A DNA stretch of 45,635 nt, from assembly GCA_013390905.1 (NCBI GenBank), contig JACATG010000009.1:1-45635 (forward strand), given 5' to 3'. The DNA comes from Marine Group I thaumarchaeote (GTDB lineage: Archaea > Thermoproteota > Nitrososphaeria > Nitrososphaerales > Nitrosopumilaceae). A program made the position numbers and the translations under genes. Positions within the stretch are counted from its first letter, which is position 1. Each line of letters begins with the position of its first letter. Of this stretch, positions 1 to 45,635 are shown one piece after another. The notes under the pieces were generated by a model. It had not been told where the DNA came from and ran no database searches. It worked only from the letters and a program-made list of their open reading frames with translations.

Positions 1-893
1 TGATTGCAAATCAAGAATTCTTAACACAAGGACAAGTTGCAGAGTCAGTTCTTAACTTGTGTGATGACAAAATAGCAAAAATTCTAAATGGAAAAGTAGT
101 TCCGGGAGATAGAGTATTTTATCCTGTTAGACCACATATTGGAACCACAACACCAGGAGTTCACCAACCAGACTTTGGAGGAAAAGTAATCGTGTTTACC
201 ATTGATGCAACTGACAAAGCAGATGCTGAAAGAGTAGAATTTTTGGCACAACATGTTGAAAAGAATGGAGGAAGGGCCGCATGTTTTATTTCACAATCAA
301 CCCCAACAGAACTTCAGGAATACATCAGTGACAAATGCCATTCCCACATAATGGATATCAAGAATCCTGAAGAGGTGGAAAAATGGCTCAATACTGCTAA
401 AACTAACCATGGTGAAATCCTAGCAGTAGTTCACGTTACAGGAAAGTTGCCAGAAATCTCAAAATTAACTGAATTATCAAGAGCAAAATGGGAAGCACTT
501 ACTGAAAAATTTATTTCAACCCCAGCAACTGTAGCCCAAAGAGCACTTGAGCAGTTTGTCCCAGGTGGGGATAAAGATCCTCGACTTTACAAAGACGCAA
601 AAGGTGCAATTATGATTATAGGTCCAGACTTGCCAATAGGAAGAAAAGTAACAGGAACACAAAGAGCTCAAGTAGAAGTTTTCAGAGGTGCATTAAGGCC
701 ATTTACAACCACAGTTAACCAAGAACTAAGTGATGTTCTAAAGTCAAAAATTAGAATGTTTACAATATTTCCAGGTACAGTAACAGGTGCAGATCCAAGC
801 AATCAAAGAATTGCAGAGGCAATTAATTTCCTTGTGTCAGATAGTGCAGCTTCATCAGCAGAAGTTATTTTCTGTGTTGATGAATTAAGATAA
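1..893 (+). CDS. C-terminal part of a tandem short-chain-dehydrogenase-fold protein (malonyl-CoA-reductase-like architecture)
   Basis: The reading frame is open to the left edge (first full codon at base 3), so the gene starts outside the window; a TTG at 57 lies inside it and is not a convincing start. The visible part holds the tail of one SDR unit (AESVLNLCDD, then FYPVRPH), a short linker, and a second degenerate Rossmann unit beginning GGKVIVFTIDATD and ending near VIFCVDELR. No Ser-Tyr-Lys catalytic triad is obvious in the second unit, so it may be structural. The order 'SDR end, linker, second SDR without clear active site' resembles, from memory, the C-terminal half of bacterial bifunctional malonyl-CoA reductase. 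A role in the 3-hydroxypropionate/4-hydroxybutyrate cycle is therefore possible but is inference. Other multidomain SDR proteins remain an alternative. Confidence 0.6.
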   Translation, partial: IANQEFLTQGQVAESVLNLCDDKIAKILNGKVVPGDRVFYPVRPHIGTTTPGVHQPDFGGKVIVFTIDATDKADAERVEFLAQHVEKNGGRAACFISQSTPTELQEYISDKCHSHIMDIKNPEEVEKWLNTAKTNHGEILAVVHVTGKLPEISKLTELSRAKWEALTEKFISTPATVAQRALEQFVPGGDKDPRLYKDAKGAIMIIGPDLPIGRKVTGTQRAQVEVFRGALRPFTTTVNQELSDVLKSKIRMFTIFPGTVTGADPSNQRIAEAINFLVSDSAASSAEVIFCVDELR

Positions 894-1032
894 GATTGAA
901 AAAATCTGAACTTAAAATAGATTAATCGTCAAATTCGTCATCATTTCTTCTTGATGGCCTTACAGGAATGAACATTATTGTCATAAACATGATTTGTAGA
1001 ATTTGTATTTAATTGAGTCGTAGAAATCATAC

Positions 1033-1125
1033 TAATAATTTGTAAATAAAATACTAGGGAGCCGACTAGTCTCCCCAGCTCTTAGGTCAAAGACCTAACG
1101 AACACCATACGTTACGAAATTATTA
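1033..1125 (-). ncRNA. Candidate structured small RNA between two convergent genes
   Basis: Three adjacent hairpins lie in this gap. Read on the minus strand they are AACG/CGTT, TTAGGTC-TTT-GACCTAA and GGGAG/CTCCC. An outer AATAATTT/AAATTATT pair flanks them. On the minus strand a TATA-like TTTTATAAT precedes the structure, and after the GGGAG/CTCCC stem comes a T-rich run, so a transcript of roughly 60-80 bases is plausible. The gap is more GC-rich than the surrounding spacers. It contains no tRNA T-arm and no C/D box that I can see. The strand and function are inferred from the TATA and T-run positions only. Confidence 0.35.
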
Positions 1126-1150
1126 TAAAAGCACAAGGAAAAATTCGAGG

Positions 1151-1924
1151 CTAAAATCCAAATTGCATGGAACTATCAGATATAGAATCAAAAAAGAGTT
1201 TTGTAGCTGCTATCAAGATTACAGCAGAGACTAAGATTTGCAAATATCGTTCTTTGATATCTAAAGACAATCTTGCGCCAACCAGCCCGCCAATAAAAGA
1301 ACCAATTGCTAAAAATCCTGCCTGAGTAAAATCAGGATGCCCCAAAATACTATGAGATATTACTCCAGATAATGATGCGAATAACAAAATCAGTTGAGAA
1401 GTGGGAGCAGCTTTTTTCATAGCCATTCCCATTCCAACCACCATTAAAGGTACAAAGATAATTCCACCACCTATTCCAAAAAATGAAGAAATAATTCCAG
1501 CAAAGAAGCTAGCACCTACTGCAAAAATCATCATCTGATTGGATAATGTTTTTTCTTTAGTCTCAATTTTTTTTCTCAAAAAAATGTAAGCCGCAGATGC
1601 AATCAATACCAAACCAAATAAAATTTTGAAAATTCCAGGAGTTACATCAGTAGAAATAACTGCACCTAGAATAGTTCCAGGGATTGTAAGTAACCCAAGT
1701 TTTAGACCTAATGAATATTCAATTCTTTTTTGTCTAGAATAGGAGATGGTTGATGCAATGGCATTGCTTAGTACAGCAAAAAGACTGTTACTTGCTGCAG
1801 CAGTAGGAGAAAATCCTAGAAATGTCAATACAGGAACTACAATAATTCCACCACCAAGGCCAATCATAGAACCCAATATTCCTGCAGCAAATCCTAGAGC
1901 AATTAGCCATAACTGGTCGATCAT
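1151..1924 (-). CDS. TauE/SafE family membrane permease
   Basis: A 257-residue membrane protein of the TauE/SafE (former DUF81) family, whose members are thought to export sulfite, sulfoacetate or related organic anions. Two homologous halves are visible, each with a glycine-rich GLGGGII or GIGGGII signature followed by VPVL or VPLM, with about eight hydrophobic segments in all. I chose the ATG at 1924 (MIDQLWLIALG); a TTG four codons upstream is possible but weaker. The gene converges with the SDR gene at the left edge, with the structured spacer between them. Substrate cannot be told from sequence. Confidence 0.85.
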   Translation of the reverse strand: MIDQLWLIALGFAAGILGSMIGLGGGIIVVPVLTFLGFSPTAAASNSLFAVLSNAIASTISYSRQKRIEYSLGLKLGLLTIPGTILGAVISTDVTPGIFKILFGLVLIASAAYIFLRKKIETKEKTLSNQMMIFAVGASFFAGIISSFFGIGGGIIFVPLMVVGMGMAMKKAAPTSQLILLFASLSGVISHSILGHPDFTQAGFLAIGSFIGGLVGARLSLDIKERYLQILVSAVILIAATKLFFDSISDSSMQFGF

Positions 1925-1964
1925 TGTAATCGCCAATCAAAGAATTTTGTTGTATATAATTAGA

Positions 1965-2597
1965 CTACTTGAGAATAATTAATGTCCATAGATACTTTTC
2001 ATTTGTAGAGGTTATCTTCAAAATCAGGTTCATATTTTCTAGGCCATTAATTTTTGATGTGAGTGTGTTTTGAGTAGATTCAGCAGATTTTTCTGCAGCA
2101 ACATCTAACCATGCACTTACAGATTCAAATCCTCCTGGTTGCCTATCTTCCCAACAATCACACACCAAAATCTCAATCATTGTTTGAAAAACATGGTTAA
2201 CTACATCTTGTTTTGAATCTAAAGATGGAGATGAGTCAATAATGGCTAGTGCCATAATTGGGCCATCAGTAGTTCCCCCCATGTTGATATTTCCGAGAGG
2301 ATTCCTATGAATATCTGTGATAGCAGTAGTAGCACAATGTTCAATGGGGTTTTGAATATCGGTAAAGTATGGACAATATTTGCCTATAGTATTATCAGTG
2401 ATTTCAATTGGGGAAGACATGAAAATTTTTTGTGTCGACAGAGATTTTTTAATTTTGTCAACATCATTAAAAGTAAAACCCACTTCATAGATTGATTTTG
2501 ATTGTGGTTGTGATGTGTTTTCAGAAATTGAAAAGAGTGAAATGGAAACAACTGCTACAATACCAAGTAAAATAGGGATCAAAAATAACTTGTTCAT
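1965..2597 (-). CDS. Membrane-anchored or secreted protein of unknown function
   Basis: A 210-residue protein with one N-terminal hydrophobic segment (residues about 4-24) and no typical lipobox, so probably a signal anchor facing the pseudoperiplasm. The outer part has four to five cysteines, including IGKYCPYF, EHCATTA and LVCDCWED, suggesting disulfides or metal binding. I do not recognise the family. It starts with ATG and sits in a run of minus-strand genes for membrane or exported proteins (DUF192, zinc-ribbon protein). Confidence 0.65.
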   Translation of the reverse strand: MNKLFLIPILLGIVAVVSISLFSISENTSQPQSKSIYEVGFTFNDVDKIKKSLSTQKIFMSSPIEITDNTIGKYCPYFTDIQNPIEHCATTAITDIHRNPLGNINMGGTTDGPIMALAIIDSSPSLDSKQDVVNHVFQTMIEILVCDCWEDRQPGGFESVSAWLDVAAEKSAESTQNTLTSKINGLENMNLILKITSTNEKYLWTLIILK

Positions 2598-2638
2598 AAA
2601 TTACAACTTTAAATATTCAAAGATAAGGCTTTGCAATT

Positions 2639-3130
2639 CTAAATTGAGATAATGCTCAATATAGAATCTTTTGTAATATTATTTTTATCAACAAACCCGG
2701 ATGTAACTTCAAGAATATAGACCGCTTCTGCATCAGGGATAACACTTTGACAGGTTGTGATTTCTAATGCAGTCTTACATGGAGGAACATCTGTTTCAAT
2801 ATGTACAACTTTTCCGTCTTCATCAAACCAAATCATATCAAGAGAAAATTGCATGTTAAGCATCCACAGGGAATAAAGTCCAGATTCTTCAAATACAAAG
2901 ATCATTCCCTGATCATAAGGCAATTGATCTTCAAACATCAATCCACGAACACGTCTAGGTTCGGTATCGGCAATCATAACTTGAAGAGGAATATCATCAA
3001 CCTTGATTGTTCCCATAGGAAATTCAACAGATTCTAGTTTAATTTCACTTGGCATTGTCATCAGACCAACAACTCCAATGATTACTGCAGCAATTGAAAT
3101 AGGAATAAGTACTTGGCCTCTAGTCGTCAT
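2639..3130 (-). CDS. DUF192 family exported protein
   Basis: A 163-residue protein with an N-terminal membrane anchor (residues about 8-26) followed by a complete DUF192 domain (about residues 48-155). Recognisable family signatures are the RRVRGLMF segment, the GMIFVFEE strand, the MLNMQFSLDMIWFDEDG core and the conserved YILEVTSGFV end. The family is a small beta fold of unknown biochemical function that is usually exported, which fits the anchor. Its start ATG is about 40 bases downstream in transcription order from nothing obvious; its stop lies 42 bases before the start of the next minus-strand gene. Confidence 0.8.
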   Translation of the reverse strand: MTTRGQVLIPISIAAVIIGVVGLMTMPSEIKLESVEFPMGTIKVDDIPLQVMIADTEPRRVRGLMFEDQLPYDQGMIFVFEESGLYSLWMLNMQFSLDMIWFDEDGKVVHIETDVPPCKTALEITTCQSVIPDAEAVYILEVTSGFVDKNNITKDSILSIISI

Positions 3131-3254
3131 AAATTAATTAATCTCAGTCCTTTTAAAATACCTTAAATTGTTCAGTAACTTTTGGGATTTTCCACCACAA
3201 AAAGAGTAGACACATTTCTGAAATTTTGTCGAGCTTCTTGAGGGTCATATGATT

Positions 3255-3941
3255 TCATTTATCTAAAATACATGAATAAGTATCCTCATCAAATATGGTT
3301 CCAGGACCACATCTTTCATCTAGTATACAAACACCATCTTTTGGAATAGTTCCAGGACCACATTGAGTTTTTGATGTCTCAACAACTGTTCCTGTAGGTT
3401 CTTCTATAGTCTCTTCGTCCATAGTTTCTTCCATAGTTTCTTCCATGACTTGTTTTTCTAAAACATAATCAAATGATCCTTGATTATATCCAACTCCAAG
3501 TATTACCAAAATTAAAACAGAAATACCAATCATAATAGGAATTTTTAACCCCATAGTTTTTCTTTGATTTTTTGAATGAACCGATGGTATTTTTACATCT
3601 ACTGTTTGAGATTCCGTATCAACTTCAAACAAAGAAGAGCCACAAACCATGCAAAAATTAGCTTCAAACAAGCTCATTTTTCCACATTTCCAACAATAAA
3701 TCATGTTTTTATTTTCAGACTCACTTTCTAAATTTTCATCAGTTTCGGGTTGTACATCAAGTTGTTCAACATGATGTTTTACTAAATATTTCTCTTGTAA
3801 TTGTTCAAGATATCTTTCATCGCTTTTCCAAATGGTACTGTTTAAGATGTATGCCTGTTTGATATGTTCCAATCGATATGGGTCTCCCACACCAAGTTTC
3901 AAAAACGTATTTACCTTATCTACAACATCTGCTGAACTCAT
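3255..3941 (-). CDS. Zinc-ribbon membrane protein with CGPGT repeats
   Basis: A protein of 228 residues from the ATG at 3941 (an in-frame TTG nine codons earlier is the alternative). Its parts in order are an N-terminal helical domain with LGVGDPYRLEHI and SDERYLEQLQEKYL, which I recognise from other thaumarchaeal zinc-ribbon proteins; an acidic linker; a zinc ribbon with CWKCG and CMVCG; one transmembrane segment near residues 130-150 (IGISVLILVILGV); an acidic EETMEET stretch; and two CGPGT cysteine repeats at the C-terminus. The ribbon is probably cytoplasmic and the CGPGT repeats outside. Function is unknown. Confidence 0.7.
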   Translation of the reverse strand: MSSADVVDKVNTFLKLGVGDPYRLEHIKQAYILNSTIWKSDERYLEQLQEKYLVKHHVEQLDVQPETDENLESESENKNMIYCWKCGKMSLFEANFCMVCGSSLFEVDTESQTVDVKIPSVHSKNQRKTMGLKIPIMIGISVLILVILGVGYNQGSFDYVLEKQVMEETMEETMDEETIEEPTGTVVETSKTQCGPGTIPKDGVCILDERCGPGTIFDEDTYSCILDK

Positions 3942-4018
3942 AATCGTTTCTATTATGAGGTTATTCAAAATTGTTCCTTTTTAGTTCTAAAATGACAGAA
4001 TTTGAAAAACTAAGAGTG

Positions 4019-4369
4019 TTATATTATAGAATTCTTAAAGTCGTTTATTGATGAAAGTGCATTTTTTGTCTCGTGACCAATATCGTGAATAGTAGCGCTA
4101 TTGTATTTTTTCTCAAGATATCGTCCAGCAACTATCATAGGTCCACCTATTGCACAAGTAACACCAGTTGGTTCAGGAACCCATAACATCAAAAATCCAA
4201 TTTTTTGAAGTTTTTTACCGGGTGCAGGAGCTTTCTGGAGAGAGCCTAATGAACTTGTATTAGGTCCTTGATTCATTTTATTGATTTCATTATACAAATT
4301 TGCTCTGCGTTTAGCTGATTCTGTAGATTTTCTTAATTTGTCTAGTCGTGCCTTTAGGGGATCAATCAT
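4019..4369 (-). CDS. Conserved-looking small protein of unknown function
   Basis: A 116-residue protein starting at ATG. The N-terminal third is a basic helix (PLKARLDKLRKSTESAKRR), and the middle holds a hydrophobic stretch LMLWVPEPTGVTCAIGGPMIVAG cut here into IGFLMLWVPEP and AIGGPMIVAG, probably a membrane-associated hairpin. The C-terminal part is polar. I do not recognise a family. It is separated from the DtxR-like gene by a 135-base divergent spacer that carries that gene's TATA element. Confidence 0.55.
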   Translation of the reverse strand: MIDPLKARLDKLRKSTESAKRRANLYNEINKMNQGPNTSSLGSLQKAPAPGKKLQKIGFLMLWVPEPTGVTCAIGGPMIVAGRYLEKKYNSATIHDIGHETKNALSSINDFKNSII

Positions 4370-4471
4370 TTCAGCCTATCATTTGGAAGAAGTTAGTTAA
4401 GATTCAATGATCAATTCTGGTCACATCCAAGTCAACAAAGAATAACTAAAATCAACAGAAAAGACACTCAA

Positions 4472-4479
4472 TTATACTA
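4472..4479 (+). promoter_or_regulatory. TATA-like element for the DtxR-family gene
   Basis: TTATACTA lies about 28-33 bases before the ATG at 4505. With archaeal spacing, transcription would begin within a few bases of the start codon, giving a leaderless or nearly leaderless mRNA and supporting the ATG at 4505 over the later one at codon 27. Confidence 0.4.
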
Positions 4480-4504
4480 GATTTGATTTAGATACAAAGA
4501 TTAC

Positions 4505-4969
4505 ATGAAAGCTAAAAATTCGAAAAGATTGGATTCAATAAAGGCAGCTCACCATTCAGAAAGAACCAAATCAAGTGCAAGAATGGAGGATTATTTAGAA
4601 ATAATATCAGAATTAGTTGAATTGAAAGGTTATGCAACCACCTTAGACATTTCAAGGTACATGGATGTAAGTGCACCGAGTGTTACTAAGATGCTTCAAA
4701 GACTAGATGATAGTGGATTTTTAGAATACGAAAAATATCATGGAATTAATCTTACAGATAAAGGAGTACAATTAGCTAATGGAATTCGACAAAAACATGG
4801 AATTTTGTTAGAATTTTTTGAAATTTTAGGAGTTGGATATGATACTGCAAGTCAGGATGTTGAAGGAATTGAACATCATCTTAATCCAAAAACAATAATG
4901 CAATTGAGAAAATTCATTACTTTTCTTAAAGCAAACCCCAAGATTATTGAAAATTTCAAAAATCGTTGA
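4505..4969 (+). CDS. DtxR/MntR family transcriptional regulator
   Basis: A 154-residue regulator. Residues about 27-90 form the DtxR-type winged helix (MEDYLEII start, then DISRYMDVSAPSVTKMLQRL as recognition helix region, then GINLTDKG wing). Residues about 95-145 form the metal-binding dimerisation domain, with E and H residues in VEGIEHHLNP typical of the family's metal sites. There is no C-terminal SH3-like domain, so it is of the short MntR type. An extra basic 26-residue N-terminus precedes the domain. It probably senses Fe or Mn. Its end overlaps the convergent PIN-ATPase gene by 14 bases. Confidence 0.85.
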   Translation: MKAKNSKRLDSIKAAHHSERTKSSARMEDYLEIISELVELKGYATTLDISRYMDVSAPSVTKMLQRLDDSGFLEYEKYHGINLTDKGVQLANGIRQKHGILLEFFEILGVGYDTASQDVEGIEHHLNPKTIMQLRKFITFLKANPKIIENFKNR

Positions 4970-6776
4970 GAAATATTTGAATATCGTTTTGTGATGACGC
5001 GAGATTCATAAGATTTCTTGCAATGTCAGAACGTTTTGGAATTTTTATCTGTCCTTTTTTACCAATTTTTGCTGATGTAACATATTTGTTATTAACATAG
5101 ATATCAGCATGTGTTGAAGTGAATTCTCTGCCAACAGTTAGAAGTAATGCAGTTTTTGATTCTGAATAAGTAAAAGGTATATCATTTGTCATTCTAGATG
5201 AATGGTTAAAGTCTTTTTGGACTACATCAACATGGATTTTAAGAAATTTTTCAATTTCATTAATGTTTGAGCCTCCTTTTCCTATTATTGATGCTATATA
5301 CTGTTCATCTACGAATACTTTTACTCTATTATCAGATAAAATTTCAACTTGTGCATGAGGGTCATATCTTTTGAAAGTTTCTCTCACCTTATCTTCTGCA
5401 AGTTTTTCAATTCCAACTTTTTGAACTCTTTTTGCAATAGGAACAATGACATTTTCTTCTCCAAATGTGTAGATTTCATGTTCCAAGACATTATCTGCAA
5501 AATTTCTGATTTCGATAACAGGTCTTGAAAGATCAGATTCAGTCATTCCTGAAGGAACTTTGACTTTTAATTCCAAGTCATAGACTTTATCAATTCTGCC
5601 ATCTTTTACAAAGACTAGAGTATCTAAGACACTTGGAATTATTCCGAGTTCAATCTTTCCAATAAAACGTTGAATTGCATCTATAGGAGAATTCCCATGA
5701 ACTACTCCAACCATTCCCACACCAGTTAAACGCAAATCAGCAAAGGTTACAAAATCTTCTCGTCTTCTTATTTCATCAAAAATAGTGTAATCAGGACGTA
5801 CAAGTAACAAAATATCAGCACTGTTATCAAAACTTCCATCTAATTTACTATATTGAGTAATTCCAGAATCAACTTGCAAATCACGCGGAGATTCAAAAGT
5901 TTTAACAATTTTTCCTTTTTTATGATAAAAATTTGCAAGTCCAGATGCAAGAGTGCTTTTCCCAGAACCTGGAGCACCAGAAATCACAATTCCTTCAGCT
6001 CTGTCAGAGAAACGTTTCATTAACTCATCAGAAATTTCATAATCTTCAAGAGATAATTTTACGATTGGATGAACAATTGTTATTTCAAAGGATTCAGAAA
6101 AAGGAGGATGTGTGATAGCTATACGATAATTATCATGTTGAATTACAGATGCACCAGTCTTTGAGATTTCAATATTACTTGAATCAGATGCGTGTACCAC
6201 ATCCAAGATTTGTGACGAAATAAACTCCAAATAGTCTTTAGAAAGAATATCATCACTAAGGGTAGTTAATGAAAAATTGCCGGGTTTTCCTTTTTTTGCT
6301 AAAGGATGTTGATTTTCTTTAAGATGAACACTCATTGTCTCAGCATCAAAAAATTTCAGAAATTCTAATGTTTCATCTTTTACAACAAATTTAAGAAATA
6401 CTGTTTCTACACCTTCAGCTTGTGCAACTAGATGTTGAACATTATCTGAAGTGTAAAGAACAGCATCATTTTGTTTAGCCATGTCAATGATAAGAGCATC
6501 AATTCTACCACTATCTGCTAGTTTAATATCATCAGAAGAAGGATGTGATCCTTTCAAAACTATATTCAGCCCATAACTACCAGATAATTCTTTAAGTTTT
6601 TGAATTTTTTCCAACCCTACAAAACCCTGTTCCTTTTTGTTAGACGCTTGAGATTGTAACTCATCAAAGACTACTTGAGGTATTATTATTTCAGAATTTT
6701 TAATTGAACCTCCTTCTATATGTGCAATTAATTGACCATTAATTATAACACTAGTATCAGCAACAATTTTTGACAA
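4956..6776 (-). CDS. PIN domain - PilT-like ATPase - KH domain protein
   Basis: A 606-residue protein of the archaeal predicted-ATPase family that joins a PIN domain to a secretion-type ATPase. The PIN domain (about residues 1-135) keeps acidic positions in VADTS, FDELQ, RIDALIID and TSDN, the usual PIN nuclease set. The ATPase (about 225-430) has Walker A GAPGSGKST and a RPDYTIFDEIRR Walker B-like segment. A KH RNA-binding domain follows near 490-540 (IIGKGGSNINEIEK), then a short C-terminal domain. The combination suggests RNA cleavage or remodelling; the family's physiological role is not established. The gene is single and converges with the DtxR-like gene. Confidence 0.88.
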   Translation of the reverse strand: MSKIVADTSVIINGQLIAHIEGGSIKNSEIIIPQVVFDELQSQASNKKEQGFVGLEKIQKLKELSGSYGLNIVLKGSHPSSDDIKLADSGRIDALIIDMAKQNDAVLYTSDNVQHLVAQAEGVETVFLKFVVKDETLEFLKFFDAETMSVHLKENQHPLAKKGKPGNFSLTTLSDDILSKDYLEFISSQILDVVHASDSSNIEISKTGASVIQHDNYRIAITHPPFSESFEITIVHPIVKLSLEDYEISDELMKRFSDRAEGIVISGAPGSGKSTLASGLANFYHKKGKIVKTFESPRDLQVDSGITQYSKLDGSFDNSADILLLVRPDYTIFDEIRRREDFVTFADLRLTGVGMVGVVHGNSPIDAIQRFIGKIELGIIPSVLDTLVFVKDGRIDKVYDLELKVKVPSGMTESDLSRPVIEIRNFADNVLEHEIYTFGEENVIVPIAKRVQKVGIEKLAEDKVRETFKRYDPHAQVEILSDNRVKVFVDEQYIASIIGKGGSNINEIEKFLKIHVDVVQKDFNHSSRMTNDIPFTYSESKTALLLTVGREFTSTHADIYVNNKYVTSAKIGKKGQIKIPKRSDIARNLMNLASSQNDIQIFLNDF

Positions 6777-6813
6777 ATTTTCTATCCATTATATCATACA
6801 TTAATGCCCTAAA

Positions 6814-7090
6814 TTAATTTTCTAAAAGTTCAGTAATAGATTTTAAGACAGAATTAAAATCAAAGGGCTTTGAAATATGAGATTTTGCACCATGTTTTAA
6901 ACATTCACCAATGATCTTTTGATCATCACTTGCAGTAATTAAAATTATTTTTGCGTTTGGATCATAATCCATTATTTCTTTTACAACTGTCAAGCCATCT
7001 TTTTTAGGCATACCCAAATCAAGGATCTATATTTTCATTTACAATCCCAAAAAATACATCTGGAGAGGAAAAAGTTCCTGCAAGTTCGGC
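6814..7090 (-). pseudogene. Broken response-regulator receiver domain
   Basis: The open part, bases 6814-7026, encodes the C-terminal two thirds of a CheY-like receiver: the phospho-acceptor Asp in ILDLGMPKKDG, the ILITAS strand with the conserved Ser/Thr, and the conserved Lys in HISKPFD. The frame is closed immediately upstream by TAG at 7027-7029. In another frame just upstream (7022-7090) the peptide ends FFGIVNENIDP, which would continue naturally into LILDLGMP, implying a small frameshift. The first strand with the acidic Asp pair is absent. No start codon with good context exists. I read this as a decayed single-domain response regulator. Confidence 0.65.
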
Positions 7091-7162
7091 TTAAAGAAAA
7101 CAAACTTTTAGACCTAAAATCACTCACTCTCTTAAAAAAATGTATATTTTGACATTTAGGAT

Positions 7163-7303
7163 ATGGAACGAAAACACAAAAGAAATAAGGAATTTTACAA
7201 AAATTGTACTATGTATTTTGAATTTTTGCGTAAAAAAGGCACAATAGATTTTGATTTTGAGGATGAATATTATTTTACTATGCCTGCAATTTCAAATAAT
7301 TAG
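7163..7303 (+). CDS. Small ORF of unknown function
   Basis: A 46-residue ORF with ATG start that fills the gap before tldD. The N-terminus is basic (MERKHKRNKEFYKN) and the middle acidic and aromatic (IDFDFEDEYYF). No known family. Support is only the clean ATG-to-TAG frame and protein-like composition; no clear promoter element was seen. Confidence 0.4.
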   Translation: MERKHKRNKEFYKNCTMYFEFLRKKGTIDFDFEDEYYFTMPAISNN

Positions 7304-7344
7304 ACATACACAAGATTTACGAGTCTGTTTAAATTTCACATATT

Positions 7345-8766
7345 ATGGATTCAATCCTACAAGATCTGGCTGACAAAGCAATCAGACATGCAATAGATTC
7401 AGGTGCAGAGTATTGCGATGCCAGAATTGAACAACAGGAAAGAAAATCAGTACTCATAGAAAATGGAGAGGTAGAATATGTTAGAAGCAATAGTAGTACT
7501 GGGATAGGTATCAGATTAGTAAAGGCAGGTACATGGAGTTTTTGTTCAATCACAAATCCAAATTCTTTTGAACAAGTCAAAGAGTTAGTAAATGGGTCTT
7601 TAAGAAATTCATCACATTATGCTAAAAACAAAAAAAATAAAGTTAGTTTATATCCAAATGCTATTAATAAAATTAAGATAGATTTTCCAGTTTTAAAAAA
7701 ACCAGAATTAGAAGAATTAATGAAGATAGGATTTGAATGTAACAAAATTATTTCTGATACACCAAGAATCATCAAATCAATTGTTAATCCATGGTATACA
7801 ACTAATTCAAAATATTTTGTAAACAGCGAGGGTTCAGAAATTGTACAGAATTTTACTGATGTTGTAGTAGACATGATAGCTACAGCTCATGAATCAGGAC
7901 TTACACAATCAATAAACATTACAGAAGGTGGAAGAGGAGGATTAGAGCTAATCATTGATAAAAACAAGATTCAACAAAGTGCACAAGAGATTGCTTTAAA
8001 GGCATCACAACTAATTGATGCAAAACCTGTAAAAGAAGAAAAAGCAACAGTAATAATGAATCCAGATTTTGTGTCATTACTTACACATGAAATATTAGGT
8101 CACCCATCAGAAGCAGACAGAGTTTTGGGAAAAGAGATGGCATGGGCAGGAGGCGCATGGTGGAAAGGAAAGATTGGAAAAAAAATTGGTTCAGAGAAAT
8201 TAAATGTGTTTGATGATCCTACCATCAAAGAAAGTTTAGGATGGTACTATTTTGATGATGAGGGAGTTGAAACCAAAAAAACCACTCTTGTTGAAAATGG
8301 AATTTTGAAAAATCATATGCAAAATAGGGAAACAGCAAAAATTTTCAATACAGCCCCAACTGGAAATATGAGAGCAACAAACTACAGATTCATGCCTTTG
8401 ATTCGTATGGCATGTACCTGTATTGGAAATGGAGATTGGAATGTAGCAGAGATGATAAAAGAAGTCAAAAATGGTTATTTAATATCAAATATGAAAATTC
8501 CGTCAATTGATATGAAGCGATATAATTGGAGTATTTCATGTCAGTATGCACAAAAGATTGAAAATGGAGAAATCACTGATTTACTAAGAGATGTAATTGT
8601 GATTGGCATAGCCCCAGAATTTTTTGAATCAATTGATGCTTGTGGAAATGATTTTACTGTAAGACCAATAACTAATTGTGGAAAAGGAGATCCTATGCAA
8701 TCTATGATAATGGGTAATGGAGGACCGTCAATACGAGGAATTGCAACAGTAAAGAGTGTAAATTAG
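7345..8766 (+). CDS. tldD: TldD-type metalloprotease
   Basis: A 473-residue member of the TldD/PmbA family, which in bacteria forms a TldD-TldE zinc protease acting on small peptides and unfolded proteins. The zinc-binding HEILGHPSEAD motif at about residues 249-259 (HExxxH) marks it as the catalytic TldD subunit rather than the inactive TldE/PmbA subunit. The later FNTAPTGNMRATN and IGNGGPSIRG segments fit the C-terminal barrel. No TldE partner lies in the window. It starts at ATG and is followed after 3 bases by the uracil-DNA glycosylase gene, so the two are probably co-transcribed. Confidence 0.9.
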   Translation: MDSILQDLADKAIRHAIDSGAEYCDARIEQQERKSVLIENGEVEYVRSNSSTGIGIRLVKAGTWSFCSITNPNSFEQVKELVNGSLRNSSHYAKNKKNKVSLYPNAINKIKIDFPVLKKPELEELMKIGFECNKIISDTPRIIKSIVNPWYTTNSKYFVNSEGSEIVQNFTDVVVDMIATAHESGLTQSINITEGGRGGLELIIDKNKIQQSAQEIALKASQLIDAKPVKEEKATVIMNPDFVSLLTHEILGHPSEADRVLGKEMAWAGGAWWKGKIGKKIGSEKLNVFDDPTIKESLGWYYFDDEGVETKKTTLVENGILKNHMQNRETAKIFNTAPTGNMRATNYRFMPLIRMACTCIGNGDWNVAEMIKEVKNGYLISNMKIPSIDMKRYNWSISCQYAQKIENGEITDLLRDVIVIGIAPEFFESIDACGNDFTVRPITNCGKGDPMQSMIMGNGGPSIRGIATVKSVN

Positions 8767-8769
8767 AAA

Positions 8770-9363
8770 ATGAATCAAGAACTAGAGACAATTAAACAAA
8801 ATGTCATAAAATGTACAAAGTGTGATTTGTGTAAAACTAGAACTAATGCAGTACCAGGTAAAGGAAATTTTCAATCAGATGTAATCTTTGTTGGTGAAGC
8901 ACCAGGAAGAAATGAGGACAAAAAGGGAGAGCCATTTATTGGAGTTGCAGGAAAAAAACTCTCAATTGCACTTGATGAAGCAGGAATATCAAGAGATGAC
9001 GTATATATTACAAATATTGTAAAGTGTAGACCTCCAAACAACAGAGTTCCAAATACAGATGAGCGAGATACATGTAAAGAATATCTAAAACAAGAAATTT
9101 CTATAATTAAACCAAAACTTATTTGTATTTTAGGAAACACAGCATTTAATTCAATTTTAGGAGGATCTGAGATTACAAAATTTAGAGGCAAGGTGGTACG
9201 AAAAGATAATTTACTATATTTTCTAACTATTCATCCAGCTGCTACAATATACAATCAAAAGTTAATTGATGTACTAAAAAATGATATTGTAAAACTGTTT
9301 GATTTGATTAGAGATTTAAAAAATAATAAGGAGGTTCCGGTCGATATTGAATATACTTCCTAG
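8770..9363 (+). CDS. udg: Type 4 uracil-DNA glycosylase
   Basis: A 197-residue family 4 uracil-DNA glycosylase, which removes uracil from DNA in the first step of base excision repair. The active-site motif GEAPGRNEDKKGEPFIG and the second motif THPAATIYN-like IHPAAT are present. Four cysteines placed for a 4Fe-4S cluster are visible: two in KCTKCDLC near residues 15-21, one in NIVKCRPP and one in RDTCKEY. Length is typical. It follows tldD by 3 bases and overlaps the next glycosylase gene by 17 bases, so uracil and alkyl-base repair are co-expressed here. Confidence 0.93.
   Translation: MNQELETIKQNVIKCTKCDLCKTRTNAVPGKGNFQSDVIFVGEAPGRNEDKKGEPFIGVAGKKLSIALDEAGISRDDVYITNIVKCRPPNNRVPNTDERDTCKEYLKQEISIIKPKLICILGNTAFNSILGGSEITKFRGKVVRKDNLLYFLTIHPAATIYNQKLIDVLKNDIVKLFDLIRDLKNNKEVPVDIEYTS
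9328..9335 (+). promoter_or_regulatory. Shine-Dalgarno site inside udg for the downstream glycosylase
   Basis: AAGGAGGT lies 11 bases before the TTG at 9347, within the end of the udg reading frame. Strong Shine-Dalgarno sequences are rare in this window, and this one decides the unusual TTG start of the overlapping gene. Confidence 0.75.
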
Positions 9364-9907
9364 GGAATTTTATTTAAAAAATACAGTTACTGTTGCAAAA
9401 AATCTTCTAGGGAAGAGAATTGTTAGAAAAACAGGTAGGCACGAAATATCAGGAATAATTATAGAAACTGAAGCATACAGGCACAAAGATGATCCTGCAA
9501 GTCATGCATTTAGAAAAATTACTGAGAGAAACAAAGTAATGTTTGGAGATGTCGGAATGGCTTATGTCTATTTTACCTATGGAATGCATTATTGTTTTAA
9601 TGTAGTAGCAAGAAATCCAAAAATTAAAGCAGGAGCAGTTCTTATTCGTGCAATTCAACCTGAAAAAGGAATCAAGGTAATGCAAGAAAATAGACGAATG
9701 ATAAAGTTTGCAAATCTCACAAATGGACCTGCAAAATTAACTCAAGCGTTAGAAATAACTAAAGAACAACATGGTGTAGATTTAACAAAACATTCAAAGT
9801 TATTCATTACAGAGGGAATAAAAAAACAAGTAAAGATTTCTGCATCACCAAGAATAGGAATTAAAGAAGCAACAGATAAGTTGTGGAATTTTAAAATCAA
9901 AATTTAA
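9347..9907 (+). CDS. DNA-3-methyladenine glycosylase, AAG/MPG family
   Basis: A 186-residue alkyladenine-DNA glycosylase of the AAG/MPG type, removing 3-methyladenine, hypoxanthine and similar damaged bases. Visible family signatures are AKNLLGKRIVRK, the catalytic IIIETEAYRHKDDPASHAF segment with the Glu that activates water, the FGDVGMAYVYFTYGMHY strand pair, and LTNGPAKLTQAL. The start is TTG, chosen because a strong Shine-Dalgarno sequence precedes it and the family N-terminus (LPREFYLKNT) begins there. It overlaps udg by 17 bases and converges with the VTT-domain gene with a 4-base overlap. Confidence 0.92.
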   Translation: MNILPREFYLKNTVTVAKNLLGKRIVRKTGRHEISGIIIETEAYRHKDDPASHAFRKITERNKVMFGDVGMAYVYFTYGMHYCFNVVARNPKIKAGAVLIRAIQPEKGIKVMQENRRMIKFANLTNGPAKLTQALEITKEQHGVDLTKHSKLFITEGIKKQVKISASPRIGIKEATDKLWNFKIKI

Positions 9908-10542
9908 TCTTCTTCGGGGTTGTTCTCATCCAAAGTCCATGGAGCAAATTTCCCCATAATTCTTTGCCAATCCAATTTCAAAAGTAGAACTATAATTACA
10001 GTCATAATTACTCCAAAAACAATAATTCCAATGTAAACAGGTGTAGGATCATCAATATTTTCCAAGAATGGTTCTATGAAAGATAATCCAATATAATGAG
10101 AAATAAAAACAATGATGTAACTAAGAACAATTTTGCCTGTAAGTGTTGCAATAAAAAATCTTTTTGGGTTATACTTTGCCAGTCCTAATGGAATAAATAT
10201 GATATCATCAGGCATTGGGGTTGCTGCAGCAACAAATGCAGCAGCTGCACCATATTTCTTAACTAATCTCTCAAATGGGCGCATTCTTTTTCGAGTTTTT
10301 TCACTCATGATTCTTCTACCACTAAAACTAACAAAAAAGATCATTTGTTTTGCAACAGTAGCAGTGATTGCAGACAACAATGCTAAAACATGTAGATCAT
10401 ATTCATTACCAACAGACATAGTAGCAAGCAGTAAAAATCCAGGCAATGGGACAAATGGGATAAGGGAACCAAAGAAATTGACTAAGGCTAAAATCAGATA
10501 GCCATCTTCTGAAGCAAATGGAAATAAATCAGCAAAATTCAT
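9904..10542 (-). CDS. VTT/DedA-like membrane protein
   Basis: A 212-residue membrane protein with about five hydrophobic segments and a VTT (SNARE-associated, DedA-like) domain. The segment FVAAATPMPDDIIFIPLG followed by a GK-containing helix is the typical conserved core, with the proline-acidic pair of the re-entrant loop. The family includes lipid scramblases and flippases in other organisms; here the substrate is unknown. It ends in an acidic tail (ENNPEED). It is divergent from the second DedA-type gene 125 bases away, so two related proteins stand back to back. Confidence 0.8.
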   Translation of the reverse strand: MNFADLFPFASEDGYLILALVNFFGSLIPFVPLPGFLLLATMSVGNEYDLHVLALLSAITATVAKQMIFFVSFSGRRIMSEKTRKRMRPFERLVKKYGAAAAFVAAATPMPDDIIFIPLGLAKYNPKRFFIATLTGKIVLSYIIVFISHYIGLSFIEPFLENIDDPTPVYIGIIVFGVIMTVIIVLLLKLDWQRIMGKFAPWTLDENNPEED

Positions 10543-10667
10543 TATTCAAACTATTTTCGGGCATTATTTATTGAAAACGAATATTTTTCAAGGCGTTAAA
10601 CAAATGAAAATTAGTAATGTTAGAGAGGGTTATATTTTGACTCATACAAAACGAGATAGTACCAGTC

Positions 10668-11174
10668 ATGAGTTATGAATTAATTATGGAATATTACCAA
10701 CAGGCACAGGACATTCTAGCGAATAATGCATTCCAGGATTATGGGATAATTGGATTATTTCTTAATTCATTGTTGTCAGCTACTGCAATACCGTTGCCAA
10801 CTGAAATTCTGACATCTGCTTTATTGATAGGAGGAGAAAATGTTTTTCTTGTTGGCATGGCATTAGCTGTTGGATCGACGATTGGTGGTTTGTTAAATTA
10901 TTTTATTGGGTTCGGTGGAAATAAACTAGTCAGTAAATTCAGGAAAAAGAAAAAGGGAGATACTGTTAGTCATGAAAAGAAAGGCAACAAACTACTTGAT
11001 AAATTCGGTTGGGGAGCAATATTTTTTGCATCTTGGATTCCTGTAATTGGAGATTTTATTTTGATTTCTGCTGGTGCAAAGAAAATGAAGTTTACTAAGT
11101 TTATTACATTTATGATCACAGGTAAAATAGTAAAGACAATTGCTGTGGTATCGGGATTTGCGTTAGTGTTTTGA
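10668..11174 (+). CDS. DedA family membrane protein
   Basis: A 168-residue DedA/VTT membrane protein. Family marks are the first loop ATAIPLPTEILTSALLIGG, the GGLLNYFIGFGG turn, and the ASWIPVIGDFILISAG segment with its proline and aspartate, followed by a hydrophobic end. About four hydrophobic segments are visible. It is shorter than bacterial DedA (about 200 residues) but keeps both re-entrant motifs. An AT-rich TTATATTTT about 35-40 bases upstream of the ATG may be its TATA element. It is divergent from the VTT gene on the other strand. Confidence 0.8.
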   Translation: MSYELIMEYYQQAQDILANNAFQDYGIIGLFLNSLLSATAIPLPTEILTSALLIGGENVFLVGMALAVGSTIGGLLNYFIGFGGNKLVSKFRKKKKGDTVSHEKKGNKLLDKFGWGAIFFASWIPVIGDFILISAGAKKMKFTKFITFMITGKIVKTIAVVSGFALVF

Positions 11175-11298
11175 GTGATATTTCAAAATAGATAGTGCGA
11201 TTAACATCAATGTTAAACAGGATTTATGAAAACAAAATAGTTATTCATTACCATATTGAAACAATCATTAAAATATCATATTTTTACAACCAAATTAT

Positions 11299-11673
11299 AT
11301 GACTAACAATGACTTTGAAAAAATTTGTAGCAATATAGTAGCAATAAGCCCATTTATCAGATTTGTAGGCATAATTAGTGAGAGTGGTGAGTTACTAGCT
11401 AATAGAAGAAGACAGAATCTAGAGCCTCTTTTGGATGCTAAAAATACACAGTATCAATTTTCACATATTGCCATAAAGACAGATCTGGAAGGATTTTTTG
11501 ATAAGAATCTAGGAGAAATTGAATTTGTTTGGGAAGAAAGGAAAAAAGTACAGACCATTTCTTTTGCAATTAAAAAATTAAGAGTGTGGATATCAATTGA
11601 TAAAAAAGTTTTAAGAACTGAAATGTTAAGAATTATAGATTCATGTCTGCCAATTGTAAAAATACATTCTTAA
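11299..11673 (+). CDS. Thaumarchaeal DUF6659-like protein
   Basis: A 124-residue soluble protein with N-terminal helix (FEKICSNIVAISPFIRFVGII), a strand pair with SESGELLANRRR, and a C-terminal helix. This layout resembles roadblock/profilin-like sensor folds and a thaumarchaeal family I believe is named DUF6659; the name is from memory. Such proteins are numerous in ammonia-oxidising archaea and uncharacterised. A TATA-like AAATATCAT and AT-rich tract lie about 25-30 bases upstream of the ATG. It stands alone, convergent with the ABC ATPase gene. Confidence 0.6.
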   Translation: MTNNDFEKICSNIVAISPFIRFVGIISESGELLANRRRQNLEPLLDAKNTQYQFSHIAIKTDLEGFFDKNLGEIEFVWEERKKVQTISFAIKKLRVWISIDKKVLRTEMLRIIDSCLPIVKIHS

Positions 11674-11713
11674 ATCTTTAACAACTTGTTGCGGTTGATT
11701 ATTTAATTCAACA

Positions 11714-12652
11714 TTATTTTTCATCTTCATAAAGCCAACATCGAACATATCCAGTTTTAGTTTTAAATTTTGGAGGAACCTGTTTGCATTTTTCAATTGC
11801 CAAAGGACATCGTTCTATAAATCGACATTCTGTTGGGGGATCAAGTAAGCTAGGAGGAATTCCTTTAATGTATTTTGGAATATTTCCTTTTAGGGTTGGA
11901 ATTGATTCTAAGAGTCCTTGAGTGTAAGGATGTTTTGGGTTTTTGTAAATTTCTTCAGAAGAACCAAATTCCACCATATGTCCGCCATACATAATACCAA
12001 TCTTATCGGCAATTTCAGATAATACTGCTAAATCATGTGTGATTAGCATAAAAGACGTGCCATCTTTTTTAAGGTTTTTGAATAAATTCACAATTTGTGC
12101 TTGAATTAACATATCAAGTGCAGTAGTTGGTTCATCAGCAATTACAAATTTTGGTTTGAGAAGCAACGCCATTGCAATAACTACTCTTTGTTTCATTCCT
12201 CCGCTTAACTCATGAGGATATTCTTTCAAAATAGGTTCATCTAGACTAACTGAATGGATGGCATCTAAAATTACTTGTTTAACATCACCATCAAAGTTAT
12301 GTTGCTTTAGAATTTCAATGAATTGTTCTTTAATAGTAAAAACAGGATCTAGTGAATTCATTGCACCTTGAAAAACCATAGAGATTTTTTTCCATCGATA
12401 TTTTTCATCAAAATCAGATTCTTTCATATCTAAAATGGAATTTCCATCAAATAGAATTTCACCTTCTACCTTGCCACCAGAAAGCATTCTGATAAGCGAC
12501 AACCCCAATGTACTTTTTCCACATGCACTCTCACCTGCAATTCCTATGGATTTTCCATCTTCTAATTCGAAATCTACATCATCTACTGCATAAACTGGGC
12601 CTTTTGATGAATTGTACTTTGCAGATAGTCCATTAACAACTAGAAAAGTCAT
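11714..12652 (-). CDS. Oligopeptide/dipeptide-type ABC transporter ATP-binding protein
   Basis: A 312-residue ATPase of the Dpp/Opp group. It has Walker A GESACGKST (near residue 40), the ABC signature LSGGMKQR, Walker B FVIADEPTTALD and the switch His in LITHDLA. The C-terminal oligopeptide-transporter extension is present, with YTQGLLESIP and the cysteines of CRFIERCPLAIEKC that suggest an iron-sulfur or metal site in this subfamily. It corresponds to the D-type subunit. No permease or substrate-binding gene is adjacent in the window, so it probably works with components encoded elsewhere or just outside its present context. Confidence 0.88.
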   Translation of the reverse strand: MTFLVVNGLSAKYNSSKGPVYAVDDVDFELEDGKSIGIAGESACGKSTLGLSLIRMLSGGKVEGEILFDGNSILDMKESDFDEKYRWKKISMVFQGAMNSLDPVFTIKEQFIEILKQHNFDGDVKQVILDAIHSVSLDEPILKEYPHELSGGMKQRVVIAMALLLKPKFVIADEPTTALDMLIQAQIVNLFKNLKKDGTSFMLITHDLAVLSEIADKIGIMYGGHMVEFGSSEEIYKNPKHPYTQGLLESIPTLKGNIPKYIKGIPPSLLDPPTECRFIERCPLAIEKCKQVPPKFKTKTGYVRCWLYEDEK

Positions 12653-12800
12653 GTTATTCTTAGATCCAAACTAGAATTTGAGTTTATTTTATTAAAAACT
12701 GGTTTAAAATTCACTAATTTTATCATATGATTCTATTGTCATTTATTCGCCAAATACCGAAACCTTGACATGAGATAAAATTTGAGGATGAAAGATAGGT

Positions 12801-14087
12801 ATGGTTTTTGGTAAAACTCACGACATTTCAGAACTAACTACAGAGTTAATTGGAAAACAAGTGGTATTAGCAGGGTGGATTGAAGACCTTCGAAAATTAG
12901 GAAAGATGACATTTATCACACTACGGGATGTATCAGGAATTTCTCAAATTATTGTTAAGGGGAAGTTAAACGATACATTAGGAGAAATTAACCGTCAAAG
13001 TGTTATAAGGGTTAAAGGAATTGTACAAGAAACAAAAGCTCGAGATTTTGCTTTTGAGATTAAAGCTGAAGAAATTGAAGTTTTAGGAAAAGCAATACAC
13101 CCATTACCAGTTGATCCGATTGGAAGACTAGAAAGTAACATTGACACAAGACTAAACCATCGTGCACTAGATATGAGAAATCAAAGGACAGCCTCAATTT
13201 TCAAGTTAAGGCATCACGTACTTCAATCATTACGTAAAACATTATCAGAAAAAAAATTCTTAGAAATTACTACACCAAAAATTATCGGTAGCGCAAGTGA
13301 AGGTGGAGCAAATTTATTTTCATTAGATTATTTTGGAAAAACTGCATATCTTGCCCAAAGCCCACAGTTATACAAAGAACAGATGACAATGGGGTTAGAA
13401 CGAGTTTTTGAGATTTCAAATTTTTATCGAGCAGAAAAGTCTCACACAGGAAGACACTTGACTGAATTTACCAGCATCGACATAGAGGCAGCATTTATGG
13501 ACTATGAGGATGTCATGGATATTTTAGAATATTTAGTATTAGAGGTTTACAAATTTGCATCTGAAAATTGCAAGAAAGAGCAAGAGGTAATTGGCCATAC
13601 CATAGAAATTCCAGTCTCACCATTTGAGAGAATTACTTACAGTGATTGTATTGAGGAATTGAAAAAGGAAGGTGAGAAAGTAGAATTCGGAGATGATTTG
13701 CTTGATTCACACCTCAGAATCATTGGAAAAAATCATCCAGGATTTTACTTTTTGATTGACTGGCCAATGAAACTAAAACCATTTTACATTAGAGAAAAAG
13801 ACGAAGACCCAACACTATCACGATCATTTGATTTGCAATATGGATTTCTGGAATTATCTTCTGGTGGGACTAGACTTCACGATGCAGAGATACTAAAGGT
13901 TAGACTAAAAGAGCAAGGTTTAGATCCTGCACAATTTGTAGACCATCTAAAAACATTTGATTGGGGAATGCCACCTCATTCGGGATGGGGAATGGGATTA
14001 GATAGATTAATGACTACACTCATTGGAGTTGATAATGTACGTGAAGTGGTTTTGTATCCAAGAGATCCTGACAGACTCACGCCATAG
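12801..14087 (+). CDS. aspS: Aspartyl-tRNA synthetase, archaeal type
   Basis: A 428-residue class IIb aminoacyl-tRNA synthetase charging tRNA with aspartate. The N-terminal OB-fold anticodon domain (residues about 15-100, with VVLAGWIEDLRKLGK) is followed by the catalytic core: motif 1 region around FLEITTPKI, motif 2 RAEKSHTGRHLTEF, and motif 3 GWGMGLDRLMTTLIG near the end. Length and lack of bacterial GAD insertion fit the archaeal form. It may be non-discriminating and also charge tRNA-Asn, but I cannot decide this from sequence alone. It is a single gene with ATG start. Confidence 0.95.
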   Translation: MVFGKTHDISELTTELIGKQVVLAGWIEDLRKLGKMTFITLRDVSGISQIIVKGKLNDTLGEINRQSVIRVKGIVQETKARDFAFEIKAEEIEVLGKAIHPLPVDPIGRLESNIDTRLNHRALDMRNQRTASIFKLRHHVLQSLRKTLSEKKFLEITTPKIIGSASEGGANLFSLDYFGKTAYLAQSPQLYKEQMTMGLERVFEISNFYRAEKSHTGRHLTEFTSIDIEAAFMDYEDVMDILEYLVLEVYKFASENCKKEQEVIGHTIEIPVSPFERITYSDCIEELKKEGEKVEFGDDLLDSHLRIIGKNHPGFYFLIDWPMKLKPFYIREKDEDPTLSRSFDLQYGFLELSSGGTRLHDAEILKVRLKEQGLDPAQFVDHLKTFDWGMPPHSGWGMGLDRLMTTLIGVDNVREVVLYPRDPDRLTP

Positions 14088-14125
14088 TAATTCAGTTTTT
14101 ATTGCAATAGAAGTTACATTTCAGA

Positions 14126-14371
14126 ATGATTGAAGCAAATGATGCAAAAAAAGTTGTGGAAGTGATTGGAAACAATCTGATAGGGGTATCACACGATTCA
14201 AACAATTTTCAAAAACTACCAGATTCCTTTTGGGGGTATTTTGCAAGAGGGCATGACACAAAAGGAACATTTGGAGTAATTGTGACTTATTCAGAAGATG
14301 GAAAAGACGTTGATGAATTAATCAACATGTATGAAGATTGGGCAAAGAAAAATAAAACAAAATCAGAATAA
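14126..14371 (+). CDS. Small soluble protein of unknown function
   Basis: An 81-residue protein with ATG start 38 bases after aspS. It is predicted alpha/beta, with a hydrophobic N-terminal helix (AKKVVEVIGNNLIGV), a central aromatic stretch DSFWGYFARG and a C-terminal acidic-then-basic helix. No family recognised. It may be read from the aspS transcript. Its stop lies one base from the end of the convergent zinc microprotein gene. Confidence 0.55.
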   Translation: MIEANDAKKVVEVIGNNLIGVSHDSNNFQKLPDSFWGYFARGHDTKGTFGVIVTYSEDGKDVDELINMYEDWAKKNKTKSE

Positions 14372-14372
14372 G

Positions 14373-14504
14373 TTATTTCGTTTCTTTTAGTAATTTACGA
14401 TAACCTTGGCACTCTTTGCAAATTGGTTTTCCCTTATATTTTGGATTGCCATCAGTAATTTTGAGGGTACCTGGGCTAATCTTGCAAATACAACAAATTA
14501 CCAT
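14373..14504 (-). CDS. 43-residue zinc-finger microprotein
   Basis: ATG-initiated ORF with two cysteine pairs, CCICK near residues 4-8 and CKEC near residues 29-32, separated by a basic loop GNPKYKGKP. This is the layout of a four-cysteine zinc ribbon or knuckle. It fills the gap between two plus-strand genes exactly, ending one base from the stop of the upstream gene, which supports it as a real gene despite its size. Function unknown; nucleic-acid or protein binding is possible. Confidence 0.6.
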   Translation of the reverse strand: MVICCICKISPGTLKITDGNPKYKGKPICKECQGYRKLLKETK

Positions 14505-14581
14505 AAGATGAAATGGAATATGCATTAATAAAAATTAGTAATTTTTGAAAAAAAAGATAAATTCATAGAAATGGATCTAGG

Positions 14582-14734
14582 TTGGTGTACAAATGTGATT
14601 TTTGTGGATCAGCATTTGGAGATAGAATATGTTATTTTTGTGAAAAAAATTGCTGCACGTCTTGTATGACAGATGATAGAACACGTTGTAAGAATTGCTA
14701 TATTTACAAACGAATACTGGGTGGAAGAAACTAG
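14582..14734 (+). CDS. Cys-rich zinc-finger protein, possibly the 5' part of a broken gene
   Basis: A 50-residue ORF from TTG at 14582 (GTG at 14585 is equally possible) with dense cysteines: CDFC, CYFC, CCTSC and CKNC, resembling a B-box or AN1-like double zinc site. It ends at TAG 14732-14734. An overlapping frame beginning at 14673 encodes a two-segment membrane domain. Similar small proteins often join such a finger to a membrane hairpin, so these may be two parts of one frameshifted gene. The cysteine pattern makes this frame more credible than the ATG frame at 14571. Confidence 0.5.
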   Translation: MVYKCDFCGSAFGDRICYFCEKNCCTSCMTDDRTRCKNCYIYKRILGGRN

Positions 14735-14939
14735 TAAAAAAGAACAAGATTGTTTTGGCTTTTGTTGGATTTTTGTGTTGTATGCAGTGTTTCCGGGCCC
14801 TTTAATTCCAGGTTTAGAACCAGGTTTTTATGAAATCTCAATTGCTGCAGCGATACTAATCATGATTCCAATAGGATTGGCCATGTTTTTCGGGTCACTA
14901 AATCCACCAGCATCAGATGTCAAAAAAAGAAAAGACTAA
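14673..14939 (+). CDS. Membrane hairpin protein, probably 3' part of the zinc-finger gene in a shifted frame
   Basis: Up to 88 residues from ATG at 14673. The first 20 or so residues are an off-frame reading of the zinc-finger DNA and unlikely to be native. The rest is a membrane hairpin with YAVFPGPLIPGLEPG as the turn and AAAILIMIPIGLAMFFG as the second segment, ending in a basic tail KKRKD. In the third frame the bases about 14740-14790 read KNKIVLAFVGFL, which would form a better first membrane helix than the present frame. Two frame changes would rebuild a finger-plus-hairpin protein. Confidence 0.45.
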   Translation: MIEHVVRIAIFTNEYWVEETSKKEQDCFGFCWIFVLYAVFPGPLIPGLEPGFYEISIAAAILIMIPIGLAMFFGSLNPPASDVKKRKD

Positions 14940-15054
14940 TACTCAAATTTTTCACTTTTAAAATATCAACAAGAAAAATCTGCCCGTACAGATTTAAATC
15001 GTGAGATTTTTTGTATATGATTTTCTATGAATTCAACATAAAATAGCGGATTTA

Positions 15055-15240
15055 TTATTCGAGTTTATTTTTTTGATACATACTAAGGTTAGATCCCATT
15101 CTTTGCTCATATTCAGAAATTTCTACGAAAAGTTTTTGACCTTCATTCATTAATTCATGTGCTTGTGTAATAGAATCTGAATAATTATTCCAATTCCAAG
15201 TAAGTTTTGTAATTTTTTCATGATTCTTCCAAATATGCAT
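15055..15240 (-). CDS. Small ORF downstream of the sugar-dehydrogenase-like gene
   Basis: A 61-residue ATG-initiated ORF, 28 bases after the stop of the propeller gene on the same strand, so possibly in its transcript. It is hydrophilic with two predicted helices (ITQAHELMNEGQKLFVEI and the C-terminal SMYQKNK). No family recognised. Confidence 0.4.
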   Translation of the reverse strand: MHIWKNHEKITKLTWNWNNYSDSITQAHELMNEGQKLFVEISEYEQRMGSNLSMYQKNKLE

Positions 15241-15267
15241 TGATTTGTATCAGAATTAAAATTTCAT

Positions 15268-16878
15268 TTAGTTAAGTCTGACTCGAGTCATTTTTCTAAT
15301 TCCAATAATCACAACAGCTGGAACTCCTAGATACATTCCCAAGTTTAGTATGATCATAGATATTCCATATCCCAACACTTCAACTTCTGAATCCATATCA
15401 ACATAATTCAGAATAGATAAAGATGTTATCATTGGAGTAATTACAATCTTTACCATTTCTTTGAATACAGAATTCTCTCTTTCATAATCAGCAATAATTG
15501 GAGAAAATGAATAGTAGAAATCATTGAATATATTCATGAAACTTGTGCCTGATTGTGTTTGTAATAGTGAATTATCCCTTAACTCTCGTAATTGTTGTAC
15601 TTCAGAGGCCATCTCACTACCATATGTTGCAGTTGCAATTAGACAGCCTCCTCCTGTATTTTCTGAGTCAGTAATTTCTGATTCTGTTTCTAGAGATTCG
15701 GATGTAAGGACATTTGTCTCTAAAGAATTTTCAGCAGCAGCTTCTATTGGTAAAATTCTGTAAATCACTCTCTCACCATGAGATACAAGGTAAAGAAACC
15801 CATCTGGGCCTCTTTCAATGTCTGTAATACATCGAAAACCGGTTCCCAGTATTATTTCATCGGTAGAATCATTTTCATTAACTAAATTATCTTGCAAATC
15901 TGGATTAGAAAATACAAATCCGTCTCTATTTTGATTTAATTCAAATTTGTACAAATGTCCATTATTACAATCCCCTACAAAAAGAGAATTATCATAATTT
16001 CTCGTTTCTTTAAAATTTCCAAAATTTATTCCTACAGGTGTAACTACTTTTTCCCAGCTAAATTTTGGATCACCATAAATATAGTCTTCATATCCTGGGA
16101 GGCTATCTATTTCTGATTCTGTTGCAGGGCCCATTATCTTATTCCAACCACTGTTAAATTTGTCTGGAATTAAATTAATTTCATCAAAATCATCATCACC
16201 ACTTTCAGTAGCCCATAGATTTCCAGTAAATGGATCTATTGCAAGACCAAAACTATTTCGAATTCCCATAGCAAGATAGGGGCCTTCAGGATCTACTCGT
16301 AAAATCACACTAGTATCCATATAGTCTTTAGTTTCTGGAGGATAAAGTTCTTCAAGTAATTTGTTTTGAAGTGGACCATACTTTCCAGTATCTCCAACTA
16401 CTGCATACACTTGGTCATCTAAACCTGTAACCATAGCTCCACTATTATGATATTCATTAGAGGGTAATTCTTTTAGTAAAACAGGATTTACTAATTTCTC
16501 ACCATTCCAATCATACTTGTAAATTCTATTTCCTAATTGTTCTCCATCTGAATCAACTTCTGTGAAATAAAGATAAACAGTAGCCCCAACACTTGTAACC
16601 CCTAACAAACCACTTTCTCTAATTGGGTTTACATCTATTTCTAAAACAGGCTCTTCTTGGATTATTCCATCTCGAATCAAACTAACTGCGCCTAGTTTTT
16701 GTAAAAGTAAAATATCATCACCTACAAACGTCATTGTAGTATACCCCCAACCTATATCTCTGGCATATTCTTGAAGAACCAAATTTTCATCATACAATAC
16801 AGGTTCAGCAAATATGCTTGGAACTATTAACCCAATCATCAAAACAAATACCATTGCAATAATTATTACAGGTTTCAT
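15268..16878 (-). CDS. Exported glucose/sorbosone-dehydrogenase-like propeller with CFI-box C-terminus
   Basis: About 536 residues. A signal peptide (VIIIAMVFVLMIGLIVPSIFA) leads into a six-bladed propeller of the PQQ-dependent GSDH family, with signatures HNSGAMV, GIRNSFGLAIDP, NLWATESGDDDFDE and DIERGPDGFLYLVSHG. After residue 390 comes a low-complexity linker and a CFI-box-type tail (GGGCLIATATYGS then ELRDN) with two membrane segments and a basic end, likely a membrane anchor and processing tail. I chose the ATG at 16878 because AAGGAAG lies 8 bases before it; an ATG at 16896 is the alternative. Oxidation of a sugar outside the cell is the family role; whether PQQ is available here is unknown. 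Confidence 0.82.
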   Translation of the reverse strand: MKPVIIIAMVFVLMIGLIVPSIFAEPVLYDENLVLQEYARDIGWGYTTMTFVGDDILLLQKLGAVSLIRDGIIQEEPVLEIDVNPIRESGLLGVTSVGATVYLYFTEVDSDGEQLGNRIYKYDWNGEKLVNPVLLKELPSNEYHNSGAMVTGLDDQVYAVVGDTGKYGPLQNKLLEELYPPETKDYMDTSVILRVDPEGPYLAMGIRNSFGLAIDPFTGNLWATESGDDDFDEINLIPDKFNSGWNKIMGPATESEIDSLPGYEDYIYGDPKFSWEKVVTPVGINFGNFKETRNYDNSLFVGDCNNGHLYKFELNQNRDGFVFSNPDLQDNLVNENDSTDEIILGTGFRCITDIERGPDGFLYLVSHGERVIYRILPIEAAAENSLETNVLTSESLETESEITDSENTGGGCLIATATYGSEMASEVQQLRELRDNSLLQTQSGTSFMNIFNDFYYSFSPIIADYERENSVFKEMVKIVITPMITSLSILNYVDMDSEVEVLGYGISMIILNLGMYLGVPAVVIIGIRKMTRVRLN

Positions 16879-16927
16879 ACTATTCACTTCCTTCATATTG
16901 TTATATTATTTCAGTAATTTCCTCTTG

Positions 16928-17610
16928 TTAAATTCTAATACAGTTAATTCTATCGAGGTAAGTAAGTTTCATACAATTGACTATTAATGCTTCCTCAATT
17001 CCATAATTCAATAAACCATTAATGACATCAGTTGCATTATATTTCTGAATTTGTATGGAATTTCTTTTGGTAAATTGGAATCTATCATCAATTAGTTTTG
17101 AATAGTTATCAAAGTAGTATCTGGAACTGACTGCCTCACTAATCCCTTTACGAGATAGTTTTTCAATTCCCTGTGCGATTTCAGAATTATTTGTGATTTT
17201 AGAAATTTCATTTGTGATTCTAGTTTTCCCCTTGTAATTTGTCTACTTAGATAGTCTGTTTTTGTTTTATCTCGAAATGTATCGTATTGGGCAATTCTAT
17301 ATTTTGTTGCAGTGTATGAATCTCTAATGCCGTGACATATAGTAATCTGATTGCCAAAAGTGTCTAGCAGAATTACAGTTTTGTTATTTTCTGATAGTAG
17401 GGATAATCCTTCAGTTGAGATGTATCCCTTTCCTTGAAGAACTATTCTATCATATGGCATGTCTTTGACAAACCATGATTCTGTTTCAGGTTTTGAGAAT
17501 GGATTGTAGTTATTTTTGAGAATTATTTTGGAAGGATTTACAGAAATGGAATGTCCATAGCCTTTGAGGAATTTTACATTAAAGTGAGGTTTATGACTTT
17601 TTAGAGTCAA
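16928..17610 (-). pseudogene. cas1: Frameshifted and truncated cas1 homologue
   Basis: Bases 17092-17610 encode the N-terminal beta domain of Cas1 and the first helices: KGYGHSISV, WFVKDMPYDRIVLQGKGYIS, LLDTFGNQI and the TATKYRIAQYD helix. Near 17190 the frame shifts; the continuation reads SEIAQGIEKLSRKGISEA, then YYFDNYSKLIDDRF, then ATDVINGLLNYG, the helix that precedes the catalytic Glu in Cas1. Homology stops at about 17000; the His and Asp/Glu metal ligands and the rest of the C-terminal domain are missing. The style matches thaumarchaeal stand-alone Cas1/casposase proteins, from memory. No cas2, PolB, CRISPR array or terminal repeats are nearby. The start is TTG overlapping the upstream stop. 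Confidence 0.8.
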
Positions 17611-17882
17611 GTCAAGTCATTGTCATTCCAAGATAACCTGAATTTTTCCTCAATTTTTTCAAATTTCATTGTCCCACCTTTTTGAAAAGCCATCTTGTGA
17701 GTCTTTCCTTCCAAATCAACTATTTCGATCGTACAACTATCCCTCATACATTCAAAATTCACAGGAAACTTAAATGTCCTTTTCCATTCATCAAGTTTGA
17801 GATCGAAATATTGTGCAGTGTAAAGACTTCCCATGAATTTACATATTTTAAAATTAGAAAAAGGTTTTCTAACAAAAAACAC
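17607..17882 (-). CDS. Unknown protein translationally coupled to the cas1 relic
   Basis: A frame of 91 residues from GTG at 17882, or 75 residues from ATG at 17834, which I slightly prefer because the sequence from GSLYTAQYFDL on looks more protein-like. It is a small beta-rich protein (EWKRTFKFPVNFE, TIEIVDLEGKTHKMAF) with an acidic C-terminus. Its TGA overlaps the TTG start of the cas1 relic by four bases, so the two were once co-translated. I do not recognise the family. It may be an accessory gene of the same lost element. Confidence 0.5.
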   Translation of the reverse strand: MFFVRKPFSNFKICKFMGSLYTAQYFDLKLDEWKRTFKFPVNFECMRDSCTIEIVDLEGKTHKMAFQKGGTMKFEKIEEKFRLSWNDNDLT

Positions 17883-17913
17883 ATTGTCACATCTTTAGTC
17901 ACTGTCACAAATT

Positions 17914-17941
17914 GTAGCCTATAGGGGGGGCTACTATTTTT
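17914..17941 (+). terminator. Hairpin with T-run beside leuB
   Basis: GTAGCC (17914-17919) pairs with GGCTAC (17929-17934) around a G-rich loop, and a T-run follows on the plus strand. Read from leuB (minus strand) the same stem begins six bases after its stop codon but lacks a T-run on that side. It may end leuB transcripts or any antisense transcript arriving from the cas1 side. No plus-strand gene precedes it. Confidence 0.35.
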
Positions 17942-18953
17942 AAAGATTATCTACAATCTGTTTAGTAAATTCAGTAGTAGACATATCTCCACCAATATCT
18001 TTTGTTTTGACACCTGATTTTACCAAATCAAAGATTGTAGATTCTAACTTTCGACCTACTTCAAAACATTTGGAATCATTATGTTTGGCGCCAAGCCAGT
18101 CAAACATCATCTTAATGGATAACAAAAATGATGAAGGATTTGCAATGTTTTGTCCTGCAATATCAAATGCAGCTCCATGAACGGGTTCAAACAATGCAAA
18201 GGAATCTCCAATGTTAGCTGCTGGTGCCATTCCTAATCCCCCTACAACTTGAGATGATTCATCAGATAAAATATCACCAAACAAATTCGTAGTAACTACA
18301 ACATCAAATTCTTGTGGTTGACGGATCAAATTCATCGCACAAGCATCTACATACATTTCCTCAAATGTAATTTCAGGATAATCTTTTGAAACATCAGTAC
18401 ATGCTTTTGCAAATAATCCGTCTGTAATTTTCATAACATTTGATTTATGAACGCATGTCACTTTTTTCTTGGAATTTCTCTGCTTTGCAGTTTCAAATGC
18501 ATACTTTGCAATTCTTTTTGATGCAGCTTTTGAAATTATTCGTAATGCTACTGCAGAATCTCCCACACGAAATTCTTTGCCAGTGTAAAGATCCTCTGTG
18601 TTTTCTCTAACAATGACCATATCAATATCATCACGTAACGCAGGCATATGGGGATATGATTTTGCAGGTCTAATGTTAGCATAAAGATCAAGCATTCTTC
18701 TTAATACAACAATGACATCAGCTGCACTCTCACCAACAGGAGCTTTCAAACATGCATCAGACTGTTTTATCACACTAATGGTCTCATCAGGAAGTGCCTT
18801 TCCTGTATCTTTAAGTGCTTTATCGCCGGCTGACAATTTAGTGATTTCAAATTTCAAATCAAATTTGTCATTAATGGTATTAAGCACAGAAATTGCAGAT
18901 TCTGATATTTCAGGACCGATTCCGTCACCAGTAATTAATGATATTTTATACAT
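17940..18953 (-). CDS. leuB: 3-isopropylmalate dehydrogenase
   Basis: A 337-residue enzyme of the isocitrate/isopropylmalate dehydrogenase family. Visible are the N-terminal ITGDGIGPEI, substrate-arginine region VLRRMLDLYANIRP, RENTEDLYTG, the catalytic KSNVMK lysine region, the metal-binding Asp residues in NLFGDILSDE, and the NAD site EPVHGAAFDIAG. Hydrophobic substrate-side residues and its position directly after leuA favour isopropylmalate over isocitrate or homoisocitrate as substrate. It oxidises and decarboxylates 3-isopropylmalate in leucine synthesis. It is the last gene of the ilvB-ilvH-leuA-leuB series, 33 bases from leuA. leuC and leuD are not in the window. Confidence 0.87.
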   Translation of the reverse strand: MYKISLITGDGIGPEISESAISVLNTINDKFDLKFEITKLSAGDKALKDTGKALPDETISVIKQSDACLKAPVGESAADVIVVLRRMLDLYANIRPAKSYPHMPALRDDIDMVIVRENTEDLYTGKEFRVGDSAVALRIISKAASKRIAKYAFETAKQRNSKKKVTCVHKSNVMKITDGLFAKACTDVSKDYPEITFEEMYVDACAMNLIRQPQEFDVVVTTNLFGDILSDESSQVVGGLGMAPAANIGDSFALFEPVHGAAFDIAGQNIANPSSFLLSIKMMFDWLGAKHNDSKCFEVGRKLESTIFDLVKSGVKTKDIGGDMSTTEFTKQIVDNL

Positions 18954-18986
18954 TATACTTTAACACATCAAGGGAAATTTTAGGAT

Positions 18987-20501
18987 TTATCTTACCTGTT
19001 TTTCTTTTAGCATCTTTTTGAGCATAATGTGATTAATACCATCAATGACTGCTTGAACACTAGTAGTTACAATATCCTCACCAACGGATTTTGCTGAAAC
19101 TCTATTTCCTTGTGCATCCTCTACACTGATTGTAACCTCACACAATGCAGTTGAACCACCAGAGATAGATGCTAAAGCATAATCTTTTATTCGTATTTCT
19201 GAAATTTTACCAGTAATCTTTTGAATTGCATTTAATGATGCATCAACAGGACCAACACCATGATCAGTTCCGATAAACTCTTTTCCATCAATGTTTAATT
19301 TTACAAATGCATAAGGCATTGTTCCAATTCCAGTAGAGACTGAAAATCCAGTTAGTTGAACAATTCTTTTGATTCCTTTATCTCCCAAGACTTCACTTGC
19401 CATAGAGAGTAACTCTACATCTGAAATTTGCTTTCCTTGATCACCTAACACTTTGACTTTCTCAAGAATCTGTTCTGATTGTTCTTCATTTGGTTTTACT
19501 CCAAATTCTGCAAGCATAGCATTCATTCCATGAATTCCTGCATGTTTTCCAACACGAAGTCGTCTCTTTCTTCCAACTAATTCAGGACTGATTGGTTCGT
19601 ATGTTAAAGGATTACTCAATACACCATGAGTATGAATTCCAGACTCGTGTCCAAATGCATTATCACCAACAATAGCCTTGTTTGCTTGGACTTTGATGCC
19701 TGCAATTTTTGAAATATATCTAGAAGTCTCATAGATTAATTCAGATTTAATGTTGGTTTCATATTTTTGATCATAAGGGAGACATTGTAACGCCATTGAT
19801 AATTCCTCTAATGATGCATTTCCTGCACGTTCACCAATTCCATTAATTGTAACATGTGCACATGAAGCACCTGCATGAATTCCAGATAATGCATTAGCCA
19901 CTGCCAATCCAAAGTCATTATGACAATGAACACTAACTGGAAGTTTTGTTGCTTCAATAGCATCTCTAGTAATTTTTGCCATATACTCCGGAGTAGAGTA
20001 TCCTACTGTATCTGGAATATCAATTCTATCAGCTCCTGCTTTTGCAACTTCACCAAACACTTTTTTCAAAAATTCTCTATCAGTTCTTGTAGCATCTTCA
20101 GCTGAGAATTCAACTTTAATGCCTCTTGATTTTCCATATTCTACTGCTTCAATCGCTTTTTCAAGTGCTTGATCTCTTGTCATTTTGAGTTTATACTCCA
20201 AGTGAATGTCAGATGTTGCAATGAATGTGTGAATGGAATTTAATCCAGCATCAATTGCGACATCGATATCTTTTTTGATAGTTCTTGTTAATCCAACAAT
20301 TTCGCATGATAATCCTTCACTAGTAATCATTTTTACTCCTTTTAATTCACCATCAGAAATTATCGGGAAACCAGCTTCTATAGCATCAACTCCTAATGCA
20401 TCAAGTTTTTTAGCAATTGAGAGTTTTTGATCAGGTGATAAGGAAACTCCAATAGTTTGTTCTCCATCTCGTAATGTCGTATCGAATATTCTAATTTTCA
20501 T
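18987..20501 (-). CDS. leuA: 2-isopropylmalate synthase
   Basis: A 504-residue member of the LeuA/citramalate/homocitrate synthase family. The TIM-barrel catalytic domain (about residues 1-270) shows FDTTLRDGEQ with the metal-binding Asp, VEFSAEDATRTD, and the VHCHNDFGLAVAN metal-binding histidines. The region HESGIHTHGVL follows. From about residue 385 to the end is a LeuA allosteric dimer domain (GIGTMPYAFVKL, then GVGPVDASLNAI), the site of leucine feedback in the family. Neighbouring ilv genes and leuB support leucine synthesis; citramalate synthase is the main alternative. Its ATG overlaps the stop of ilvH by four bases. Confidence 0.9.
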   Translation of the reverse strand: MKIRIFDTTLRDGEQTIGVSLSPDQKLSIAKKLDALGVDAIEAGFPIISDGELKGVKMITSEGLSCEIVGLTRTIKKDIDVAIDAGLNSIHTFIATSDIHLEYKLKMTRDQALEKAIEAVEYGKSRGIKVEFSAEDATRTDREFLKKVFGEVAKAGADRIDIPDTVGYSTPEYMAKITRDAIEATKLPVSVHCHNDFGLAVANALSGIHAGASCAHVTINGIGERAGNASLEELSMALQCLPYDQKYETNIKSELIYETSRYISKIAGIKVQANKAIVGDNAFGHESGIHTHGVLSNPLTYEPISPELVGRKRRLRVGKHAGIHGMNAMLAEFGVKPNEEQSEQILEKVKVLGDQGKQISDVELLSMASEVLGDKGIKRIVQLTGFSVSTGIGTMPYAFVKLNIDGKEFIGTDHGVGPVDASLNAIQKITGKISEIRIKDYALASISGGSTALCEVTISVEDAQGNRVSAKSVGEDIVTTSVQAVIDGINHIMLKKMLKEKQVR

Positions 20502-20980
20502 GATCCACTCCTTTGTAATGCAGCAACTCCAGTTCGTGCTACATCAAGAATTCCAAATGGTTTTATCAATTCCTCAAATGCGTGGATTTGATGAGGAGTT
20601 GCAGTCAATTCAACCATTAGTGACTCCTTTTTCACATCATGCACCTTTCCGCCATATGCATTAGCTATCTTGTTAATTTCCATGCTATCACTCGCTTTGC
20701 TGAGTTTTATCATAAAAAGACAGAGTTCTCGGTATACTGTCTTGTGCTCATCTAATTGCTTGACATCTACTGTGTCAATCATCTTATCAAGTTGTTTTAC
20801 AATCTGCGCCACTTGCTTTTCATCAGTATTAGTAGTAATAGTCATTCTAGAATAATCTGGATTCTCAGTAACCCCTACTGAAATACTATCAATGTTAAAG
20901 TTCCTTGCCCTGAAAAGATTAGTTATCTTAAACAAGACCCCAGTTTTGTTTTCAACTAAAATAGAAATAATTGCCCACAT
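20498..20980 (-). CDS. ilvH: Acetolactate synthase regulatory small subunit
   Basis: A 160-residue small subunit with an N-terminal ACT domain (residues about 1-80, with VENKTGVLFKITNLFRARNFNIDSI split here as ENKTGVLFKIT and RARNFNIDS) and the ALS small-subunit C-terminal domain ending in FGILDVARTG. ACT domains bind valine or another branched-chain amino acid and set feedback inhibition of the large subunit. It lies 9 bases after ilvB and overlaps leuA by four bases. Confidence 0.93.
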   Translation of the reverse strand: MWAIISILVENKTGVLFKITNLFRARNFNIDSISVGVTENPDYSRMTITTNTDEKQVAQIVKQLDKMIDTVDVKQLDEHKTVYRELCLFMIKLSKASDSMEINKIANAYGGKVHDVKKESLMVELTATPHQIHAFEELIKPFGILDVARTGVAALQRSGS

Positions 20981-20989
20981 GACTAATCA

Positions 20990-22702
20990 CTATGATGGTA
21001 ATACCATATCTGCAAGCGAAGTTCCAGGAGCTACAAATGGCAATACATCTTCCAAAGGATCAATTGGAATATCAATTACTGTAACAATATCGCTTGATAA
21101 TGCAGTTTTGATTGCTTTATCAAGCTCATCCATCGACTGTGCTCTAATTCCTTGAGCGCCATATGATTCTGCCAATTTTACATAATCAGGACAATGTTGT
21201 TGGTCTACACCAATCATTCTTTTGTCATAAAAAGTTCTTTGCCATTGAGCAACCATTCCTAATGAAAAGTTGTTTAAGATAAATACGATTACTGGAATAT
21301 CTTCTAACACTGCAGTTGCAAGTGAGTTTTCAGTCATACTAAAACTGCCATCTCCTGCAATATCCACTACAGGAACATCAGGTCTTGCAACTTTAGCACC
21401 AATTGATGCTGGAAATCCCCAACCCATAGTACCAAGTCCAGTAGAACTGAAGAAAGTGCCTGGTTGAATTACATCATAAAATAATGATGCCCACATTTGG
21501 TGTTGTCCTACTTCAGTAGTAATGATGGATTCTTTTGGTAATAACTCTCGGAGTTTACGTAAAATTTTTGCAGCACCCATTTCACCTGGATGAATTTTCA
21601 AGTTTTCTTTCCAGTAAGCTTTAGTTTCTTTTACATGTTTAATCCAAGTAGTCTCTTCAGTTTTTTTGATGGATCTTTGCAAAAGTAATTTTATCATTAT
21701 TCGAAGTGATGCTTTAACATCTCCAACTACTGCAACCTGAGCTGTTTGGTTTTTACCAATTTCTGCAGGATCTACATCCATGTGAATGATTTTGAGCCTC
21801 TTTTCAAATGCCTCAAAAGTTCCAACTGATCTATCAGAGAATCTAGTGCCTATTGCTAATACACAATCAGCTTCTGTCATCATTTTATTTGCCTCTGCAT
21901 GTCCATGCATTCCAATTGGACCTAATGACAAAGGATGATTTTCAGGAAATGCACCCTTTCCTTTGAAAGTAGTAACTACTGGAAGCATAAGAGTTTCAGC
22001 AATAGATTGTAATTCAGCAAATGCTGATGAGATAATGGTTCCACCACCAGCTAAAATGATTGGTTTTTCTGAATTAAGTAACATATCAATTGCTCTTTCA
22101 CATGCAACAATATCGGGATCAGCCCAAGGATGATAACCTTGAATTTTAAATTCATCAGGAAATTCCATCTCTGCTTCATTTTGTTGAACATCTTTTGGAA
22201 TGTCAATAAGTACAGGTCCTGGTCGTCCAGTTCTTGCAATGTAGAATCCTTTTCTTACAGCTTCTGGAACTTCACTAGCTTTTCTTGGTTGAAATGCATA
22301 TTTTACAACAGGATTTGACATTCCAATAATATCACTTTCTTGAAATGCGTCTTTTCCAATCATTGCAACAGGTACTTGACCAGTTACAGCAATCATTGGA
22401 GAAGAATCAGCTTGCGCTGTTGCAAGGCCAGTCAATATGTTAGTGGCACCGGGTCCTGATGTTGCAAAACAAACACCAGGCTTTCTACTAACTCGACCAA
22501 AGCCATCAGCCATATGAGCTGCTGATTGTTCATGTCTTGCCAAGATATGTCTAATATTACATCTAGCAAATTCGTCATACATTGGAAGATTTGCACCTCC
22601 TGGTATACCAAACACTTGTTTGACGCCTTCTTTTTCCATAGCTGTCATCAAGGCTTTTGCACCTGTCATAGTTTTCATTTTATTCATCAATTCAATCTCC
22701 AT
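20990..22702 (-). CDS. ilvB: Acetolactate synthase catalytic large subunit
   Basis: A thiamine-diphosphate enzyme of up to 570 residues that condenses pyruvate to acetolactate (or with 2-oxobutyrate), the first common step of branched-chain amino acid synthesis. The cofactor-activating Glu is in RHEQSAAHMADG, the central FAD-fold domain contains GTRFSDR, and the ThDP-Mg motif is GDGSFSMTENSLAT ending in NN. The start is uncertain: ATGs occur at codons 1, 6, 9 and 12. A TTAAATTT element near 22715-22722 is too close to the first ATG and suits a leaderless start at codon 6 (22687). It heads the ilvB-ilvH-leuA-leuB operon. Confidence 0.94.
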   Translation of the reverse strand: MEIELMNKMKTMTGAKALMTAMEKEGVKQVFGIPGGANLPMYDEFARCNIRHILARHEQSAAHMADGFGRVSRKPGVCFATSGPGATNILTGLATAQADSSPMIAVTGQVPVAMIGKDAFQESDIIGMSNPVVKYAFQPRKASEVPEAVRKGFYIARTGRPGPVLIDIPKDVQQNEAEMEFPDEFKIQGYHPWADPDIVACERAIDMLLNSEKPIILAGGGTIISSAFAELQSIAETLMLPVVTTFKGKGAFPENHPLSLGPIGMHGHAEANKMMTEADCVLAIGTRFSDRSVGTFEAFEKRLKIIHMDVDPAEIGKNQTAQVAVVGDVKASLRIMIKLLLQRSIKKTEETTWIKHVKETKAYWKENLKIHPGEMGAAKILRKLRELLPKESIITTEVGQHQMWASLFYDVIQPGTFFSSTGLGTMGWGFPASIGAKVARPDVPVVDIAGDGSFSMTENSLATAVLEDIPVIVFILNNFSLGMVAQWQRTFYDKRMIGVDQQHCPDYVKLAESYGAQGIRAQSMDELDKAIKTALSSDIVTVIDIPIDPLEDVLPFVAPGTSLADMVLPS

Positions 22703-22902
22703 AATTTTAATGTGTTAAAAATTTAAGCATACTTTACAGTAGAACAACAACTTGCAAATTCTTGCTAATTGGTCCAGTTAATTTTGTGCTCATTGAAATC
22801 AAAAGAAAAACCAATTGATAATTAATAAAGATTCCCAGAAAAATAATCGTGATTTAATCATTTTCGTGCAGAAGACTTAAACTGATAATTTCCATATTCA
22901 AA

Positions 22903-23316
22903 ATGACCATTTTGTTAGATAATGAAGAAATCATCAAAGTTATTGAAACATTATTTCAAGCAGGAGTAACAAAAGATCTAACACAACTAAAAGACATACA
23001 TCTTAATGATCCTAAATTTTCTAGCTTTAGTGATTTACCGCCATATGATCTTAAGGATTATCAGACTACAATAGAATTAGAAGAATTGAGATTCATTAGT
23101 ATTTCAGACTATAGTTATGAAATCATAAAACCAAAAATCAGTATTTTTGGGAGTACTGCAGTTGTAGCAATGGAGTTAACTCAACAAGGAATGCTAATAG
23201 ATAACAAAGCATTCACAGGAGAACACATAAAAATTAAAGGAAGGGCAACATTTGTTTTGGTAAAACAACCAACATGGAAAATTGTACACATTCATCTCTC
23301 AAAGATAGAGGGATAG
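22903..23316 (+). CDS. SnoaL/NTF2-like small protein
   Basis: A 137-residue protein with the NTF2-like cone fold typical of SnoaL/DUF4440 proteins: an N-terminal helix (NEEIIKVIETLFQAG), a tail of strands alternating as SIFGSTAVVAMEL and IKGRATFVLVKQ, and the usual end WKIVHIHLS. These proteins bind small ligands or act as isomerases or association domains; the ligand is unknown. It starts at ATG and converges with the LsrF-like gene, separated by a single base. Confidence 0.72.
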   Translation: MTILLDNEEIIKVIETLFQAGVTKDLTQLKDIHLNDPKFSSFSDLPPYDLKDYQTTIELEELRFISISDYSYEIIKPKISIFGSTAVVAMELTQQGMLIDNKAFTGEHIKIKGRATFVLVKQPTWKIVHIHLSKIEG

Positions 23317-23317
23317 T

Positions 23318-24175
23318 CTATTTCTTAGGTGGATTAGGTTTCTCTGATTTGGTTTGATTAGGTTTCTCTGATTTGTTTTTCTTTTTTGGGCCTTCACTGA
23401 CTAGTTTTTTATAGAAATCGTATGCTTGATCGACATTTGAATTTCCATGAACTATTGATCTAACTGCTCGAATCATAGCAACAGGATGTTCTGATTGCCA
23501 GATGTTTCTACCCATGTCAACACCAACTGCACCACCTTTGATTGAATCATATGTTAATTGTAATGCATCACGTTCTGGAATTTTCTTTCCTCCTGCAACA
23601 ATAATTGGAACAGGACATGATTGAACAACTTTCTCAAAATTATCACAATAATATGTTTTTACAATATGTGCTCCTTGTTCTGCTGCAATTCGGCATGCCA
23701 ATGAAAGATATCTTTCATCTTTGCCCAATTCTTTTCCAACTGCAGTTACAGCCAAAACAGGAATTCCATATCGTTCTGCTTTACTGACTAGTTTTCCAAG
23801 ATTTACAATAGTTTGGTGTTCATATTTTGAACCAACAAAGATGGACATTGCAAGTGCGCTGGCATTAAGTCTAATTGCATCTTGGATAGAAACCGTAATA
23901 TCTTCTTGAGATAAATCCTCTCCAATAATACTTGAACCGCCAGAGACTCTCAACACCATTGGTGTATCAGTGGTTGCAGGAACAGATGTTCTTTGAATAC
24001 CTCGTGTAACCATCAAAGAGTCACAATATTTCAAAAGAGGTGCAATTACCTTTTTTGGATTTTCTAGTTTTTCAGTAGGGCCAAGGAAATATCCATGATC
24101 AACTGCTAACATTAATGCACGATTATCATATGGTTTAATGATTTGTGAAATTCTATTTTTTAATCCCCAATCCAT
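23318..24175 (-). CDS. LsrF-like class I aldolase/thiolase (DhnA family)
   Basis: A 285-residue TIM-barrel enzyme of the DhnA/LsrF group. Shared signatures with LsrF include LDWG-like start MDWGLKNR, LAVDHGYFLGPT, CDSLMVTRGI, VGSKYEHQ, the Schiff-base Lys in HIVKTYYCD, IIVAGGKKIPERDAL and GAVGVDMGRNIWQSE. LsrF transfers acetyl from a phosphorylated autoinducer-2 derivative to CoA, but related enzymes are fructose-bisphosphate or aminodideoxyheptulosonate synthases, so the substrate is open. A lysine- and proline-rich tail with SEKPN twice is added at the C-terminus. It follows the zinc dehydrogenase gene by 45 bases and is probably co-transcribed. Confidence 0.78.
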   Translation of the reverse strand: MDWGLKNRISQIIKPYDNRALMLAVDHGYFLGPTEKLENPKKVIAPLLKYCDSLMVTRGIQRTSVPATTDTPMVLRVSGGSSIIGEDLSQEDITVSIQDAIRLNASALAMSIFVGSKYEHQTIVNLGKLVSKAERYGIPVLAVTAVGKELGKDERYLSLACRIAAEQGAHIVKTYYCDNFEKVVQSCPVPIIVAGGKKIPERDALQLTYDSIKGGAVGVDMGRNIWQSEHPVAMIRAVRSIVHGNSNVDQAYDFYKKLVSEGPKKKNKSEKPNQTKSEKPNPPKK

Positions 24176-24220
24176 ATCTCTTCGATTTTGAAAGAATTGA
24201 GATCCTTTCTTAAGCCTTTC

Positions 24221-25249
24221 TTATTTTATAATAATTATTTTCATTGCATTATCACCACTGCGTGCAAGATCAAATGCTTTTTGGGAATCAATAATTGAAT
24301 AGGTATGAGTGATTAGTTGTTTAACATCGATTTGAGAAGATTCAATTAGATTAAGAGCTTCTGTGGTATCTTTATCAGAAGCAGCATAACTAGTAACAAG
24401 GGTGATTTCTTTGGAATAGATTGCACTCATATTCAAATCTAATTTCGCTCCTTTTGAAGGAACACCAAACATCATAACAGTGCCACCTTTTCTTACCATA
24501 TCAATAGCATCCTCAAGTGCTTTCACACTACTAGTTGCAACAATTGCTACATCTACTCCTCTTCCATCAGTATGTTCCAAAATCTTTTGTTTTCTATCTT
24601 CGTTCATAGAATTAATTGATTCAGTAATATTGAATTTTTTTGCAAAATCTAATCTAAAGTCATTAATATCAAAACAGAAAATTTTTGAGAATTTCTTTGC
24701 CTGAGCCAACATTACATGCATTATTCCAGTAGGGCCTACACCAAAAATTGCAGCTGAATCACCTTCCTGATAATGATATTTTGTCCATGCCCTTACACAA
24801 CATGCTAGTGGTTCAATCATTGCAGCTTCCTCAAAGCTTAGAGAATCAGAAATTTTTAGAACACCACCATGAGAAACATTCCATGCTGGTACAACATATT
24901 CTTCAGATAAACCACAAGGTAAAAGATTAGTTTCGTAGTATTTTTTGCACATCGTTTCATTGCCGTGATCACACAAATGACAATCATAACAAGGAACATG
25001 GTGGTGAGTAAAGACTCTATCACCTTTTTTGAATTCCGTTACATCGGAACCAATATCTAAAACTACACCTGCGGGTTCATGACCTAAACGCATTGAGGGT
25101 TGTCCGTATTGGCCATAAACTTTTTCCAAGTCAGAACCACAAATTCCACAAGCATGCATCTGTACTAAAATATCACCAGATCCTAACGTTGGTTTTTCTG
25201 TTTCATCAACAGAAATTATGGATGATTCTTTAACAAATGCTGTTTTCAT
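24221..25249 (-). CDS. Zinc-dependent alcohol/polyol dehydrogenase (MDR family)
   Basis: A 342-residue medium-chain dehydrogenase. Catalytic zinc ligands are in CGICGSD and GHEPAGVV; the structural zinc site has four cysteines in CYDCHLCDHGNETMC; the NAD(P) Rossmann motif is GVGPTGIMHVML near residue 172. This set fits sorbitol, threonine or similar polyol dehydrogenases. Its pairing with an LsrF-like aldolase suggests a short pathway in which an alcohol or sugar is oxidised and then cleaved, which is inference. Start ATG at 25249. Confidence 0.85.
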   Translation of the reverse strand: MKTAFVKESSIISVDETEKPTLGSGDILVQMHACGICGSDLEKVYGQYGQPSMRLGHEPAGVVLDIGSDVTEFKKGDRVFTHHHVPCYDCHLCDHGNETMCKKYYETNLLPCGLSEEYVVPAWNVSHGGVLKISDSLSFEEAAMIEPLACCVRAWTKYHYQEGDSAAIFGVGPTGIMHVMLAQAKKFSKIFCFDINDFRLDFAKKFNITESINSMNEDRKQKILEHTDGRGVDVAIVATSSVKALEDAIDMVRKGGTVMMFGVPSKGAKLDLNMSAIYSKEITLVTSYAASDKDTTEALNLIESSQIDVKQLITHTYSIIDSQKAFDLARSGDNAMKIIIIK

Positions 25250-25290
25250 GGTAAAACATTGAAATATTGATTATAAGTAGATTAAAGGAA

Positions 25291-25584
25291 TCATACACCA
25301 AGAATCTTTTTTAGCATAGCTCTATAATTAACTTCTACTTTTTCACTTCCAATTGAAGGCAATGCAAAAACAAGAGTTGATTTTTTAGCTCGGAGTGCTG
25401 TAAGTTCATCATCGATAGATTTTGTAATATCATCACTGACTAAGACCAATCCAACATCAGAATCATCCGTCAGCTTCTTAATTTCATCTAAAGCATTTTG
25501 AGGGGTTTCAGAAATGATGCCTGGAACTCCAGCTAATTGGAAACTAGTTACAAACGATTTATTGCCAACAGTAAAGATTTTCAT
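25291..25584 (-). CDS. atpF: A/V-type ATP synthase subunit F
   Basis: A 97-residue protein with the fold and signatures of archaeal/vacuolar ATPase subunit F: a first strand MKIFTVGN, the GVPG-containing segment, the glutamine/lysine-rich helix, the VGLVLVSDDI core and an ending YRAMLKKILGV. Subunit F sits on the central stalk and couples rotation. It is alone here; no other ATPase genes are nearby, so it is split from the main operon. The gene precedes the MDR dehydrogenase on the same strand by 41 bases. Confidence 0.82.
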   Translation of the reverse strand: MKIFTVGNKSFVTSFQLAGVPGIISETPQNALDEIKKLTDDSDVGLVLVSDDITKSIDDELTALRAKKSTLVFALPSIGSEKVEVNYRAMLKKILGV

Positions 25585-25672
25585 AGTTAAAAAATTGGTT
25601 CATTCTAATTTAACCGTTTTTGGCAGACATTAGATCAGGAAGGTTGATTTAGTTTAAAAAATCAGTGAATTT

Positions 25673-25972
25673 ATGACAGAAATTGATTCTCAAAAAAACA
25701 TCTATCTGTTCCTTCATGGAAGAATGGATCTGAAAGAAAAAGCAATGAATGCACTTACTGCAAAGGGATTCGCAAATAACAAAGTCATCATGGCTTTACC
25801 AAATGAAGTTGGAAATGTAGGAGATTACATGGCAATGTTATGGATGCCACCAAATCCAGACCACATTAAGATTCAACAAATTACAAAAGTTGAGGAAGTG
25901 AAACCAGATGATGTGACTGGTCTTTGGAAAGGTGTTTCAAAAGATGATATCGAATCCATACCATTAGAGTAA
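25673..25972 (+). CDS. Small soluble protein of unknown function
   Basis: A 99-residue ATG-initiated protein divergent from atpF. It begins with an alpha/beta unit (NIYLFLHGRMDLKEKAMNAL then NNKVIMALPNEVG) and contains a tryptophan-methionine rich AMLWMPPNPDH segment. No family recognised. Composition and codon use match its neighbours. Confidence 0.55.
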   Translation: MTEIDSQKNIYLFLHGRMDLKEKAMNALTAKGFANNKVIMALPNEVGNVGDYMAMLWMPPNPDHIKIQQITKVEEVKPDDVTGLWKGVSKDDIESIPLE

Positions 25973-26085
25973 GTTAGCTGAAACCAGCACCAAACTCATT
26001 ACCTTTTTCTAATATATTACCTAAATCAGAATTTTTTAATTTTCTATAAAGAAGAGTTTCATAAACAAATTTGAATAATAGATAA

Positions 26086-26388
26086 TTACAAATCAGAAAG
26101 TAATCCTGAAAGAAAATCAGAAAATTCTTCATCGGAGAAAATAATTTTCTCAATTTTGTTTTCTCTTTGAGCAAGTTCTGCAGATTCTAAGTGATAGCAA
26201 GTAGTTTTTCCATTTAGTTTTCCAAAGTAGAATCCTGGACAAGAGCAATAACCACCTTCAGGATCAATCCAGTATTCTTCTCCTTTTCCTACAACTGTCC
26301 AAATTTTTCTTTGACTGGGCTCAAAAATGTGCAGTTTTACACGTTTTTCAGAAACTATTGCTTCAACTCTATCGGAGTCTTTGTTCAC
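26086..26388 (-). CDS. SWIM zinc-finger protein
   Basis: A 100-residue protein with a SWIM zinc finger near residues 47-69: CSC, a short loop, then CYH, matching the CxCx(n)CxH rule. SWIM fingers bind DNA or proteins and occur with recombination and helicase factors. The start is GTG at 26388, with no ATG available upstream of the domain. It is divergent from the metallophosphoesterase gene by 34 bases, and the pair could be linked to nucleic-acid repair, though this is only context. Confidence 0.72.
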   Translation of the reverse strand: MNKDSDRVEAIVSEKRVKLHIFEPSQRKIWTVVGKGEEYWIDPEGGYCSCPGFYFGKLNGKTTCYHLESAELAQRENKIEKIIFSDEEFSDFLSGLLSDL

Positions 26389-26422
26389 AAGGATTTAATC
26401 AGATATCTGTAGTATAACTTTG

Positions 26423-27172
26423 ATGTTACAAACTAGGATAGTTCCATCAAAACCTGCGTTAATTCTAGAAGGTAAAAAAAAGTATCTGATAGTTACCGAT
26501 ATTCACATAGGATTTGAAAATAAACTAGCATTGAATGATATTTTCATTGGTAAAAATTCTACCATAAATGAAACAATTCAAGAACTGTTAGAAATTATAG
26601 ATACGGTGAATCCAGATGCAGTAATTTTGTTGGGGGATATCAAATCAAGCATTAAAAGCATTTCAAGAAATGAGTGGGATGAAGTCCCAAAATTTTTTAA
26701 AAAAATTAGAGAAAAATGTGATGTAATTCTAGTTCCTGGAAATCATGATGCAAACATTCAGAAATTAGTTCCAGATAATATTTCTATGATTAGTTCAACA
26801 GGTATAGTAGAAGAAAATATTTTGTTAACACATGGTCATACAATGCCGTCAGAAAATTTTTCGCATGTTGATAAGATTATCATGGGTCACGTACATCCAG
26901 TATTCTTTCAAGAAGATTCTGTAATAAATGGACAAAGGGTTTGGGTATCAATCAAAACAGAAAAAGAAAAAATTTTTCCAAACAAATCAGGAGAATTGGA
27001 AATAATTATAATTCCTTCATTTAATAAATACTTTTATGCAACGCATAGAAAAAAATACAAAAAATCAATTTCGCCTATTATTAATAAAATCAAAACTGTA
27101 TCTACAGCAAAAATAGTCACACTTGATGGGGCAATAATTGGAAATGAATCAATAATTGAACAGGTAATTTAA
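26423..27172 (+). CDS. Calcineurin-like metallophosphoesterase (archaeal ICC-like)
   Basis: A 249-residue phosphoesterase with all core metal motifs in order: VTDIHIGFE, ILLGDIK, VPGNHD, LTHGH and MGHVHP. This is the archaeal ICC/COG1407-like group, related to nucleases such as SbcD/Mre11 but shorter and without their capping domains; the natural substrate is not known. I use the ATG at 26423; a TTG directly before it is possible. Its stop abuts the stop of carB on the other strand with no spacer. Confidence 0.82.
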   Translation: MLQTRIVPSKPALILEGKKKYLIVTDIHIGFENKLALNDIFIGKNSTINETIQELLEIIDTVNPDAVILLGDIKSSIKSISRNEWDEVPKFFKKIREKCDVILVPGNHDANIQKLVPDNISMISSTGIVEENILLTHGHTMPSENFSHVDKIIMGHVHPVFFQEDSVINGQRVWVSIKTEKEKIFPNKSGELEIIIIPSFNKYFYATHRKKYKKSISPIINKIKTVSTAKIVTLDGAIIGNESIIEQVI

Positions 27173-30100
27173 TCAATCAAATTTATCATAAGGTTCAATT
27201 GGTTCTTTTGTAGTTTCATTATCTTTGAGCCACTCCAAAGTCTTTACAAAAGAATCTGCTAATTCAAGAGTTGTCAAAACAGGAATTCCTAATTCCAAAG
27301 ATTTTCGCCTAATTTGATATTCATCCTCAAGCATTCCAACATATTTTTCCAGTGTAGTAGTACTTGGAATGTTTATGATGAAGTCAATCTTTCGTTCATA
27401 TAGAAGATCAGAAATGTTCGGTTTTCTTTCAGGTTCTGAAATTTTATAAACTATTTCCACGTGGCCGGTTTTTTCTTCAAAGAATTCTGCAGTATGTTCA
27501 GTTGCTAAAATTTTGAACCCAAGGTGTTTAAGTTTTGCAATACTTGCAACTAGTTTTTGTTTATTTTGATCACCACCAACAGTTACAAGGGCAGTTCCTT
27601 TAACAGGTAGATTATAGCCAACAGATATCAAACCTTTTGCTAGTGCGTCATGAAAACTATTTCCAAAACAAGCAGCCTCACCAGTTGACTGCATCTCAAC
27701 GCCTAATGCAATATCTGCGCCTTGTAGTTGCATAAAGGAGAACTGTGGAACTTTGATACCATAGTTGTGAATCTTTTGCCACTTGTTTTCAGGTATTTTA
27801 GGCAAGGGTTTATCCAAAATAGCCCTAGATGCAAGAGAAATCAGGTTCATTTTAACAAGTTTTGAGACAAATGGCATAGAACGCGACGCTCTAATATTTA
27901 GCTCAATCACATAGACATGGTCATCATGAACCAAGTATTGTAGGTTAAACGGACCTTTGACATTAAAAGTCAATGCAATCTTTTTTGTATATTCAGTGAT
28001 GGTCTCAATGATTTTGTTACTTAGTCTCCATGGAGGTATACACATCATTGCATCTCCAGAATGAACACCAGCACTATCAATATGCTCAACTATTGCACCA
28101 ATGATTACCTGTTTTCCATTACTTATTCCATCTACATCTACTTCAAGTGAGTTTAACATGAATTTTGAAATTACAACTGGGTGATCAGGGGAAACATCAG
28201 CAGCAGCTTTGACATATGTCTTTAGTTCTGTTTGAGACCAAATAACTTTCATAGCAGCACCAGAAAGAACGTATGATGGTCGTACAATTACTGGGAACTC
28301 TACTTCTTGTGCAAAGTTTTTGGCTTCATTAAAATTTGAGAATGCTTGCCAACGTGGTTGTGGTATGTGAAGTTTATCAAGTTCTGCACTAAACTTTGAA
28401 CGATTTTCTGCCCTATCAACATCAAATGCACTTGTTCCCAAAATATTAACACCATGTTTAGCAAGACCGGGAGTGAGATTATTTGCAGTCTGTCCTCCGA
28501 CACAAGTAATTATTCCTTTAGGATGTTCAAATTCAGTAATGTCTAAAATCCTTTCCTGGGTCAATTCCTCAAAGTATAATCGGTTGCAAATATCATAATC
28601 AGTTGATACTGTTTCGGGGTTACAATTTACCACAGAGATATTTTTTTCGCCGTTTTCTTGTAGACCCCAAACCATGTTGACAGTGCCCCAATCAAACTCC
28701 ACACTACTTCCAATTCTATATGGCCCAGCTCCTAGTACAACAATTCCTTTTTCGTCAGAAGGAATCTCAATATCATGAGAATGTCCACCATATGTGAGAT
28801 AGAGATAGTTTGTAACCGCAGGCCATTCTGCTGAAAGCGTGTCAATCTGCTTAACAGAGGGTAAAACGCCTAATTTCTTGCGTAAATCACGCACTTCATC
28901 AGGAGTTTTGTCTTTGGCACGAGCAATTTGCTTATCTGAAAAGCCCATTTTTTTTGCTTCCCAAAGAAGTGATTCTCCTAGTTCAGAATCTTTTAATTTT
29001 GATTCAATATTTACAATGTTTTTTATCTTTTCAATAAACCAAGGATCAATTGTGGAGAGTTTGTAAATTCTCTCAACTGAAAATCCCATCTTCAATGCAA
29101 TTACTACATTATACAAAATGTGATCATCAAGAAAAGTAAGTTTATTTTCAATTTGTTCTTCGTTGTAGGTTTTACCATTGACACGATTGAGAACTAGACC
29201 ATCGTTTCCAATATCCAACATTCGGATTGATTTTTGTAGTGATTCCTCAAAGGTTCTACCGATTGCCATTACTTCTCCTACTGATTTCATTGCAGGTCCA
29301 AGTTTTCGGTTTACAAGTTCAAACTTTTCAAAGTCCCATCGAGGATGTTTACATACAATATAGTCAAGTGATGGTTCAAAGCATGCAGTAGTACTTTGTG
29401 TGATTCTGTTTACTAGTTCTGATAAATTATATCCCAATCCAATTTTTGCAGACATATATGCCAGCGGATATCCTGTTGCTTTACTTGCAAGAGCAGAAGA
29501 ACGTGAAAGTCTTGGATTTATTTCAATTGCAACATACTTATCTGAGTTTGGTTCAAGTGCGTATTGAATATTGCATTCGCCCACAATTCCAACATTTTTG
29601 GTTGCACGCAATGCTGCAGAACGTAGCATGTGATATTCATGATTATCAATTGTTTGTGATGGAGCAACTACAATATTATCACCAGTGTGAGCTTTCATAG
29701 AAAGAATATTTTCCATGTTACAAACAATGATATTGTTCCCATCATAATCCTGCATTACTTCATACTCGATTTGTTTCCAGTGTCCAACGTATTCTTCAAT
29801 TAGAACTTGGCCAACAATACTTGCTCTAAAGCCTCGCTCAACAATCTCATGAAGTTCAATTTCATTATGGGCAATTCCCCCACCTCGTCCACCCAGAGTA
29901 TATGCAACTCGAATTATTACAGGATATGATAATTCTTTAGCTGCTTTTTTAGCATCTTCAAAATTAGTCACAGTTTTGCTGTTCAAAATAGGAACTTGAG
30001 ATTCCCTCATAGAATCCTTAAAGAGCTGCCTATCCTCAGTTTTCTGAATTCCTTTAATTGACGTTCCAAGTACATTAACACCATATTTTTGAAGGATGCC

Positions 30101-30415
30101 AGATTCTTCTAGCTTAACTCCACAATTAAGAGCAGTTTGTCCACCATATGCTAGCATAATTCCATCTGGTCTTTCTTTTTCGATAATTGATTCTACATAC
30201 TCTGGGTTTACTGGAAGAAGATACACTTGATCCGCAAATCTAGTATCCGTTTGGATTGTTGCAATGTTTGGATTAATTAGTACACTTTTCAGTCCATCTT
30301 CTTGTATTGCTTTGAGGCATTGGCTTCCGGAGTAATCAAATTCACCAGCTTCTCCGATTTTAATAGCCCCACTTCCCAGTACAAGAATTTTCTTTAACGA
30401 CTCATTCTTTGGCAA
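27173..30415 (-). CDS. carB: Carbamoyl-phosphate synthase large subunit
   Basis: A 1080-residue, full-length CarB making carbamoyl phosphate from bicarbonate, ATP and ammonia channelled from CarA, for arginine and pyrimidine synthesis. The two homologous ATP-grasp halves are visible, the first starting LVLGSGAIKIGEAGEFDYSG and the second VVLGAGPYRIGSSVEFDW. The allosteric MGS-like domain lies after residue about 930 (ALVTVGGDQNKQKL). It follows carA by four bases on the same strand. Length is normal and no break is seen. Confidence 0.96.
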   Translation of the reverse strand: MPKNESLKKILVLGSGAIKIGEAGEFDYSGSQCLKAIQEDGLKSVLINPNIATIQTDTRFADQVYLLPVNPEYVESIIEKERPDGIMLAYGGQTALNCGVKLEESGILQKYGVNVLGTSIKGIQKTEDRQLFKDSMRESQVPILNSKTVTNFEDAKKAAKELSYPVIIRVAYTLGGRGGGIAHNEIELHEIVERGFRASIVGQVLIEEYVGHWKQIEYEVMQDYDGNNIIVCNMENILSMKAHTGDNIVVAPSQTIDNHEYHMLRSAALRATKNVGIVGECNIQYALEPNSDKYVAIEINPRLSRSSALASKATGYPLAYMSAKIGLGYNLSELVNRITQSTTACFEPSLDYIVCKHPRWDFEKFELVNRKLGPAMKSVGEVMAIGRTFEESLQKSIRMLDIGNDGLVLNRVNGKTYNEEQIENKLTFLDDHILYNVVIALKMGFSVERIYKLSTIDPWFIEKIKNIVNIESKLKDSELGESLLWEAKKMGFSDKQIARAKDKTPDEVRDLRKKLGVLPSVKQIDTLSAEWPAVTNYLYLTYGGHSHDIEIPSDEKGIVVLGAGPYRIGSSVEFDWGTVNMVWGLQENGEKNISVVNCNPETVSTDYDICNRLYFEELTQERILDITEFEHPKGIITCVGGQTANNLTPGLAKHGVNILGTSAFDVDRAENRSKFSAELDKLHIPQPRWQAFSNFNEAKNFAQEVEFPVIVRPSYVLSGAAMKVIWSQTELKTYVKAAADVSPDHPVVISKFMLNSLEVDVDGISNGKQVIIGAIVEHIDSAGVHSGDAMMCIPPWRLSNKIIETITEYTKKIALTFNVKGPFNLQYLVHDDHVYVIELNIRASRSMPFVSKLVKMNLISLASRAILDKPLPKIPENKWQKIHNYGIKVPQFSFMQLQGADIALGVEMQSTGEAACFGNSFHDALAKGLISVGYNLPVKGTALVTVGGDQNKQKLVASIAKLKHLGFKILATEHTAEFFEEKTGHVEIVYKISEPERKPNISDLLYERKIDFIINIPSTTTLEKYVGMLEDEYQIRRKSLELGIPVLTTLELADSFVKTLEWLKDNETTKEPIEPYDKFD

Positions 30416-30419
30416 TTAT

Positions 30420-31592
30420 TCATTTCTCCATAAGATGTTTTAACTCTTCAAAGACAAACTTACAATCAAAAGGACCAGGTGCAGCTTCTGGATGAAACTG
30501 TACTGCAATACAATTTTGTTTTTTGTGTTTTATTCCTTCAACTGTTTTGTCGTCTGCATTTGTAAACCATAAATTAAATTCAGATTTCTCAAGGGATTCA
30601 GGAGTAATTCCATAACCATGATTCTGACTAGTAACATAAACTTGATTGTTTTCTAGATTCACGCAAGGTTTGTTTTGTCCTCGATGTCCATATTTTAGTT
30701 TGTATGTTTCAGTATTTCCTGCAATACCAATAATTTGTGCCCCCAAACAAATTCCTAATGTAGGAATATTATTTTCAATTAATTTTTTTGCAGTGTCTAT
30801 GGTATCAGGACAATTCTGTGGATCACCAGGGCCACTAGTAAGTACAACACCTTTAGGATTGTACGATATTATCTTTTCATAGGTGACATTCCAAGGAAGT
30901 AGAATTACTTTGTAACCCATTTGACGAATATTTCTCAAAATTGCATTTTTTGCACCAGTATCAATTACGACAACTGATTTTTTATCATCACCATAAACTC
31001 GTTCTTGTTTTGTAGATACTATTTCCATGAATTGTTCAGAATTGTAATGAGGTGCAGATGAAAGTTGTTTTTTTATTTCTTCAACATCAATTTCAGAATC
31101 AGATACCACAAGGGCTGCCATCATAACACCGCCAGTCCGAAGTTTCTTTGTTAATTCACGAGTATCAATTCCAGAGATGCCAGGTATCTTTTCGTTGTGC
31201 ATCCATTCATCAAGAGTCATTGAAAGATTCCAGTGACTAGCAGTCAAGGATAACTCGTGGACTACCAAACCCCTTACTTGGATTTTATCAGATTCAAAGA
31301 ATTTTGAGATGCCATCATCATCTTTGATTGAAGGATCAGGAACCCCATAATTTCCAATTAGAGGATATGTCAGTGTAAGAATTTGGCCATTATATGACGG
31401 ATCAGTTAGTGCTTCAGGATATCCAACCATTCCAGTGTTAAAGACAATTTCACCAAAAACAGTTGTAGAATAACCAAAACCTTGACCATCAATAACAGTA
31501 CCATCATCAAAAACCAGCTTTCCAAACTTGTTTGCGTGGCTTGATTTCTTTGTAGTTATTGTTACCCTCGTTGAGTCCGAATTAATATTAAT
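30420..31592 (-). CDS. carA: Carbamoyl-phosphate synthase small subunit with no ordinary start codon
   Basis: The glutamine amidotransferase subunit of carbamoyl-phosphate synthase. The class I GATase has GICLGAQIIG with the catalytic Cys and the later His-Glu in QFHPEA. An ATG lies at 31430, but conserved CarA sequence continues upstream in the same frame: KLVFDDGTVIDGQGFGYS and FGEIVFNTG, which join onto MVGYPEALTDPSY. The frame is open to a TAA at 31593-31595, and between it and 31430 there is no ATG, GTG or TTG. A non-standard start such as ATT (31592) or ATA (31559) seems likely. The end given is the limit of the open frame. Confidence 0.9.
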   Translation of the reverse strand: MNINSDSTRVTITTKKSSHANKFGKLVFDDGTVIDGQGFGYSTTVFGEIVFNTGMVGYPEALTDPSYNGQILTLTYPLIGNYGVPDPSIKDDDGISKFFESDKIQVRGLVVHELSLTASHWNLSMTLDEWMHNEKIPGISGIDTRELTKKLRTGGVMMAALVVSDSEIDVEEIKKQLSSAPHYNSEQFMEIVSTKQERVYGDDKKSVVVIDTGAKNAILRNIRQMGYKVILLPWNVTYEKIISYNPKGVVLTSGPGDPQNCPDTIDTAKKLIENNIPTLGICLGAQIIGIAGNTETYKLKYGHRGQNKPCVNLENNQVYVTSQNHGYGITPESLEKSEFNLWFTNADDKTVEGIKHKKQNCIAVQFHPEAAPGPFDCKFVFEELKHLMEK

Positions 31593-31650
31593 TTAAGTTT
31601 TGTGTGGAAAAGAAATTGAAAAGTATTGATCGCAGTAAAATGTGTAGTAA

Positions 31651-32844
31651 TTAGAGAGCTTTGAACTCTTCGCTCCATTTGTGATAAGCACGAACCATTT
31701 CAGTGGAAACGCTGGGCTTTCTTCTTAACATTATTTCCTTGAAATCAGCGGGAGTGAGTTCTCTTGGTTGAACAGGTATTTCTCCCTCTACAGGTTCATG
31801 ATAGTCTGGAGAACTGAATATTTCATGAACTGTTTTAATTTGTGCTGCTTGACAGATGTCTTTGATATCACTTGCACTGTATCCATCAAACAATTTTGCT
31901 AGTTCAGCAGGATTTACTTTGAAACTTTTTCTTAGAGGTTCAGTGTATTCCTTAAAGAGATGTTCTCTAGCTTCTAGTGATGGTAACGAAACATAAATTC
32001 TCTTTTGGAATCGTCTTAGGAAAGGCCAATCAAGGCTCCAGGGTTTGTTTGTTGCCCCGATTACATAAAGCATCAAATCTTTTCCTTTACCATTAACACC
32101 ATCCATCTCAATTAGGAATTGGTTTTTGGTTCTTACTTCCCCACCGACTTCGCTGTTTCTAGAACCCAATAAAGAGTCAACTTCATCTACAAATAAAATA
32201 ACTGGCTTACCTTCTTTTTCAGCATAATGTCTTGCCATAGAAAATAATTTTGAAACATTCTTTTCGGCCTCACCTAACCATTTGCTCATCATAGCTGATG
32301 CATCTACATTGATAAAATAACCATCCATCTCATTTGCAGTAGCAGCTGCAAGCATTGTTTTTCCGGTACCAGGAGGTCCATAAAGTAACATTCCTTTTGG
32401 CCATCCAAGAGGAAACAAATCAGGTCTTTTAGCAGGATATATGATTGATTCACGTAATGCATTTTTTGCATCTTCCAATCCAACTACTTGGGCCCATGTA
32501 ACATTTGGTTTTTCCTTCATTACAAGTTCTTCAAAGTCATTTTCTGTTTCTTGTCTTTGTACAGATGCCTTTTGATCTTTTTCTGATGCTTTTGGATCAA
32601 CTGCAGGCTCTACGCCACCAGCCTGTTGTAATACATTGATTCTATTATGATAAGAGTTACATCTTTCTTTGTAAATTTGGTTCAGTTTACTGTGAGGATA
32701 AAGTTGTAATAGTTTTACAAGAGCGTCAATAGCTTGTTGATAATGTGTAATTGCCATTCCACGTGCCCCCTGAGAGTCAAATTTGATGGCATCAGAGGCG
32801 TACTTACTAGCAGTATTTTCTAATTCTTGTGGGGCTAAACTCAT
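31651..32844 (-). CDS. cdvC: CdvC, Vps4-type AAA ATPase of archaeal cell division
   Basis: A 397-residue AAA ATPase. Residues about 5-75 form an MIT domain of three helices (ASKYASDAIKFDSQG, then YQQAIDALVKLLQLYP) that binds ESCRT-III tails. The AAA core has Walker A GPPGTGKT, Walker B ILFVDEVDSL and a sensor-1 Asn in IGATNKP, with RRFQKRIYVSLP arginine-finger region. In thaumarchaea CdvC remodels ESCRT-III filaments during division. It follows two helical-protein genes in one run with 6-base spacing, the first of them ESCRT-III-like. Confidence 0.93.
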   Translation of the reverse strand: MSLAPQELENTASKYASDAIKFDSQGARGMAITHYQQAIDALVKLLQLYPHSKLNQIYKERCNSYHNRINVLQQAGGVEPAVDPKASEKDQKASVQRQETENDFEELVMKEKPNVTWAQVVGLEDAKNALRESIIYPAKRPDLFPLGWPKGMLLYGPPGTGKTMLAAATANEMDGYFINVDASAMMSKWLGEAEKNVSKLFSMARHYAEKEGKPVILFVDEVDSLLGSRNSEVGGEVRTKNQFLIEMDGVNGKGKDLMLYVIGATNKPWSLDWPFLRRFQKRIYVSLPSLEAREHLFKEYTEPLRKSFKVNPAELAKLFDGYSASDIKDICQAAQIKTVHEIFSSPDYHEPVEGEIPVQPRELTPADFKEIMLRRKPSVSTEMVRAYHKWSEEFKAL

Positions 32845-32850
32845 CTTAAA

Positions 32851-33345
32851 TTACCTACGCATATCTCCTTGAGAATTTTGTTGGTATTCGGCGGTGTTAA
32901 CCTCTGTGCCAAAATTGGTTAAATTAATTGCACTTGTCTCATGTTCATTATAATCAGGTCCATCATGATATCTCTTTTTGAAATCAGATTTCTCAGAGAT
33001 ATGTACATGCATTTCTTTTACTTTGTTTATCGAGTCTTCAGCTGAAATTATAAGTTCAGAGATTTCATCATCTAAATTCTCAAGGGAGTTGGCAGTATCA
33101 GAGATAATTGATACAAAATGCTTTAGAATTGAGTGTATCTCTTTTTTGTCAGCATATTTGCATAGCATAAAATCAGCAATTCCAACAATTTTGTTTAAAT
33201 CCTGAAGTTCTTCTAAAGTGAGTTTATTTATTTTATCATCATCAGAAGGTTTAACCTCGGATAGTTTTTTATCAAGTTTTGAAGAGAGTGTCCTTATACG
33301 TTCGATATCCTTTGAAAAGTTTCGTTTAGAATTCAGAATTGTCAA
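32851..33345 (-). CDS. Helical companion protein in the cdvC operon
   Basis: A 164-residue, highly charged protein, mostly helical (SKDIERIRTLSSKLDKKLSE, LEELQDLNKIVGIADFM and a long ISELIISAEDSINKVKEM helix) with a disordered polar C-terminus. Its ATG overlaps the stop of the ESCRT-III-like gene by four bases and its stop is six bases before cdvC, so it is almost certainly co-expressed. I do not recognise it; it could be a very divergent ESCRT-III or an adaptor. No clear MIT-binding tail motif is visible. Confidence 0.65.
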   Translation of the reverse strand: MTILNSKRNFSKDIERIRTLSSKLDKKLSEVKPSDDDKINKLTLEELQDLNKIVGIADFMLCKYADKKEIHSILKHFVSIISDTANSLENLDDEISELIISAEDSINKVKEMHVHISEKSDFKKRYHDGPDYNEHETSAINLTNFGTEVNTAEYQQNSQGDMRR

Positions 33346-33905
33346 GTGTTGTATGCTTTAAAAAAATCAAGATTAGGATACTGCTTACTTATTTTAGAGT
33401 CCACGATCAACTTTACTTTATCAAGTAAAGATGAGGATTCTTCATTTGATTGGGTAAAGTCAAATCTTGCCTTTGTAAGTACGGCAGAATCCAGTACTAT
33501 ACTTCCTAAATGAACAGATAATTCAGATAGTTTTCGGCTACAATTTGGAATAATATCAAATAATTGTGCACTAACTGTTCTAATCAGTGGGATAGTTGTA
33601 GGAAGGACTTCAAGGATACTATTTACGTCAGAGATCCTTCCAGTTCTTTTTTTTATTTGAAAGAGAATTTCTAAAGAAAATGCCATAACTCGTTCTAGTT
33701 CAATTGCTTTAAGATGAGAATTATCAGTTTCATCAAAATCATCAACTAAAAATCTGTTTGATTTTTTTAGGTCATGTCTTTTTTTCTTAAGAATCTTAAC
33801 AATATCATCTAACAGATTTATAGAATATTTCAATCTGGGAACAAGTGTAACTGAATGAGATATGTTTGCACATTCTAATGTGCAAACATCACATTTAACC
33901 GACAT
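33342..33905 (-). CDS. ESCRT-III-like (CdvB/Snf7 family) protein
   Basis: A 187-residue protein that lines up with the archaeal CdvB core: helix 1 (LKYSINLLDDIVKILKKK), a long second helix ending in LERVMAFSLEILFQIKKRTG, then the characteristic stretch with VNSILEVLPTTIPLIRTVS followed by LFDIIPNCSRKLSELSVHLG and LDKVKLIVDSKI. The usual basic helix 1-2 hairpin is shortened, and an added N-terminus carries two cysteine pairs' worth of spacing in CDVCTLEC, a possible zinc site. No broken-wing tail or MIM2 motif is clear. It leads the operon with the helical companion and cdvC. Confidence 0.72.
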   Translation of the reverse strand: MSVKCDVCTLECANISHSVTLVPRLKYSINLLDDIVKILKKKRHDLKKSNRFLVDDFDETDNSHLKAIELERVMAFSLEILFQIKKRTGRISDVNSILEVLPTTIPLIRTVSAQLFDIIPNCSRKLSELSVHLGSIVLDSAVLTKARFDFTQSNEESSSLLDKVKLIVDSKISKQYPNLDFFKAYNT

Positions 33906-33958
33906 ATTATTTTATTATTCTAGATTTTGTATTTGAGGGCATTGTAACAATTAATTTA

Positions 33959-33972
33959 GTAATCACGGTTAC
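33959..33972. promoter_or_regulatory. Palindrome in the divergent spacer between the cdvC operon and the TrmB-type gene
   Basis: GTAATCACGGTTAC is a near-perfect inverted repeat (GTAA/TTAC with a matching inner pair). A further GTAAC lies about 15 bases away. The spacer between the two divergent genes is 159 bases. TrmB-family regulators bind such dyads, so it could be the operator of the neighbouring regulator, but this is inference from position alone. Confidence 0.3.
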
Positions 33973-34064
33973 ACCTACCTGCAGATACAATTTTGATTTT
34001 TTTTAAGTAATTGTTTAAAGGAATTTAGCTCTCAATTTTACCTAACAATAGATCAAGTAGAATC

Positions 34065-35225
34065 ATGGTAAATGAGCATGCATTGACAGTTAGTTTAGAA
34101 GAATTTGGATTAAGCAAATATGAGGCACAGGCATATGTATCACTAATTGCTAAAGGAACAATCTCCGCAGGAGAATTAGCTTATTATTCGGAAATTCCAC
34201 GAACAAAAATTTATCCAACTTTGTTGAAACTTGAAAATAAAAAACTGGCAATGATATCAAAGAGTAAACCAATAATGTGTACAGCAATCGCACCAGAAGA
34301 TGCATTTGATGGAATTATTCATGAGCAAATCAACAAGGTAACTGCAATGAACACATTGGTTTCAAACTTGAAGAAAGCAAGTGAAGAAAGTAGAAAGTCA
34401 AGAGGATCTGAGGAAAAAAAATACTTTGAACTTAGTGCAAATAATGTATTGGCTCAACTCCAAACTATGATTGAAGGTTCAAAATCAACAATTAAAATAA
34501 TGGCAGACCAATGGGGTTTTGGATTATTAGCTGAATGTAAAGAACAATTACTATCAGTTTTACGTCGAAATCTAGATGTCAAAGTACTTGTTCTGCCCAC
34601 AGAAATTTGCTCCGAATCATATAGAACAATTCCGGAAGGGATTGAGATTAGAGCATCAGAAATTACTCAAAATTGCTTTATTTTTGATGAGACTGAATTG
34701 TTAATGATAAATAATAATAATGGAAAAGGAGCAATTTTTTCGTCAACTGAAATTCTTGGGAGTAATCAGGAAAAAGTATTTTCTAATATCTGGAAGAACG
34801 CAATAAAAACTAGAGCTCTTGCAGACATGACAAAAGCAGAAGCACAGGAAATTTACAAAATAATAAAAACAGTTAATGAAACTGGTTTGATGTATATTCT
34901 AAATTCTACAATTATATCAAAAAAACCTGAATTTGACATGTTCAAACTATTGGAAAAAAATGGAATTAATTTAAAGCCAAAATCCCTTGATGATATTATA
35001 GAGATAATGGATGCAATAATGCAGATAACATGCTCAGGACATGTGAATTTTGAAGCAAATACCAAAAACATTACAATCGAGTCAAAACTAAATAGTGGCC
35101 ATTCGCTACTTTGGATTTCTATTTTGGACGGATGCCTTCAAAAACAAGGCTACAAAACCAGAACAATTTATCAAAATAATTCTAACAAAGGCGAAAAAGT
35201 CCACATTAAGATAAGTAAAAACTAA
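34065..35225 (+). CDS. TrmB-family transcriptional regulator
   Basis: A 386-residue regulator. Residues about 1-85 are the TrmB winged helix (LEEFGLSKYEAQAYVSLI and the recognition region ISAGELAYYSEIPRTKIYPTL cut as SAGELAYYSE and PRTKIYPTL). A coiled-coil linker follows, then a C-terminal PLD-like effector domain with strands such as TIKIMADQWGF and LDVKVLVLP. The last 90 residues form an extra domain not in classic sugar-sensing TrmB. The ligand is unknown. A TTTAAAG element around 34013-34019 fits a promoter. It is divergent from the ESCRT-III/cdvC operon. Confidence 0.8.
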   Translation: MVNEHALTVSLEEFGLSKYEAQAYVSLIAKGTISAGELAYYSEIPRTKIYPTLLKLENKKLAMISKSKPIMCTAIAPEDAFDGIIHEQINKVTAMNTLVSNLKKASEESRKSRGSEEKKYFELSANNVLAQLQTMIEGSKSTIKIMADQWGFGLLAECKEQLLSVLRRNLDVKVLVLPTEICSESYRTIPEGIEIRASEITQNCFIFDETELLMINNNNGKGAIFSSTEILGSNQEKVFSNIWKNAIKTRALADMTKAEAQEIYKIIKTVNETGLMYILNSTIISKKPEFDMFKLLEKNGINLKPKSLDDIIEIMDAIMQITCSGHVNFEANTKNITIESKLNSGHSLLWISILDGCLQKQGYKTRTIYQNNSNKGEKVHIKISKN

Positions 35226-35340
35226 TCAGCATAGGAAATGCTGTTGCATCAGCAACAATTGATCAACAACTAGACCTCAAAGATATAACAAAAAAAATGC
35301 TAATGCAAAAATACTATTTGATAGTTTAACTAGAAAATTA
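35225..35340 (+). pseudogene. Fragment of a second TATA-binding-protein gene
   Basis: Directly after the TrmB gene stop the DNA reads IGNAVASATIDQQLDLKDITKK, here split as IGNAVASATIDQ and QLDLKDITKK, which matches the first strand and helix of archaeal TBP and the intact TBP in this window (VVASASVDQELDLNEITKK). A little further, in a shifted register, NAKILFDSLTRKLVLSC resembles the following TBP strands ATLIF...GKMVCTG. There is no start codon or continuation into the second TBP repeat, so this is a truncated, decayed paralogue rather than a gene. Confidence 0.68.
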
Positions 35341-35343
35341 GTC

Positions 35344-35451
35344 TTAAGCTGTAGAGTTTTGTTTGAGAGCTTTATCTCTTTTACAAATAGCGCAATACTC
35401 TTCTTTTAAATATCTATTAATCGGTGTTAAACAATTATCACAATATTTCAT
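35344..35451 (-). CDS. 35-residue zinc-ribbon microprotein
   Basis: An ATG-initiated ORF with CDNC near residues 4-7 and CAIC near residues 20-23, separated by 12 residues, the classic four-Cys zinc-ribbon spacing. It is basic after the second pair (KRDKALK). It occupies a spacer otherwise holding only the TBP fragment. Function unknown, but several similar microproteins occur in this window. Confidence 0.58.
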   Translation of the reverse strand: MKYCDNCLTPINRYLKEEYCAICKRDKALKQNSTA

Positions 35452-35573
35452 AATTTTAGGAATTAGTCTTAGTATATTAACAATTCCAAGATTAAACATT
35501 TGATATGAACTGCCCACAATCGAGGAAGAATTTGATTACTTGATCAAAAAATTATGAAATCTGAATGAATTCC

Positions 35574-35810
35574 TCATTGGGTCTCTTTGACTGTTAATAC
35601 TACAATAGTTCTTATCTTTTTGAGATTTCGAATTTTTGATACCACAATGTCTTTAATTTCTTCTTCGGACATTGCCTCTAATTTTACTATAATGTCATAA
35701 CCTCCAAAAAGACCACTTACTTCTTTTACCGATTCTAGACTCTTTAGTTCAGCTAAAATGGATTTTTCTGCACCAACTTCACAACTTATCAAAACATATG
35801 AAATATTCAT
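35574..35810 (-). CDS. Stand-alone RAM/Lrp-AsnC ligand-binding domain
   Basis: A 78-residue protein consisting only of the RAM domain of Lrp/AsnC regulators: a start like MNISYVLISCEVG, a helix AEKSILAELKSL, the conserved VSGLFGGYDIIVKLEA strand pair, and the final TIVVLTVKE strand. Without a DNA-binding domain it probably forms oligomers sensing amino acids and modulates full-length Lrp proteins or enzymes. Length is standard for stand-alone RAM proteins. Confidence 0.85.
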   Translation of the reverse strand: MNISYVLISCEVGAEKSILAELKSLESVKEVSGLFGGYDIIVKLEAMSEEEIKDIVVSKIRNLKKIRTIVVLTVKETQ

Positions 35811-35821
35811 TTTTCAAAACA

Positions 35822-35935
35822 CTATTTCCAAGAGGCTTCATCAACACATTTTGAAGAACAGAAATCACTTGACATATATGAAAACTCCCTACTACGGTAA
35901 AGGCATTCCTTGAATTTAATCATACAACTATACAT
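35822..35935 (-). CDS. 37-residue Cys-rich microprotein
   Basis: ATG-initiated ORF with CMIKFKEC near residues 4-11 and FCSSKC near residues 25-30. The FCSxxC pattern followed by an acidic residue recalls TRASH or MYND-type metal knuckles. It lies 11 bases upstream of the stand-alone RAM gene on the same strand and could be its operon partner. No promoter is evident. Confidence 0.5.
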   Translation of the reverse strand: MYSCMIKFKECLYRSREFSYMSSDFCSSKCVDEASWK

Positions 35936-36013
35936 GAGCGAAACATATACTTTGATCAAGAAATAATATTTTAGATAAATAAATCATTATATTTTGTATG
36001 ATAGAATTCAATT

Positions 36014-36574
36014 CTAATCATACATCATCAAGTCTTTTTCTTCAAGCAGATTATGAAGACTATGCACTGAGCGATACACATCTGATTCTGTCTTGGCTCC
36101 AGTACAGACTAGTTTTCCTGATGAAAAAATCAGAATTACTGTTTTAGGATCAAGCATTCTATGAATGACCCCAGGGAATTGTTCAGGTTCATACATACTT
36201 CGAGGTAATGTTCGTGCAGCTTTTTCAAGATTAATCTTCCCTCTAAGGTTTATTGAGGATACGATGTTTTGAACGGTTACAACTGCATCTTTTTTGATTT
36301 TAATTCCTCCTTTTCTTAATTTTTTAACTACAATATTTACCGCCTTTACAGCAAGTTCCTCTGATTTTGAACCAGTACATACCATTTTACCTGTTCTAAA
36401 AATTAGAGTTGCAGTCTTTGGATTTTTCAGTCTAAATACTAATCCTGGAAATTGTTCAGGGTGATATTCAGTGTCTGGGAATTTTTTTGTAATTTCATTT
36501 AGATCTAATTCCTGGTCTACTGAAGCTGATGCTACAACATTTACAATATCAATTATGGGTTTAGTAACTGCCAA
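36014..36574 (-). CDS. tbp: TATA-box-binding protein
   Basis: A 186-residue TBP, the general initiation factor that bends promoter DNA and recruits TFB. The two direct repeats are clear: repeat 1 has NVVASASVDQELDLNEI, YHPEQFPGLVFRL and GKMVCTGSKS; repeat 2 has NIVSSINLRGKINLEK, YEPEQFPGVIHRM and GKLVCTGAKT. The DNA-intercalating phenylalanines (F in QFPG and VFRL-type sites) are retained in repeat 1. The start is TTG at 36574; a TATA element about 29 bases upstream supports a leaderless transcript from there. Residue count and acidic tail are typical. Confidence 0.95.
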   Translation of the reverse strand: MAVTKPIIDIVNVVASASVDQELDLNEITKKFPDTEYHPEQFPGLVFRLKNPKTATLIFRTGKMVCTGSKSEELAVKAVNIVVKKLRKGGIKIKKDAVVTVQNIVSSINLRGKINLEKAARTLPRSMYEPEQFPGVIHRMLDPKTVILIFSSGKLVCTGAKTESDVYRSVHSLHNLLEEKDLMMYD

Positions 36575-36598
36575 CGAGAATTAAGTTAAAGAAAACCA

Positions 36599-36606
36599 CA
36601 TTTAAA
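36599..36606 (-). promoter_or_regulatory. TATA element for tbp
   Basis: On the minus strand CTTTAAAT ends about 25-30 bases before the TTG start of tbp, matching archaeal TATA spacing for a leaderless mRNA. A second TTTAAAAC lies a few bases further upstream. Confidence 0.4.
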
Positions 36607-36643
36607 GCGATTTAAAACAGATTCATAGAGGGATTTTATAGTC

Positions 36644-36793
36644 ATATGTGAGAAATATCATCACAAATATCATGATCAGTGTATGGAAAAGACAGGAATG
36701 TTTGACTGTGATTGCAAGTCTTTTAAAAAAATAGATTTTCTGGAATTATTTTCATTTAAATTACAAAAAAATTCATTTCTGTTATGGAAATAA
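36644..36793 (+). CDS. Doubtful Cys/His-rich small ORF before the inositol phosphatase gene
   Basis: The frame from 36644 reads ICEKYHHKYHDQC then FDCDCKSF, a tight Cys/His cluster that could bind zinc or iron. It lacks a normal start: the first codon of the cluster is preceded by ATA, and the first in-frame ATG (36683) cuts the cluster in half. It ends at 36793, overlapping the next gene start by ten bases. It is either a non-ATG microprotein, a decayed gene, or chance. Confidence 0.25.
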   Translation: MCEKYHHKYHDQCMEKTGMFDCDCKSFKKIDFLELFSFKLQKNSFLLWK

Positions 36794-37584
36794 TTGAAAT
36801 TTTACGTCAAGTCTCACAACAAGTTTATGATAATGTAAAAGACCTAGCTGGAACAGAAGATGCTGCAGGTGATTTTGGCAGAGGTGCTGGGGGAGATATT
36901 TCACGAAACATTGACATCGTAGCTGAAAAAATAGTTCTAGATTATCTAAAACAAATTAATTTCAATTGTATTGTTTTAGGTGAAGAATGTGGACGTGTCG
37001 AAATTAATGATAATCCAAAAGGATATGTCATCATGGATGCAATAGATGGAACAGCTAATGCAGTTAGTGGCATTCCATTCTTTTGCTGTTCCTTAGCATT
37101 TGCCACAGGTGAGAAACTAAGTTCTATTACAGATGCAGTAGTTACTAATCTATCAAATGGAGAACAGTATTGGGCATCAAAAGGAAAAGGTGCATTTTTG
37201 AATGAGACTAAAATTCATGTACAAAATAAAGAAACAGCATACAAAATTGTGGGGGTAAACACATCAGGTGCATCTCCAGAACTTTTGAAAAAATTACAAA
37301 CAATATTTGAACACCACGGCCCTACAAGACATTTTGGAGCAAATGCACTTGAGATGGCATATCTTTCCAAAGGTTCGATGGATGTTTTCATTGATTTACG
37401 AGATAAAATCAGAGTTCAAGATATGGCAGCAGGATATCTGCTAATCAAAGAAGCGGGCGGTTTAATTGTGGATGCAAACTCACAATCATTAGATACAGAA
37501 TTTGGAATAATGACTAGATTGTCGTTTGTTGGTGCAGCAAATCAAGCAACTCTAGATCAAATAATGTCTGAAATAAACAAATAG
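36784..37584 (+). CDS. Inositol-monophosphatase family phosphatase
   Basis: A 266-residue phosphatase of the IMPase/FBPase-IV superfamily. Metal-binding motifs are VLGEECG (Glu), MDAIDGTANAV (the DxxDGT site with two Asp) and the late RVQDMAAGYLLIKEAGG (Asp and EAGG). Archaeal members dephosphorylate inositol phosphates, fructose-1,6-bisphosphate or the phosphorylated di-inositol compound. It starts at ATG, ends in TAG that overlaps the following GTG codon, and so is translated with the IPCT/DIPPS-like gene, which points to inositol-phosphate metabolism. Confidence 0.85.
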   Translation: MEIIEILRQVSQQVYDNVKDLAGTEDAAGDFGRGAGGDISRNIDIVAEKIVLDYLKQINFNCIVLGEECGRVEINDNPKGYVIMDAIDGTANAVSGIPFFCCSLAFATGEKLSSITDAVVTNLSNGEQYWASKGKGAFLNETKIHVQNKETAYKIVGVNTSGASPELLKKLQTIFEHHGPTRHFGANALEMAYLSKGSMDVFIDLRDKIRVQDMAAGYLLIKEAGGLIVDANSQSLDTEFGIMTRLSFVGAANQATLDQIMSEINK

Positions 37585-37592
37585 TGATAAAA

Positions 37593-38945
37593 ATGAAAGC
37601 ATTAATTATTGCAGCAGGTAAAGGGACAAGACTTAGACCTATCGGAGATACTAAACCATTGGTAACACTTCTTGGTTTGGGTCTTATAGAGCGAGTGATA
37701 CTTACTGCAAAAAAATCAGGAATCAAAGAATTTTGTATTGTCACAGGATACAATGGTGAAAAGATTAGAGAACAACTCTCTGATGGAAAAAAATATGGTG
37801 TAAAGATACAGTATGTTCAAAATGACTCGTGGACTCGAGGCAATGCAATTTCAATTCTAAAGGCTAGAGATCATTTCAAGGAATCATTTGTACTATTAAT
37901 GGCTGATCACAACTATGACCACAGGATATTGAATGAACTATCAAAAATAAAGATTGGAAAAGATGAATGCATCCTATGTGTTGATAGAAATCCAGGAGAT
38001 CATCTAAATATAGATGATGCTACAAAGGTTCGAACTGTAGATCATAGAATAGATTTAATTGGAAAGGATCTAAGTGATTACAACTGTATAGATACTGGGA
38101 TATTCATATGTAATCCTGTAATTTTTGATGTATTAGAACAAAGTATCTCCGAAGGAGATGAGGGTCTTTCTGGCGGAATAAAAATTCTAGCACAACGACA
38201 CAAGATGAGATACATGCCACTTGGAGATAATTTCTGGATTGATGTTGATGATAAAACAGACAGAAGAAATGCTGAAATGCTCATTTGCAACAAACTCAAA
38301 AAAGATACCGATGGGCCAGTATCAAGAATACTTAACAGGCCAATATCGTTGAGAATCTCAAAGTTATTGCTAAAGACAGGAATTACGCCGAACCAGATCT
38401 CAGTTCTGAGTACAGTTATTGGTTTAGTTGGTGCTTCTTTTTTCTTTAGCGGAGAATATTTTTATCTAATTTTAGGAGGAATACTAATTCATATCCATTC
38501 CATAGTGGATGGATGTGATGGGGAAGTAGCACGTCTTAAACTAAGACAGACAAAGTATGGAGGTTGGCTTGATGCAGTTTTAGATAGATATGTAGATGCT
38601 GCCATTATTTTTGGACTAGCCTATGGTTACTGGAATATGACGGGAGATATGACAATATGGATAATTGGATTTTCTGCACTAATTGGAACCTTCCTTAATA
38701 GTTACACTAGTGACAAATATGATTCAATTTTTAAAAATGGAGATATGGCAAAAAAATCAAAGTTTAGAATGGGTAGGGATGTGAGGTTACTGCTTATAGT
38801 TATTGGTGCTTTAACTAATCAAATTCCAATAATGTTAATAATCCTAGCAGTAATAACAAACTTTGAAGCTATACGAAGACTGATAACGTTTAGGAGCAAA
38901 CTTGGTGAGGACATGCAAACCATGAATACAGAATTTGTCAATTAA
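37593..38945 (+). CDS. Bifunctional inositol-1-phosphate cytidylyltransferase / CDP-alcohol phosphatidyltransferase (IPCT/DIPPS-like)
   Basis: A 450-residue fusion. Residues about 1-230 are a sugar-nucleotide transferase domain (AAGKGTRLRP, DTKPLV, MADHNYDH). Residues about 250-430 form a CDP-alcohol phosphotransferase membrane domain with DGCDGEVAR, then G, then D and D in WLDAVLDRYVD, the full DGxxAR(x8)Gx3Dx3D motif. This order is known from the IPCT/DIPPS enzyme that makes phosphorylated di-myo-inositol phosphate in hyperthermophiles such as Archaeoglobus. An inositol-lipid synthase is an alternative. I prefer the ATG at 37593; a GTG at 37584 overlaps the preceding stop. Confidence 0.85.
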   Translation: MKALIIAAGKGTRLRPIGDTKPLVTLLGLGLIERVILTAKKSGIKEFCIVTGYNGEKIREQLSDGKKYGVKIQYVQNDSWTRGNAISILKARDHFKESFVLLMADHNYDHRILNELSKIKIGKDECILCVDRNPGDHLNIDDATKVRTVDHRIDLIGKDLSDYNCIDTGIFICNPVIFDVLEQSISEGDEGLSGGIKILAQRHKMRYMPLGDNFWIDVDDKTDRRNAEMLICNKLKKDTDGPVSRILNRPISLRISKLLLKTGITPNQISVLSTVIGLVGASFFFSGEYFYLILGGILIHIHSIVDGCDGEVARLKLRQTKYGGWLDAVLDRYVDAAIIFGLAYGYWNMTGDMTIWIIGFSALIGTFLNSYTSDKYDSIFKNGDMAKKSKFRMGRDVRLLLIVIGALTNQIPIMLIILAVITNFEAIRRLITFRSKLGEDMQTMNTEFVN

Positions 38946-39084
38946 TGATTTTAGATTTTGTATCTTTGCTAGATTATCTAAACCCATTTGTGGTGTTGAA
39001 GTTTTAGTTTGACGCCCACAACTAAAGAATTAAGAAAGAAATTTTTGTAAAAACTAAAATCAGACAAAAATAGGCACAATAGTC

Positions 39085-39540
39085 GTGATTGAAGAAAAAC
39101 TTGAATCCTTAGGAATTAAGCTTCCAAATCCTCCTACACCAGCAGGATCATATGTTCCTGCAGTAATGACAGGGAATTTGCTTTACATTTCTGGACAGAT
39201 TCCCATGGAAGATGGTAAAGTAATCTTTACTGGGAAAGTTTCGGATAATAACTTGGAAATTGCTCAAAAATCTGCAAGAGTATGTGCAATTAACATTTTA
39301 GCACAAATAAAAAGAAAAGTGGGAGATTTGGACAAAGTTTCCAAAATAGTGAGATTGTCAGGATTTGTAAATTCTGTTTCAGAATTTTCACAACAACCCA
39401 AAGTAATCAATTCAGCTTCAGATTTGTTTTTTGAGATATTTGGTGAGAAAGGAAAACACACTAGAATTGCGGTTGGAGTAGCTAGTTTACCTTTAGATTC
39501 AATGACAGAAATTGATGCAATTGTTGAAATTTCAGAATAG
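39085..39540 (+). CDS. RidA/YjgF-family protein
   Basis: A 151-residue RidA-like protein (YER057c/YjgF/UK114 family), related to imine or enamine hydrolysis that detoxifies 2-aminoacrylate. Seen are the substrate-site stretches YISGQIPMEDGK, LAQIKRKVGDLDKV and the SGFVNSV turn. The C-terminal motif normally bearing the catalytic Arg reads THTRIAVGVASLP here (R present), so an active RidA is plausible. It is somewhat longer than bacterial RidA and may be the YoaB-like subgroup. The start is GTG at 39085. Confidence 0.87.
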   Translation: MIEEKLESLGIKLPNPPTPAGSYVPAVMTGNLLYISGQIPMEDGKVIFTGKVSDNNLEIAQKSARVCAINILAQIKRKVGDLDKVSKIVRLSGFVNSVSEFSQQPKVINSASDLFFEIFGEKGKHTRIAVGVASLPLDSMTEIDAIVEISE

Positions 39541-39579
39541 TGAGAATAAACCTAAATGATTTAAAAAATACAGCATCTC

Positions 39580-39948
39580 ATGAACAATTTAAATGAAATA
39601 GAATCAGAAAAATACATTTCACTTGAAACGTATAGAAAAAATAATCAACCAGTTAGAACTCCTGTTTGGTTTGTAATCAAAAATGATTTGATTTATGTTG
39701 TTACCAGGGATCAAACAGGAAAAGTGAAACGTCTTAGAAATAATCAACAGGTAAAAATTTCAACATGCACTGTCAGAGGAAAAGTTACAGGTCAATGGAT
39801 GTCTGGCACCGCTGAAATCTTAACAGAAGAAGAAACCCAAGACGCAGTAAAATGGAGAGATAAAAAGTATGGATTTATGGCTAAAATTGCCAAGTTTCTC
39901 AGCAAAAGCAAAGGAGATCTTTTGGCGTTTTCAATTAAAATTGATTAA
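39580..39948 (+). CDS. PPOX-fold oxidoreductase (pyridoxamine-oxidase-like, possibly F420-dependent)
   Basis: A 122-residue flavin or F420 binding split-barrel protein. The motifs TYRKNNQPVRTPVWFV, LIYVVTRDQTGKVKRLRNN and ISTCTVRGKVTGQW correspond to the PPOX-class F420-dependent family. It may reduce an unsaturated substrate using reduced F420, which thaumarchaea make. It follows ridA by 39 bases and is probably in the same transcript, ended by the hairpin at 39990. Confidence 0.8.
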   Translation: MNNLNEIESEKYISLETYRKNNQPVRTPVWFVIKNDLIYVVTRDQTGKVKRLRNNQQVKISTCTVRGKVTGQWMSGTAEILTEEETQDAVKWRDKKYGFMAKIAKFLSKSKGDLLAFSIKID

Positions 39949-39989
39949 ATAATCAAAATTGTTAATTTATTAAAAATTCAAAGAAAAGT

Positions 39990-40016
39990 AAATGGGCAAA
40001 TAACCCATTTATTTTT
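39990..40016 (+). terminator. Terminator-like hairpin after the PPOX-fold gene
   Basis: AAATGGG (39990-39996) pairs with CCCATTT (40004-40010) around a 7-base loop and is followed by ATTTTT. It lies 41 bases after the PPOX gene stop and also ends the convergent zinc-microprotein gene, whose stop is three bases away, so it may serve both strands. Confidence 0.55.
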
Positions 40017-40018
40017 CC

Positions 40019-40189
40019 TTACAAATCGTATTGAATATGTTTAGTATTCGTAGATTTACAAACAGGGCATGGAGTTGGCAATTTCATTATACCCCCGATT
40101 CTATCAGTATAGACATTCGAACATTCTGTGATGAATAACGGGGAATGACGAGAATTGTAAGCACAAACCCTTTTCTCTGAATAAATCAT
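40019..40189 (-). CDS. 56-residue zinc-ribbon-like microprotein
   Basis: ATG-initiated ORF ending beside the terminator hairpin. Single cysteines at about residues 9 and 23 and a CPVC pair near residues 41-44, plus His residues, could form a zinc site; the end TPCPVCKSTNTKHIQ is the type seen at the start of zinc ribbons. The first half (VCAYNSRHSPLFITECSN) is less typical. No family recognised. Confidence 0.5.
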   Translation of the reverse strand: MIYSEKRVCAYNSRHSPLFITECSNVYTDRIGGIMKLPTPCPVCKSTNTKHIQYDL

Positions 40190-40289
40190 TCGTTTGTGAT
40201 TACTTCGTATCTAAAGAGTAGACTCTCGTCAAATTTAACATACAAAAATTAGATTTAAGATTAGATTTGAATATACGGTATGCCTTGCT

Positions 40290-40307
40290 GGGGAACGTTC
40301 CTTCCCC
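40290..40307. repeat. Perfect hairpin with C-rich flank
   Basis: GGGGAA pairs with TTCCCC around the loop CGTTCC, and a further C-rich tract CCCAAACCCC follows. Such GC-skewed stems are unusual in this AT-rich DNA. An ATG at 40280 opens a 15-codon frame (MPCWGTFLPP...) across it, but this may be chance. It could be a relic of a mobile-element end or an RNA structure. Confidence 0.35.
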
Positions 40308-40334
40308 CCCAAACCCCATTCCCTTAAAGATGGT

Positions 40335-40391
40335 ATGAAATGTGACATTAAATGTGCGTGGTGTGACCGTTTTGTATGCAATATAGAATGA
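40335..40391 (+). CDS. 18-residue Cys-rich micro-ORF
   Basis: ATG to TGA frame with four cysteines: MKCDIKCAWCDRFVCNIE. The CxxxCxxCxxxxC spacing would suit a metal knuckle. Its TGA overlaps the ATG of the following micro-ORF (ATGA). Too short for certainty; no homologue known to me. Confidence 0.3.
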   Translation: MKCDIKCAWCDRFVCNIE

Positions 40392-40462
40392 AGTATGTGT
40401 TGTTCGTTGCTGGTGTGATAGCTGTAATATCGATTTTAGTTTGGATTAGTGAAAATGTATAG
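40388..40462 (+). CDS. 24-residue single-span membrane micro-ORF
   Basis: ATG-to-TAG frame encoding one hydrophobic span (YVLFVAGVIAVISILVWI) with a lysine before and an acidic end. It overlaps the previous Cys-rich micro-ORF by four bases in the ATGA manner of coupled genes. If real, the two form a tiny operon of a metal-binding peptide and a membrane peptide. Confidence 0.32.
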   Translation: MKYVLFVAGVIAVISILVWISENV

Positions 40463-40488
40463 TTGGTAGGAATAAAAAAGAGGAAGAA

Positions 40489-40575
40489 TTAATCCTCAAA
40501 TTTTGCGAGTTCGTTCTTTAGTTGCTTGATTTGATATTCTACTACTCTTCTATGGACACTGTTTATGAAATTCAT
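40489..40575 (-). CDS. 28-residue helical micro-ORF
   Basis: ATG-to-TAA frame with a single amphipathic, probably coiled-coil helix (VEYQIKQLKNELAKFED). Located alone in the gene-poor stretch; no promoter element stands out. Low support. Confidence 0.28.
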   Translation of the reverse strand: MNFINSVHRRVVEYQIKQLKNELAKFED

Positions 40576-40663
40576 CTTTATGTTTTCTTAGAAAGACGTG
40601 AAAAGGAGGCTAGAGAAGAAAAGTTGATCCTTTACTAAGTTCAAACTTCTCAAGGAAACGAGA

Positions 40664-41143
40664 TTAAGTAATTTTTTGTAACTGTAACTCTCGCTTTAGT
40701 TTATAGGCAGTCAATCCTGCAAATCCAAAAATTATTCCTAGTCCCACATAAGCCAAAATCTAACTATACTCAATCAATACTGCTGATACACCGACTCCAA
40801 CAACACCTGGAAGTAAAGATAATACATACAACCACCAACCGCAGCAACCAAGTGGCACTAGGGAGAAAAACGAAAAAAAGGATGTAGTTGCAACACTTCC
40901 TGAATTTACTCCAAATGCTTTTTTCTTTACTTTAAGTTTACATCCTAATAATTTGCTTTTTGAAGACAAGAAAACTTGCAAGCCTATTCCAATTCCCATT
41001 TCAAATATAACTATAGAATTTATTTGGAATGCAGCACTAATTGCCGCAAGCGGTTCTAATGCAGGTGTTGTAATTACAACCACTGATAGATACACAACTA
41101 TTGTCATTATTCCAACAATGATTGTTTTTTGAATTGGTCTCAT
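40664..41143 (-). pseudogene. Membrane protein gene interrupted by an in-frame TAG
   Basis: From ATG 41143 the frame gives a 127-residue membrane protein with four spans, including the unusual motif LVPLGCCGWWLYVLSLLPG, ending at TAG 40760-40762. The same frame continues without another stop for 31 codons and encodes a natural last span and basic tail (ILAYVGLGIIFGFAGLTAYK, then LKREL), ending at TAA 40664-40666. A single CAG to TAG change would explain it. Either the gene is recently broken, or the 127-residue form is functional and the tail is read from TTG at 40756. Family unknown to me, apparently archaeal. Confidence 0.6.
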
Positions 41144-41200
41144 CTATTCATCACCGTAAACTAGAGTTTCTGGATGAAATGCTATCCATTCAAACCAAAA
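41144..41200 (-). pseudogene. 3' end of a DUF3179-like gene
   Basis: Immediately before the membrane-protein start, and with its TAG directly abutting that ATG, the minus strand reads FWFEWIAFHPETLVYGDE, which looks like the conserved last residues of DUF3179 proteins (FWFAWAAFHPDTELY from memory). Nothing upstream continues the family; at 41200 the sequence changes into the antisense of the DoxX fragment. So only the last 18 codons remain. Confidence 0.5.
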
Positions 41201-41513
41201 TCCAGGCTTTGTAGGATTTCTTACTGGGCCTCTCGGACTTCCACCAGAGATGCAAATTCCAATTGCATTAGCAGAAACGATTCCAGGGATATTATTAATT
41301 ATTGGAGTTTTAACTAAAATTTCATCCTCGTTATTATCTATAGTAATGTTAGGAGCTATATTTTATGTAAAAGGCGCTACAAATCTTACAGGAGAAAAAG
41401 GATTTGAGCTGGACTTGATACTTCTTGCTGCAAGTTTAGTAATTATTGTTGCAGGAACTGGAAGAATATCAATCTCACATGTTGCAAAAAGAATCCCTAG
41501 ATTCCCACAGTGA
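41199..41513 (+). pseudogene. 5'-truncated DoxX family gene
   Basis: The frame from 41199 (NPGFVGFLTGPLGLPPE) to the stop at 41513 covers the second half of a DoxX protein: the helix pair with PIALAETIPGILLIIGVLTK, LLSIVMLGAIFYV and the end LVIIVAGTGRISI. The first two spans and loop are missing, and an in-frame TGA lies upstream. An 87-residue frame can start at ATG 41250 but would be only half the family. DoxX proteins are quinone-linked membrane subunits or small exported-electron factors. The gene is truncated at the same point as the DUF3179 end. Confidence 0.6.
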
Positions 41514-42536
41514 TTACTTTATTTTTTTATTTAATTCTGTAATGAATTTTTTTATTTTTAGTTTTGGAATTACAGCACCACATGCCTTATCATGTCCACC
41601 ACCAGAACCACCAAGATCAGTTGCTAAAATATTAACAATTTTTCCCAAGTGAACTTTACAATTCTTAGAGCCTCTAACTGAAACAGCATAGATACCATAA
41701 TCAGTCCTTTCTTTGTATGCAACACCAACATTTTTTCCTGATAAACCCATCACAAAATTAACAGCACCGCTTGCTCCTGCATCGAGAATTTCCATATAGC
41801 CAAGATTTTTCATGGTTTTCATTCCTTGTTTTACTTTGGCAATCATTTGGGATAGTTTTTCGACTTGGATTTGGGCAAACTCAAAAGTATTTGGGATGTC
41901 ATGTGGGAATTTAGAGTCCGCTAACTCTTCGACTAAATACAGTAGATAATCCGGTTCTTTTTGATGTCCAACAATGTTGTAGGTTAGAACTGTAGCGTTG
42001 ATTAGTGCAAATTGTCTATCATAGATTTGGAGTAATTTGGAGCCAATTGGCCTATCTTCCATATAATCAGTAATAGCTGCACATGTTGCAACAAATGAAG
42101 CATGGTCATTTAGTTTGGATTTGAACGCGGTATAAACCTGAACAGCAGTACATTCATTTGTATCATGAATAACTTTGACTTTGATTTTCTCTAAAGATTT
42201 TACAACAGTAGGATCAATATCATGATGATCAATGTAAGTAACTGCAATTTTATTTTTTCTAAGAGTTGTCATAATGTCTACAAATTCATCTTGTGTCTTT
42301 TTACTTAGTCCCAAATCACAAATGTACAAAGATTTTAGTTTTTTATCTAAAACCACTTGTTGCATAGCTTCCATTTGGCCAGGATAGTCCACAAGAATTG
42401 TATCCCCACCAAATGCTTGTCGGATTAATGCAGCTGAGCTGATTCCATCAGTATCTTCCTTGTGAGAAATACAAACAACTTTTGTTCGTTGTTTCTTAAC
42501 AGTTTTTTTGGTTGTTGTTTTTTTAGAGGGAGCCAT
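41514..42536 (-). CDS. DHH-family phosphoesterase
   Basis: A 340-residue DHH/DHHA1 phosphoesterase related to RecJ and NrnA. A basic N-terminal tail (KKTTTKKTVKKQ) precedes the DHH domain with DTDGISSAALI, YICDLG, and the name-giving YIDHHDID. The DHHA1 substrate domain ends in GGSGGGHDKACGA. Such enzymes hydrolyse single-stranded nucleic acids or small nucleotide esters; archaeal members include RecJ-like proteins that work with the replication helicase. The end touches the DoxX fragment stop with no spacer. Start ATG at 42536. Confidence 0.9.
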   Translation of the reverse strand: MAPSKKTTTKKTVKKQRTKVVCISHKEDTDGISSAALIRQAFGGDTILVDYPGQMEAMQQVVLDKKLKSLYICDLGLSKKTQDEFVDIMTTLRKNKIAVTYIDHHDIDPTVVKSLEKIKVKVIHDTNECTAVQVYTAFKSKLNDHASFVATCAAITDYMEDRPIGSKLLQIYDRQFALINATVLTYNIVGHQKEPDYLLYLVEELADSKFPHDIPNTFEFAQIQVEKLSQMIAKVKQGMKTMKNLGYMEILDAGASGAVNFVMGLSGKNVGVAYKERTDYGIYAVSVRGSKNCKVHLGKIVNILATDLGGSGGGHDKACGAVIPKLKIKKFITELNKKIK

Positions 42537-42627
42537 TTTTACATTTTTTTACTCGTAGATTTCTTGGATTTAGATACTGGCAATATGATTTGAAAATTAG
42601 TCCCTCATTTAAATGAAGAATTAAAAA

Positions 42628-42819
42628 CTAAGATTTTCTAAAAGACTTTTTGATACTTTGGTTAATCAAAGAACTAGAATCAACATAGACATCATAGAAT
42701 GATAATCCTTCCATCTGTGTTAGATAATCTATTTCTTGAATTTTTGTTAATTCTTCTGGCGATGCATTTAGCACCAAGTCATCTAATTTTTGCAAGTGTT
42801 TACGCTCTTTCGGTGTCAA
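42628..42819 (-). CDS. Small thaumarchaeal-type protein of unknown function
   Basis: A 63-residue frame from TTG 42819, upstream of the DHH gene. It has a charged helix (KERKHLQKLDDLVLN) and the segment GLSFYDVYVD, similar to GITFYDMVFE in the small protein on the other side of the citrate synthase gene. The shared FYD motif suggests both belong to one small family. Start codon uncertain. Confidence 0.45.
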   Translation of the reverse strand: MTPKERKHLQKLDDLVLNASPEELTKIQEIDYLTQMEGLSFYDVYVDSSSLINQSIKKSFRKS

Positions 42820-42905
42820 TTAATTTTTAATTAGAAATTTTCATTTATGACCAAAAGTTGGTATATTAGACTAATTACTAAACTTCATAGACATAATTTT
42901 GGCGA

Positions 42906-42915
42906 AAATATAATA
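42906..42915 (+). promoter_or_regulatory. TATA element for citrate synthase
   Basis: AAATATAATA is centred about 27 bases before the second ATG of the gene (42938) but only 18 before the first (42929). Archaeal spacing therefore favours a leaderless mRNA starting at the second ATG. Confidence 0.42.
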
Positions 42916-42937
42916 GAAGATTTTCGGTATGCTCAAT

Positions 42938-44101
42938 ATGGAGACTAAAAACATTGGTTTGCGTGGAATTGAGATTGCAGACACCAGAATCTCAAATATT
43001 GAAGGAGAAAAAGGCAAGCTCATTTATCGAGGATATGACATTTTAGATCTTGCAAAATACTCAAACTTTGAAGAAACAGCATACTTGTTGATTCATGATG
43101 GTCTGCCAAACAAACATCAACTAAATGAATTTAATGCAAAATTGATTGATGCAAGACACATTCCAAAGCAAATGCAGAAGAATATTGGAAATTGGAGAAA
43201 GGATGCAGATCCTATGGATATGCTTCAGGCATTTGTTGCGGCACTTGCAGGTTATTATGATGAAGAATTTGCAACTAAAGAGGCTAGTTATGATAGAGCC
43301 ATAAACCTTATTGCAAAAGTTCCCACGATCATTGCAAGTTGGCAGAGAATTAGAAATGGATTAAAAATTGTAGATCCGGATCCTTCTCTAAATCATGCTG
43401 CAAATTTTCTATACATGATGTCTGGCGAAAAACCAGATCCTGAAGTCGAGAAAGTTTTTGATGTGTGTTTGATTCTTCATGCTGACCACACTTTCAATGC
43501 ATCAACATTTACAGCAAGACAAGTTGCATCAACTAGAGCACACATGTTTTCAGCATCAAGTGCTGCAATTGGAGCATTAAGTGGTGAATTACATGGAGGT
43601 GCAAATACAGAAGTTATGAAAATGTTGTTAGAGATAGGTGAAATAGAAAAAGTTCAGCCATGGATTAAAGAAAAAATGAGTAAAGGTGAGAGAATTATGG
43701 GAATGGGACATGCAGTTTATAAAACATATGATCCACGAGCACAAGTTCTGAAAGAATTATCAAGAAAACTAGCAGAACAAACAAAAGAACCATGGTTCGA
43801 TTTGACAGAGAAAATTGAAACTACAACCATTTCTGAGATGAAATTGAAGAAAGGTAGAGACATTTATCCTAATGTAGATTTGTATAGTGCATCAATCTAC
43901 TACATGTTAAAAATTCCAGTAGATCTCAACACACCAATCTTTGCAATTTCAAGAGTTGTAGGATGGGCAGCTCATATCATTGAAGAAAAGTTTGCAGAAG
44001 CGGCACCAAAACCAACACTGTATAGACCAAAAGCGGCCTATATTGGAAAGTATTGTGGTCCAGAAGGATGTGAATACAAAACACTAGACTTGAGAAAATA
44101 A
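42938..44101 (+). CDS. gltA: Citrate synthase
   Basis: A 387-residue (from 42938) citrate synthase, condensing oxaloacetate with acetyl-CoA. Active-site histidines are in GELHGGANTEVM and MGMGHAVYKTYDPR, and the catalytic Asp lies in YPNVDLYSAS. The region LILHADHTFNAST is the conserved substrate helix. The length and RGYDILDLA start match the archaeal/Gram-positive short type. It is a single gene feeding the oxidative TCA branch used for biosynthesis. The alternative start is ATG 42929, three codons earlier. Confidence 0.95.
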   Translation: METKNIGLRGIEIADTRISNIEGEKGKLIYRGYDILDLAKYSNFEETAYLLIHDGLPNKHQLNEFNAKLIDARHIPKQMQKNIGNWRKDADPMDMLQAFVAALAGYYDEEFATKEASYDRAINLIAKVPTIIASWQRIRNGLKIVDPDPSLNHAANFLYMMSGEKPDPEVEKVFDVCLILHADHTFNASTFTARQVASTRAHMFSASSAAIGALSGELHGGANTEVMKMLLEIGEIEKVQPWIKEKMSKGERIMGMGHAVYKTYDPRAQVLKELSRKLAEQTKEPWFDLTEKIETTTISEMKLKKGRDIYPNVDLYSASIYYMLKIPVDLNTPIFAISRVVGWAAHIIEEKFAEAAPKPTLYRPKAAYIGKYCGPEGCEYKTLDLRK

Positions 44102-44104
44102 TTT

Positions 44105-44365
44105 TTAATTTCTTGTACTAAGCCACTCTTTTGCTTTAGAGTTTACGTCATGTTTGTACAACACTTCAAAAACCATATCATAAAATGTAATACCTTTTTT
44201 CTGTGCCTGATCATCAAGCCATCTTATGCCGTCTTTTAATTCTGGATCATATTCAGAGAATTCTACCAGTTCGTCTACCATCTTTGAGAAGAATGTGTGC
44301 GACTCAAGCATGAATGCACCTTTCAATCTATGATCATAAGGGGCGTATTCAAAATATATAGACAA
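44105..44365 (-). CDS. Small protein of unknown function with GITFYD motif
   Basis: An 86-residue frame from TTG at 44365, or 68 residues from the ATG at codon 19. It has helices FFSKMVDELVEFSEYDPEL and IRWLDDQAQKKG, then GITFYDMVFEVLYKHDV. The GI/LS-FYD-V segment matches the small protein before citrate synthase. Three bases separate its stop from that of citrate synthase. No known family. Confidence 0.5.
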   Translation of the reverse strand: MSIYFEYAPYDHRLKGAFMLESHTFFSKMVDELVEFSEYDPELKDGIRWLDDQAQKKGITFYDMVFEVLYKHDVNSKAKEWLSTRN

Positions 44366-44387
44366 AAGACCCCTTTTTGGTTGACAA

Positions 44388-44798
44388 TTGTGCCATGTTT
44401 TCTATTCAGATGGGAATGCAAAAAAGATTTCATGGGTTATACAAACTAGAGATTCAACAGTTGAGCAAAATAGAGATCATGCAGAAATCTATAAAGATAA
44501 AGTGACAAATTTGCAATCAAAGTATATTGCACTACATGTTGGTTTGTTTTGGGGAGTGGGAGCTTTTATTATAAAAAATGAAAATAGTGTCAAAATAAAA
44601 TTAGATGAAAAAATAATGTATGATCATTTTACATCTAATTTAAAAATTGAAGATAAATTTATAGAAAAACGAATACAATTCATCAAGCAATTAATAGAGC
44701 AAAGGAAATTAAAAATAGAATTTCAAATGATTGATACAGATAAAAATTTAGCCAGAAAAAGTATCAATGCAAAAGAGCTTAAGACCAAAAACGAGTAG
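44388..44798 (+). CDS. Protein of unknown function
   Basis: A 136-residue frame; TTG at 44388 is the only possible start since TGA lies four codons before. It contains ALHVGLFWGVGAFIIKN, a hydrophobic strand pair, surrounded by charged helices (FIEKRIQFIKQLIEQRKLKIEF), and a lysine-rich end. Nothing recognised. It may be a full gene or one whose 5' end has been lost. Confidence 0.45.
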   Translation: MCHVFYSDGNAKKISWVIQTRDSTVEQNRDHAEIYKDKVTNLQSKYIALHVGLFWGVGAFIIKNENSVKIKLDEKIMYDHFTSNLKIEDKFIEKRIQFIKQLIEQRKLKIEFQMIDTDKNLARKSINAKELKTKNE

Positions 44799-45102
44799 TT
44801 ACCTGGTGACAGCTCATTTGCGGTGTTAATTATGCTACGTATCAGATTCATAAAAGAAAGAATTGTTCAAAATCATTGACAATAGATAATGTTCGATTAC
44901 AGCGATCATGTAAAATTTTCAAATAATTTTTAAAATTTTGGTAAATATTTGAAAAATATTAAAAAATATGGATTTTAGAATGAAATCAATACAAAAAAAC
45001 AAGAAATAAGATGACAGAAATCCAAATGCTTGTAAAATTGAGATTATGAACGTAATAATGACGATTAGATTTATTTAGCATATAGTAAGTCATGGATCAA
45101 TT
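44799..45102. other. Gene-free spacer with a TATA-like element
   Basis: No convincing coding frame, RNA gene or repeat is visible in this AT-rich stretch. TTTATTTA at 45070-45077 is centred about 29 bases before the ATG at 45103 and probably drives the repeat-protein gene as a leaderless mRNA. Confidence 0.45.
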
Positions 45103-45635
45103 ATGGTAAGTATAGACAAAGCTGCAATTGTACTTACATTGGCAATTGTAGCTATAGCCTTAGGAGTTGCAGCATCAGGGGCGGCAACCCAAAACGCCAG
45201 TCCGGTTATCACAACTCCTACAATGGTTCCAACTGCAGGACCAACTATGGAAGATGGAGCAGCTGAAGCACTAGCTGAAGCTGAAGCACTAGCAGAAACA
45301 CTAGCTGAAGCTGAAGCACTAGCAGAAACACTAGCTGAAGCTGAAGCACTAGCAGAAACACTAGCTGAAGCTGAAGCACTAGCAGAAACACTAGCAGAAG
45401 CTGAAGCACTAGCAGAAACACTAGCTGAAGCTGAAGCACTAGCAGAAACACTAGCTGAAGCTGAAGCACTAGCAGAAACACTAGCTGAAGCTGAAGCACT
45501 AGCAGAAACACTAGCTGAAGCTGAAGCACTAGCAGAAACACTAGCTGAAGCTGAAGCACTAGCAGAAACACTAGCTGAAGCTGAAGCACTAGCAGAAACA
45601 CTAGCTGAAGCTGAAGCACTAGCAGAAACACTAGC
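45103..45635 (+). CDS. Membrane-anchored or secreted protein with LAEAEALAET tandem repeats (cut by the window end)
   Basis: Starts at ATG 45103 with MVSIDKAAIVLTLAIVAIALGVAASG, here shown as IDKAAIVLTLAIVAIALGVA, an uncleaved anchor or signal peptide. A short proline-threonine linker (PVITTPTMVPTAGPT) leads to repeats of the decapeptide LAEAEALAET, at least twelve full copies, continuing past the edge. Ala-Glu-Leu composition predicts a long acidic helical rod. I recognise the N-terminal style from other thaumarchaeal small surface proteins, but not the repeats. A cell-surface spacer or adhesin-like role is inference. Confidence 0.7.
   Translation, partial: MVSIDKAAIVLTLAIVAIALGVAASGAATQNASPVITTPTMVPTAGPTMEDGAAEALAEAEALAETLAEAEALAETLAEAEALAETLAEAEALAETLAEAEALAETLAEAEALAETLAEAEALAETLAEAEALAETLAEAEALAETLAEAEALAETLAEAEALAETLAEAEALAETL
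45271..45635 (+). repeat. 30-bp perfect coding tandem repeat array
   Basis: Twelve full 30-base units plus a 5-base partial unit run to the window end. Each encodes LAEAEALAET. All units are identical at the DNA level apart from one synonymous GCT to GCA change in the unit at 45391. Such uniformity indicates very recent or continuing expansion or concerted correction. The unit count may vary between cells or be mis-assembled. Confidence 0.92.

Follow-up and report, generated by a model that had tools for sequence, protein, structure and literature searches.

Probable casposon remnant behind a leuB-type gene of a Marine Group I thaumarchaeote and the passenger genes of its relatives

Directly behind a leuB-type gene on the minus strand of the window (the whole stretch of 45,635 nucleotides of Marine Group I thaumarchaeote DNA that was analyzed here), there is a TIR, followed by a small passenger gene and a broken cas1 gene. 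The relevant features are given below by position; for related genomes, contigs and loci, we use our own handles (G, C and L numbers, respectively).

14673..14939, plus strand: host gene, the far-side marker of the insertion, which adjoins leuB at empty sites
15055..15240, minus strand: 61-aa ORF, tentatively a probable scrap of an older leuB-array element, with a DNA match in the G049 array
17000-17610, minus strand: cas1 relic overall, frameshifted and 3'-truncated
17000..17200, minus strand: second part of the cas1 relic in a shifted frame, with the catalytic Glu kept, ending after NYG (Cas_Cas1 E 5e-5)
17191..17610, minus strand: first part of the cas1 relic, corresponding to casposase residues 1-140, with a TTG start (Pfam Cas_Cas1 E 4e-9)
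17607..17834, minus strand: passenger gene, 75 aa, the stop of which overlaps the cas1 start by 4 nt
17868..17942, minus strand: left TIR, TAAAAATAGTAGCCCCCCC...TTTGTTAGA, about 75 bp (inner end judged by eye)
17941..17955, minus strand: the one 15-bp target copy that is left, TGTAGATAATCTTTA, with the position and length of the leuB duplications in relatives
17940..18953, minus strand: leuB-type gene (isopropylmalate/isocitrate dehydrogenase-like), the 3' end of which is the integration target; present in 83 of 95 genomes

A casposon is a jumping element that inserts itself by means of a Cas1 enzyme. The CRISPR adaptation machinery is believed to derive from such elements, of which, to our knowledge, few have been described. 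Both frames of the relic are recognizable as Cas1. The first frame (17092-17610, minus strand), which still codes for 172 residues, matches positions 35-122 of the Pfam Cas_Cas1 profile (E 4e-9), and the shifted frame (16929-17209, minus strand) matches positions 153-195 (E 5e-5, over the model cut-off); the PF01867 (Cas1 superfamily) cut-off is passed in both, and the Cas1 models of PADLOC and NCBIfam concur. This profile search had been suggested in the initial annotation of the locus, which described an N-terminal part of Cas1, a frameshift near 17190 and further Cas1 up to VINGLLNYG, a description that holds: the frame changes at about 17190-17200, DNA homology to relatives stops at 17001, directly past NYG, and the residues encoded beyond it (16929-17000) are not Cas1. 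The homology had been described as ending before the remaining metal ligands; in the alignment, the His and both Asp are lost, whereas the first ligand, Glu, is retained, leaving the relic short of the full Glu, His, Asp, Asp set of the Cas1 superfamily. A genome-wide search returned no Cas1 matches beyond these two frames.

Among 95 genomes of the same genus, the closest kin of the relic are proteins of ~340 aa along with numerous fragments, some of them N-terminal stubs 30-75 residues long. The intact casposases are 60-74% identical to the relic across the initial ~140 aa (74% in the case of G049), and all catalytic residues are kept in them, save for the replacement of the last Asp by Glu in three. 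The best solved-structure match of the intact relative from G049 is PDB 6opm (E 4e-28), which we take to be the Methanosarcina mazei casposase; CRISPR Cas1 chains rank lower. A second Cas1 group in the genus, with proteins of 410-450 aa, shows only ~25% identity. In a phylogenetic tree that included the relic sequence with an X at the frameshift, the relic clusters with the casposases of G049, G037, G076, G035, and G051 (the branch beside G049 is weakly supported); despite its truncation, it groups with the compact, ~340-aa Cas1 of pPolB-bearing elements, that is, the family 1 casposase type. CRISPR-type Cas1 proteins are present in some congeners, and conceivably, the relic could be what is left of a CRISPR-Cas adaptation module from which the array and the partner genes have disappeared. 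However, in the tree, its place is among the casposases linked to pPolB, at a great distance from the CRISPR-type sequences, a casposon TIR sits at the leuB stop, and the genome carries no second Cas1, so that we consider such an origin extremely improbable.

The left TIR is intact, and in the window, TAAAAATAGTAGCCCCCCC directly abuts the leuB stop codon, in agreement with the insertion into 3' ends of conserved genes that characterizes family 1; the same TIR subtype occurs also in G033 (L166) and G090. Of the 47 genomes inspected at this locus, 20 have a casposon TIR exactly at the leuB stop and the rest have none there, a proportion that is no estimate of frequency because the sample is biased, some of the loci having been picked on account of a cas1 hit close to leuB. 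At clean empty sites (G006, G022, G023, and G045), the equivalent of the host gene at 14673-14939 is located only 3-6 bp behind leuB, compared to 3.0 kb in the window. Pattern scans of the 11-18 kb portion of the window yielded no right TIR, and no second 15-bp target copy was found in the window, where only the leuB-side copy is present; hence the insertion is one-sided. There is no match to the protein-primed polymerase (pPolB, PF03175) in this genome either, and with the right TIR, the second target copy and the polymerase all missing, the element is a dead remnant rather than a complete casposon.

Complete elements were found in relatives. In G035, the leuB insertion is a 5.9-kb casposon with pPolB and Cas1, bounded on both sides by TACTGACAATCTCTA; perfect 15-bp duplications surround the elements at leuB in G035, G049, G032, and G056, a leuB-type duplication is present in G076 as well, and pPolB is encoded in the elements of G001, G004, G010, G035, and others. 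A single EF-2 insertion, in G004, was seen among the relatives. The comparison of related genomes that had been recommended earlier thus uncovered intact casposases, TIRs, and 15-bp duplications in congeners, and the suggestion of a fossil casposon is upheld because a TIR lies at the leuB stop, relatives carry pPolB/Cas1 casposons with 15-bp duplications at this site, and the relic groups with casposases. We conclude that the relic is very probably the decayed left end of a family-1-lineage casposon at a leuB-type 3' end, with an occupied passenger slot. In this reading, a Cas1-type casposase placed the element at the 3' end of the leuB-type gene, leaving the gene intact and duplicating 15 bp. 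The left TIR survives, together with a single passenger gene and ~200 codons from the start of the frameshifted casposase; the polymerase is gone, as are the catalytic half of the casposase, the right TIR, and the other copy of the duplication, in an order of loss that we infer rather than observe.

Previously, it had also been considered that the gene might represent an unrecognised Cas1 derivative devoid of the nuclease half, in which case a functional, truncated protein could be retained for DNA binding. The passenger ORF is indeed intact, and 172 residues can still be read in the first cas1 frame. Against this stand the frameshift, the end of the homology within a helix region, the low and even DNA identity of the relic to its relatives, and the different end points of cas1 fragments in other genomes, where the decay products are N-terminal stubs and cas1-polB deletion joints; neither a conserved truncation point nor purifying selection on the truncated frame was seen across species. 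Retention of a truncated protein is, accordingly, very unlikely, and judging from its sequence, the window cas1 is a dead casposon remnant and not a new Cas1 enzyme.

In G049, leuB is followed by an array (L089, G049:C10, 7479-11610) of three casposon-derived units in tandem, with lengths of 2.8, 0.92, and about 0.4 kb, parted by the 15-bp target repeat TACAGATAATCTCTA or its one-base variant. The first unit encodes a passenger (HAD hydrolase) and cas1 codons 1-73 fused to a polB fragment. Fresh insertions at the leuB end would presumably displace older ones outward, as in a CRISPR array. The 61-aa ORF at 15055-15240 of the window matches DNA within two TIR-bounded units of this array and is probably left over from an earlier insertion. 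The adjacent GSDH-like gene (15268-16896) is a doubtful candidate for casposon cargo, with no TIRs near its homologues in G083, G005, and G070; its C-terminal ~130 aa (GGGCLIATATYGSEMASEVQQLRELRD...) recur at 60-80% identity in very many otherwise different proteins, in nearly all congeneric genomes.

Several other loci deserve mention. On contig G049:C41, the possibility of a complete 21-kb casposon between two inward TIRs was dismissed, the interval being filled with ordinary host genes. About 30 bp resembling the leuB 3' end precede two casposon TIRs located away from leuB, at L087 (G049:C41, about 4150-4195) and L088 (about 5360-5400), a longer stretch than a 15-bp duplication would give. 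At L151 (G073:C49, about 5313-6032), cas1 residues 1-127 and polB are joined in a single 273-aa open frame, an internal deletion joint within a 2.65-kb TIR-bounded element. Two cas1 5' stubs at L098 (G016:C28, 7209-7316 and 19689-19796) are in opposite orientation and share the same end point and the same downstream sequence, as would be expected from the copying of a unit with such a stub. At L180 and L205 (G131:C2, 101293-104529), two divergent casposase genes are separated by about 1.1 kb; both have a passenger and a TIR of their own, and they probably represent two adjacent casposons.

The gene preceding cas1 in the window had been noted to overlap it by four bases, and it does: the passenger stop and the cas1 TTG start share TTGA (17607-17610). 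A start at GTG 17882 is less convincing, as the protein probably begins at ATG 17834 (75 aa), where its paralogues begin. This protein is 93-94% identical in G049 and G032, G048 contains partial copies, and a distant paralogue (~37%) is encoded in most genomes of the genus. The conjecture that a two-gene unit had existed here holds in a wider form, a passenger ORF overlapping the casposase start being a recurrent architecture. Upstream of cas1 copies, homology ends at the cas1 start codon, and the interval between the TIR and cas1 is either empty (for example, in G037, G045, and G051) or usually occupied by one ORF. We collected 45 occupied slots, 30 within the genus and 15 from other genera of the family, the latter added after the pattern had been noticed. 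By BLASTP, the 45 passengers fall into 35 families, with types including GNAT, HAD, SnoaL, GSDH (in G016, a gene other than that at 15268-16896 of the window), AbiV-type HEPN, DUF5615, cyclic phosphodiesterase, and TPR; one passenger sequence, blended from two copies, only hints at HNH.

When the longest ORF with a stop between -60 and +20 was taken, the stops of all 45 passengers lay at -15 to +11 nt relative to the cas1 start. Some do not overlap cas1, and in 23 of the 45 the overlap is exactly 4 nt, compared to 5 of 160 co-directional gene pairs in leuB neighbourhoods; because the copies are related, the p value of this excess (1e-13) is only indicative. The cas1 start often reads WTGACTCTTAA, which contains one stop for each of the two other frames: a TGA that ends at +4 and a TAA that ends at +11, the latter being the stop of five passengers. 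About 25 nt ahead of several passenger start codons, the inner TIR contains the motif TTTGTTGGAAA...TTATAAT (identified by eye), which looks like an archaeal promoter. The slot comprises an inward TIR that probably carries a promoter, zero or one variable ORF, and cas1 starting at the ATGA or TTGA on the passenger stop, with the casposase probably translated by re-initiation after the passenger.

The passenger cassette DNA of the window is about 95-98% identical in G032, G049, and G048, as against 89% identity between the window and G049 in the host DNA around leuB. In the four genomes with the near-identical window-type cassette, the TIRs differ, and so does the cas1 body, which can be compared in one of them; near-identical cassettes beside differing TIRs suggest that cassettes have been swapped between casposons. 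Between the window and G032, the block of 92-100% identity begins 252 bp ahead of the cas1 start and extends 68 bp past it; identity drops to 68-80% in the outer TIR and mostly 55-75% deeper in cas1, and the GNAT passenger shared by G073 and G030 displays a similar block pattern. Altogether, in two pairs, the cassette blocks are 95-100% identical and break off sharply on both sides, at the inner TIR and inside cas1 within ~70-110 bp of its start. In G049:C41, a window-type passenger is found behind a TIR but without cas1; orientation rules out a simple deletion that would join passenger to cas1 in one element of this kind. The simplest reading of the block-wise identity is that passengers were probably swapped via homologous recombination in the inner TIR on one side and in the conserved ~70-110 bp that open cas1 on the other.

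Alternatively, there might have been no exchange at all, each casposon lineage having acquired its own terminal gene a single time, with the 4-nt overlap reflecting ordinary operon compaction. Stop-start overlaps are common in operons, most passengers were found only once, and the TPR passenger pair (G030/G067) diverges evenly, without breakpoints. This scenario is nevertheless rather unlikely in view of the two pairs with sharp breaks, the occurrence of the window passenger beside different TIRs in four genomes, and the rate of 4-nt overlaps far over the local background. Returning to exchange, we tentatively propose, as a model with a somewhat less than even chance of being correct in full, that thaumarchaeal casposons possess a slot reserved for passengers, bounded on one side by a TIR with a promoter and on the other by the casposase, that single genes are exchanged in it as cassettes between elements through inner TIR/cas1 5' recombination, and that the cas1 start couples casposase synthesis to the passenger.

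As described in the main text of PMC4046053 and PMC6563490, family 1 casposons encode a compact Cas1 and a protein-primed PolB, have TIRs and insert at 3' ends of protein-coding genes, the named thaumarchaeal protein-coding targets being EF-2 and phosphoribosylamine-glycine ligase; leuB is not among the targets named there, nor is a cas1-coupled passenger slot described in these texts. A literature search on leuB-type casposon targets and miniature casposons, covering main texts, retrieved nothing relevant. The leuB elements resemble the Nitrosopumilus family 1 casposons (NitAR1-C1, NitAR2-C1, and NitNF5-C1/C2; main text of PMC4046053 and PMC6563490) in the compact Cas1 without an extra domain, the TIRs, the ~15-bp duplications, the insertion at 3' ends of protein-coding genes and, in intact relatives, pPolB; they differ in the target, which is leuB in place of EF-2, and the window copy, as a remnant, lacks pPolB, the right TIR, and the catalytic half. 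The casposases studied in vitro (NitAR1 and Aciduliprofundum boonei, PMC6614799; Methanosarcina mazei, PMC6977970) belong to the same superfamily as the relic, and the catalytic residues are kept in its intact relatives, whereas the window copy cannot be active. Like the tandem casposons of Methanosarcina and Np. adriaticus NF5 (PMC9939771 and PMC6563490), the units of the G049 array are arranged head-to-tail with only target duplications between them, but the array differs in its sub-kilobase units (0.92 and 0.4 kb) and the cas1-polB deletion joint.

Taken alone, the window feature is an ordinary dead remnant; noteworthy are the leuB target, the small-unit array and, above all, the passenger slot of the relatives. 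The leuB end is a recurrent target alongside the published EF-2, with empty sites for comparison, and offers many independent integration events for defining casposase recognition. The small tandem units separated by TSDs form a natural counterpart to a CRISPR array. How casposons take up and trade single genes would be explained by the passenger slot, as would the frequent start of the casposase with TTG or ATG inside the stop codon of its neighbour. If the exchange model is true, casposons would be gene-shuffling vehicles, with an outcome comparable to that of integrons.
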